From contig NC_079383.1 of the NCBI RefSeq assembly GCF_021018895.1, forward strand, positions 21,565,853 to 21,629,852: a DNA stretch of 64,000 nucleotides. The letters run 5' to 3'. This document shows, piece by piece, positions 1 to 64,000 of this stretch; position 1 is the stretch's first letter; every line of letters starts with the position of its first letter. The notes under the pieces are model-generated. The model made no database searches, was not told the DNA's origin, and worked only from the letters and a program-made list of their open reading frames with translations. The DNA comes from Seriola aureovittata. Lineage: Eukaryota > Chordata > Actinopteri > Carangiformes > Carangidae. Both the position numbers and the translations under genes were made by a program.

Positions 1-547
1 TTTATCATAACACAACATTTATCTCCCCATGTTTGGTATAATAACACAGTTTGTCATGTTTTATCTCTTAGTAAGGCTCCAGTTGCCTGCGGGTTTTTGC
101 AGAAACATTTTGTCTAGAAATCAGAGCAGATCATGAGATACGGTTATAAAAAAATGGTCATAAAAGTTATAAATTTATTTTAAGTGTTAGGAAATGATGC
201 TCCCGCAGATTCTCCCAACCCCAAAGAATCCTGCTCTGAGCGAAGCAGCACAACAAACTCTTTTTCTGCTCTAAAGTGTAAACTTTCATAATGTACGAAG
301 AAACACAACAGATATGTATGTTACAATATATACACTATCTTCTGTGTCTATAAAACTATAAAACATGGTTTAATGTAAAGAAAGGAAAACATTTTACTAA
401 CAAATCATTAAAAAAAAACATTCTAAACATAGAAATGTATATTTTTCCCTCTGATACTCGGCTCAAACAAGCTTTATTGTCCTCATGTAAAAAACGAGCC
501 CATAGGTCGTTTGTATAGCGGGTTATTATGACCCATAGTTACGTTTT

Positions 548-801
548 GTTGCTAGGCGACACGTAGCGGTTGGAGTAATTATGAGTGGAGCAAAGGGAAA
601 AGCGCGGTGACGTAGCATAATGTAGTGGCCGGACGAATATGACGCAGGAGAGTGGTGATCGATTCCCATGCGGAAGTATTAGTTTATGTTGATTCTATTA
701 ACCATGGCCGTCCGTTGTTATTATTGTAACCATGACAACAAAGATCGTCTAATGTTGAGGGAGTGCGAAGCCACGACCGTTATTGTAGTAACCATGACAA
801 C
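548..801. promoter_or_regulatory. Cluster of RFX (X-box)-like sites
   Basis: GTTGCTAGGCGAC lies at 548-560, and an identical 14-mer, GTAACCATGACAAC, occurs at 726-739 and 788-801. These resemble the imperfect palindromic X-box bound by RFX factors (GTNRCC, short spacer, RGYAAC). The motif matches are seen directly; a promoter role is inference, because no first exon is recognisable nearby. Confidence 0.35.
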
Positions 802-1074
802 GAGGTCCCGTACGCTTGCCGTCGTAGGGGGACGCTATTTCAGGAGACACTCAGGGGGGAAAAGCGATATATATGGTTGTTCAGGTTAATTAATTAATTA
901 GTTTAATATTCACCACCTTTTATTTTATTTGTTTATTTGTTTATGCTTCATTTGTAAATATTAGTTGTTTCCAACAGGATTCTAGTTTTTCTTTTAAAGT
1001 GTTCTTGAAGTTTTTTACATCTGTTCTTGTTGCTGTGAGACTTGAGTTTATTTTATCTTAACGCTGTCAAATCA

Positions 1075-1117
1075 GTGTGTGTGTGTGTGTGCGTGTGTGT
1101 ATGTGTGTGTGTGTGTG
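1075..1117. repeat. (GT)n microsatellite
   Basis: Slightly interrupted GT dinucleotide repeat of about 43 bp. Confidence 0.95.
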
Positions 1118-1513
1118 AACTTAATTGTAGTGTTTATGGAACTAGATCATTAAGATAAACATACAAATTAATTGTGAAAACAATAACTGTGAAAACTAAT
1201 ATGTTCTGAGTCTGAGTTTCCCCTGTCTCTTTCTGAGTGCTTGCCAAGGTAAACACCCTCCTAACAAACACACACGCACACACACGCACACTACCATATT
1301 TATTTCAAGAGAACTGATCACATGCAGAACAGAAACACACACACACATGTACAGAGACACGTATAAAAAAAAAATAGAAAAAATCAAGTGGAGCCAAAAA
1401 AAGTTTGGAAACTTTGGAAAGTCCCCAAAAGTTTCCTGTTTGCTCATTGGTCAGCTCTCAGGTTTCCGGCGTGCCTATTGGCCGCCTCGGTTGTCCCACC
1501 GCTCCCTTCCCCT

Positions 1514-1514
<1 letters not shown>

Positions 1515-1594
<80 letters not shown>

Positions 1595-1663
1595 ACCAGA
1601 TATCAGTGATATTGTTCAGCTCTGGGTACTGTTTTCTTTCTAATGGGACGGATAAAATGAATA

Positions 1664-1734
<71 letters not shown>

Positions 1735-1830
1735 GGAGCTAAGGTTGAGGCTGCTCGCTCACTGCTTCATTTCATTTCAGGAATCAAGAGTTCAGAGTGA
1801 AGCGGGGCGATCGAGGAGGCCGCCACTCCC

Positions 1831-1902
<72 letters not shown>

Positions 1903-1924
1903 CCCTCCAGATACAATTACTAAA

Positions 1925-1961
<37 letters not shown>

Positions 1962-2024
1962 TGTGTGTGTTTTCATGTGCAAGCCGTTAAATGTGCCTGT
2001 GTGTGTGTGTAGATTTATGTCTTG

Positions 2025-2067
<43 letters not shown>
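1515..2067. repeat. Compound microsatellite cluster: (GT)n, (GT)n, (GA)n, (GT)n, (GT)n
   Basis: Five long dinucleotide tracts lie within about 550 bp: GT at 1515-1590, GT at 1666-1732, GA at 1832-1900, GT at 1926-1970 and GT at 2029-2067, with short unique spacers. The long GT tracts can adopt Z-DNA and the GA tract can form a triplex. All nearby open frames made of Val-Cys or Arg-Glu dipeptides are artefacts of these repeats. Confidence 0.95.
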
Positions 2068-2076
2068 TCCATCTAT

Positions 2077-3267
2077 ACTATACGGCCAAAACTTTGTGGA
2101 CGCCTACTTTTGAATGTGTTTTTCACACCCATTCTCCACAATGCGTCACTGTCCTGTGAAAACCATGTATCTCCAAAACATTGATTATTGATCAACGATC
2201 AGCCAGTTTCCAGCTTTGAGATATTTTTTTTAAATTTAAACTAAACTTTGCTCCGTGTTCTACAACCTGTCCCTTTCCTCCGATACGACCCATAGGAGCG
2301 TACCAGACCACCGTCGTCATGGCAACGATATAATAAACATGTGGTTTAGGGGAAATAAAATCATAGTTCGGGTTAAATCGAGTATCGACTTCAGGTTAGA
2401 CTGCCTTTATCGTCACGGTTACAATAACAAACACACGGACTGTCGGTTTCACACAACTCCCAACAAAGACTTTATTGATCATTACACCTTCCTCGTTTGC
2501 TCCCATGGCAGCTGGACGTCACCCGACAATAAAACGTAAGTGTGGGTCGTAAAGAAGCTGCGTTCACGGTCGACCGTAAGAAGCGAGAGTTTCCTCAAAC
2601 CACAGGGAAGAAAACTTTAACGCTTCAGTTCATCAGAAAACTTCTTAATTGCTGAATTTGGAGAAACACGGTTACATTGAAATCACACTGGTCGTAAATT
2701 GTGAGCTGCACATAAATATTGACAAATTTATCACGTGACTCTGAGCTATGATCTTTATAGACTAAATATGTTTTTATTGTTTGATCCAGATGACAACAAC
2801 GTTTGAAGATGTTTTAGTTTTAGTCTCTTTAATTCCAGTCACAGAAAATCCTAAAGACCCTGAAAACACATTTTTTCAATCAGCATCAACATATAAATAG
2901 TTTTTGGTTATTTCACGGACATTTGTCTGTGTTTGAGGTTTTGTCCGTGCTCTTCTCACACGCACCAATCAGGATTCAGCAACACTTTTAGATGTTAATA
3001 TTAATTGTGACAGAGAAATACTAAAGATTTGAACGTCACAGCTTACAATAATGTTTTAGAGTTTGATTCCAGCTTTGTGGCAACAGTTTGTGTTTGTCCC
3101 TGTCTTGTTTCAACATGGCAGCATCCAGACTCACTGATGCCCTGGTCCCTGCAGCCTCGTTCAACATCTGGTGGAAAGTCTGAAACCACGAGAGCGGAGG
3201 CTGTTGTGGCAGCACATTTACGCCCATGGTAATGTTCTGGTGTCCATATACTTTTGGCCATGTAGTG
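2077..3267 (+). mobile_element. Decayed Tc1/mariner-like element with both inverted ends
   Basis: The left end reads ACTATACGGCCAAAAC at 2077. The right end, read on the minus strand from 3267, begins CACTACATGGCCAAAAG, so the two form an imperfect terminal inverted repeat of about 28 bp that continues into GTGGAC/ATGGACACC. Just inside the right end (about 3120-3230) the sequence resembles the 3' end of a fish Tc1-like transposase gene (region encoding TDALV...PAA, then VEAV-like residues), with internal stop codons and frameshifts. The middle, about 2180-3010, is not recognisable. This is a dead copy, and no intact transposase was found. Confidence 0.7.
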
Positions 3268-3357
3268 TTTATATGTGTGTGTGTGTGAAACACTGAATGT
3301 GTCCTTGTGCAGTTTGAGGCCCACGTTGTGGTTTTTCTCTTCCTCCCTACCAATCTT

Positions 3358-3500
3358 TCTCTGTCCTCCCTCTCTCTCTCTCTTTTTCTGCAGTTTCACC
3401 CTCCCTCGCTCGCCCCCTCCCTTAACGTCTTTCCAAATTGTGTTACATTCCCTTTTCCCTCTCTCTCTCTCTCCCTCCCTCTCTCTCTCTCTCTCTTGCT
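3358..3500. repeat. Pyrimidine-rich (TC)n tract
   Basis: A CT-rich stretch with (TC)n runs at about 3375-3390 and 3460-3497. Low-complexity sequence; it yields Ser/Leu-rich spurious frames. Confidence 0.8.
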
Positions 3501-4079
3501 GCCTGTCAGGAAGAAGTGAACAATATGACCTTTGGTCGCAGCGATAACATTCTCCCTCATGAATTCCCCGTCGCTCCGTCTTTCCTTTCACATTCTCACC
3601 AGTTTGTTTTCGCTCCCGGCGCCTCTGTTTTCCTTAGAAATGATCATCTCGGCACCCGGTGATTAACGAGCAGCTCCGGGGGGCAGGGAGGAAGTCAGGC
3701 CTCCGGAGGGTCTCACACGGCCGTACATCCACCACATATACGTCCATGCTGCAGCTCAGAGAGTCTCGTCTCTCATGTTGATGAAATGAGTGTGAACAGT
3801 GAAAAGCTGCATGAAGTCCTGTGTTTTTTTGTTTTTTTTTTATTCCCATCGCGGCGGCATGGAAACTTCTGCAGACGAAGCCCAGAGGCAGGGGTGGATT
3901 AGGCTAAAAGGAGACCCTGGGGCCAAATATGAGCTGTTGGGCCCCTCTTGGACACCCCCCCCCCCCCCACTCTTCCCTCCCACTATATATCCTGTCACTT
4001 TCAGGTAGCTGTAGACATAGCTCCTGAGAAAAACAGAGCAACATACGAGCACATCTTCAGCTTTCAACTTAAAACCAAA

Positions 4080-4520
4080 ATGAGTTCAACTAGCGTCACC
4101 TCCTCGTGGTCGTATCCCTCCGCCACTCAGACTAGCTCCAGGTTACACCCCTGTTTATCCAGAGTCAGAGAAAATATTAAACATATGTGTCAAGTTTGGT
4201 CATAATTGCCGTGCAAAGTCTTGAGTAACGGCTAAAAAGTGTTTTGTTAGGTCACACTGACCTTGACCTTTGACCTTCAAAATCCTCGTCTTTGAATCCA
4301 GGTGAATGTTTTTTACCAAATTTTAAGAAACTCCTTCAAGACGTTACTGAGATATTGCGTTCACAAGGCCGAGACCGCATTTTGTGAGGTCACGTGAGCT
4401 TGACCTTTGACCTTTCGCCACTAAAATCTAACCAGTTCATCCTTGGGGTCCTAGTGAATGTTTGTGCCAAATTTGAAGGAGTTACTGAGATATTGGTCCA
4501 CGAGAATGAGACGGACAGAA
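4080..4520 (+). repeat. Dispersed teleost repeat rich in TGACCT half-sites
   Basis: The segment contains two related blocks, each with TTGACCTTTGACCT followed by a sentence-like unit ending in 'gttactgagatattg'. I recognise this as a common dispersed fish repeat whose copies contain 'TGACCTTTGACC' and 'gagacggacaga'. A second, oppositely oriented copy is at about 55690-56085. The TGACCT direct repeats match nuclear-receptor DR1 and extended ERR-type half-site motifs. Confidence 0.65.
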
Positions 4521-4529
4521 AACCCCAAA

Positions 4530-5155
4530 ACTGTTGGCTACTAACAGATAATTTCCACAATTCATCAATTAAATCACATTATCATTAATTATTATCATGA
4601 ATCAGCTGTTATAGATACATATACAGTTATATTTGATTATTTTCTTAGATTTGTCTGCTGCTGTCTCATCGTCATTGTTGGACGACGACACACAAAACGG
4701 GGCGTTTATAAACTGCACGCTGCCGCCATCTCCACTGTGACCACATAACATATTCAACACATTGGGTCACAGCTTCTGAGTTAAACCGGATCCCCCTGAA
4801 CGCACCCTTGTAGAAGCCAGTGGCGTAGTGGATTATGGGATAAGGACGGCTGCACAGATAAACCAGCTTTTCCCGATCTGTGTTTCTTAGACCCGTATGA
4901 GATCTGACACGACGTGTTGACCTGTTATGACTCATTGTATTTTGAATTGCTCTCACTGAAGGATCCGGCCTCTGATCTGTGAACACATTGCATGCTGGGA
5001 TAAGTGGAATAAGCTCCCTGTTCTGTTGTGACTCTAAAGGGGATCAAGTGGTTCTGGAAAAACAATGGCTGAGTGAAGATCCATACAGAACTTGCACTCA
5101 CACGTGCGGGCTGTTTGGCAGTTGACTGTAGGGTTACAGGCTGACTGTTGTTCAA

Positions 5156-5157
<2 letters not shown>
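4530..5157. other. Noncoding stretch without recognised features
   Basis: I see no gene or clear repeat end here. Two similar short strings, GGATTATGGGATAAGG and GCATGCTGGGATAAGTGG, occur about 160 bp apart and may belong to an unidentified interspersed repeat. Confidence 0.4.
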
Positions 5158-5222
<65 letters not shown>

Positions 5223-5358
5223 TTTGGGTAATCAAGTCCTGATGGGCAATCGCACACCAATCAAGTGTGTTAGGTGTGTGCAGAGAAAAACTGAGCATGC
5301 CCTGTGGCGCTCCAGATGCAGACTTGATGATGCAAGTTTGGCTGCTAATGGCACGCAA

Positions 5359-5399
<41 letters not shown>

Positions 5400-5571
5400 A
5401 AGAGAGGGAGAGAGAGACCTGTCTGTCAGGAGAAGCATGTTCCCGCTCACCTCTTCTCTACCATCTCTGATCACATGATCTGACAGGCATGTTACATTCT
5501 GTCACGCAACCATCTGATGGGTTTGGTTTCTGTTTCCTTGCAGGCTTTGACTTGAAGAACACATCACCATA

Positions 5572-5628
<57 letters not shown>

Positions 5629-5640
5629 AGAAGAAGAAGA
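5158..5640. repeat. Three dinucleotide microsatellites, (CA)n, (CA)n and (TG)n(GA)n
   Basis: CA at 5158-5221, CA at 5358-5395, and TG at 5573-5611 running into GA at 5611-5626 and then AAG repeats. Low complexity; no coding potential. Confidence 0.95.
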
Positions 5641-5686
5641 ACCCAGGAAAAGACAGAACCTGAAGCCAGAGGTTTGGTTGATATAG

Positions 5687-7290
5687 AGTCAGAGATGGAG
5701 TGAGAAAGAGGAAAAACAGTTTCTCACCAGGATGACAGATGGAGAGATTCTGGCAGATGTGTCGCTCTGGACGTGATTTTATTACTCTCCAATATTGCCG
5801 GACCTCAGATCAGAGGAATAAATCACAAGCCAAGCCTCAAACTTTTGAATCCAGGGATTAAAAAAGTACTCAAGTGTAAATCCATCAAAGAGAAACTGTT
5901 AAATTTTATGACGTTCATAAAATTTTGAGATGAAAACAAGAAGAGAAGGAATAAAAAACACATGATTCATGTGATAAATAATATCTACACATATTTATAG
6001 CAGCTGATTTAATGATTGGAGGCTGATGTTCACGGGGAGGATTTGGCGCCATCTCCTGTGTGAGATTTTAATCCAAAAAATCTAAATCAAAAATAATTGC
6101 TAACACCTTTAAACAATAACTTTGCATCTATTTAAATTGATTATTATACTTTAAATACCCATGTGACTAATAACTATAATAACTGAAGAACTAATAATTT
6201 TGCTTTTTAAAGAAATACTATATTTTTATATTCATAAATAGAAACATAATTTCATAATAAAACAATATTTTTTATAACAATTAAGCATTTTAATAGAATT
6301 TTTATTTCAGTATTATTCTAGTAACTAATAACCAGAATTAAATTAAAGGGAAAATAAGTTAAAATATTAAATCAAATTTAAAAAAAATATATATATATAT
6401 CCATGGTAACTAATAATTATAACTAATCACTTCATAAACTATTATTGAAGTGAACAACAAATACTATGTTTTAATATCTAATAATAATAATAATATATAT
6501 AATATAATATTGAATAACAAATCAGCACTTTAATAGGAATTACAAATTTGAAAAATACAACTCATTAAATGAAAAATAAAAACATTTAAATCAAACACAC
6601 TTTTCTATGCCTGTCATTATTAATATAGTTAAACAGTTTATAGGTTAAACTTAAATAAATAAATGACAAAGTTGTAAATTGTGAATTTTTGACATTTTAT
6701 TTTACATGGTGCAGATACAGTAGCTGAACTTCTGAGTAATTTAAAAATTTCACTTTCCCCTTTAAACCTTCTTCAATCACAGGTTTGGATTATTAATTAT
6801 AACAGATGGGAATTTAATTGCTGTGATTATGAGTCAGTGATTCAGCTGCATCACAAATCACCAAACAACCACATCTGGTGTCATTTGGGAGGCCCGACCG
6901 TGAACTGACCGAACTCTCTTGATTCTCAGGTCGTGTGTCACATAAAAACACTGAAGGAAGGAAAGTAACATGGAAACAAACAGGTGATTTATCAGTTGTT
7001 ACGGAGCGTTTCAGCTTCATTAATTACACTGGCATCTGGCAACAATGAAAATGAGTTACCAAACACACACGAGCTCATGTGACGTCATGTTTTCACACAT
7101 AAATATTATATCTCACATGTCAAATGCTGTTTACACGTGTTCGCTGTGATGCGTTTTCCCTTGTGTCAACATCATGTGAATTTCTCACATGTGAAATGAT
7201 GTTTCACTTGTAATTACAGCTGCAGCAACGTGGAGGAGAAGAAATGGAAACTCTTAACGACTCTATCTGCTGATGAAGAGCATGTGATGC
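5687..7290. other. AT-rich intergenic DNA
   Basis: No gene is seen. Positions 6060-6670 are very AT-rich with many ATAAT-like strings. A perfect palindromic CRE, TGACGTCA, lies at 7080-7087. It is followed to about 7210 by a stretch with repeated CACATGTGAAA-like palindromic words that looks like an old interspersed repeat. Confidence 0.5.
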
Positions 7291-7294
7291 GATC

Positions 7295-7460
7295 AAAAGC
7301 TCCAAAACAGCTGCTAAATGGACCTTGTGGTGAGCTTGTTATTTCCATTATCGATTAGTCGTCTGATTATTAAGATTTCTTCTATAAAATGTGAGGAAAT
7401 AGTGTAAAATTATGCTTATTTTTTTTGTCCAACTAAAGATATTCAGTTTACAGTGACATA
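7295..7460 (+). repeat. Fragment of dispersed 'ATTATCGATTAGT' teleost repeat
   Basis: Contains ATTATCGATTAGTCG, TATAAAATGTGAGGAAATAG and AAGATATTCAGTTTACAGTG. These are diagnostic words of a very common fish repeat that begins and ends with GATTAATCGATTA-type sequence. Related fragments are in the irf9 and rnf31 introns. Confidence 0.6.
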
Positions 7461-8429
7461 AAACTGAGAAAATGGCTCACACAAGCAGCATGTGAACTCT
7501 TATAACACGTTATAATGTAATTATAAGGGTTTATTAATGTATTTGTCAACAACTATAACTCCTCCTGTGAGCACACGAGTGGCTGCTGATACAAACAGAT
7601 GAAACAAATATATTTTATAGAAGTTATAATTGCAGACAAATACTGTGCATTAATAAACACTTACAGTCTCATCACAGCTACATTATATTGTGTTATAGAG
7701 CATTTATTAAACATTTATATACTGCTCATGAATGCTAAATAGTGAGGGTTGAAATAGCACAATTACATAGTTAACATAATATATAACTAATACATTAGAT
7801 TTCTTCTTCCTGAAACATTCAGACATGTTTTGTGGGTGTGTATTTTACGCTGTAGCAGTATTTTAGTCAGATAAACTACAACTTTTCCATGTTCAATTTA
7901 GATTATTGTGACTAAATAAACTGTCTTGCCTTTTTGTTCTCGTGTCAAATGTAAACTGTCGACCTCCGACACGGTCACCAGAGCTCCGCAGGTGCAGCGG
8001 CCTCGCTCCTCCTCATCACAGCAAAAACACTGTCCAGGGATGTCACGGCTTTCAAATAGAAAATACATGTGCAGACAGAAAAATCCCCCCTTTGCAAAAA
8101 AAAAACAAAAAAAAACCACATGATAATACATATACAGTACAAGAAATATTGCGATCCTGCTCCCCACATACCACTAGATTTGTCACAGCAGCCAATAAAA
8201 CAGCTACTTTATAGGGTTTATTAGCATCTGGGGCCAGTTTGGTGTCTTTGCTTGGCTGCAACAATCCTCAACCTACTTATATTAAAACCTTATTTATACA
8301 ATATAAAACGATTTAATGCATAATTCCATATAAAGCATTAAAAATTACAGCGCTAAGAAACATTCAATCCATCATTCAGATTTAAAAACGACTTATTTTA
8401 GAACATGCAGATGAAACATGGCTCGCTCT

Positions 8430-8712
8430 TTCTTTTTTTTTTTCTCTCTCTCTCTCTAGAAAGTGTGTAAAAAAAAAAAACGTGTTGCACATGGAATCTG
8501 CATCGCTCAGAGAAAATCCACACGTTAGGAACAAGCTGTCTGGAGTAATTTCCCTCCAAGAGAGAGAGAGAGGGGAGGGGAGGGGGGAGGGGAGGAGGGA
8601 GGGGGGGGGGGGAACATGAGAGTCCATTAGGGATGTCCCGTCTCTCGTGGCGATACAGTAATTCACGCATAAATTTCACAGCTATCATCATCATCATCAT
8701 CATCATCATCAT
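8430..8712. repeat. Low-complexity run: (TC)n, G-rich tract and (ATC)n
   Basis: TC-rich DNA at 8430-8458, a purine tract at 8560-8612 with several runs of four or more G separated by single A (canonical G-quadruplex pattern on the plus strand), and (ATC)n at 8684-8712. Confidence 0.85.
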
Positions 8713-8862
8713 AGTTGTCTTCGTCTTCATCATTGCATTGGCCCTGCACTACAGTGGTCATCAAGAGAGCGAAGTTACAGAGTGAGCGATGCTTTCAAAC
8801 ATACATTATTGCACAATCCAGTGAGTGTACACAGCTGCGAACTCTGGCATACTTTAACCACA

Positions 8863-8863
<1 letters not shown>

Positions 8864-8927
<64 letters not shown>
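8864..8927. repeat. (CA)n microsatellite
   Basis: Uninterrupted CA repeat of about 64 bp. Confidence 0.97.
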
Positions 8928-8935
<8 letters not shown>

Positions 8936-9956
8936 GTTGACTGGCCTGTTCTGTGTGTGTGAGCAGACTCTTTCAGCGTCTCAGTGCATCATGAAGGAAT
9001 AAAAGCTGGACGAGTCGGAGCTTGTAGGTAGTACGTTATCTTTTCCCGCTTTTTTTACAGATAGATTTTTTTATTTTTTAAAACACTGATTATTATTATT
9101 TTGAACCTGAATTTATTTCCCCAGATCTAAAAGTTGTCGGTTGTTGTCCTGCTCAGAGAAGAGCAACGATTACAGGAAATAACTGGGGAGAAAATGTAAA
9201 TAAGCTGTTAATTACATATTATTAAACAATACATGGTTAAATTATATCGTATTGAGCTCTGATTCAATTATATTTTCACACAGATTTTTGAATTATCGAT
9301 ATTGTAAATACACATTTCACGAGTTTATTATAATCAGAATAAATAACCAAATAAAATAAACAACCACATACGAACATTAATTGTTCTGTGGCCACTAAGA
9401 TCTGGATTCGGATTTGATGCCATTAACTTCTAGTAACTGGATCTTTCCGTCTCCAGTGAAAATTGTCTGATTCAAAATCCGTCATTTGTACAGAGCTAGC
9501 TACGTGGTAAGAAATCCTACTGTGCATAAATTATGTTTTCAGACTTTGAGGAATTTTAAACATGTTGCATTGGCGTGAAAAAGCGTCAACGTCTTTGGTT
9601 GGATTTGATCGGAAAACGTTTTGGTTTTAAGGTTCAGTGACGACCGTTTTTTCATTTTTGGTCAATTTAAACGGTTTGCGGTGATTTTCAGCGACAGACT
9701 CAGTAGCGAAACAACGATGGTGAACGCCTGGTTTTACATTCTGCTGAATCAGACGTTCTCAAGGAGGAGGATGATTTGCCCCCTAGTGGCTACAACTTTA
9801 AATCCTCCAGGTAAGTATGTGAAGGATAGTGCAACAAGGAGCTCAAAGGAACCAGAAAATTCTCCCGCTCCCAGAACCTCTTTGGCGTCACAACCAGACT
9901 CTACAGATCCTGGTCCACAGATCCGGGTTCAGACGGATCTGGATCAGCCTGACGGT
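8928..9956. other. Intergenic DNA and probable nceh1 3' untranslated region
   Basis: No coding sequence is supported. The nceh1 stop codon is at 9957-9959 on the minus strand, so its 3' UTR must run leftward into this stretch. A minus-strand AATAAA (TTTATT at 9112-9117) is one possible poly(A) signal, but the region is AT-rich and the assignment is weak. Confidence 0.4.
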
Positions 9957-12237
9957 CTACAGGTTCTGGTCCAGCCAGTGGATGAAGTTGTTCATGCTCC
10001 TGTGTCCGACGCTGGACATCATCGGCAGGAACGCGAACACCATGCAGCCGTGAAACCCGTCGTCGTAGTGATCACTGGTCACCGTGACGCCGGCGTCCTG
10101 CAGGCGCTTCGCATACATGAGGCCGTCGTCCCTCAGCACGTCGAACTCACACGTCATCACGTACGCTTTCGGCGTCTTACCCAGAACTCCTTGCTCCGCC
10201 AGCAGTGGCGCCGCCCTCACATCCACCAGCGCCGGCACCTCGCCCACAACCCCCGGCGATCCCGTCTCTTTAAGAACCGGCCGGAAGTGTTTCTTGCGCT
10301 CACCTGAGAGCAAAGAGGTCCAGTCCAGTCTGGAGCGGGTGTCGGCGCCGATGGCCGGCTGGTCCAGGGAGCTGTGGTTGTTGGCGAGCAGGAGCGGCTC
10401 CAGGGAGGAGTCGGCGCCCAGGTACTGCAGCCAGAAACGAGCCATGACGGGCCGGTAGAGGATGGGCACGGCCTGGTTCTGCTGGTAGGACGGGGTGTAG
10501 AAGTCGAGGGCCTGCAGCACCGGGTAGATCAACGCCTGGGCCTTGAACCTCGCGCTCAGACTGTCGTCAGAGCTGAGCTGCGGATACAGGAGGGAGGCAC
10601 AAATCAGCTGATGTGTACGGTGGCCCTGAGGGCTCACACACATGCAAACACGTAATCGGAATTAAGGCAAATGATGTTTGTTTGTTTTACTGAGACAGAC
10701 TGGAATCATTCAGTGTGTTACTTCGATAAAGGAAGTGTAGAAACGTGTGTGTTCTGACCTCAGGTGTGTGTGTTCTGACCTCAGGTGTGTGTGTTAGACT
10801 CGTATCTGTCTTCGTGTAAGATGCTGTATGAGATCTGGATATCGTGAGACGTGCGTTTGTTTCGTTTACCTCCTGAGCCACGGCAGCGGCCAGGTTCCCC
10901 CCGGCGCTGTCCCCGGACACACACACCCTCCCCGGATCGATGCTGTAGCGCTCCAAAACCTGAGCGGACAGGAAGGCCCGGGACGCCGCCAGCGCATCGT
11001 GGTACTGGTCTGGGAACACCGCCTCCGGAGCCAGACGGTAACTATAGCAACAAGACAATATTGTCATGCATCATACTGTAAAAGCCCCAGCCCTGGCAGC
11101 AGTGATGTGTTAGCACTGACACTAACGCTGAGACATTTAGTTGATTCATCCATTAGTGAGAATTAATCACCAACAATTCTGATAATTAATTAATCACTTA
11201 AGTAATTAATGAATCCATTCTCTGCTTCCTGCCTCTTCAATCAGAGAGATATCAGCTAACAGCAGCTTCGGTCTGAACTTTCCTTCCTCTAAATGAATGA
11301 GTTTGTTTTAATGTGACAGAACTCACTCTACAGACATCACGACAGCATCCAGATCCTCCGCCATCTTCCGGCAAAGACGGTCATAGGATCGCATTCCTGC
11401 GAAGCAAGTGAGCTCAGTGTGAGTGATACTGACGTTTCACATACAACAATGAAGGTTTTGTTCTTATATTTACTCACGTTCTGATTATTATCAACCCCAG
11501 AACTTTTAAATGTAAGAGTCAGGTTGGTTTAATCTGACCCGGGGTGTCACAGTAAAATATATTCAGCTAAACTCGACTGAAGCCGAAACATTTTTCCTGC
11601 AGAAAACAGAAAAGTCAACGATTCAGTTTTTCAGAGTTTTAAAAACCAGCACTCACGGCCGCTGCCGAGGGCCCACCCTCCACCGTGGAAGTATATGACC
11701 CCTCTCTTCAGCTTCTTCCCGCCCTTTGGCTGGAAGACCCTGGTGGGCACGCCGCCCAGCGCGGAGTCGGTCACGAGCACGGCGGGGCAGGAGCGAGCCT
11801 CGATCACCTCCACCCAGGACACCACCTGGTTCAACAGGTGGACGCGATGGCACACGCCCAGAGCGTGAGCCACGTCACTCTGGAAAAACAAACACACACA
11901 AACACGCCAATTATCACCTGAGCTGAACGGACGCTGTTCTGATTCCTCAAGAAAGACGTTTAAATCAAAACTTTATTGATAGAAAATGTCTTAAGGAGAA
12001 GAGCACAGATGTTTCACCCTCAAACTTGTACTATTTTAATATTTCGCAATTTGAAAGTTAGAGGTGATCTCTCACCTGAAGCGTCTCCCTGTCAGTGTGA
12101 TGATGGAAAAACAACAACAAGGTGGAGAAGAAACAAGAGCTGTAAGCTGAGACTCCGCAGGGCGTGAAAACCTGTCCTATACATTGAGTGTGTGTGAAAT
12201 CTTGTTGCTCTGCATTGGCGCATTAGATTATAAGATT

Positions 12238-12301
<64 letters not shown>

Positions 12302-12619
12302 CTGCCGGTGCAAAGTTTAAGAGGAGCTTAAGTTTAATCTAACATGTTACATACGGCTCTGTCGTAACAGCACAAGGCCGACGCCACATATTAAACAGGT
12401 GCAGGTTAAAGCGCGTTCAGCAGCAGGGTCAAAGGTCATTTCCTTGTTATTCTGACCACCTGAGATCTATGTCATTCTGTTCTATGTGAATCTCTCTCAC
12501 TACACTCTACTCTCATCTCTTAATCTGTTCTATTCTCTTGTGTAATATCTCTGACCCCTCACTACATCCATCTGTATCCTCTGATTTTATCACAGTAAAT
12601 TATAAAAGTGGGCTTTAGT

Positions 12620-12652
<33 letters not shown>

Positions 12653-13959
12653 TTAGTGTAGTATTTAGTTAAGTAAAGAAGAGTACAGTGGGCTATGGTA
12701 TAATACAGTATATTACAGTAAAGTACAGTAGAATATCACGGGCTATACTATAGTATTGTGCAGTGCAGTAAAGTATACATAGTGAGCTATGGTATAGTAG
12801 AGTAAATTATAGTATAGTATAAGTATTAGTATTGTTGAGTAAAGTAGCCTATAGTACACCTAAGTATAGTATAGATAGTGTAATATCTGTAGTTATATAT
12901 AGTTGGCTATAGAACAGCTAAGTATAATGTAGTATAGTATAGTATAGTGTAGTATAGTATATTGTAGTACAGTGGAGTAAAGTTTAGTATAGTATAATAG
13001 AGTAGAGTAGAGTTAAGTATAGTATAGTATGGAATAGTAAAGTATAGTATAGTACAGTATAGTATAGTATAGTATAGTACAGTATAGTATAGTATAGTAT
13101 CGTATAGTATAGTATAGTAAAGTATAGAATAGTATAGTATGGAATAGTAAAGTATAGTATAGTATAGTATGGAATAGAATGGTATAGTGTATAGTATAGA
13201 GTAGTACAGTGGAGTTAAGAAAAGTTTAGTACAGTATAGTAAAGTATAGTATAGTGTAGTATAGTGTATTGTAGTACAGTGGAGTAAAGTTTAGTATAGT
13301 ATAGTATAGTATAGTATGGAATAGTAAAGTATAGTACAGTATACTACAGTATAGTACAGTATAGTACAGTAAAGTATAGTATGGAATAGTAAAGTATAGT
13401 ATAGTATAGTATAGTATAGTATAGTATAGTATAGTATAGTATAGTATAGCATTGTATATTCTCAAATGTGCTACTCTATTTTTCCTGTTTTATTCTACTG
13501 TGTTTTCTACTTAATAACTTCCCTCTCTACTTCATGTTATGCTCTTCTAACACTGTGATACAGTATTACTGTTATTGCCTGTGACCTACAGTTTCATACT
13601 ACTATTATTTACAGAATATGCTGACAGGTTTTTGTAACACACCTTTGTCTCTCCTCTGTTTTCTAACCCTCGGCTCCATCTCCTGAATAAACGGATATTC
13701 TGCTACAGCTCTCAGCTGTAAAGACGCTGTTTCTCTAGAACTTTCTCTGACAGCTCTCTCTGTCTTCCCTCGCATCAACCTGTCCACCTCTGCTCTCCTG
13801 TCTCCCGCATCACTCGGCTCTCACCGCCCGCATGAAGCTCCGGAACAGCGCGTCTAGCAGCATCAGCTTCCACGGCTCGCTCACGCCGCTCGGTAGCGGC
13901 AGGTAGACGTAGTAGGCGGCCGCCGACAGCAGCACGGCTCCGGCCAAACGGAGCCTCAT
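9957..13959 (-). CDS. nceh1: Neutral cholesterol ester hydrolase 1 (AADACL1), five exons
   Basis: A single-pass ER membrane serine hydrolase of the arylacetamide deacetylase (hormone-sensitive lipase-like) family. Family members hydrolyse cholesteryl esters and 2-acetyl monoalkylglycerol ethers. Exons on the minus strand, all with GT/AG junctions and matching phases: 13959-13825, 11879-11657, 11396-11327, 11041-10870 and 10577-9957, giving 1,221 nt or 406 residues; human NCEH1 is about 408. The start is the ATG heading an N-terminal signal-anchor ([20 protein letters not shown]). The oxyanion motif HGGGWAL is in exon 2. The nucleophile motif GDSAGGN is in exon 4. The acid region [12 protein letters not shown] and the catalytic-His region DGFHGC are in exon 5. 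The protein ends WLDQNL, as in the human protein. No break was found. Fish carry more than one nceh1 copy, and I cannot tell which this is. Other AADAC family members fit less well. Confidence 0.95.
12241..12299. repeat. (GT)n microsatellite in nceh1 intron 1
   Basis: Uninterrupted GT repeat of about 59 bp, intronic relative to the minus-strand nceh1 gene. Confidence 0.97.
12600..13460. repeat. Degenerate (TATAG)n pentanucleotide tract in nceh1 intron 1
   Basis: A (GTA)n run at 12615-12650 grades into about 800 bp of AGTAT/TATAG pentamers with scattered substitutions (AGTAC, AGTAA, GGAAT). The most uniform part is 13395-13450. It makes up nearly half of nceh1 intron 1. The Tyr/Leu-rich frames over it are artefacts. 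Confidence 0.9.
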
Positions 13960-14250
13960 CGTGGCGGACTGGTACCTGCCTGCTGGATCCTACCGTTCAT
14001 ACGTGATTATCCTCCCACAGGTCCCGGGCGGTCGGTGGCTCCGCGAGGGATCGACGAAACACGGATGAATGACCCCGATTTCAAAATAAAAGTCGGGTTT
14101 TAGGTTTGCGGTCGATTTCATAGCGCTGCTGGCAAACGACCAGCGTGCGAAAACATTCTTATTTTGAAATTTCGTTCCAGGAAGTGGAGTAAGCCTTGCG
14201 TAATGTGGTTGCTGACGGGAAATGTAGTCCTTTAGATAATAATAATAAAA
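13960..14250 (-). promoter_or_regulatory. Probable nceh1 promoter and 5' untranslated region
   Basis: This is the sequence immediately upstream of the nceh1 start on the minus strand. It is more GC- and CpG-rich near 13990-14060 than the surrounding introns, as expected for a housekeeping-type promoter. No TATA box at a convincing position was seen, and the transcription start cannot be placed. Confidence 0.4.
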
Positions 14251-14255
14251 ACAAT

Positions 14256-14402
14256 GTATATTATATTATATTATATTATATTATATTATATTATATTATA
14301 TTATATTATATTATATTATATTATTTTATTTTGTTTTGTTTTGTTTTATTTTATAATATGTTATGTTATGTTATGTTATGTTATGTTATGTTATGTTATG
14401 TT
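14256..14402. repeat. (ATTAT)n followed by (ATGTT)n pentanucleotide repeats
   Basis: About 70 bp of ATTAT pentamers (14256-14325), a TTTTG/TTTTA transition, then ATGTT pentamers (14349-14402). Together with the TATAG tract inside nceh1 this makes three different pentanucleotide repeats around one gene. Confidence 0.92.
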
Positions 14403-15026
14403 ACATGATACGATATTATATTATATTAACCTTTATTTTGTTGGGTAGGTTAAATGTCCATGAGAAATTAATGACATGACATTGTATGTGAATCCAATTT
14501 TGAAATTTAATATGAGGGTTTAAAAAGCAGATAACAACATTGTGGCTGTGGTATTTATTATGCATGTGTGTGATCTTTAACAATGAAAAATATGAAACAA
14601 ATCTAGTCAAGCACATAGTCCAATTTCCCTGCACTCAAGCAATCAAGCATTACTTTACTGTAAATTAAGTGATGGTCATCTGAGTTTATTCTACTCTCTT
14701 CTGGATAGTTACTGAACCAAATACTTTAAGCTATGGTAATAGTCTTGAACAAAAAACCCACCATGTTCAAGTGGGTGGAATAACACACAGTTGAAGCTGA
14801 AGCAGATACTTGTACTCTTTCCTACTTTATTCAAATATGTCCTTGGTTGGGCTCATCCGACTATTCACAACAACCTTTTTACTTCTCATTAGATTCCAAC
14901 GGTCAAATAAAAATCTGAAAGACTTGTGCCAACCTTTTGCAGTGCAACTCTCCTGTCAGATAATTAGCCACACCTGTCTTCAACTACTCACACCTGTGTT
15001 AAACAGGGAAGTAAGAGGGGACATCT

Positions 15027-15177
15027 TATAAAGAGCTCCAGAGGGACCTCAGTGATTTATTGTTTTCAGACTAGTTCAGTTGTGTGGTTCGGTAGGAGCT
15101 GATACAAGTTATTTTGCTGCTTCACTGGCCTATATCTGTGGCCAAAGCCATGGGGTTTCTCTTAAGGTAAGTGTATG
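15027..15177 (+). pseudogene. Orphan promoter and exon 1 of the Pro/Gln-repeat gene
   Basis: Exact copy of the TATAAA box (15027-15032), the 5' UTR, the start codon at 15150-15152, the 17-nt coding exon (MGFLL plus two bases) and its GTAAGT donor. The rest of the gene is absent from this unit. Because the donor is intact, transcripts starting here could in principle splice to exon 2 of the intact unit at 16598, making it an alternative first exon rather than dead sequence. That is inference. Confidence 0.7.
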
Positions 15178-15800
15178 GTTTTAAAATGCACCTGCCATTT
15201 GTCAACTCCTCTAACAGGGACTGGGATGCATCAGGTTAGCAATTAATGCCGGTTTCATACCTGTTGAGGGTGTAATTGTATTGCTCAAGGATGCAAAGTG
15301 GTCTTCAGGAATGCTTAATGTTTTCCAATGGGCACTCTTATCCTGCTGCAAGTGTTACATACTGAGAAGTTGACATTTCCTATCATATGTTCAGCTAGTG
15401 TGTTGCTTTAGCTGGCTAGAGGGCAGTGGATAAATAAGCAAACTGTGGGTCTTGGGCCTGTGCAGAACTCTACTGCAGCACATCCTGCTTCCTCTTTGTG
15501 GTGGTTGATGGCTGATTTTTAAAAATGCATTCAGGTAGTGACTAGAAAAAAGCTTAATGCCAAAATGGGCTCTTTATGAGCTAGCATGACTCTTGTGGAC
15601 TAAAGGAAGATCTACAACTATACCACTAAACAGGCAAACATTTCCCACATTTTAAGTTTTGTGTACTTTGTAATCTCAGTGCTCTAAATTGTTACAACAG
15701 ACATAACTGCTCACAACAGGATATGAGCTTTTGTTAAGGACAGAGGTACAACTTGGTAAAATGGCAACATCTGCTGGACACTAATTGTGTTTGCTCTAAT

Positions 15801-15894
15801 TTAACCTCCTAGGACCTGGTGTCCACATATGTGGACCTCACATTTTGGGTTCTCTAGACCACAATACTAACTTTTTCTCAACAAGGGCCTGGTG
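15801..15894 (+). mobile_element. Truncated piggyBac-type MITE at the duplication junction
   Basis: Begins TTAACCTCCTAGGACCTG like the complete copy at 21025-21273, and is cut off after 'gggcctggtg' where the second duplication unit begins. Confidence 0.75.
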
Positions 15895-16370
15895 GTATTT
15901 ATTATGCATGTGTGTGATCTTTAACAATGAAAAATATGAAACAAATCTAGTCAAGCACATAGTCCAATTTCCCTGCACTCAAGCAATCAAGCATTACTTT
16001 ACTGTAAATTAAGTGATGGTCATCTGAGTTTATTCTACTCTCTTCTGGATAGTTACTGAACCAAATACTTTAAGCTATGGTAATAGTCTTGAACAAAAAA
16101 CCCACCATGTTCAAGTGGGTGGAATAACACACAGTTGAAGCTGAAGCAGATACTTGTACTCTTTCCTACTTTATTCAAATATGTCCTTGGTTGGGCTCAT
16201 CCGACTATTCACAACAACCTTTTTACTTCTCATTAGATTCCAACGGTCAAATAAAAATCTGAAAGACTTGTGCCAACCTTTTGCAGTGCAACTCTCCTGT
16301 CAGATAATTAGCCACACCTGTCTTCAACTACTCACACCTGTGTTAAACAGGGAAGTAAGAGGGGACATCT

Positions 16371-16376
16371 TATAAA
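16371..16376 (+). promoter_or_regulatory. TATA box of the Pro/Gln-repeat gene
   Basis: TATAAA within cttataaagag, about 120 bp upstream of the start codon at 16494. The preceding 470 bp are duplicated upstream, so both units carry the same core promoter. Confidence 0.65.
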
Positions 16377-16493
16377 GAGCTCCAGAGGGACCTCAGTGAT
16401 TTATTGTTTTCAGACTAGTTCAGTTGTGTGGTTCGGTAGGAGCTGATACAAGTTATTTTGCTGCTTCACTGGCCTATATCTGTGGCCAAAGCC

Positions 16494-19400
16494 ATGGGGT
16501 TTCTCTTAAGGTAAGTGTATGGTTTTTTTTTTGTGTTTGGTTTTGTGTTCAACTCTTTATTAAAGCATATAGTGACTAGGATGTCTTCTTTCTCCAGATG
16601 GTTGCTGCTGACCTTGCTAGTGGTAGGAAGACGTCAAGCAAATGGTAAGTTTTTATTTAAGATGTGAAATTAATTGGTTGTATGCATGGATTAAAATGTT
16701 TGCTTAACAGCTTACAGCATTGGATCTGTTGAGAAGCATGGAGGCTCAAATACAAATGAGGTAAGTAGCTACAGCACGCAAATAATTCTGTTACCGGTTT
16801 AAAGCTGAATCACAGGAACCAAATGACTAATCTGTGCCAGGAATCGGATATTTATCAATTTATTCTTATCAGCCACAGCAGCCTCACGTGCTGAGCTACC
16901 AGCAGCCACAGGTTCCCCCACAACCACAGATGCCCCCGCAGCCTGGTTACCCACCCCTGCAGGCCCAAGGTCCCCAGCAGCCTAATCAGCCGCAGGTACC
17001 TCAGCAGCCCGGTTATCCACCCCAGCTGCCTCCACAGGCACCCCAGCAGCCCCAACAGCCTAAGCAGCCACAGGTACCCCAGCAGCCCAGTTACCTGCCC
17101 CAGCAGCCTCCACAACCACAGGTACCCCAGCAGCCCAGTTACCTGCCCCAGCAGCCCAGCTCACCAGCCCAGCAGCCTAAACAACCGCAGGTACCTCAGC
17201 AGCCTGGCTACCCACCCCAGCAGCCTCCACAACCGCAGGTACCTCAGCAGCCCGGCTACCCACCCCAGCAGCCCGGCTACCCACCCCAGCAGCCTAAACA
17301 ACCGCAGGTACCCCAGCAGCCCGGCTACCCACCCCAGCAGCCTAAACAACCGCAGGTACCCCAGCAGCCCGGCTACCCACCCCAGCAGGCTAAACAACCG
17401 CAGGTACCTCAGCAGCCCGGCTACCCACCCCAGCAGCCTAAACAACCGCAGGTACCCCAGCAGCCCGGCTACCCAACCCAGCAGGCTAAACAACCGCAGG
17501 TACCTCAGCAGCCCGGCTACCCACCCCAGCAGCCTCCACAACCGCAGGTACCCCAGCAACCTAAACAACCGCAGGTACCCCAGCAGCCTGGCTACCCACC
17601 CCAGCAGCCTCCACAACTGCAGGTACCCCAGCAGCCTGGCTACCCACCCCAGCAGCCTCCACAACCGCAGGTACCCCAGCAGCCTGGCTACCCACCCCAG
17701 CAGCCTCCACAACCACAGGTACCTCAGCAGCCTGGCTACCCACCCCAGCAGGCTAAACAACCGCAGGTACCCCAGCAGCCCGGCTACCAAACCCAGCAGG
17801 CTAAACAACCGCAGGTACCCCAGCAGGCTAAACAACCGCAGGTACCTCAGCAGCCCGGCTACCCACCCCAGCAGCCTCCACAACCGCAGGTACCCCAGCA
17901 ACCTAAACAACCGCAGGTACCCCAGCAGCCTGGCTACCCACCCCAGCAGCCTCCACAACTGCAGGTACCCCAGCAGCCTGGCTACCCACCCCAGCAGCCT
18001 CCACAACCGCAGGTACCCCAGCAGCCTGGCTACCCACCCCAGCAGCCTCCACAACCGCAGGTACCTCAGCAGCCCGGCTACCCACCCCAGCAGCCCGGCT
18101 ACCCACCCCAGCAGCCTAAACAACCGCAGGTACCCCAGCAGCCCGGCTACCCACCCCAGCAGCCTAAACAACCGCAGGTACCCCAGCAGCCCGGCTACCC
18201 ACCCCAGCAGGCTAAACAACCGCAGGTACCTCAGCAGCCCGGCTACCCACCCCAGCAGCCTAAACAACCGCAGGTACCCCAGCAGCCCGGCTACCCAACC
18301 CAGCAGGCTAAACAACCGCAGGTACCTCAGCAGCCCGGCTACCCACCCCAGCAGCCTCCACAACCGCAGGTACCCCAGCAACCTAAACAACCGCAGGTAC
18401 CCCAGCAGCCTGGCTACCCACCCCAGCAGCCTCCACAACTGCAGGTACCCCAGCAGCCTGGCTACCCACCCCAGCAGCCTCCACAACCGCAGGTACCCCA
18501 GCAGCCTGGCTACCCACCCCAGCAGCCTCCACAACCACAGGTACCTCAGCAGCCTGGCTACCCACCCCAGCAGGCTAAACAACCGCAGGTACCCCAGCAG
18601 CCGGCTACCAAACCCAGCAGGCTAAACAACCGCAGGTACCCCAGCAGGCTAAACAACCGCAGGTACCTCAGCAGCCCGGCTACCCACCCCAGCAGCCTCC
18701 ACAACCGCAGGTACCCCAGCAACCTAAACAACCGCAGGTACCCCAGCAGCCTGGCTACCCACCCCAGCAGCCTCCACAACTGCAGGTACCCCAGCAGCCT
18801 GGCTACCCACCCCAGCAGCCTCCACAACCGCAGGTACCCCAGCAGCCTGGCTACCCACCCCAGCAGCCTCCACAACCGCAGGTACCCCAGCAGCCCGGCT
18901 ACCCACCCCAGCAGCCTAAACAACCGCAGGTACCCCAGCAGCCCGGCTCCCCACCCCAGCAGCCTAAACAACCGCAGGTACCTCAGCAGCCCGGCTACCC
19001 ACCCCAGCAGCCTAAACAACCGCAGGTACCTCAGCAGCCTAATTGGCCACAGCTACCTCAGCAGCCTGGCTACCCGCCCCAGGTTCCCCAGCAGCCCAGT
19101 CGCCCTTCCCAACAACCACAGGTATCTAAGCAACCTGGCTACTTGCCCCAGCAGCCCAGCTACCCAACCAAGCAGCTACGGGTACCTCAGCAGCTCGGCT
19201 ACCCGCCCCGGGTTCCCCATCAGCCTAATCGACCACAGGTACCTCAGCAGCCCGGCTACCCGCCCCGGGTTCCCCATCAGCCTAATCGACCACAGGTACC
19301 TCAGCAGCCTGGCTACCCGCCCCGGGTTCCCCATCAGCCTAATCGACCACAGGTACCTCAGCAGCCCGGCTACCCGCCCCGGGTTCCCCATCAGCCTAAT

Positions 19401-20094
19401 CGACCACAGGTACCGCAGTATTCTGGCTACCTGCCCCAGCAGCCCGGCTACCCACCCAAGCAGCTGCAGGTACCCCAAAAGCTGCACATACCTCAGCAAC
19501 CCAGGTACCTACCTCAGCACCCTAGCTACCTGCCCAAGCAGCCTCAGGTACCTCAGCACCTTAGCTACCAGCCACAGCAGCCCAGCTACCCGCCCAAGCA
19601 ACCCCAGTGGCTATCAGTATCCCAGCAGTCTAAGAATCCGCAGGTACCCCCACAACCACAGGTACTTCAACAGCCTGGCTACCTGCCCAAGCGGCCCCAG
19701 GTGCCCCAGCAGCCTGGCTTCCAGCCTCAGCAGGCCAGCTATCCACCCAAGCAGCCCAGCTATCCACCCATGTGGCCCCAGCAGTCCCAGGCTTCCAGTT
19801 ACCCTCCCAAGCAGTCCCAGGTGCCCCAGCAGCCTGGCTACAGACCCCAACAGCCCAAGCAGCCCCGACTGGCTTTCCACCTGCCTCAGCAGCCTAGCTA
19901 CATACGCAAGATGCCCCACATACAGCGCTCCCTGCCCAATCAGACAAAAGTTCTTAAACATCTCTTTCAAAAACAGCAACAGAGACTGTAGGTGCCCAAG
20001 CAGCTTCAGATCAGTTCCTCATCTCAGCAGTTTGAAGTTTCTGAACAGCAACATCAATGTTTATCCTACTTCTTTCCAAGAAGTTGTTGCCTGA
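16494..20094 (+). CDS. Secreted Pro/Gln-rich tandem-repeat protein, family unknown
   Basis: Coding exons: 16494-16510, 16598-16644, 16711-16760 and a large exon from 16873. The CAG acceptor at 16870-16872 keeps the frame; the nearer CAG at 16838-16840 would not. A 3' UTR exon starts at 20218 after a donor at 20108. Residues 1-22 form a signal peptide ([15 protein letters not shown], then RRQANA), followed by a short linker and about 1,000 residues of repeats such as [16 protein letters not shown], rich in Pro, Gln, Tyr and Lys, with no Cys seen in the repeat frame. One base is missing near 18602 relative to the sister repeat. As written, the frame then shifts and runs to a stop at 20092-20094 (about 1,111 residues). 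The repeat frame itself continues to a stop at 19989-19991. It recalls the Pro/Gln repeats ahead of ZP domains in fish egg-envelope proteins, but no ZP domain is present. A structural matrix role is inference. Confidence 0.75.
17200..18930 (+). repeat. 822-bp higher-order tandem repeat inside the Pro/Gln exon
   Basis: Blocks of 48-bp repeats are themselves duplicated with an offset of 822 bp (274 codons). For example, the string at 17761 recurs at 18583, and that at 17221 recurs at 18043. A sub-block starting at 17521 also recurs at about 17866, 18343 and 18687. The copies are nearly identical, which implies recent unequal crossing-over or conversion. Confidence 0.9.
18595..18610 (+). other. 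One-base deletion (frameshift) in the repeat exon
   Basis: Here the sequence reads CAGCAGCCGGCTACC, where the sister copy about 822 bp upstream (from 17774) reads CAGCAGCCCGGCTACC. Downstream of this point the offset between sister copies becomes 821. The Pro-Gln-Gln-Pro frame therefore continues one base out of register from here to 19991. It could be a real mutation or a consensus error in a C run within a repeat. Confidence 0.85.
19200..19420 (+). repeat. 57-bp tandem repeats, four copies
   Basis: Four nearly perfect copies encoding [19 protein letters not shown] in the repeat frame, starting about 19211, 19268, 19325 and 19382. This is a different unit length (19 codons) from the 16-codon units upstream. 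Confidence 0.88.
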
Positions 20095-20217
20095 ATGTTT
20101 TCAAATGGTAAGCTGTGATCACTGGCACATTTTTGGGCAGGTTCTATACTTTATCAGCAATTGAATGATTCAAGTTTTGAAATTTCCTTTTAATCAACTT
20201 TTTTTTTCTGTTTTTAG

Positions 20218-20310
20218 GCACCACAACACTGAAGATGTTTCAGCTGCTTTCATCTGAACTATTGTACTTTTGACTTGTCAAACTGAAATAAAGTAAACTT
20301 GTCATGTCTA
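20218..20310 (+). terminator. 3' UTR exon and poly(A) signal of the Pro/Gln-repeat gene
   Basis: A long T-rich tract ending in TTTTTAG precedes GCACCACAAC at 20218, and a donor GTAAGC is at 20108. AATAAA is at 20287-20292. This supports a real transcription unit on the plus strand. Confidence 0.7.
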
Positions 20311-21024
20311 CATTGCTTGACAATGTTTTTATTTTTAGAAAACTTGCACTTGTAGCTGAAAGGAGTTTCAGGTCTGACTCAAATGGTTTTAAAATGCACC
20401 TGCCATTTGTCAACTCCTCTAATAGAGGGACTGGGATGCATCAGGTTAGCAATTAATGCTGGTTTCATACCTGTTGAGGGTGTAATTGTATTGCTCAAGG
20501 ATGCAAAGTGGTCTTCAGGAATGCTTAATGTTTTCCAATGGGCACTCTTATCCTGCTGCAAGTGTTACATACTGAGAAGTTGACATTTCCTATCATATGT
20601 TCAGCTAGTGTGTTGCTTTAGCTGGCTAGAGGGCAGTGGATAAATAAGCAAACTGTGGGCCTTGGGCCTGTGCAGAACTCTACTGCGGCACATCCTGCTG
20701 CCTCTTTGTGGTGGTTGATGGCTGATTTTTAAAAATGCATTCAGGTAGTGACTAGAAAAAAGCTTAATGCCAAAATGGGCTCTTTATGAGCTAGCATGAC
20801 TCTTGTGGACTAAAGGAAGATCTACAACTATACCAATAAAACAGTCAAACATTTCCCACATTTTAAGTTGTGTACTTTGTAATCTCAGTGCTCTAAATTG
20901 TTACAACAGACATAACTGCTCACAACAGGATATGAGCTTTTGTTAAGGACAGAGGTACAACTTGGTAAAATGGCAACATCTGCTGGACACTAATTGTGTT
21001 TGAGGAACACTTATGTGCTCTAAT

Positions 21025-21273
21025 TTAACCTCCTAGGACCTGGTGTCCACATATGTGGACCTCACATTTTGGGTTCTCTAGACCACAATACTAACTTTTT
21101 CTCAACAAGGGCCTGGTGACCACATATGAGGATATTATACTGCCACTCAGTAATCGAAATTTAAAACTAATGTCCTCATGTGGACATCATTTTTCTCAGG
21201 TCCCAATCAGCCTAAATAGCAAAGAGAAATTAAAAATGCACGCCATGCAAGAGTTCAGGTCTTAGGAGGTTAA
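21025..21273. mobile_element. piggyBac-type MITE flanked by TTAA
   Basis: TTAA at 21025-21028 is followed by CCTCCTAGGACCTG. The right end reads CAGGTCTTAGGAGG followed by TTAA at 21270-21273. The inverted ends and TTAA target sites are typical of piggyBac-derived nonautonomous elements. Inside is a perfect 16-bp palindrome, GTCCACATATGTGGAC. It has no coding capacity. Confidence 0.8.
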
Positions 21274-21574
21274 AATTAAGTTTAGAATATCAAAGAAATT
21301 TAACTTTTTTTTAAATATATTTTAATTTCACATCAATTGAGAAGTCTTAAGTTGGAAACTTGTCTTCATTTATGAATGTAATTGGATTTTTACACCTAAT
21401 TTATGAACATACAACCTATTCTAATCCCATATTTATCGTAGTAAAACCAACTTGTTTCAATATAAACCCTTTTGTTCCGTATGAATAAACGTTTCTATCC
21501 CTTTTGGACATCCTCACCACTAGAGGGAGCGCTTCTATAGAGCACAAGCATTACACAGGGGCTGAAGAAGGAAT

Positions 21575-21826
21575 GTAATGATTGGCTACTTATTGCTCCA
21601 ATCGGATGACAAAACGTTGACGTGTCAGCCAATCAGATAAATACTATTTACTCCTATGGGCGGAACCGGAAGTAGCCTTACAGACGCTTCACACTAGCTG
21701 CTAAGTGAAACAGTCAGCCCTTATTGGCTTCATAAAAGCTTAAATGAAGCGTTAGACTTGAAACTCTTTAATCGACATTTGCTTCTTAAGGCTCTATTTT
21801 ACGTGTATAATTGTATTCTTCTTCAG
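21575..21826 (+). promoter_or_regulatory. emc9 promoter and noncoding exon 1
   Basis: Three CCAAT boxes (ATTGG at 21581-21585, CCAAT at 21598-21602 and 21629-21633) precede a strong ETS/GABPA-type site, ACCGGAAGT, at 21665-21673. A noncoding first exon ends at 21826 (CTTCAG followed by GTAAGA). The acceptor is at 22103-22105, eight bases before the start codon. The combination is typical of TATA-less housekeeping promoters. Confidence 0.65.
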
Positions 21827-22113
21827 GTAAGACGGAATTCAGCTCTGCTCGCGTAAGTCGTAAGCTAATGCTAATGCTAATGCACACTGCAGCAGCAACA
21901 GCCGGCTGGCAGGTGATTGAGCTACAATTAGCCAAAAAACACAACCCTGGAGGACGGTTTTGCGTCGGTTGTTGGTAGATTTAGTGCAGTTTTATTTCAC
22001 GACAACCATCGTTGTCCTTTACGTGTGGTGCTTAAGTGCATTCGGCCGTTGTTCGGTTCTTTTTGAGCTCAGTTTAGCAGTGCTTGTGTGTCTGTGTGCC
22101 CTCAGTGGTCATC

Positions 22114-24076
22114 ATGGGTGAGGTGGAGCTGTCCTGTCGTGCCTATGTGAAGATGTACCTGCACGCCTGTTTGTTTCCACGGTGCAGCATCAACGGGCTG
22201 CTTCTGTCGTCCAGCTCGGCAGGTGGCGCTGTGTGTGTGACGGACTGTGTGCCGTTGCTGCACTCGCACCTCTCCCTGGCTCCCATCACTCAGCTGGCTC
22301 TCACACAGGTAGGCCGTCTGCAGACGCGCTTGGTATCCTCACAGTTTGTTCAATCAAACTCAAAGTGAAAATCTGGAGGTGTAACTGGCTGCTACGTTGT
22401 GTGAGCCCAGTGTTTGCTTTGTCACAAAGCTAAACATCTGTTGTGAGGTTGTTTTCCAGCACATACAGCTTTTTGGGAGCTATTTCCTGAATCCTAAAAG
22501 ACTGTTTAAATTAGATGTTTAATCCATTTTCCTAGTTGTGACAAACAACAATAAAAATAAAGTGAGGATGCTTTCAAAAATAATGTCATGGATACTTTAT
22601 ATTTATCAGCTAACTTCACACAAAGTGCAGTAAACTCTCTGCTCTTACTTGAAGGGATTCCAATATGTATGTGATTTAAATGCTGTTTTAAAGTGACAGT
22701 CTGTCCTGTGTGTTTCAGGTGGATGTGTGGTGTTCACAGACTCAGCAGAGGATAGTGGGATACTATCAAGCCAACGCCTGTGTATTAGATAGTAGGTGAG
22801 TGTTCCAGCCCCTGATTTCTCTCCAAAGCAAAGCAAAGGTTGACACATCATACAGTCTCGATTTCAGTAAAATGTCAATACCATTTCTTTTTTTAATGTC
22901 GCCACCATTTATTCAACCCAACAGCCCGACACCATGTGCACTGAAGATAGCTGATAAGATTGCTGAGCAGTTTGACAATGCAGTTTTGTTAATGGTAAGT
23001 ATTAACTAACATAAAAGAGATTTGATTTTAACACCATGACTCTCCCTGCTGCCTTGGTTCATATTAGAAATTAGAGATATTAAACCTGGAACAAGAAGCG
23101 GATTAATAGGAAATCTGTTGATGCTAAAACATTGCTGTTGACAAAATGCTCTTGTCTGTCATTAGAGAATGAATACTTTGGGTATTTGGCTACTGTTATG
23201 CAGGTTTAAGGCGTCACTTTGGGATCATGTAACATTTTGTAGGTTTAAATGTTTTTTTTTTTTTTTTTAAATTTAATAAAATTTTATTCAAATTTTATTC
23301 ACAGCTTGATGGTAGTAAGATGTCGCCAGACTATCGGGTCCCTCCCATCGTGATGTACGAGCGCAAAGATTCAAGATGGATGCTCAAAGACAAACACACG
23401 TAAGACACAGCTGCTGGTGGTGGTGTTGGGGGGGGGCTAACTAACTGCAGTTACTTCCCTGTAGCTTTTGATTTTAAACATTTGAAATATTTTTGCTTCT
23501 TCTTTTCTTCCCAAAACTGCCCCTTGAAATCTTTTGTGGTGCATGTATATTATAACTTTAAATTCATATGTGCTACGCTGGGCTTAATGTCGTCATGCTG
23601 GCGTCTTGTTGCTCTGACTCTTTACATAATAGAAACTTCATCCTCACACCACAGGTTCTCCATATGAAGTAGATAATCTGATAAAAATTTTGATGTGCGT
23701 TGTTCCATAAATTTGCGTATTAATGAGGCAAAACTTCCGTTAGCATGCTTGATGATAAAGTACTAGATGTTCTTTTGTCATGATAGAGATCATGGAGAGA
23801 CATCAGTCCATAAGTCCAAGTGATTTAAATTCCCCTGATCACAGACACTACTGCGACATTAACACTGATTCATCCCTGTGGTCCGTCTTGTCCAGGATAA
23901 TGCTGAGACAGTGGGAGGAGACTCGGGCGATAGCCAGTCAGATGCTGGAGTCGGGCGATCACACGCTATTGGTGGATTTTGACAGCCACTTGGACGACAT
24001 TACAAAGGACTGGACCAATCAGAAACTTAACACCAAGATAGCAGAGCTCGCCTCGCCGGCCAACGGGAACATCTAA
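22114..24076 (+). CDS. emc9: ER membrane protein complex subunit 9
   Basis: A peripheral subunit of the ER membrane protein complex, which inserts and chaperones multipass membrane proteins; EMC9 and EMC8 are interchangeable cytosolic subunits. Exons: 22114-22308, 22719-22795, 22925-22994, 23305-23399 and 23896-24076 (618 nt, 205 residues; family about 205-210). The start MGEVELS matches EMC9 rather than EMC8. Other family features are TDCVPLLHSHLSL, VDVW, GYYQAN and VDFDSHLDDITKDWTNQKLN near the C terminus. The fold is an MPN domain. The JAMM metal-binding residues are absent, as in the rest of the family, so no peptidase activity is expected. Splice sites and phases are consistent, with no break found. 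Convergent with irf9. Confidence 0.96.
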
Positions 24077-26226
24077 GACGGAGACGTAGTGAGACCAGTT
24101 TGTACTAGAGCCCAGATTTATTTATGTTCTGACCCAACGTCATCGTCATGTACAAATGTGATTTCTTTTTTCTTTTTTTATAACCTGACACAGCCACATG
24201 TTCCACACAGAGTTTAGGAAGACGTTTATTTTTAATGCATTTTCTTGACTGAACAGGGACATAACATAGAACATGCATAAATAACAGAATATTTACTGCT
24301 GATTTAAAGGAAAAATCCACCTTAAAAAAAAAAAAAACAAACACCTGTAACACTGTTACTAATCACCTGTGGTATTTACATCTGGTCCTGTGTTGTCATT
24401 TGATGCTTAACTATTGTTATTCCTACATGTATTACAAGTAACGGTGGGGTGGACAAAGTAACAGAAACACCTTAAAATACAGAAGTCCTGCAGTGAATAC
24501 TGGTGTGTCGAAGCCCAGATGTTTGTTGAGTAGCATTAGTTTTAGCCAGATGTTCCTTATAAACTGCCAACTGAGTGTTTATCATCATTTGGTGCCTCAT
24601 CTTCTGAACTGCACTTAAATGCAGCAGTAAATCCTGTTTAGTCACTATTTTACACTTTAATTTGTAACTGATGCAACAGCAGGTGTCAGCTGGTTCCTCT
24701 GTCCGTCGCCTTCATACCTCAGATTCTTTTTTTTTTTTTTTTTTATAGAGGCCACACACACAATGCTTATTTGACTTAACATGACTCACTTGTGAAGCTG
24801 CCTTTTGTATTTTCAGTTCACGAGTTCTTGCCTAAACTGATCTTGTGACTTTCCAAGAGGAAATGTTTTTATAAATCCGCCAGCTCTTGCCAAAAACAGC
24901 TAGCTGTGTTAAGAGGAACACAGACATTTAACAGGATATTTGCTTCACATTTTGCCAAACTGCCACATTATGAAAAGGAGTATGAAAGCTTCATCACAGA
25001 CAGACACTCTGAGCTTCTGCACAGTATTTACTGCAGAGCTGCTGTTTTTAATTATAAGATGCTTCTGTTCTTTTGTCCACCTCTTGTAATCTACAACAGC
25101 TACAACTAATAACTCTCAAAACACTAATCAAGTTTTTCAGTAGGTTCAGTGAACGCAACATTAGCTTCTCCTGTAATAAAAAAAAAAAAAATGCACTGAA
25201 ACGAGCGATTTTCTAACACAGATGGATTTTTCCTTTAACGTGTCCTGACTGAGCTGCAGCGCCTCGGAGGGAGGCCGCGGCGTTCTGTCCGTCTCAACAA
25301 TGTGAAACTTTATCTATTAAAACACCGACAACCAACCCACATCTGTACGTACATCCATGTCTTCTGTTCACGAACAAAAACCTTCCATGAAAAACGAGTT
25401 TGAGTTTGAGATGATGTAAAAAAAACAAAAAAACAAAATACAACTACAGTGAGGATACATTTTTTTTCTGACTACTGCTCTACAACAACTTCACTTAAAC
25501 TCTTGTTTCCCTTTTTATTTGACAGTAAAATTAATATTTTATATCTAAAGGTTTCTATAGTGCTGTAGTATAAACAGTTAAGAGCTGATTCAAGCCGTGG
25601 TTCACTGCCTCTTTAGCTTGTGACACAATTTTGTTTTTCTGTCCTTTGAATACATAAAAGCACCTTCAGTTATCCAGTAATTTACAATGAAAACATGTGT
25701 TTTTGTTGTTGTTTTTCTATCCTGTTGATGTAACCTTGAGGGGGTCCTGAACCACTGGCTTAGAGGAAATTTAAAAAGGTGACGTTAACTCAGTTCTTCT
25801 CACAGAGTACAGACGAGTGTTAGTTTACGTGTAGTGCTTCCAGTACACCAACGAATCTCTTCAGGGAGGTCAGGGGCCAAAGTCCGGCCGTGAAAATCCA
25901 CTTCCAGGGGGCAGTGCGTTCACCATGTGATCTCTGGTCATAAAGTGTTAAAGCTCTGGATTACCTAACCTAAAAGTTACGTGTCTTAAGTGCTATGCTT
26001 TTATTTTGTTGCTCCGTTCGGGGATGAGTGGTGTGTGTATAAGATGCACACAGACTCTTATTTTGACATCAGCGATCATTCAGTGGTGAATGTTAAACAT
26101 GTCGACACATCGCTCCGCCCTCTTGGTCTCATTTTGTGAGACTGGGTTTAAACAGTAGAGAGGGGGGGGGGTTCATATTTTTTGGAATGAAACCCCCCCC
26201 CCCCCCCCCCACGTTGACTAAAGTGC
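24077..26226. other. Convergent intergenic region between emc9 and irf9
   Basis: Contains the 3' UTRs of both genes. Possible poly(A) signals are AATAAA at 25175-25180 (plus strand, just before a short A run) for emc9, and the minus-strand AATAAA corresponding to TTTATT at 26000-26005 for irf9. Both are guesses from motif and position. No further gene was seen. Confidence 0.5.
26162..26210. repeat. G10/C18 inverted repeat just after the irf9 stop codon
   Basis: Ten G (26162-26171) then TTCAT, a short AT-rich loop, then ATGAA, one extra A, and eighteen C (26193-26210). The arms can form a stem of about 15 bp with one bulge. In irf9 mRNA (minus strand) the G18 run begins about 17 nt after the stop codon. 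Confidence 0.9.
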
Positions 26227-29200
26227 TCAGAAGGTCCCGCAGGTGATGGTGTCGGATGTTGGCGAAGGAACGGTGACCAGGTTCAGAGTTATTTCTCCCA
26301 GAGGAGACTGACTGGCCAGAGACTGGAGGATGGTGATGGACTCGAAGATGGACTGAGCGTTCTGGATCTGCTGCTCCGCCCACGGGAAAGTGATCTGCAG
26401 AGGAGGGAGGAGAAGGTGGAGGTATCATTACCATGTTAGTCTGATGTCCCACTGATGCACAGCTTAATATCAGGTCAACTTCAGGACATGTTGAAGAGAG
26501 TTTACAGGAAATCAGCTGGAAAAAACGTCACCCAAGTTTTGTATTAACAGTTTAAATGCATTAATCATACTGTATCTTTAAAGCCACAGATATTCCTGCT
26601 GAACCGTGTCGTTTATTAATGTCAGCGACTGATAAACAAACGCACACGTCTGACTTGTGATATCACTCTGCCAGCTGCCACGACCCACGAGAGCGGCTCC
26701 ATGTGAAATTAGCAGTTAGTCGTTAATCTCATTACCAGATAAATGTCCATCAACGTCACAAAGTTTAAGATTAGTCGTAAAAAAAAAACGTTTTAAAGGA
26801 AAAGCGAGTTTTTGAACATGATTTTATGACACATATTTGGCATCAAGTAGAGCTGCAACTAAGTATTACTTATTAATTTATTATTATATTCTCAATTTAT
26901 TGATGGTTTTGTTTATAAAATAGTGAAATATACTATTATTATCTCTCAGAGCCGAAAATGAATTATTCAAATAACTTGTTTTGTCAGATCAAAACTCAAA
27001 AATATTCAATTTACCATCATATGAGTTAAAAAAAAATCCTCCAAATTTCAGAATATTTGTGCTTGAAAATTACAAATAATCAATTATCAAAATTAAATAA
27101 ACAAGAAATGACTGAAAAATGAACACACAGATTAGACATTTATAAGTAAGATTTGAGATCAAACCTCTGCAATAAAAATATATTTCATTAAAAGCACTAA
27201 ATAGTTTTGAGGTCGGATATTAACTGACTGATTTTTAGATCATTTTAAATAATTGAATTGATCAAAACGAGAGCAGGAGGCTGGAGGAGAGACACACGGT
27301 TCACTGCTGAGCTGCATGTGACAGATTCAGTTGAGGGTGTAAAGTTTCTTTACCTTGACAATAATGAGTTTTCTGGACGGGTCCTCGGTGTTATTCAGCT
27401 CTTCTCCGAAACACAGAGTGACGCCGCACTGAGGAGGCTCGCCGCCGTTTGACCGGAACTGATCCAGCTCTGGAAAAAAGGTCAGTTAAATAAATAAAAT
27501 AAATAAATACATACGACGATTCGCTGTTGAAACTTCGCTGAGATCTGACTGGATGTAGTTTCCGGGCTAAACAACTAATCCACTGCTTTAAGGTTGAACG
27601 AGATATTCAGGGTTGAAACTGGGATTAAAGTGAAGATTATTTATCATTATTATTTATTAATTTCTCCTGTTTCTTCCATATAGAGACAGAAAACACCCAG
27701 TGAGTCCGAGGCGGCGTCTTCACATGACTAACAGGTAAAATCTCAAAATATTCAGTTCACGATCACGACGACGAGAAGCAGAGAAAACCTTTCGATCGAT
27801 CAGGAATAATCTGTAAACTAATTAAAGAAGTTTAGACTATAAAGAGACTCATCCAATCAGATGAAGCGTGTGAGGAGTTCAGAGTCTTCACTCACGTTGC
27901 TTGAACACGTCTTTACTGAAGAGCAGCACCGGCTCGTTGTTTCTCTCCATCTTGTGCAGCCCCGGCGTGGTCGTGTGCGGCCCCGTCCAGAAGACCCGCC
28001 CCTGGCAGAACCGCTTCCCGTACACCCCCTGCCTCCCCGAGGTCAGCAACACGCCTTTCTCCATGAAGGGCAGCAGGGTGAACAGCGCCTGCAGCTCCTG
28101 GCCGGCCGGCAGCGTGGAGGGCGGCTCCGGCAGAGGGATGCGAGGGAACCTGACTTTGAGGGCGGCCGGCGTCGGGGGGACGGGGGAGGACGGCAGGTAC
28201 GTTATCCGCACGTCGGTGCCCTGGATTTGACGTCTGAGAACCTCCTGTCCTAAATAGTGAATCTCCACGTTGAAGGAGTCCTGGTCTGGAGACAGAAAAC
28301 ACACACACACACAGGAAGCATGAGACGATGCTTTACCCTTTCAAAATAAAAGATATCCACTCAAAGTCACACACTTCTGCAAAATCACAAAGGAAAACAG
28401 ATTGAATGTTATAATAGAGAGCCTGAAAAGTCTCCAGCATTTCAAGGGAGTGAACATACAGCTGTACTTAACAACTTGTTGAGTTTATTACCTCCTTGAG
28501 AATCAGGGACGGTCTCCTCGATCCGGACGTCCAGCCGGATCTCGTCGACCACTGCAGAGACAGACAGACATCCTAAATACAGAGTGATGAGCGGACGATT
28601 AGATCATGTCACAGATTGAATTAGAGCTCAGCTGCCGGAGTGAGCGCTCTGTTTCGCCGGCAGATGTGTAAACAGATCAGTCTTTCGGGTTTTGCAGGAA
28701 GTAACCTGGTTACGTACGTGCAGCAGGTGAGTTGATTAGATTCCTCACCTGTGTCCCTGACCTTATTTAGGAAGAGCAGCGGTGAGATAACCGGCTCTGT
28801 GGTGAGAGCTCGGCTCCTTCACGGCACAGATGTGGTTTTTTACAAAATAATAGAAACCAAATTAAATATAAAAACTACTCTGTGCATCATTACGTGCGAT
28901 GATGCAGCGCAGGTGTACATGTAATAAACCGATGAGGAATCAGGTTTCCCTTCAGATCCAAACGTCGGCACCGTGCCGGTATTTAATCAGACCCACCAGT
29001 GACTGAGTTACTGCGTCTGCCACGTGTGAAAGCTGCAGATTAACACGGTTAAACTCACCGTCTCTCTGGACGGTGGAGGCGTACTGCACGGGCTCCTCCG
29101 CCTGGATGATGATGTCGCTCTGCAGCAGAGCGTCTTCAACACACTGCGGATCAGAGAGGTTGCAGCTGAAGACACGGGTTTCTATCTCACTGAGACACCA

Positions 29201-32200
29201 GGCTTCCTGATTAATGACTCTGCAGTAGCATCATTATCATTATCTAATGCTAACATGCTAACATGCTAACAGGAGAAATCCTCTGTGTGGAGAAATCAGA
29301 CTCAACTTTGACCAACTTGAAGTTCAACTTGTACTTGTTCCATTGTTTTGAAATCCGCCCCTCCCCCCTCCCCCCTCCTCCTCCCTCCCCCGCTGCAGTG
29401 GGGGGGCCAACTCACCAGCTGAGACACCGCCAACTCCTCCTCCGTCTTTATCTGCTTGACGTTACTGGCATCGTCGCTGTCCAACTCGCTGCTCCTCCTT
29501 TTCGACCTCCTCGTACTTTTTTCTCTGCATTTCTTCTCAGGAGCGATTAAACCTGTGAAAACACAAGAGTTTAACAAAAAAACATCTGATCAATCGAACG
29601 GCAAATAACCGATTCTGAACGAGACACATCCGCTTCTGTCCCAGTTGCTGTTACAGTTGCTGTTGACACTGGCTGACCTCAGCGACCTCGCTGCTCCACT
29701 GACGGAGCAGAACAGCTGAGGGAGCTGCAGTCGCTCCGTCTGTTACAGAGCTGATTAATGTCAGGAAACATGCAGCGGTATTTTAAAGGAAGGCTGAGCC
29801 GGCCACGATTGTTATGATGGTGTGACTCCATCCAGCAACACTGTCATATAATATCTGGACTTACACTGAAAACATCTGTGCGGGACATTATTTTTTACTA
29901 CTTTAAAACGAGCCAGGATAATTAATAAAGTAATAAAGAGCAGTAAAATGATTGCAGTCAGCTTGTGTCAGTTGTACTTTGACCTTTTCTCACTGGGTGA
30001 CCCGCGAGGCACAGCTGGGTTATTTGTGTAAGAACTTTAAAACCAAAGAGAGATGCAAAGTGACTTATGTAAGTTGTGCGTGTGCATTCAAACTGAAGTT
30101 AAAAGCAGAAGTTAAAAGAAAATGAAGCTGATTTCAGGGAGAATTAAATTTAAAAAAGTAGTAAAAACCTTTGTACATAAAGAAATGTGAATAAATCCTG
30201 TTCTGATGAGTCTAAGGTGTTCAGGAGGGGGAAATCGAGCTGCGTCAGGTCACACGGTTCAGAGTCAAAGCCACAAAACAATAAATGTAGTCAGGAGCCG
30301 CACACCCAAGAAAAACATAGAAGGTAAAACTGAGAGAGAGTTTTAAAAAAAAAAAAAAAAAAAAAAGTGTGAACGTGACTCAGTGTGAAAAAGGAAGAAG
30401 ATGAAGGAAACTCATCGCAACACGAGGTGGAAAAAGGTTTCTACAGATTTAGTGTGTGAAATGTGAAGAGGTGGAATCACTGCCTGAGAAATCAATCAGG
30501 ACTATTTCTCCATGCGGAAGGATACTGTTGCAGATTTATGCTTTAAGAAAATAAACAAAAAAAAAAAAACACATTGAATCTACATTTATATGGATATTTG
30601 ACACTAAAATTAAAATATTATTTATTGATAAACCTGTGAAGATGTAAATACATTATCTATCATTAAATATCAGAAATCACTGGTGTGAAAATAATCAGCT
30701 GATTAATCTGTCAGTGGATCTTCACCTACAGGATCTTAAATGTGAAGGATTTCATGCTTTTTCTTTTTTAATTCTGGTGTTTTTCACTATTTTCTGACAT
30801 TTTATCGACAAAACAATCATTGATTAATTAAGAAAATAATCAGCAGAGTCATAAATAATTAAAATAATCGCCCTACAGGGATAACAAGTCATTTTCACAA
30901 GCCAAAAATTGTTTCTCAAATGTGAAGATTTGCTGCTTTTCTGTGTTTTAAATCTTTGTAAATTTAATATTTTCAGGTTTTTGACTGCGAGGTCAGAAAG
31001 GAAGAAAATATCTGAACTCATATTTAGATCAAGTCGTTTACTTTAAGATGAAAACTTCCAGGACTGAGCGATAGTTCAAAGTGATCAGTTAACGATTTAT
31101 AATAATATGATTTTAAATCCCACCTGCAATACAGGTTTCCAATTTATATTTCAAGCAGCTGCCACACTGATTGTCAGTCGTAGGGGGCGGAGCTGCGGGA
31201 TTGTTGCTGTCAGACAAGTACCAGGATAAAACTCTTAATATCTACAGCAACTGTTTTGACGGCTTGATGGTTGCAGCTCCTGCAGTGTGAGGATTCATCA
31301 CTCATTCTGTCGTAAACTTAAATATCTTTGTGTTTCAGGCGACTGATCAAAAACAAAATGTTCGTGGGAGCAAGAAAGAAATAATCGGACGAATCGGTCG
31401 TGACAATAATCGTGAGTTGAAGCTTCACTGACGATATTCAAAGCACTTGACAGCAGCTGTGTTGACCATGAGAAATCATTATGAAACCTGAGTGTAAACA
31501 CTGTGGGTTTGCGGGTCAACACTGCGTTCTGTGTGTTAGCGACACTCCTCCCTCTATGACTGTGCTGAATACAAACATTAGTATTTGTGTGTTTCATACT
31601 GAATGAGGTTCAGGTTTAAAGTCCGTGCACCTGTCACTGCGACAGATTATAATGTCAGAATAACTTCTTTTACAATCTGATCAGCTGCTTTCTGACTCTA
31701 GGTTACTTGTTTCATTGATTCTGTATCGGTTTCCTTCAACAGCTCCTTCTGGTCCGTTCTGGATCAGCACCGAGTCGTCTGGGAGAGACGCTAACATGTC
31801 ATGTCATGTGCTTTAGGGTTGGTAACCAATAACTATTTTTTATTATTGATTATTCTCTTGGTGAAATCCCAGAAAGTAAAACATGCCCATCGCGATTCCT
31901 CAGAGCCAAAGGTCAAAGGTGACGTCTCCTTAACCTGGAAGACCTTCAGTTCACAGTGATATAAAACAGAGAGAAGCAGCAACTCTGGACTCTGAGAGTT
32001 TTTCATATTTTCGCTTGATAAATGAAATAAATGATGAATGGATAGATCTAAATAGTTGGCGATTAAATATCCAATAGACTAGGAACTCAATCAATCAACC
32101 AACTGTAACTCAGTATTTCTCTGAACCACTCCCCCAGGAAATAAGCAGGAAAGCTGAATCTCCCTCCTTGTGTGGGAGAACGTCAGAAGACTTTAAATCC

Positions 32201-33850
32201 TCTCACCTTGCTCGCTGAACGGGACCAGGCGGTAAACCTTGTACGGCTCCGAGATGTCCAGCTGGGCTCGTTCCATCACCTCCTTAAACTCGGGGCTCTT
32301 GTTGAGGGCGCAGCGGAGGCGGGTCTTCCAGGACGCCGGGTTGTCCTGACCCCCTTCCGTCAGCTTCCCTTTGAACTCCGCCCACGCCTGCAGAAGACAC
32401 AGACGATTGGCTGAAGGTGAGTTACTCTTTAAGTCACGTAGATGTTGCAGAGTTTTGAGAATTACATTGTTTAGTGTTGAGAGGAAAAAAAAAATTTAAA
32501 AAAAGGAGGCATCGTGACCTTGAAGATGGCGGCGTCCTCGTCTTTGCGGAAGTCCTGTTTCCCCGCGTGTTTCCACGGGATGCGGAACATAGTTTTGGCC
32601 TCGTCGTCCCACACCAGCCCGGGGTATTTACCACTGCTGACCTGCAACAGTCCAATGTAACAACACACAACACATGAGTTTAATTTACTCTCTGAGCTGC
32701 GTCTCTCACTGTCTGTCCAACATGATCCACATGAGTTTCAGCTCTCAGGCGACGCACCCGAACCCTTTCATTAGTGGAGGTTGTGCAACCTGCAGACACT
32801 ACTCAGGGCTGAAACACCCACTGACCTCCTCTTCTGCACAATTTTAGGGAAAAAAAACACATTTAATCTACATTTATATTTAAATTTGACACTAAAATTC
32901 AAATATTATTTAATGAAAAACCAATAAAGATTCATATATTATAATATAATTAAATATCAGGTCTCTGGTGTGAAAATAATCTGCAATGTTTTTTATATTC
33001 TTGTGTTTTTCACCATTTTCTGACACTGACAAAACAATTATTGATTAATTAAGAAAATAACCAGCAGATTCATTGATAATTTAAATAATCGTAAGCTGCA
33101 GCACTAAATAGAGAACAAGTCATTTTTACAAGCAAAGAAAATGTTTCTCAAAGTTTCTTGTGTTTTAAATCTTTGTAAATGAAATATTTTTGTGTTTTTA
33201 ACTGTTGGTCAGACTAAACAAGACATTTAAAGACGTTGCCTCTGGCTGTGAGAAACACGGATCAGTTTTTTATTTGACATTTTATCAACTCTCTATCAAT
33301 AAAACTGAATATGATTCTTAAATATTTAAATTTATGTCCCATAGTATTTATAGTCTTCACTTTGTTATGGTTTTATCATCATGTGTTTTCACCTATTATC
33401 ACCTGTGAAAACTTGTTTAACACCTCTATGTGGTAATTGGGTTAAAAATAAATGTGAATCATGACAAGACAAGGTGCTGCGCTAATGATTATTTTCATTA
33501 TTGATTCATCTGCTGATGATGTTCTTGATCAATCGGGAAACAGTGAACTCAGTCACATAACATAAATATTCACATATGAAAAGAAAAGTTTGTTTTTAAA
33601 CAGATTATCAGAAAAGTTTTCTATAACTCAGCTAATTGATTGAGTGGAGAGGCAGCCTGTTGTTCACAGCCAAACTAAACTGTCTGTTCAGTGTAATTGA
33701 AGCTGTAAACATCAATATTAAATTTGTCTAATGTGAGTGGAGCCCTCTATCCTCTCTTTCCCTTTCCTTCTCCCCCCTCCCGTTCCCTTTCCTTTTCCTC
33801 CCCGCTCCCCCTCCCACTATATATTTCTGGCACACACACACATTAACACG

Positions 33851-33906
<56 letters not shown>

Positions 33907-33982
33907 TATTAATACACACACACACCTGCTCGACGATCCAGGAGCGCAGTCTGCGAGTGGAGCGCATTCTCCCGGCTGCCAT
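26227..33982 (-). CDS. irf9: Interferon regulatory factor 9
   Basis: DNA-binding subunit of ISGF3 (STAT1-STAT2-IRF9), which activates interferon-stimulated genes through ISREs. Coding exons on the minus strand: 33982-33926, 32641-32519, 32387-32207, 29552-29416, 29143-29059, 28551-28492, 28285-27896, 27469-27354 and 26394-26227 (1,317 nt, 438 residues), all phases consistent. Exons 1-3 encode the IRF DNA-binding domain with five spaced Trp (RSWIVEQ, GLVWDD, RIPWKHAGK, AWAEFKG, SWKTRLRCALNKS). The closest human match from memory is IRF9 (MASGRARCTRKLRNWVVEQ). Exon 4 holds a basic stretch (STRRSKRRSSE), a possible nuclear-localisation signal. Exons 7-9 encode the IRF association domain that contacts STAT2. 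Adjacent to rnf31 in the same orientation, as in mammals. IRF8 and IRF4 fit less well because of the N terminus and the neighbours. Confidence 0.95.
29360..29407 (-). other. G-rich tract beside the irf9 exon 4 donor
   Basis: On the irf9 sense strand several runs of three to six G begin within about 15 nt of the splice donor at 29415. The pattern fits an intronic G-quadruplex, which is known in other genes to affect nearby splice-site choice. Confidence 0.6.
30565..31015. repeat. Interspersed repeat block A in an irf9 intron
   Basis: Shares an ordered series of words with block B at 32855-33240: AATCTACATTTATAT, TTTGACACTAAAATT, CTGGTGTGAAAATAATC, GATTAATTAAGAAAATAA and TTTAAATCTTTGTAAAT. It belongs to the AT-rich dispersed repeats of fish and includes the 'ttttctgacattttatcgac' core. 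Divergent from block B, so old. Confidence 0.65.
31830..32095. repeat. Interspersed repeat fragment in an irf9 intron
   Basis: Contains attattgattattctcttgg, a 'cctcagagccaaaggtcaaaggtgacgtc' section and 'gttcacagtgatataaaacagag', all related to the common ATTATCGATTA repeat family. Confidence 0.5.
32855..33240. repeat. Interspersed repeat block B in irf9 intron 1
   Basis: Diverged relative of block A at 30565-31015 in the same orientation, with the same order of shared words. Either two insertions of one element or an old intragenic duplication. Confidence 0.65.
33735..33922. repeat. Polypyrimidine tract and (CA)n repeat at the irf9 exon 1 donor
   Basis: C/T-rich DNA at about 33745-33818 is followed by CA repeats at 33835-33904 and 33914-33925. 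On the irf9 strand the donor is CAG followed directly by GTGTGTGTGT, so the 5' splice site is formed by the first repeat unit. Confidence 0.85.
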
Positions 33983-34431
33983 GACTCAAAAGACTGAGCA
34001 GAGAAAAAGCCCCAGAGTCACAAACAACAGCAACACGACATCATCATCATCTTCATCATCACCAGCAGCAGCAGCACATGCACGTCTCAACATGTCCCCC
34101 ACGAAGTAATACTTTAATAACCTTATTTCATCACAACACATAATCAGTATCTAAACAATAGATAATAACAAGAAAATGTTTGAACAGCGACTTGTTTTAA
34201 TGCAAATGATCGATTTATACCGTGTGTGTGCAGCTTCAGTTTAACACGAGATGAACTCCCACAGATAAAAACAGCTTCTTAAATTAACTATTTTTTAAAT
34301 GGAGTCTGGTTATATACAACAATAAATGAGGCAATAAAACATTAAAAAAAAAAACCCCGTCTCCTCCCACCTGTTTTACAGATAAATATAAGTCATTCAA
34401 ATATAGATTCTAACAGTGAAGGAAGTACATA

Positions 34432-34560
34432 AGTTTCGTTTACCTCGGTTTTGTTTCCTCCGGTGTGTGTGCGCGGACTGACGCTGTCTGCTCTCTGCGG
34501 CCCGAGCTCCGCTGCTTTTCAGCAGACGCTCCTTTTCCCCGAAATCACGTGACTTACCAT
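34432..34560 (-). promoter_or_regulatory. irf9 promoter and noncoding exon with GAS and E-box
   Basis: A GAS element fitting TTCNNNGAA (TTCCCCGAA) is at 34535-34543, and a palindromic E-box, TCACGTGA, is at 34545-34552. On the minus strand, a sequence differing at one position from the ISRE core GAAANNGAAACT lies at 34443-34432, overlapping a likely donor (CCGAG followed by GTAAAC) of a noncoding first exon. A matching acceptor lies just upstream of the start codon, near 33997. STAT binding would fit interferon induction of irf9; that is inference from motifs. Confidence 0.5.
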
Positions 34561-34693
34561 AAACGGCGTGTGAGCCACCAGGGGGCGACACCGGGCACAG
34601 ACTAAATATTTATTTTATTTAAACAGTTATACATGTGTTGTTCCTCATTCAGAGTTCAGATTTTCAGGAATTAAAAGAGACATTATTTTAGAC

Positions 34694-35214
34694 AGTGGTG
34701 GAGAAAGAATTCAGGTATTTACTGAAGTAAAAGCTCGAATAAAAACACTGAATAAATGCATTTATATTGTTACTTAAGTAAAAGTATAAGTTTAAGCAAA
34801 ACAATGTAGTGAAGTATTTGAAATAAAAAATACTCAGTGTAGAAAAATGGCCACTTATAGTCATAATATATCACTAGGTTACTGATGCAATAATGTAAAA
34901 GCAGCAAAAAATTCAGAAAATGAAATCACAATCAACTCAAAACCCTGCATGAAAAATGACTTAAACAGGCATCAAAATAGATGCTAATCGATTTTCCAAT
35001 TGATTAATCAATTTCTTGTACATACTTGTTGTTGAGTAGTTTTAAAGTGATAAAAAGATTTTCCATGTATTTAGTATACAAAATCAGAATGTGTAAAGTA
35101 ACTAAAAAGTGGGGCAAAGTGCAATATTACCCTTTGAATCGTAGTGAAGTAGAAGTATACTCAAAGTACAAGTACCTCTGAGTAAATGTATTTATTACAT
35201 CCCACCAGATTTAA
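34694..35214. mobile_element. Nonautonomous DNA element with CAGTGGTGGA ends
   Basis: The left end is CAGTGGTGGAGAAAGAATTCAGG and the right end ACATCCCACCAG, giving imperfect inverted ends. Inside are repeated 'acttaagtaaaagtata', 'gtgaagtagaag' and 'caaagtacaagtacctctgagtaaatg' words, characteristic of an abundant fish MITE. No transposase. Confidence 0.75.
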
Positions 35215-36278
35215 GACCATTAATATAAATGTCCTTATTTACTTGTGAATAATGCCATAGCTTAAATAGTTAGTAGGTTTAAAGTGTTAAATTCTGATCT
35301 TGTGATTAATATTTAGTGTTTTTCTTTTGCCCAGGTCATTTAAAAAAAGATCAACCTTGGTGCAGTAGATTGTAATATTTAAGAAACTTTTAATGCCTTT
35401 TGTGTCTTAAAATTATATTAATATAAAATCTCTATTAAATCATTAACATTAATTAAATCTGACTGTAAAAAAAAAGCTCAATAAATTAAAAAATAATTGT
35501 GATTGTAGGGGATTTATTGCTGAAAGTATTTAAAAAACGACCCATACCAGGTGTTATTATATCTTGTCTTGTACTTAAAAGTAGCAACTATAAAGTTGCT
35601 GGAAATAGAAATACTCCAGTACAAATACATCTCAAATGTACACCAAGAAATATATGACAAAGAAAACTTTCTCAAATGTATTTAATGTGACAAAAACATC
35701 AACAAATCCACATTTCAAAATAATCATATTTATTTATCTATTGAGTTTGAATCATCCATCCATCTTATATAAACAAAATCTCAACACTTCAACCCTTGAG
35801 ACAGTGAATAATGTATTTTCCATATAATCTTTCCTGATATCTCTACATTGTTTTCATGCAGAAATTTCAACATACATTAAGTACAAGTGATAAATCATCA
35901 GATTCATATAAGATACACGAAAATAATACAAATACATTCCTTTTTAAAGGTTTTTTTTCCCAAGTTTATATGAATCATCACTGAGAACTGAAGACAGAGA
36001 ACAAGAGATAAAGACACAATCCTCTTCAAAATCCTATTTCTCTTCATGATTTATGATCGACAGGGAAAAGAGAAGAATCATTTTCAGCTGAAGGCAGCAG
36101 AGACAAACAAACAGTTAGGAGGACACAAATCAGACACAGCTGCTTCACAACTCCAACACGCCAATTCATTATTCACTTGTGGTTTGGCATCAACGGATAT
36201 GTACTTGAGTCACACGCGTTGTCACTGATTAAGAATTCAGCTGGTTTTGGCTGGTGATGATGAGCTGCTCAGGAATCT
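35215..36278. other. Intergenic DNA and rnf31 3' untranslated region
   Basis: No gene supported. A minus-strand AATAAA (TTTATT at 35729-35734) is a candidate rnf31 poly(A) signal about 550 bp past the stop codon. AT-rich throughout. Confidence 0.45.
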
Positions 36279-39200
36279 TTATTTGTTGCGGGGAACCTTC
36301 TCTCCGAGAGGAACCTCCATCAGTTTCTGTCAGGAGAGAAAAAGGCAGTTAAAAGTGACTCAGGTATAATGTTTTACCGTAATTCTTTTTTTAAAATTCT
36401 TAATAACTGATTCTGTTTATGAGGAGCGTAGTACTGAAAACCAGCTCTTCCAGATTCTGTTTGAACATGCAGTTGATGTGACCTGGATAGACTTGCGATG
36501 CAGTGAAGCGTTATAGACTGATGATGTACTGTGTTCAGTCTCTCAGCTCGTTCTCTTTGCAGACAGCTGCATACAACATTTCTGCTTTCTTTTGAAGGCA
36601 CAGAGAAAAGCGACAGAGGAGAAGTTACAAAGCTCCTGGACTTTGTGGTTCGACACCGGACCAGCTGACAGCGAGCGGGAAAGTTCAGCGGCCGGTATCC
36701 TTGTTGCCAATTTGGTAAATCAAACCAATCACCTTACTTTTGTGGGTCACCCCCTTGGTCTAGTCCACACTCACTCCTGTTGAAAAGTCTGCAGCTAAAG
36801 TGGTTCATAATAATTCAAATCAAACTAATGGAAAGACAAAGAAAGCTGCTGAGTTTTAGCCGTTTTATTACCACTTTCTGTTGCTAAATTAATTAGTTAT
36901 GAACAGCTAATGAGTCGTTTACACACATCAGTATACTCATTCGGTCTGATTGATGTGGATATAGCCGAGAGGCTAGGTAAACAGCAGTATCTCACCTTGA
37001 GCAGTCGAGCATGGTAAGCATTGTCATCCTCGTTCTCTCCTTTCTGTGCGTCCACCTCGTATCGCTCACAGGCCCGAGTCAGCTCGTGGGCGTCGTAGAG
37101 CACAGCCGGGTCCAGAGAGTGATCGTTTATCAGACTGACCAGGTATTCTCTGTAGTGCTTCCTGCAGAAACACACACACCTTTGTAAAAGGCTTCATCTG
37201 AAAGAGTATCCTCATAAAAGTGAGGGAAGAGATTTATAGAATATGCTCTGAAAAAGGAGACGTTTTGGATTTTTTATTTTATTTTTTTAATCAGAATCAT
37301 TAAAGCTGCAATAAGCTGGTCTCTAACTGTGTCAGTCAGCTGTTTGCTTCTGAGGTAGTGGACAGTTGGTTTTGCTCTGAAAACGATGCTCAGAGATTAT
37401 AGCTGCATTAATGGAGTTAAAGAGAGAGAGAGAGTTTTCTTTTAGAATAATATTAATTTCTTCATTTTGTTTTTCAACTGCAGAGTCACCCATCCAAACA
37501 TTTTGTGGTGGCAGCGACATTTTCCATCTCCTCCTGGGGAATTCCCAGCTCCTCCCAGCTTGACGTGTCTGAAAGAGCTCCAAGACAAGACGCCCAGGAG
37601 GCGTCCTGACCAAGTGTCTGAATCACCTCAACTGTCTCCTGTCAATGGAGCAGCAGCTCTACTCCTATTATTTATGCCATTCTACTCCTCCTACTATGAC
37701 GTTTTTTTTTTTTACATTTTTATGCCATGCTATACTGTGATGTTTATTTTTTTAAATTTTTATGCCATGCTATACTATGACGTTTTTTTTTTGGACATTT
37801 TTATGCCATGCTATACTATGACGTTTTTTTTTTTTTTACATTTTTAAGCCATGCTATACTATGACGTTTTTTATGATTGTTTTTTTTTTTTTACATTTTT
37901 ATGCCATGCTATACTATGACATTTTTTTTTGACATTATGCCATGCTATACTATGACGTTTTTTTTTGGACATTTTTATGCCCTGCTATACTATGACGTTT
38001 TTTATGCCATGCTATACTATGACGTTTTTTATGATTGTTTTTTTTTTTTTACATTTTTATGCCATGCTATACTATGACATTTTTTTTGACATTATGCCAT
38101 GCATAACGTCTATGACGTTTTTTTTGGACATTTTTATGCCATGCTATACTATGACGTTTTTTTGACATTTTTATGCCATACTATACTATGACGTTTTTTT
38201 TTTATTTTTATGCCATACTATACTATAACGTTTTTTTGACATTTTTATGCCATACTATACTATGACGTTTTTTTTAATTTTTATGCCATACTATACTATG
38301 ACATTTTTTTTGACATTATGCCATGCTATACTATGACGTTTTTTATGATTGTTTTTTTTTTTTTACATTTTTATGCCATGCTATACTATGACGTTTTTTT
38401 AACATTACTATGACGTTTTTTTTTTTTACATTTTTATGCCATGCTATACTATGACGTTTTTTTAACATTACTATGACGTTTTTTTTTTTTACATTTTTAT
38501 GCCATGCTATACTATGACGTTTTTTTGACATTTTTTATGCCATGCTATACTATGACGGTTTTTTTTGACATTATGCCATGCTATACTATGACGGTTTTTT
38601 TTGGACATTTTTATGCCATGCTATATTACGAGGTTATTTTTTCTACATTATTATGCCATGCTATACTATGACGTTTTTTTTGAGATTTTTATGCCATACT
38701 GTACTATGACATTTTTTTTTGACATTATGCCATGCTATACTATGACGTTTTTTTTTGTTTTTTTTTACATTTTTATGCCATGCTATACTATGACGTTTTT
38801 TTGACATTTTTATGCCATACTATACTATGACGTTTTTTTTGACATTATGCCATGCTATACTATGACGTTTTTTATGATTGTTTTTTTTTTTTACATTTTT
38901 ATGCCATGCTATACTATGACGTTTTTTTAACATTACTATGACGTTTTTTTTTTTTTTACATTTTTATGCCATGCTATACTATGACGTTTTTTATGCCATA
39001 CTATACTATGACGTTTTTTTGACATTTTTATGCCATACTATACTATGACGTTTTTTTTAATTTTTATGCCATACTATACTATGACATTTTTTTTGACATT
39101 ATGCCATGCATAACGTCTATGACGTTTTTTTTGGACATTTTTATGCCATGCTATACTATGACGTTTTTTTGACATTTTTATGCCATACTATACTATGACG

Positions 39201-42200
39201 TTTTTTTTTTATTTTTATGCCATACTATACTATAACGTTTTTTTGACATTTTTATGCCATACTATACTATGACGTTTTTTTTTTACATTTTTATGCCATA
39301 CTATACTATGACATTTTTTTTGACATTATGCCATGCTATACTATGACGTTTTTTATGATTGTTTTTTTTTTTTACATTTTTATGCCATGCTATACTATGA
39401 CGTTTTTTTAACATTACTATGACTTTTTTTTTTTTTACATTTTTATGCCATGCTATACTATGACGTTTTTTTGACATTTTTTATGCCATGCTATACTATG
39501 ACGTTTTTTTTTTTTACATTTTTAAGCCATGCTATACTATGACGTTTTTTATGATTGTTTTTTTTTTTTACATTTTTATGCCATGCTATACTATGACATT
39601 TTTTTTACATTTTTTATGCCATGCTATGACGTTTTTTTTTGGACATTTTTATGTCATGCTATATTACGAGGTTATTTTTTTTTACATTTTTATGCCATGC
39701 TATATTACGAGGTTATTTTTTCTACATTATTATGCGATGCTATACTATGACGTTTTTTTTTTACATTTTTATGCCATACTATACTATGACTTTTTTTTTT
39801 TGACATTATTATGCCATACTATACTATGACATTTTTTTTGACATTATGCCATGCTATACTATGACGTTTTTATGATTGTTTTTTTTTGGACATTTTTATG
39901 CCATACTATACTATGACGTTTTTTTTTGTTTTTTTTTACATTTTTATGCCATGCTATATAATGAGGTTTTTTTTTTTTGACATTATGCCATGCTATACTA
40001 TGACATTTATTTTTTCTACATTATTATGCCATGCTATACTATGACGTTTTTTTTTATTTTTGACATTTTTATGCCATGCTATACTATGACGTTTTTTTGG
40101 ACATTATTATGCCGTACTATACTATGACGGTTTTTTTTGGACATTTTTATGCCATGCTATATTACGAGGTTATTTTTTTTTACATTTTTATGCCATGCTA
40201 TATTACGAGGTTATTTTTTCTACATTATTATGCCATGCTATACTATGACGTTTTTTTGAGATTTTTATGCCATACTGTACTATGACATTTTTTTTTTTAG
40301 ATTTTTATGCCATACTGTACTATGACATTTTTTTTTGACATTATGCCATGCTATACTATGACGTTTTTTTTTGGTTTTTTTTACATTTTTATGCCATGCT
40401 ATATAATGAGTTTTTTTCTTTTGACATTATGCCATGCTATACTATGACGTTTTTTTTTGGACATTTTTATTCCATACTATACTATGATGTTTTTTTGACA
40501 TTATGCCATGCTATACTATGACGTTTTTTTTTTTTACATTTTTAAGCCATGCTATACTATGACATTTTTTTGACATTTTTATGCCATGCTATGACGTTTT
40601 TTTTTTTTTTTACATTTTTATGCCATACTATATTATGACATTTTTTGACATTTTTATCCCATAATATACTGACTTTTTTTTTTTTTTTTTTTTTTTACAT
40701 TTTTAAGCCATGCTATATTATTAGATTTTTTATGCCATGCTATACTATGACGTTTCTTATGCCATGCTATACTATGACGTTTTTTTTTTTTACATTTTTA
40801 AGCCATGCTATACTATGACGTTTTTTATGATTGTTTTTTTTTTTTTACATTTTTATGCCATGCTATACTATGACGTTTTTTTTGACATTATGCCATGCTA
40901 TACTATGACATTTTTTTGACATTTTTTATGCCATGCTATGACGTTTTTTTTTGGACATTTTTATGTCATGCTATATTACGAGGTTATTTTTTTTTACATT
41001 TTTATGCCATGCTATACTATGACTTTTTTTTTTTGACATTATTATGCCATGCTATACTATGACATTTTTTTTTTGACATTATTATGCCATGCTATACTAT
41101 GACATTTTTTTTTGACATTATGCCATGCTATACTATGACATTTTTTTTGACATTATGCCATGCTATACTATGACGTTTTTTTGGACATTCTATGGAATAC
41201 CTGAAGTCTGCTTAAACTGTCTGTATTTAATGTGTTTTTATGCAATTTTGATTGTTGTTTTAATGTCTTATCACTGCATATCCTCTTGTAAATGCTGCTA
41301 TATGTATTATATTGATGTAAGTGGTTTGTTAATATGTTCAAAAGAATAAAACAAGTCTGTGTGTGTGTTATTATGCCATGCTATACTATGACGTTTTTTT
41401 TTTACATTTTTATGCCATGCTATACTATGACGTTTTTTTTTTAGATTTTTATGCCATACTGTACTATGACATTTTTTTTTTAGATTTTTTATGCCATGCT
41501 ATACTGTGACGTTTTTTTGACATTTTTTTTGACATTATACTATGATGTTTTTTTTGACATTATGCCATGCTATACTATGACGTTTTTTTTTTTTACATTT
41601 TTAAGCCATGCTATACTATGACGTTTTTTATGATTGTTTTTTTTTTTAACATTTTTATGCCATGCTATACTATGACATTTTTTTGACATTTTTATGCCAT
41701 GCTATGACGTTTTTTTGGACATTTTTTATGTCATGCTATATTACGAGGTTATTTTTTTTTACATTTTTATGCCATGCTATATTACGAGGTTATTTTTTCT
41801 ACATTATTATGCGATGCTATACTATGACGTTTTTTTTTTACATTTTTATGCCATACTATACTATGACTTTTTTTTTTTGACATTATTATGCCATGCTATA
41901 CTATGACATTTTTTTTGACATTATGCCATGCTATACTATGACGTTTTTATGATTGTTTTTTTTTTGACATTATTATGCCATGCTATACTATGACATTTTT
42001 TTTGACATTATGCCATGCTATACTATGACGTTTTTATGATTGTTTTTTTTTGGACATTTTTATGCCATACTATACTATGACGTTTTTTTTTGGTTTTTTT
42101 TACATTTTTATGCCATGCTATATAATGAGGTTTTTTTTTTTTGACATTATGCCATGCTATACTATGACATTTATTTTTTCTACATTATTATGCCATGCTA

Positions 42201-45200
42201 TACTATGACGTTTTTTTTTATTTTTGACATTTTTATGCCATGCTATACTATGACGTTTTTTTGGACATTATTATGCCGTACTATACTATGACATTTTTTT
42301 GACGTTTTTATGCCATACTATATTATGACATTTTTTGACATTTTTATCCCATAATATACTGACTTTTTTTTTTTTTTTTTTTTACATTTTTAAGCCATGC
42401 TATATTATTAGATTTTTTATGCCATGCTATACTATGACGTTTCTTATGCCATGCTATACTATGACGTTTTTTTTTTTTTACATTTTTATGCCATGCTATA
42501 CTATGACTTTTTTTTTTTACATTATTATGCCATGCTATACTATGACGTTTTTTTGGACATTCTATGGAATACCTGTAGTCTGCTTAAACTGTCTGTATTT
42601 AATGTGTTTTTATGCAATTTTGATTGTTGATTTAATGTCTTATCACTGCATATCCTCTTGTAAATGCTGCTATATGTATTATATTGATGTAAGTGGTTTG
42701 TTAATAAGTTCAAAAGAATAAAACAAGTCTGTGTGTGTTATTATGCCATGCTATACTATGAAGTTTTTTTTTTGACATTTTTACTGTGACGTTTTTTGAC
42801 GTTTTTATACCATACTATGACTTTTTTTTTTTACATTATGCCATACTATACTATGACATTTTTATGCCATGCTATACTGTGACGTTTTTTGACATTTTAA
42901 TGTCATACTATACTATGACATTTTTTTTGACATTATGCCATGCTATACTATGACGTTTTTCTTTTTTACATTATTATGCCATGCTATACTATGACGTTTT
43001 TTGGGGGGTTTTACTTTTACATTTTTATGCCATACTATACTATGACTTTTTTTATGCCATACTATACTATGACGTTTTTTGACATTTTTATGCCATACTA
43101 TACTATGACGTTTTTTTTTTAATTTTTTATGCCATGCTATACTATGACTTTTTTTTTTTTTTACATTATTATGCCATGCTATACTATGATGTTTTTTTTA
43201 AAAATTTTATGCCTTACTATACTATGTTTTTTTCTTTTTTTTTATGCCATACTATACTATGACATTTTTTTTTGACATTATGCCATGCTATACTATGACG
43301 TTTTTTTTTGGACATTTTTATGCCATGCTATATTACGAGGTTATTTTTTTTTACATTTTTATGCCATGCTATTTTACGAGGTTATTTTTTCTACATTATT
43401 ATGCCATGCTATACTATGACGTTTTTTAGAGATTTTTATGCCATACTGTACTATGACATTTTTTTTTGAGATTTTTATGCCATACTGTACTATGACATTT
43501 TTTTTTGACATTATGCCATGCTATACTATGACGTTTTTTTTTGTTTTTTTTTTACATTTTTATGCCATGCTATATAATGAGGTTTTTTCTTTTGACATTA
43601 TGCCATGCTATACTATGACGTTTTTTTTTGGACATTTTTATGCCATACTATACTATGACATTTATTTTTTCTATATTATTATGCCATGCTATACTATGAC
43701 GTTTTTTATGATTGTTTTTTTTTTTGACATTATGCCATGCTATACTATGACGTTTTTTTTTTTTGACATTGTGCCATGCTATACTATGACGTTTTTTTTT
43801 TACATTTTTATGCCATGCTATACTATGACGTTTTTTTTTTACATTTTTATGCCATGCTATACTCTGACGTTTTTTTGACATTTTTATGCCATACTATACT
43901 ATTACTTTTTTTTTTTGACATTTTTATGCCATACTATACTATGACGTTTTTTTTTTACATTATGCCATGCTATAATATGATGTTTTTTTTTTAATTTTTA
44001 TGCCATGCTAGACTATGACGTTTTTTTTTTTTTACATTTTTAAGCCATACTATACTATGACTTTTTTTGGGGGGTTTTATTTTTACATTTTTATGCCATG
44101 CTATACTATGACGTTTTTTTTTTACATTTTTATGCCTACCTATAGTATTACGTTTTTCTGCATTTTTATGCCTAACTATACTATGACGTTTTTTGGCATT
44201 TTTATAACATACTATACTATGACACTTTTATGCCTTATTATACTATGACATTTTTTGAGAATGTTATGCCATACTGTTCTATGACTTTTTTTTTTACATT
44301 TTTATGCCATACTATAATATGACATTTTTTTTTTACATTATTATGCTATGCTATACTATGACGTTTTTTGAAATTTTTATGCCATGCTATACTATGACGT
44401 TTTTTTTTTTTTTTTTTACATTTTTATGCCATGCTATACTATGACGTTTTTTTTTACATTTTTATGCCATGCTATACTATGACGTTTTTTGACATTTTTA
44501 TGCCATACTATACTATGACATTTTTTTTTACATTATTATGCTATGCTATACTATGACGTTTTTTGACATTTTTATGCCATGCTATACCATGACGTTTTTT
44601 TTCACATTTTTATGCCATGCTATACTATGACGTTTTTTGGGGGGTTTTATTTTTACATTTTTATGCCATGCTATACTATGACGTTTTTTTTTTACATTAT
44701 TATGCTATGCTATACTATGACGTTTTTTGACATTTTTATGCCATGCTATACTATGACGTTTTTTTTTTTTTTTTACATTTTTATGCCATGCTATACTATG
44801 ATGTTTTTTTTTACATTTTTATGCCATGCTATACTAAGACGTTTTTTTTGACATTTTTATGCCATGCTATACTATGACGTTTTTTTGACATTTTTATGCC
44901 ATACTATACTATGACATTTTTTTTTTACATTATTATGCTATGCTATACTATGACGTTTTTTGACATTTTTATGCCATACTATACTATGAGATTTTTTTTT
45001 GACATTATGCCATGCTATAACATGACGTTTTTTGGGGGGTTTTATTTTTACATTTTTATGCCATGCTATACTATGACGTTTTTTTTTACATTTTTATGCC
45101 ATGCTATACTATGACTTTTTTTTTGACGTTTTTATGACATGCTATACTATGACTTTTTTTTTTGACATTATGCCATACTATACTATGACATTTTTATGCC

Positions 45201-48200
45201 ATGCTATACTGTGACGTTTTTTGACATTTTAATGTCATACTATACTATGACATTTTTTTTGACATTATGCCATGCTATACTATGACGTTTTTCTTTTTTA
45301 CATTATTATGCCATGCTATACTATGACGTTTTTTGGGGGGTTTTACTTTTACATTTTTATGCCATACTATACTATGACTTTTTTTATGCCATACTATACT
45401 ATGACGTTTTTTTTTTAATTTTTTATGCCATGCTATACTATGACATCTTTTTTTTTTTGACATTATTATGCCATGCTATACTATGATGTTTTTTTAAAAA
45501 ATTTTATGCCTTACTATACTATGTTTTTTTTTTTTTTTTATGCCATACTATACTATGACATTTTTTTTTGACATTATGCCATGCTATACTATGACGTTTT
45601 TTTTTTTGGACATTTTTATGCCATGCTATATTACGAGGTTATTTTTTTTTACATTTTTATGCCATGCTATTTTACGAGGTTATTTTTTCTACATTATTAT
45701 GCCATGCTATACTATGACGTTTTTTAGAGATTTTTATGCCATACTGTACTATGACATTTTTTTTTGAGATTTTTATGCCATACTGTACTATGACATTTCT
45801 TTTTGACATTATGCCATGCTATACTATGACGTTTTTTTTTGTTTTTTTTTTACATTTTTATGCCATGCTATATAATGAGGTTTTTTCTTTTGACATTATG
45901 CCATGCTATACTATGACGTTTTTTTTTGGACATTTTTATGCCATACTATACTATGACATTTATTTTTTCTATATTATTATGCCATGCTATACTATGACGT
46001 TTTTTATGATTGTTTTTTTTTTTGACATTATGCCATGCTATACTATGACGTTTTTTTTTTTTTGACATTATGCCATGCTATACTATGACGTTTTTTTTTT
46101 ACATTTTTATGCCATGCTATACTATGACGTTTTTTTTTTTTACATTTTTATGCCATGCTATACTCTGACGTTTTTTTGACATTTTTATGCCATACTATAC
46201 TATTACTTTTTTTTTTTGACATTTTTATGCCATACTATACTATGACGTTTTTTTTTTACATTATGCCATGCTATAATATGATGGTTTTTTTTTAATTTTT
46301 ATGCCATGCTAGACTATGACGTTTTTTTTTTTTACATTTTTAAGCCATACTATACTATGACTTTTTTGGGGGGGTTTTATTTTTACATTTTTATGCCATG
46401 CTATACTATGACGTTTTTTTTTACATTTTTATGCCTACCTATAGTATTACGTTTTTCTGCATTTTTATGCCTAACTATACTATGACGTTTTTTGGCATTT
46501 TTATAACATACTATACTATGACACTTTTATGCCTTATTATACTATGACATTTTTTGAGAATGTTATGCGATACTGTTCTATGACTTTTTTTTTTACATTT
46601 TTATGCCATACTATAATATGACATTTTTTTTTTACATTATTATGCTATGCTATACTATGACGTTTTTTGAAATTTTTATGCCATGCTATACTATGACGTT
46701 TTTTTTTTTTTTTTTACATTTTTATGCCATGCTATACTATGACGTTTTTTTTTACATTTTTATGCCATGCTATACTATGACGTTTTTTTGACATTTTTAT
46801 GCCATACTATACTATGACATTTTTTTTTTACATTATTATGCTATGCTATACTATGACGTTTTTTGACATTTTTATGCCATGCTATACCATGACGTTTTTT
46901 TTCACATTTTTATGCCATGCTATACTATGACGTTTTTTGGGGGGTTTTATTTTTACATTTTTATGCCATGCTATACTATGACGTTTTTTTTTTACATTAT
47001 TATGCTATGCTATACTATGACGTTTTTTGAAATTTTTATGCCATGCTATACTATGACGTTTTTTTTTTTTTTTTTTACATTTTTATGCCATGCTATACTA
47101 TGTTTTTTTTTACATTTTTATGCCATGCTATACTAAGACGTTTTTTTTGACATTTTTAATGCCATGCTATACTATGACGTTTTTTTGACATTTTTATGCC
47201 ATACTATACTATGACATTTTTTTTTTACATTATTATGCTATGCTATACTATGACGTTTTTTGACATTTTTATGCCATACTATACTATGAGATTTTTTTTT
47301 GACATTATGCCATGCTATAACATGACGTTTTTTTGGGGGGTTTTATTTTTACATTTTTATGCCATGCTATACTATGACGTTTTTTTTTTTACATTATTAT
47401 GCTATGCTATACTATGACGTTTTTTGAAATTTTTATGCCATGCTATACTATGACGTTTTTTTTTTTTTTTTTTACATTTTTATGCCATGCTATACTATGT
47501 TTTTTTTTACATTTTTATGCCATGCTATACTAAGACGTTTTTTTTGACATTTTTAATGCCATGCTATACTATGACGTTTTTTTGACATTTTTATGCCATA
47601 CTATACTATGACATTTTTTTTTTACATTATTATGCTATGCTATACTATGACGTTTTTTGACATTTTTATGCCATACTATACTATGAGATTTTTTTTTGAC
47701 ATTATGCCATGCTATAACATGACGTTTTTTGGGGGGTTTTATTTTTACATTTTTATGCCATGCTATACTATGACGTTTTTTTTTACATTTTTATGCCATG
47801 CTATACCATGACGTTTTTTTTCACATTTTTATGCCATGCTATACTATGACGTTTTTCGGGGGGTTTTATTTTTACATTTTTATGCCATGCTATACTATGA
47901 CTTTTTTTTTTGACATTATGCCATGCTATACTATGACTTTTTTTTTGACTTTTTTATGCCATGCTATACTATGACGTTTTTTTGGACGTTTTTATGCCAT
48001 GCTATACTATGACGTTTTTTTTGACGTTTTTATGACATGCTATACTATGACTTTTTTTTTTGACATTATGCCATGCTATACTATGACGTTTTTTTTTTTA
48101 ATTTTTATGCCATGCTATACTATGACGTTTTTTTTTTACATTTTTATGCCATGCTATACTATGACGTTTTTTTTTTACATTTTTATGCCATACTATACTA

Positions 48201-51200
48201 TGACGTTTTTTGGGGGGTTTTATTTTTACATTTTTATGCCATGCTATACTATGACTTTTTTTTGACGTTTTTATGACATGCTATACTATGACTTTTTTTT
48301 TTTACATTATGCCATGCTATACTATGACTTTTTTTTTGACGTTTTTATGCCATGCTATACTATGACGTTTTTTTGGACGTTTTTATGACATGTTATACTA
48401 TGACTTTTTTTTTTGACATTATGCCATGCTATACTATGACGTTTTTTTGGACGTTTTTATGCCATGCTATACTATGACGTTTTTTTGACGTTTTTTTTGA
48501 CGTTTTTATGACATGTTATACTATGACTTTTTTTTTTGACATTATGCCATGCTATACTATGACGTTTTTTTTGACGTTTTTATGACATGCTATACTATGA
48601 CTTTTTTTTTTGACATTATGCCATGCTATACTATGACTTTTTTTTTGACGTTTTTATGCCATGCTATACTATGACGTTTTTTTGGACGTTTTTATGACAT
48701 GTTATACGATGACTTTTTTTTTTGACATTATGCCATGACGTTTTTTTGGACGTTTTTATGCCATGCTATACTATGACGTTTTTTTTGACGTTTTTATGAC
48801 ATGTTATACTATGACTTTTTTTTTTGACATTATGCCATGCTATACTATGACGTTTTTTTTGACGTTTTTATGACATGCTATACTATGACTTTTTTTTTTG
48901 ACATTATGCCATGCTATACTATGACGTTTTTTTGGACGTTTTTATGCCATGCTATACTATGATGTTTTTTGACATTTTAAGCCATACTACACAATGACAT
49001 TTTCATGACATACTATACTATGTCCTTTTTTGAAATTTTTATGCCTGACTATGCTATTATTTTTTGTCATTTTATGCCTTATTATACTAAGTTGTTTTTT
49101 GGACATTTTTATGACACACTATACTAAGTTGTTTATTGACATTTTATGCCATACTATAACATGACGTTTTTTTGACATTTTTATGCCTTACTATACTATG
49201 ACATTTCTTTCACATACTATAGTATGACATTTTATTTACATACTTTACTATGGCATTTTTGTGACATACTATACTAAACCATTTTAGCATCAGACAGACA
49301 CACCTGTACAGACTAGATGGCAAACATAGTGGAGCATTTATCAGCTACCAGTTGGACCTGAGACCTGAGCACACTGTACTGAAGCATAGTGTTGAGTTAT
49401 ATTAATGTTTTGATAGACTTAATCAAATACACAATTTTTCATCTATCTACTTGAAAAGCTTGTGCTAAATTCCACTATGTTAAAAGAGACAAAACAGACC
49501 ATCTATAGACCATCGCTGTTGTGTCTGTCAATCTCAGGCAGATCACAGACACAGAAGCAGTAGTGTCAGACACTCACTCGCAGAGCCCAGCTTGTCCCGG
49601 CTGTGTTTGAATACCACACGGTGAATCAGTCTGCTGACCTCCTTCATCTTTCTGCTCCATTACACCACAAGAGTCTGGTTCAGAGAGGAGAGAACAAAGT
49701 CAATTACTGATTTAAGAAAATATTTTTGCATCAACAGCTGAATTAAAACAGATTGTATATTAATGGTTACAATTCAGGAAAACAATAAAGGTCTCATACG
49801 CAAGTGATACCATGGCATCACATCACTGAATATGGACACTACAGACTATGTGAAAAAGCGATGGATAAAAGAACTGGACATTGAAATAACTGAAGACATG
49901 TGGCTGCATGCTTGGGAAATACAGTCATCTTCCACCAACTCCCAGACCTGGAGAGACTTCCGATAGAAAAAACTTGATTTGTTTTTTTATCACTTCCAAA
50001 CAGAAGTCTAAACAAACTAGCACTTGACTACGCAGCTGGAGGGAATGTGCAGTAATTATGGTTGATCATGCTCACGTCTTCTGGACTTCTCCCTCTATGC
50101 AGTCTTTCCTGGGTTTTAGTGTCAGTATAACACTCACATTCCTCTGACTTGGACAGACTTTTCATAACTACTGTAATATGTAATGTGCAATATTTCATTT
50201 TAAATTAGGCAAATTTGCCTTGGTATTTTGATCATCTCATGACCTCATGTCTGCTCTTTTCTTTTGTCTGTTTGATATTTGTTTGTTTCTTGCTTGCTGT
50301 TCTCATAACGTGGAAAACGTCAATTCATTAAACTAATAAAAAGTTAAAGGACAAAGATTGCAACTTTAAAAATGTAGTTTAAAAAGTTTAATCACATTTT
50401 TGTTTGAATTCCAGATTTTCCAGGATATGTTTGAACCTAGGGGAAATTTATCAAATGAAATATTTTCTGCACATGATGAAAGATTTATACAAGGAAAAAG
50501 ATGATTTCAGCTGATGAATGAAAAGCTGTTTTACCACTTTGAGTTCCATTAGAAGGGTCTGTGTTGAACTCGACACCGCTCCTCTGGGGGGGAGAAAAGG
50601 AAAGTTAAGGCCTCAGTTAGAACCAAACTGATGATTCTACAATTAAATGAAACAAAATTAGGTTTGTCCACTCTAGAAATCCTAGGAGATCTAAAATTTC
50701 AGTTGTCAAGTAAGAGACAGTTTCCAGCAGGAGCTTACATCTAAAGGAAATGTAATTTGATGATATCTTACAACTGTTATCTGACATATAAACAGGGTTT
50801 TTGAAGCAGGACATAACACACGGGGAAGTTTCAAAAACTGGGCATGTCGGCCAAGGCATAAGTGAAAACAACATTTTTATATTAGTTACTATGGTATGTC
50901 ATCGAGTAACCCTGAAATGTTGTTCTACAGAAAGAAAGTCAATCAACAATTTTTCCAACAAAAATTCCAAATGTTTTCTGATTCCAGCTACTCAGATTAT
51001 GAGGTTTAGCTGCTTTTCTTTGTACTTTTAAAGACCTTTTTAATACCACACAAAATGAAATTTAATACCCATTTCACTGGCTTAAGCATGAAACATATCA
51101 ATGAAAACCAGTAGGGATGGTAAGGCCTAGAATTACTCACCAAGTGCATAAATATACTGACAATTTAGTCTGTGCTAATTAATGAAATATTATTGGTTTT

Positions 51201-54200
51201 GGACTGATGTTCAGATGAAACAACCCATTTAAATATGTAACCTGTTTTCTGACACTATATGATGAATTAATCAAGAAAACAATGGTTAGCTGCAGCCCTG
51301 GTAATGACCCTAACCTGGAACAACATCCTCACCTGCAGCAGGGCCTGTAGTCTGGGCGGCTCCCAGTCTCTTAGATAGAAGAGACAGTCGCGAGGATGAT
51401 GGGCGTGTAGACCAGTCATTTTGCACTGGGGTGTTTTACATCCCGTCTACAAGAGAAAAGCAAAATTGTATTTAAGATCTCGTCATAGCAGAGAAACCGC
51501 CCATCTGGGTTATAAACGGTCTCCTGGTCATTGCTGATGCTGACGACTGCTCAGTTCAGATACTACTGGACCTTAGTGTTGCGTTTCACACGATTGAACC
51601 ATGGCAACTTGTTTAATCACCTTTAGAAGTGGGTTGGCATCTCTGATTTCGCCCTTGGCTTGTTCAAATCATATCTCAACCTAGCCCCAGTTTGTGTCAC
51701 AGAAGAAATCATCTGTTTCTCTCAAGAAAATTCACCGGTCACAACTAGGGAAATGGGTTAAAATTGTCTTTTTTAATCATTCATTGGATGAAATATATTT
51801 CTCATCCAGATGGTTAGAAGAGTCTTTGAGGATGCTGAAAATACCATGTGATTTTAAACAACCTTCTGGGTCATGCATGTTAATTTGTTTTTAGAGAAGT
51901 GTTACCTCTATGTGAGGCAGCACAGCTGAATCTGAAACTATGAGTCAGCGGTGGTGGGTGAGCATCTGAACCTCCTCTTCCACAGAAAGAGCGAGCAAAT
52001 TACTGATCCACACATGACCTAATGCGATGTTTCACAATGGCAGTGGTGGAATTCAAATGTATGCTCCAACATAAGAGAGGAGAAGATCGGTAATGCCTGA
52101 TCCTCCAATGCCCATTTTACCTGTGGTGTGCCACAAGGCTCAGTTTTTGGTCCATTCTTGTTTTCAATATACATGCAACGATAAAATGAATGTAGATGAC
52201 ACCTAGCTCTAACAATTATAAGTATATTGTAACCATTGTTATGAAAAGTGCTATACAAATAAAGTTATTATTATGACCATTGCTGCACCTAACTGCTGAT
52301 GTTAGAAGGTCAGAAATGTTCTGTTTCAGTGTCTCTGAAAACAAAGATATTGATTCTTCCAATACCAACAATTACTGCTTGAATAGCACATAAAACAAGC
52401 GGAGGACTGCATTAAAAACATGTATTTTGGTCAATGAGAGGTTCAAACTGTGATTCTTTTTTTTGCCGATCTCACCTTGTGGTAGGGGTTGTTGCAGCCG
52501 CTGCAGAACTGGTACCTGCACTGGGAGCAGCTGAAGTGCATGCAGCCGCCTTTCGTCAGAGCGTATTGGAACCTGCAGTGAGGACAGGCTGCAAGAGGAC
52601 ACCACATCCTCGTGAATTCATTTACTCCAAATATTGCGTAAAGAATAGCATTTGTTTCATTTAGGAAACAACAAGAGCTTCATGAGCCAGGGTAGCTGTA
52701 TCGGAAAACATGAGTCAGCGGTGATGACTTTCCGCAGAAAGTCTGAGCAGTTTACTGAACTAAACATGATCTAATGTTTTCTAACCTTTAAAAATCCCTA
52801 GTGCATCAAAAGTAAAAATAATTACAACACAGCTTGATCCTTAAGAGTGCTATAAGATTAAAGCTGCAACTAACGACTGTTCAATTAATCTAATGGATTA
52901 AATGTTTGTGAAATGACAGAAAATAGTGAAAACATGCCCGTCACATTTTCCTCTAATGGTCAAAAGCCCAAAGATAACCTGTTCACAAACATATAAGACA
53001 AAGAAAAGCATTAAATTACAAGCTGGAACTGGAAATTTTTATCAGTTTTGCCATTTACTGACTTTAAATTATTTCAACGATTAATTGATTGTCAAAGTAG
53101 TTGGGGATTATTTCTGTGCTAATCTACTTTTCATTAATCGTTTTAACTACTACATACAATGACATTGTTGGTTTCTTATTATTGATAACCTGTAAGCATC
53201 ATTTTAATGTTGCATTTGTCCAGATGACTGCTTTGTATAACTGTAATCGTCAATAAAGCTGCAACGATAAACAATACAATAAAACATTAGCATTTATTAG
53301 CTAAATTCCCACACATTTGATAGTTGCAAGGTTCTAGAAATGTGACAATTCACTGCTGTTCTTGGTCTTAAATTATAGTAAATTGAATATTTATGGGTTC
53401 TGGTTTGTTGGTCGGAGAAACAAGATATCTTATGATGTTACTTTCTGCCTTAGGATCTCGTGATTGAAGTGTTTTATACTGTAGATCAAATAATTAATCG
53501 AGAGAGTAGTTGGCCGATAAATAATCATTAATTACAACCTTTATCTTAAAAGTATTTAGGAACTTTAGATATAAAATTAAAGTTTAGAATATACTACAAT
53601 ATTCTCCTCAAGTTAAGTACAAATTCTTCAAAATTGTACCAAAGTACCGTCATGGAATTAGTTATTTTCCAATTGTTCCACCTAATGCATTTTTAATCAA
53701 TAATGGGTTTTATGCACTGTGACTAAATAATAAAATAAGAGTGATTCAAAAATCACCATCAGACAGAGGGAGGAAAAGTGCTGCATATCTTTGTGCAAGT
53801 AGAAAGAAAATATCTTAAAAATTATGTAACTTTGTAACAGGCCAAAAGAAAATTGTGTTAAAGGGCAAAAACGCTGGTCTCTGAAGAAGTGGGTCAACTC
53901 AGTGCCAACAATGAACAATGAGGAAACAGTATAAATAAACACGGTGGTGGGTGAGGTTCACGGAAGTATAAACAGAGGGAAAAATGCTGAAATGAAACTT
54001 GTGGTTGTGGTTTTAGGTAAAGTCTGTGGCGAGCCTCACTGATGCCGTTGTCTCTCAGGTAGCCGGCCAGGCCCTGCCTCTGGTACTCGGGATCGTTCTC
54101 CCTCTTCCACTGCTGGAACTGTTCACAGGACAGATCCTGGTGCTGAGGCTCCCACTGGGACCAGAGAGGAAGTTAGTTCACGGTTCAGAAAGTTTCCAGG

Positions 54201-55258
54201 TGATTTAAGATGAGCTGGATGACTCCTACATGTGATGAAGACTGGTAAAAATCAGGACTAAGACTCACAGGTTTCTTGCACTGAGCGCAAAAACTTTTCC
54301 GGCATGACAGGCAGGTGACCTTCAGCTGGTCTCCATCATTGATAAACCCAGAGGTGCACTGATGAAGACAGAGGAAGGAGACATGTTGATCATTTCACGT
54401 AAATATGCATCATAAACACATATTCCAGTGTAGTTTAAACGTCTCCTATTATTTGTGTATGTTTTTATTTATCTATTTATAATTCTCCTCATGTTTTAAA
54501 AAGTGTTGATGCTCACATGGCGTTGAGTTTGTTGACGTTCATTCTCTCTTTAATAAAAAAGATAATCACATAATTTATTGAAGTGTTGAATATTAACTGT
54601 TAACGATGTATTAACCTTTATAATTGCATGTGACCAACTTTTCTAAAAGGCAAGTAATGGAAACGTCCATTGGAGGTGTCTCCCTTAGAGAAGACAATCA
54701 AAGTGTCGTGATGGAGGAGGATTTCCCTCAACCTGGCAACCCAAAAGTTCTTCTTATTAATGGGTTATAATTGATCTATAAATAATTAGTTATCAAAACT
54801 TTGAACAAATTAAAAGCATTAAACAAGCAAAAAGGGCCTTGGTTACTCCAACGTTAAACACCATCGGTAAAGGAGCGGAGAGAGTCACTGTAGGAATGTA
54901 TAATATATAAATATAAAATACACAGTTTCATTTTGGTACAACTAAAAATCTGCTGCAGAGAAACTTTCAGCTCCACCTAACGGGGAAGAAATGTAAACAG
55001 GAAATGCCAGAAAAAAAACATCGCTAGATAAGAGGTGGATTTGAAGACCAATAATGTGTCAGTCCGTCTACTACTACTCTGAACTACTACTACTAAATAT
55101 ATAGTTTGTTTTTTTTAAAAAAGCTCAGTTAAAAATAAACTGGAGGAAATAGTGCATTTGCTGAGGACTATTTTCAGCTGCAGATTAATCCACATTTACC
55201 TCCACTGAGTATTTGTGGCAGCAGGACTGTGTACGTTGGACTGAGTCAAAATAAAATA

Positions 55259-55304
<46 letters not shown>

Positions 55305-58300
55305 ATTAAATGAAGGAAAAAGTCTTTACATTAAACTCCAAGCAGCCAAACGGAGCCAAAAACAAAAAAAATAGCTAGTATGAAAAACATGGTATCCAAA
55401 TTACACACGGAGGAGGAAATCAGATTGTGAGAAGCTGATAAGAGCCACAGGGAAGAACAAGCGGACCGGTTCTCGATGTCGGGGAGGAACTCACATGACA
55501 GCACCAGAGGAACTTTGGGTCTTTCATGAGAGCGTGCTCCGTCAGTTTTTTATGAAACAGATCGTACACCTCTGTCTCCAGGCAGTCCCGCAGCTGGAAA
55601 AACAACATGCTACTACTTTACTGTTCAAAGCAAAACACAAACAAAACAGGAGGAATATATATAATAATATAATAATAAGGAAATTACATTTGCTTTTAAG
55701 ACTCAATGAGCACAAATTTAAAAGCTGCTCTAAAAGCTGTTTTGGTGATATCTCAGCGACGTCTTCAGGGAATTTCTTCAAAGTTAGTACAAACATTTAC
55801 TTGCACGAAAGGTGATTTGGGTCATTTTGGTGGTGAAATGTCAAAGGTCAAGGTCACGGTGAACTCATAAAACAACGTTCTTGTGATATATCAGGAACGT
55901 CCAGAGGGAATCTCATTACATCTGGTACAAACATTCACTTGGACTCAAGGATGAACTCATGGATTCATACACTACTTATGACGCAGTATAACACAAATGT
56001 CTATGCAGATAAAATAATGAAGTGATGATATTCTATATCCAACATGGTCAAAGGTCAACTTCACTGTCACATTATAACGTTCTGCAAAAACACCATTCAT
56101 CAACGCTGTAACATGGCGGAGGCAGACAACCGCGTCAATCTGAACCCGTGTTGGAAAAACACGAACAAAAAACCACAGTGTTCCTCTTTCTCAGTTCACC
56201 TGTATGTCCAGCGTGGAGAAGTAGCTGTCCAGTTGTTCTGGGTCGTTGATGTCGGGCTCGCCGCAGACGGGACACACCATGTCTCGGATGTGTTTGTCTC
56301 TCACAGCGATGGTGAAGTGCTGCCCGAAACACTCGTGGCAAACTGAGCACTGACAGGAAGTCAGAGATTGCATCTGAAACACAGAGAGAACAAGAAAAAG
56401 AAGAGATGAACAGCTGCGTATGAATGGCTGAACTCCTGCTTTTAAAAGAAAATGTATCTAATATATATATGTAGTGCTTCAAATTATTGATCAATTTGCT
56501 AATTATTTAGTCGATTTTTGTCAAAAAATGATTATTTGATTAATTTTCTGTCAAAATAAGCATTTTAGCTCTACTTCAAAACAAGAGTTGAGTTCTTGTA
56601 TCACAATCTAGAGTTTATAAACTTTATTTTTGTGTTAGGTAATAAAACTTGATACAATAGATGGATTAAAGAAGTGTCAAAATCTATGAGATAGTATACA
56701 TTGAGGTGTTATTAAATTTAAAACATGTGGCATGCATACTGTATATTAAAATAATTTGCATGGAACATGTTTGCATGTTCTGTTTCCTTATTAAACAACT
56801 ACTGGGTCATTCCCTGTCAAATCAGATACGGTTGTTGTTGCAACGTCTCAGATATAATTTCATTTGACAGCCTCAATAAAACTTCTCGGAAGCAAATAAT
56901 ATGTTGAGCCTCAACAAACTTTGTAGGATAACATATCAGACAAACATACTCTCTGTATGACTCAACTATTAAAAGTTTGTACTGCATGCCTATTGATTTT
57001 CTATAAGGTCATGGATTTGGGAAAAGTTCTTAAGCGAAAGTGATGACATTATAAACCCGTTATTTTTCTTCAAATGTAATTTATTTTTTATTTTGGCAAT
57101 ATTTCAAGTCTTTACCACTAATGAACATGAAGATATTATGAATAAAAGAAAGCGTCTCCAAATAATTATTTTTTTAATTATCTAATTAAAAATAATTATT
57201 ATTTGATCTCCAATTAAGTGGACGAATACAGGTCCTTAAGCTAATAACAAACGAATTATAATAATTATCATCTTTTGTGTATTTATTGAACACACCCATC
57301 CAACATTAATCGTGCTGGTGGAAAAAGTAAGTGAACCCTTGGATTTAATAACCGGTTCCTTTGGCAGCGATAACCTCAAACCAGCTCTTCCAGTAGCTGC
57401 CGATCGGAGCTGCTCATCGTTCAGGAGGAATTTTGGACCTTTCTTCCTGCACTTCCTGCTCCAGCTCAGAAATATTCTCAGGATGGGAGAGAAGCCACAG
57501 AACTAAATACTTTCCATATTTTCATTTATAGACAGTTTTGTCTGTTTGACTGTGGACTGGACTGATGAATATTTCAACTCTTTGAGCCTTTCAGCTTAAT
57601 GCAAATCAACTATTCTTCAGCCAAAGTCGCCGGAGATCAACAGATGTTTCTTGTGAAAAGCGAACTCAATACTGGTGTATTCAGTATGGACGAGAACAAT
57701 TCGGTGATTGTGTTATTTGCTGAATTAGACTGTGTGTGTGTTTGTTTTGCACAAAACGAAGATGGTGGATTTGATTGTGAACTGTGGGAATGTTTACGAG
57801 CTGCAGCGCTCACACAGCAGAAACTGTGAACCTACAACCTGCAGCTTCATCTTTAAACCTCTGGCAGGGGAACGTTCCCGTGACTCACCTTGATGCGGGG
57901 AAAGATGGACAGACAGCAGGGGCACTCATTGTTGAGGAGACGCCTGATGAAGTCTTTGTCATGTGACTCCTTCACAGCTTGCACCACGTCCTCCAGGGAG
58001 TAAGTGACGCCTGGCTCCTGGAGCAGCGACAGCACGAGCTCACAGCGCCCCCAGCTGGGCAGGTCGTACAACGCCAGCAGACGTCTGCACATCCTCTGAG
58101 AGGAGCGAGCGAGGACGAGAAGGTGGAGTCAAAAACAGAATCTAAAATAAACACTACACACACGTCATTCCCATTAAAGCACAGGTACAAAGTGTACACA
58201 CTAAATCCCCTGAGGTCATTTGCCGCAGACGAACCTGTTTGTCTGGGTGCTTTGGATCAATCGGCGGCTCGGGCTGGTCGGTCCAGATACGCTGGTGGAA

Positions 58301-61300
58301 AGGCTCCAGGAGGGGGCGCTGAAGCAAAGACAAAGCCCCTTTGACTTCACCTCCGCTCTGCCGCAGGGCCTCCTCACACATGACCACATCCCTGAAACCC
58401 AGAGAGTGGAGCTCCCTCATCTGGACAGAGACACACAAACAGGAAGGGGATTTACAGATATACGTTCACAGTAATCATCTTTGTGTCACAGAAAACATAA
58501 ACGTTTATTTCTTAATTCTACAGGTGAGTCCCGAGTTTCCAAAGATACCAAATATGTCAGGCTGAATTTTGGGGAAAATTAGCAGCTAAGATTAAGCAAT
58601 AATTTTAAAAAAACTTTGTTGTACAATCCAAAGTTTGTAAAAGTCTCTACTGACTCTCACCTGTTGCTGGTTTTAGAGGGCAAAAAGCAAGGAAAAAGAA
58701 TTTGACAACTTCAATTTTTAGCTCTTAATTCAGTTCATTAAATTGGGGCAAGATGAATATTGGGTGCTTGAAATGGCGTTTTTGAAAAGAGGGAAAATTC
58801 CTCCCTCTAAATTCAGATTTCCAGTTTTCAAAGTAAAATATTTCAGTGAAATAAATCCGAAATAATTTTGTATTCAGGCGTGATTACATTTAAAAATCAG
58901 ATGTGGGGGATAGAAATTATTTGTTTCCACAGATACATGCCAGTAATTTGTCATTTAACAAACGCAATGTAAACAAACATTCTTGAACTTGTAAGTGTCG
59001 TGGTGGTCAAACATCTAAATAAAGATTGTTTCTAAATTACTTCAAAAATATCTGTAAATACTGTAACCACACGCATGTAGCTCTCTCTTTATCAACACTT
59101 CCTCCCCGGTGTGAACTCTCCTTTGTGTGAAGATATACGACTTTCCTGACCCTTCATTTCTGCACTCGGTTTAAAAAGTTTCCTTTTTGTCTTAATGTCA
59201 GTTTGGAATTTACGCACTCTACTCATTAACCAGAGACAAAGAGGGCGGCCATGCAGCACTCCTACATATCACTCCTACCAGCGCCGCACAGACTCTCTTT
59301 GTTCTGACTTTATCTTTCAAGGGCAGAAAACTAGAGACACTCAGGAGACGTCCTGTTTTCTCACAGTTTTGTTTCATCTGTAGAAAAACCTCCCTTCAAC
59401 CTCACGTCACCTGTTGAGACACAGCACCCCCCCCGTGTACCTGTCCATGCATGAACAAAGAGACCGACGCTCTCTGTTTTTCTGACTATAGTAAAAAAAC
59501 TCTTTCAAAATAAAGGTGTGGAGAATTTATTATCTGGCTATGACTGTAATAAACTTTGTATGAAAGCATTTTGAGGAACTTTTAAATGTTATCAACATAA
59601 GTAAACAATGATGTGACATAATATTGATTTATAAGCTTTGTTTACATATTTTATTGCTCATTTTAGACTCTTTTATTAAGTAAAAGTTCCCTTTACAGCT
59701 GCTTATTTTGTCAACATTTAACATTAGAGAACTTAAGCTTCTTTTGTTAAATTAAATAAAGGTTTTGTAGAAGAAGTTTTATTATAATATATAATCTATT
59801 TATCTAAGTGAGGTATCAAAAATAGCACTGTTGTTGAGTATTGGTACTGAATCTCAGGCATGGTACCTCAAGTATTTGAGTCATTTAATCAATTACCATT
59901 TTGATAATCAGCTGATAACAAATTGATCATATGAATTAGTCAATCGTCAATCACTGCCTTTCTTAAGGTCTTTAGTGTTTCCACAGGTCACTTCAAAGTG
60001 AGGCCTAAAAGCAATATTTCATTTTCTGTCAGGATAGCTGTGAAGTCATGCCCTGGCCGGGACATTTAGCAATCACCACGGCAACCAGGTTGTAGTAGTA
60101 GTAGTACACAGACCCTGGTTCTACGCTCACAAACAATATGATAACAGAAAAACTTACATTTGTACCACGTTTGTGTCTCTTTGAACTTTGGTTCAGTCTC
60201 TTGTTTACTCGTGAGATTTAAACAGTTTCCAGGTTTGTGACTGTGATCGAAAGTGTTGAAGAACGGTATCTGGGTGTTTGTGGTCAACAGGTTAACTTTC
60301 CTACCTTGACCTGTCGGTCTCTCAGCAGCTGTGTCACGGCCCTGTCGGTGTCTCCTCCCGCTGCTAACCACGCCAGCTTGGCTTCAGCTCTGGACAGCTT
60401 CACATCTTCACCTGTGGCGTTAGGGCCGCTCTCCTCCGACTCCTCTCCGTCTTTCTCCACCACGGGTAGTATCCCACAATCCCCTGCTCTGTAGTTTAGC
60501 TGGACGGACGCTGCCATGGCGCAGATTTCATCCAGCAGGTGAGGCAGCTCGGACGTCAGCCAATCACAGGGGTTGATGTTGCTGCCGCCGCACATGCAGA
60601 GGGCTGCGTACACCTCCTCTGGGCTGACGCCTCGCTTTTCTGCTTCCTAGGGAGAAGAAACAGAATGAATCCTCGTTTGGAGACTCCACTTCTGGATTTA
60701 ATCAATTCTGCTGCACATTTTTCACTATTTTCTGACGATTCATCAATTAAATCAAGAAAACAATCAGCAGATTAATCAATGATGAAAATAACTTAGTTGC
60801 AGCCCTTCTTACAGCAAGTTTAATTTGTTTTTGCGCCAACAAGCACATAAACAATCACATCCCACCCTACAATTAATGCTCTGTGTTTTACCACTGCAAA
60901 TAAATAAGGGTTTGATAATCTGCTGCTTATTTCTCTGTTTAAAAAGTTAATTATTTGTTATATAAAATGTCAGAAAATCGGGAGAAATTGAAAACAATTC
61001 AAGTCCAAAAACCTGAAATATATTCAATTTACAATGATATAAAAAATGCTCTTCCCTGTTTTAAATTACAGTAAATTAAATTTCAGTTTTGGACAGTCGG
61101 TGGAGCTAAAAAAAAAAAAAACTATCTGAGGAAGTCAACTCTGGAAAATTCTTTTCCCTTCATCATTTTTTAAAATATTTAATAGTTTGAGAAAATGATC
61201 TGCAGATTTTATTGTTTCAGAGCTCACTGTTGTGCTCACTTTGACTGTTGACTGCAGAGCAGAGCAACAGCATTTTATTTATTTTACGATGTAATTGTGT

Positions 61301-63590
61301 GAAGACTAACTCTGATCTGGTGAATGAGGGTGAGTCCGTCGTCCCTCATCGTCTTCTGTCTCTTCAGCTCCAGGTTCATTCTGGGCTTCGGCAGCGGCTT
61401 CCCGCCGGGCTGAGGTTGATCCTTGGTGATGGACGGAGTCTGCTGAAGAGACTCGGGCAGAGAATCGCCAGGAGAGTCTTTACAGGGCAGGTTGCACATC
61501 TCACACACCAACGTGGGCTTGGTGTTCACGTAGGTGCAAAACTGACAAGTCCACTGTGAGAGAGAAAGAAAAGAAAGAAGAAAAAAGACATTTAGACAAG
61601 AAATTTAGATAAAAAAATATATAAGATGCCTTAAAAGAAAATACCAAAATAAAGATATTTAAATATACACTATATTAAAAAGGAAAAAAGGCAGCAGCGT
61701 CGCCTCAACAGTGATTGAAATCATCATATTATAGTAAATCAAACTCTGTTATAAAAGAGAAATACAAGCCTCCAAATATGATCCCCTGAGCAGTAAATGC
61801 TCTTCATTCTAACACATCTTCATTCTTCATGTTGTTGTTTGTCTAAACTTTTGTTATTCACCCTTTGTTTTATTCTGGATAGCGTGCACAGTTCCAGCAT
61901 TTCTATTGTCTTCAATCGTCTCATTCTGTTTTTATTGTGTTTTTGTTTTTAAGCTGTGTTGCTGCAAAAATTTATTACCTCTCGTGGGACAATAAAGATC
62001 TGGACCGAACTGAACTGATATCAAAATGATTGTTGCTTCATTTTCCGACAGCAGACTAATTGAATCATGAACCAGTTGTTTCAGAGCAGCTGTGGATTAA
62101 TGGGAAGTGCATGACGCTGGTTTTTTGGAGTTTAAATGTCTTGTCCTGCTGCTTCACTTTTAACTTTTTTAATGTTTTTCTTGTGAGTCTCGCAGCTTTG
62201 TGCATCTTAACAGCTATAAAATAAACTTACATTTCCATTCAGATTGTGTATCTTCAGTAGAAATCTTGATGATTTTGTTAGTACCTTGGCATAAACGACT
62301 CAGAAGGTAATAAACAGCAGCACTGAGACAAACCTTGTCTCCAGTATCAGTCAGGGACCCTGGGTTGGACGACACTGGGGCGACGGGCGGCCGAGTGGCC
62401 AGACGGGGGCGCTCACACACCTCACACAGGATGCTGCTGCCTTGATTTACAACAGTGCAGCTCTTACACTGCCACTCTGAGGAATCACACACAGGCACAA
62501 CAACAACAACAACAGTGTTACTGCTCCGCCGCTTCATACAGTAACTGTTTCCTCATGTCAGCTACGTGACATTATACTTTCATTTTCCAGTGATTTGTTT
62601 TTTAGATTTATTGCTGATTGTTTACAAGCTTGTAAATGTAATCTTCTCCAGGCTAAATTAAGGTGGAAAAGTAATGAGCTCTTCTAGATTTAGAATAGAT
62701 TCATTGCAAAGTTGTATCTTTTAAATTATAGTATTTCTCATCTGTTGTATTTGTTTATTTCACCATTTTTTGTACTTTTATTTGTCTAATCCTATTTCAT
62801 CGTAGTGCCAAAATGTTTTCATCTCTTCGTCTCAGCACTAACTTTCTTCTGAAACAAGCTGCATGAATTAAGTCCACCGTCTCTGTGTCGAAGTCTCACC
62901 TGTGTTTGGTGACGTAGGAACTGACATGGGACTCTCCTGAACGGTGGATGCAGCCGTGGCGAGTCGAGGCCGTTCACAGGTGGAGCAGAGAACAGCTCGC
63001 ATCTCGTTCACTGTGGTGCAATGAGCGCACTCCCAGGGCGACAGAGAGGGACTGAAAGACCACAGAGAAAGAATACGATTATATTTAAAAGGTATAGTTT
63101 AGCTACCACTCACAATGTGCTGCTCTCCCTCCTTTAACGCCGCAACTTCTTGCTGGATCTATATTCATGTCGGTGATCCAGTGAGAGACGTTTGACAAAC
63201 ATAAACTTGCAGGAGTAAATTAAAAGAATAAGTACAAAGCATAAAAGCAAAGCTAAGCTTGCTTAAAATGTTTGTGGAGGACTATTAATACTGTTTATTT
63301 ATATAATCCTGTGACCTTATTAACATCACCACCACTCTGATGGAGTGAACCAGACAGTAAAAGGCGTTTAGTATCATCACATGTTTCCAGTGAAGTTCAC
63401 TGAAGTTCCTTTTTTTCCCTCCTCCTCCTCCTCACCTGGATGTTTTGGCAGGTGAGACGATCGTTCTGTTGTGTCCTTTGCGGTCGGGGTGAGAGTGGAA
63501 GAGCTTGTCACAGTTCACACACAATCTCTGGACACAGGTGGAGCAGTGAGCGTAGACAGCAGAGATGCCACAGATACTGCAGCTCTCTTT

Positions 63591-63666
<76 letters not shown>

Positions 63667-64000
63667 CTACGAGTTAAAAAAAGAAGACCACAGGAAAAAC
63701 TTCCTGCTTTAAAGCCTGCTGTGATGCGACATACCCTGGTTGGTTTTCTGTAATTTGTCCCTCTTGTGATTGGCTCTGGAGGGATGGCGGTGGAAGAGGA
63801 TATCACACGCGTCGCAAAAGGCTTGATTGTCGCAAGACGGGCAAACCAGAGACGTGGCGCTGCCACACAAATTACACTCGCTGGCTGCAAGAGGGCCTGG
63901 AGACAAAGGCAGAAAACCAATATTCAGTGTGACTGGTTAAATTATATTGGGATTTTAACGTCACCTGTGCTGGTCAGTGACTTGAATCGTGTCCGCAGAG
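36279..64000 (-). CDS. rnf31: RNF31 / HOIP, catalytic subunit of LUBAC (5' end beyond window)
   Basis: An RBR-type E3 that makes Met1-linked (linear) ubiquitin chains with HOIL-1 and SHARPIN in NF-kB, cell-death and antiviral signalling. Exons on the minus strand: 64000-63965 (partial), 63896-63735, 63586-63436, 63051-62900, 62476-62334, 61553-61311, 60646-60305, 58420-58235, 58095-57889, 56373-56200, 55593-55495, 54358-54269, 54154-54040, 52588-52476, 51446-51333, 50583-50535, 49674-49578, 37161-36996 and 36326-36279. All junctions are GT/AG with matching phases, giving about 894 residues here. Order: zinc fingers, UBA, RING1, IBR, RING2, linear-chain-determining domain. The C terminus ends [12 protein letters not shown], like human EVPLGQSIPRRRK. 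The PUB domain must lie beyond 64000. No break was seen, but the penultimate intron holds an 11.6-kb satellite. Confidence 0.97.
41183..41370 (+). repeat. Non-satellite insert in the array, copy 1
   Basis: Unique-looking sequence starting 'ggacattctatggaatacctgaag' and ending 'caaaagaataaaacaagtctgtgtgtgtg', with an AATAAA near its end. It resembles the 3' tail of a retroelement or transcript. Nearly identical to copy 2, 1,372 bp downstream. Confidence 0.85.
42555..42740 (+). repeat. Non-satellite insert in the array, copy 2
   Basis: Same sequence as 41183-41370 with a handful of substitutions, flanked by the same satellite variants. It therefore marks a segmental duplication of about 1.37 kb within the array rather than a second insertion. 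Confidence 0.85.
49825..50340 (+). mobile_element. Decayed L1-type LINE 3' end
   Basis: Translating from about 49850 gives [17 protein letters not shown], then [10 protein letters not shown], a stop, and KLDLFFYHF. This matches the C-terminal region of fish L1 ORF2 proteins (…NSRNWREF.WKN..RFFITP). A stop codon and frameshifts show it is dead. It sits in an rnf31 intron, antisense to the gene. Confidence 0.65.
51520..52275 (+). mobile_element. Decayed L2/CR1-like LINE (reverse transcriptase remnants and 3' tail)
   Basis: Recognisable reverse transcriptase pieces: a 'LDL..AF.T.DH' region near 51565-51610, [15 protein letters not shown] near 51636-51680, [18 protein letters not shown] near 52121-52173, and a degraded [Y/V]DDT near 52194. 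The end, AAAAGTGCTATACAAATAAAGTTATTATTATG, is a typical L2-type tail. Interrupted by stops and unrelated sequence. Antisense inside rnf31. Confidence 0.7.
52855..53545. repeat. Two fragments of the common ATTAATCGATTA teleost repeat
   Basis: AAAGCTGCAACTAACGACTG begins one fragment, with GTGAAATGACAGAAAATAGTG, 'caattaatctaatgg' and 'tttcaacgattaattgattgtcaaagtagttgg' following. A second fragment starts near 53255 with 'aaagctgcaacgataaac' and ends near 53540 in 'attaatcgagagagtagttggccgataaataatc'. Confidence 0.65.
55260..55303. repeat. (GT)n microsatellite in an rnf31 intron
   Basis: Uninterrupted GT repeat of about 43 bp. Confidence 0.97.
55690..56085 (-). repeat. Second copy of the TGACCT-rich dispersed repeat
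   Basis: Contains AAAGGTCAAGGTCACGGTG and CAAAGGTCAACTTCACTG with 'ggtgatatctcagcgacgtcttcagggaatttc' units. This is the reverse-orientation relative of 4080-4520. Confidence 0.65.
56480..56640. repeat. Fragment of the ATTAATCGATTA teleost repeat
   Basis: 'aattattgatcaatttgctaattatttagtcg' followed by 'gattaattttctgtcaaaataagc'. Intronic in rnf31; old. Confidence 0.5.
57305..57495 (+). mobile_element. Tc1-like transposon fragment
   Basis: GAAAAAGTAAGTGAACCCTTGG, 'ttggcagcgataacctcaaacc', 'gtagctgccgatcggagctgc' and 'caggaggaattttggacc' follow the 5' end of a widespread fish Tc1-family element. Only the end is present. Intronic in rnf31. Confidence 0.65.
57889..60646 (-). other. rnf31: rnf31 UBA region and start of RING1
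   Basis: Exons 60646-60305, 58420-58235 and 58095-57889. The UBA-type sequence ([18 protein letters not shown], then [12 protein letters not shown]) would bind the UBL domain of HOIL-1. The last exon ends with the first RING1 cysteines ([15 protein letters not shown]). Confidence 0.85.
58440..60300 (-). other. Large rnf31 intron without recognised functional features
   Basis: AT-rich intron between the exons at 60646-60305 and 58420-58235. Includes a short C8 run (about 59428) and old repeat fragments near 59880-59960. Nothing else is supported. Confidence 0.5.
60690..61215. repeat. Fragments of the ATTAATCGATTA teleost repeat
   Basis: 'tttttcactattttctgacgattcatcaattaaatcaagaaaacaatcagcagattaatcaatgatg' and, further on, 'tataaaatgtcagaaaatcgggag' and 'gaaatatattcaatttacaatgatat'. 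Intronic in rnf31. Confidence 0.6.
61930..62030 (+). mobile_element. LINE-type 3' tail fragment
   Basis: 'gctgcaaaaatttattacctctcgtgggacaataaagatctgg' resembles the 3' tails of fish retroelements (…GGGACAATAAAG…). Short and antisense within rnf31. Confidence 0.4.
63594..63662. repeat. (CA)n microsatellite abutting an rnf31 splice acceptor
   Basis: About 68 bp of CA. On the rnf31 strand it reads (TG)n followed by TTTTAAAG and then the exon starting at 63586, so the repeat occupies the place of the polypyrimidine tract and branch region. Confidence 0.93.

Follow-up and report, generated by a model that had tools for sequence, protein, structure and literature searches.

Minisatellites and VNTRs occur in introns of vertebrate genes, and satellite arrays that carry captured pieces of transposable elements are likewise a known general kind. 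The array described here, in the gene rnf31 (HOIP) of Seriola aureovittata, resembles intronic minisatellites and VNTRs in being a long array inside an intron, in leaving the splice sites intact, and in its likely variable length, but it belongs to a dispersed satellite family and is not a locus-born repeat. Like the transposable element-capturing arrays, it holds a foreign repeat fragment within the satellite, and it differs from them generally in that the LINE-like 3′ end is here kept at several dispersed loci with a common junction.

Lca_38 is a tandem repeat of the Asian seabass, Lates calcarifer, for which an excerpt of the source article prints a 38-nt FISH oligonucleotide and reports a pericentromeric location by FISH (PMC4833346). 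As far as that excerpt goes, Lca_38 and the rnf31 repeat have the same build, with A-tracts around a TCATAGTATAGTATGGC core, and both form tandem arrays; the rnf31 repeat is intronic and dispersed, whereas Lca_38 is reported to be pericentromeric. The rnf31 array is also marked by the motif GCCATGC, unlike Lca_38. A search of literature text for 12 short strings of the repeat gave matches only in PMC4833346, which was also the only article using the name Lca_38 that looked relevant by its title. The available sections of PMC6211105 do not mention Lca_38, and those of PMC4110674 name other seabass repeats. Among titles on teleost minisatellites and satellites, nothing useful turned up, and a literature search on RNF31 introns (one listing, judged by title) returned no paper on an array in an rnf31 intron.

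The rnf31 locus and its intronic array

The window, a stretch of 64,000 nucleotides, corresponds to positions 21565853 to 21629852 of contig C20 in a 647-Mb, 31-contig assembly, and its features around the array are listed in Table 1.

Table 1. Features of the rnf31 penultimate intron and its surroundings (window coordinates)
Feature	Position	Strand	Remarks
Last rnf31 coding stretch	36282..36326	-	15 residues; part of the PDB-matched translation
rnf31 exon following the penultimate intron	36996..37161	-	166 nt
Penultimate intron of rnf31 (HOIP)	37162..49577	-	12,416 bp; GT-AG borders; flanking exons match RNF31 LDD
Left flank within the intron	37445..37671		presumably an old interspersed-repeat fragment
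Lca_38-like satellite array	37672..49285	+ (T-rich strand)	about 270 to 290 monomers, mostly 35 to 41 bp
Insert copy a, captured 3′ fragment of LINE-like repeat	41175..41369	+	shorter than copies elsewhere
Insert copy b, same LINE-like 3′ fragment	42547..42739	+	region 95% identical to that of copy a (6-313 of the 321-base query)
2.29-kb tandem block duplication, first copy	43085..45335	+	96.6% identity to 45381-47659
2.29-kb tandem block duplication, second copy	45381..47659	+	aligned with 43085-45335
rnf31 exon preceding the penultimate intron	49578..49674	-	97 nt; last 2 nt belong to a split codon

Both exons that border the penultimate intron are preceded by AG and followed by GT. The joined translation of these exons and the last coding stretch was compared with the PDB, where six of six matches were named RNF31, the best being 9iic_C (E = 1.4e-27); LDD sequence thus lies on both sides of the intron, which identifies the gene as rnf31/HOIP. 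The window contains 15 further gaps between coding pieces of rnf31, which are upper bounds on the length of single introns and measure 115 to 1,885 bp. The penultimate intron is therefore an outlier; about 800 bp (0.8 kb) of it remain once the array is subtracted.

The array occupies 11.6 kb, or 93.5% of the intron. Its borders at 37672 and 49285 were placed by eye and lie close to those given by motif coverage (37671-49272). TRF reported a row at 37692-48729 with a period of 39 and 278.6 copies and another at 37705-49003 with a period of 38 and 292.1 copies, with more rows reaching 49276 and periods ranging from 37 to 39. All 273 plus-strand matches of a relaxed core motif in the window fall inside 37600-49300, with a median spacing of 38 bp and a mean of 42 bp. 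The core is nearly palindromic, and its minus-strand form has 54 matches in the window, 48 within the array and 6 at 11380-13303. Thymine makes up 51% of the plus strand of the array.

These measurements bear out the initial annotation on most points: that a 12.4-kb intron (12,416 bp as measured) separates the exons at 49674-49578 and 37161-36996, that the remaining complete rnf31 introns are far shorter (15 gaps, 115 to 1,885 bp), that the splice sites, phases, and flanking exons are intact (GT-AG borders and RNF31 matches in the PDB), and that the last 70 codons (55 plus 15) lie downstream and belong to the LDD (best E = 1.4e-27). They likewise agree with it that a tandem array fills the intron (TRF and relaxed-motif matches, 93.5%), that the copies number in the hundreds (278.6 or 292.1 by TRF; 273 motif matches), and that the array is A-rich, which is true of the gene strand. 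Its description of nearly the whole intron as one array of monomers of about 40 bp stands for the array itself, with its median spacing of 38, but it contains two non-satellite stretches, one at about 41175-41369 and the other at about 42547-42739.

Many monomers of the array retain a TGACG motif with its CpG, TATGACG accounting for 145 of 232 occurrences of TATGAC, which is possibly a sign of recent homogenization or low methylation. Elsewhere in the window, a long reading frame of Pro-Gln-rich tandem units lies on the plus strand at 16834-20094 and presumably resembles fish egg-envelope proteins. Part of the way along, the Pro-Gln repeat passes out of this frame, and it is carried on in another by a PQQP-rich frame at 19143-19991; this change of frame may reflect an indel or a broken copy. 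An array of TATAG pentamers of about 0.7 kb occupies 12744-13458.

A dispersed satellite family related to Lca_38

Exact matches to the core motif number 18,252 across the 647-Mb genome (10,277 forward and 7,975 reverse), 139 of them in the window, and a reversed-motif control had none genome-wide. Since the core is this abundant and the control gave 0, the repeat is a dispersed satellite family, present in numerous copies at numerous loci within one genome, and not a single-locus minisatellite. Taking listed and fetched places together, the satellite is present on at least 15 of the 31 contigs: among the matches listed (of 395), it occurs on C1, C4, C5, C7, C11, C12, C13, C15, C16, C20, C21, and C22, and at fetched loci on C2, C9, and C19 its monomers adjoin the LINE-like module described below. 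The matches on C11 extend over 20 kb among those listed, and given this span, contiguous or not, the family may include a larger array than the one in rnf31. In ten stretches, the commonest unit was 36 bp in seven, 36 and 25 bp tied in one, and 25 or 26 bp in two. A search of viral contigs with a 40-base satellite pattern gave no matches.

Three copies of the printed Lca_38 oligonucleotide aligned to the gene strand of the array with a local score of 131, whereas 200 shuffles of the query reached at most 55 and 50 shuffles of the array at most 51, so that the likeness of the monomer to Lca_38 exceeds chance; the rest of the window scored 35 and the other strand of the array scored 28. The head-to-tail unit of about 38 bp (median spacing, 38; TRF, 37 to 39) is also of the Lca_38 type. 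The printed oligonucleotide itself has no match in the genome at up to two mismatches (0 forward, 0 reverse), and the array is therefore regarded as a relative of Lca_38 rather than Lca_38 itself, probably one that differs by species or subfamily. On C20, which is 24.0 Mb long, the array is found at 21.6 Mb, and the remaining arrays are spread over many contig positions. The missing oligonucleotide match and, given the pericentromeric location reported for Lca_38, these positions are points against the reading favored below. The expectation that a satellite of such a kind was special to HOIP is not supported, the repeat being dispersed in the genome and related to Lca_38 of the Asian seabass.

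Local growth of the array

A 29-base variant taken from the rnf31 array has 10 matches genome-wide, all 10 of which are in this array. Similarly, GCCATGCTATAC occurs 144 times in the rnf31 array, whereas nine other stretches (1.2 to 7.7 kb) have 0 to 5 occurrences apiece. The two copies of the 2.29-kb block are adjacent and 96.6% identical; their alignment of 2,291 columns contains 25 mismatches and opens 24 gaps. Because of this private variant, the enrichment of GCCATGCTATAC, and the adjacent block duplication, we infer that the array grew and was homogenized within the intron.

LINE-like inserts and their chimeric junction

The two non-satellite stretches within the array belong to a repeat that we take to be LINE-like. 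The idea that they are unrelated interruptions was rejected, since their regions are 95% alike and both match a dispersed repeat. A fuller copy of this module, taken from locus L052, had 45 genome matches when used as a query. At the first five places fetched, which came from a query that also contained satellite letters, the module was in or beside satellite in five of five, with satellite on one side only at L055. Because that initial query also held satellite letters, 16 further places were fetched (stretches of 0.65 to 2.6 kb), and 14 of these were without a monomer, while L068 had 1 and L069 had 42; seven other listed places, on C4, C9 (three), C11, C12, and C17, lie outside the fetched set. 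The module is thus dispersed outside the satellite (14 of 16 stretches), where its sequence has the appearance of a LINE-like 3′ end. At L052, L053, L054, and L069, on C9 and C20, a single satellite stretch holds several LINE-like 3′ fragments, oriented as nearly all the neighboring monomers are.

The 17-mer immediately upstream of the LINE-like part lies at a distance of 0 to 3 from GGACATGCTATGGAATA in 10 of 13 satellite-associated copies, these 13 being the copies that retain the upstream end, and at 4 to 6 in the other three. The two window copies are each at a distance of 1; the others are at 0 and 1 (L052), 0, 2, and 1 (L053), 0 (L055), 3 and 2 (L069), 4 (L054c), 5 (L068), and 6 (L051), the values for L052a, L053a, and L054c being readings by eye from the alignment. 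At 12 satellite-free loci with a detected module start, the distance is 8 to 13, and at L063 and L064 the module homology begins slightly later. The weaker junctions of L051, L054c, and L068 count against the main reading, as does the one-sided satellite at L055. As the chimeric junction is common to satellite-borne copies on C2, C9, C19, and C20, it suggests that the LINE-like end was captured into the satellite once and was later present on all four contigs.

The left flank of the rnf31 array presumably represents an old interspersed-repeat fragment, and among the fetched loci it matches copies of its own locus only. In a comparison of 11 array flanks, L011, L052, and L055 carry parts of one common repeat, and L011 is connected with L002 by a match of 20 nt; the window's two flanks match none of those compared. 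A single carrier element at the array borders was rejected on this small sample, in which no common border was found.

Alternative explanations

Tandem arrays are often misassembled, and a 2.29-kb duplication at 96.6% identity could itself be an assembly error, so that the array might be misplaced or its length inflated. The window, however, is without N, the array edges run into non-satellite intron and intact exons, the 29-base variant is present in this array alone, and the two block copies differ by 25 mismatches and 24 gaps, which makes an artifact very unlikely. The private variant and the local duplications would also fit an independent birth, in which the array was made by local slippage and resembles other arrays through convergence, but this is extremely unlikely for a repeat whose core motif is that of 18,252 genome-wide matches and whose chimeric LINE junction recurs at satellite loci on C2, C9, and C19 and at other places on C20. 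A regulatory role, in which the array tunes rnf31 through transcription delay, intronic polyadenylation, or RNA structure, draws on the gene-strand hexamers of the array, 36 in all (21 AATAAA and 15 ATTAAA) compared with 2 and 0 on the other strand, and on a 601-nt sense piece whose fold was stronger than those of all 20 shuffled versions (z = −9.3). The hexamers could cause early polyadenylation, so that the array may not be silent, but such hexamers arise readily in A-rich sequence, and the fold score is raised by tandem near-palindromes, which would tend to produce a strong one anyway. The same satellite family is present at many other places. A tuning element is highly improbable; some effect of the array on rnf31 expression is possible. 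By a crude rule, the gene strand of the array contains no 3′-splice-site-like decoys and the other strand contains one.

LINE machinery would spread the satellite if transcripts ending in the captured LINE-like 3′ end were reverse transcribed into new sites, and several features accord with this: the fragments have the orientation of nearly all surrounding monomers (window, L051 to L054, and L069), LINE-like copies finish with AATAAA and a GT-rich stretch after it, the fragment at L055 sits at the satellite edge, and satellite-free copies are found at 14 fetched loci. In the window, L051 to L054, and L069, however, monomers lie on both sides of the fragment or between copies, so that the fragment is not the array end; the monomers at L055 are of mixed orientation (1 forward and 4 reverse), the fetched C1 arrays have no module listed, and the flanks share no common border. 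Spread by this route is accordingly judged quite unlikely. A related proposal is that of a composite selfish repeat, in which the captured LINE-like 3′ end, with its polyadenylation-like site, gave the satellite a way to new places, the rnf31 intron being one colonized site that expanded to 11.6 kb; we consider it unlikely.

Origin and implications of the rnf31 array

We favor, with a probability of about 0.85, the reading in which a dispersed Lca_38-like satellite, of which the array is a single locus, seeded the intron, grew there, and is removed by splicing. A composite seed of monomers and the captured LINE-like 3′ fragment may have reached the intron from another array, as the common chimeric junction suggests. 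Replication slippage and unequal exchange, including the 2.3-kb block duplication, would then have enlarged it in place, and the array would have become a local subfamily, of which the private variant and the duplication are observed. Being wholly intronic, with intact splice sites and, by the crude rule, no 3′-splice-like decoys on the gene strand, it would persist and is probably transcribed and removed. The array is most likely neutral or selfish satellite DNA, and a function for rnf31 is neither required nor demonstrated. The Lca_38-like family would appear to belong to percomorph fish, and the rnf31 intron adds a new locus, ordinary in kind, to a type of dispersed satellite already known in fish.

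A relative of a satellite reported as pericentromeric thus sits in an intron of an NF-κB pathway gene. Because the array contains a private variant and a block duplication, its length likely varies between individuals, and the locus offers a way to ask whether long intronic satellites alter which isoforms are made at HOIP's catalytic end. If the composite selfish repeat were real, the last LDD exons would be expressed only when dozens of polyadenylation-type hexamers had been crossed. Of the features of the rnf31 array, the captured LINE-like end is the most interesting, and the common LINE junction provides a marker for tracing the movement of the satellite.
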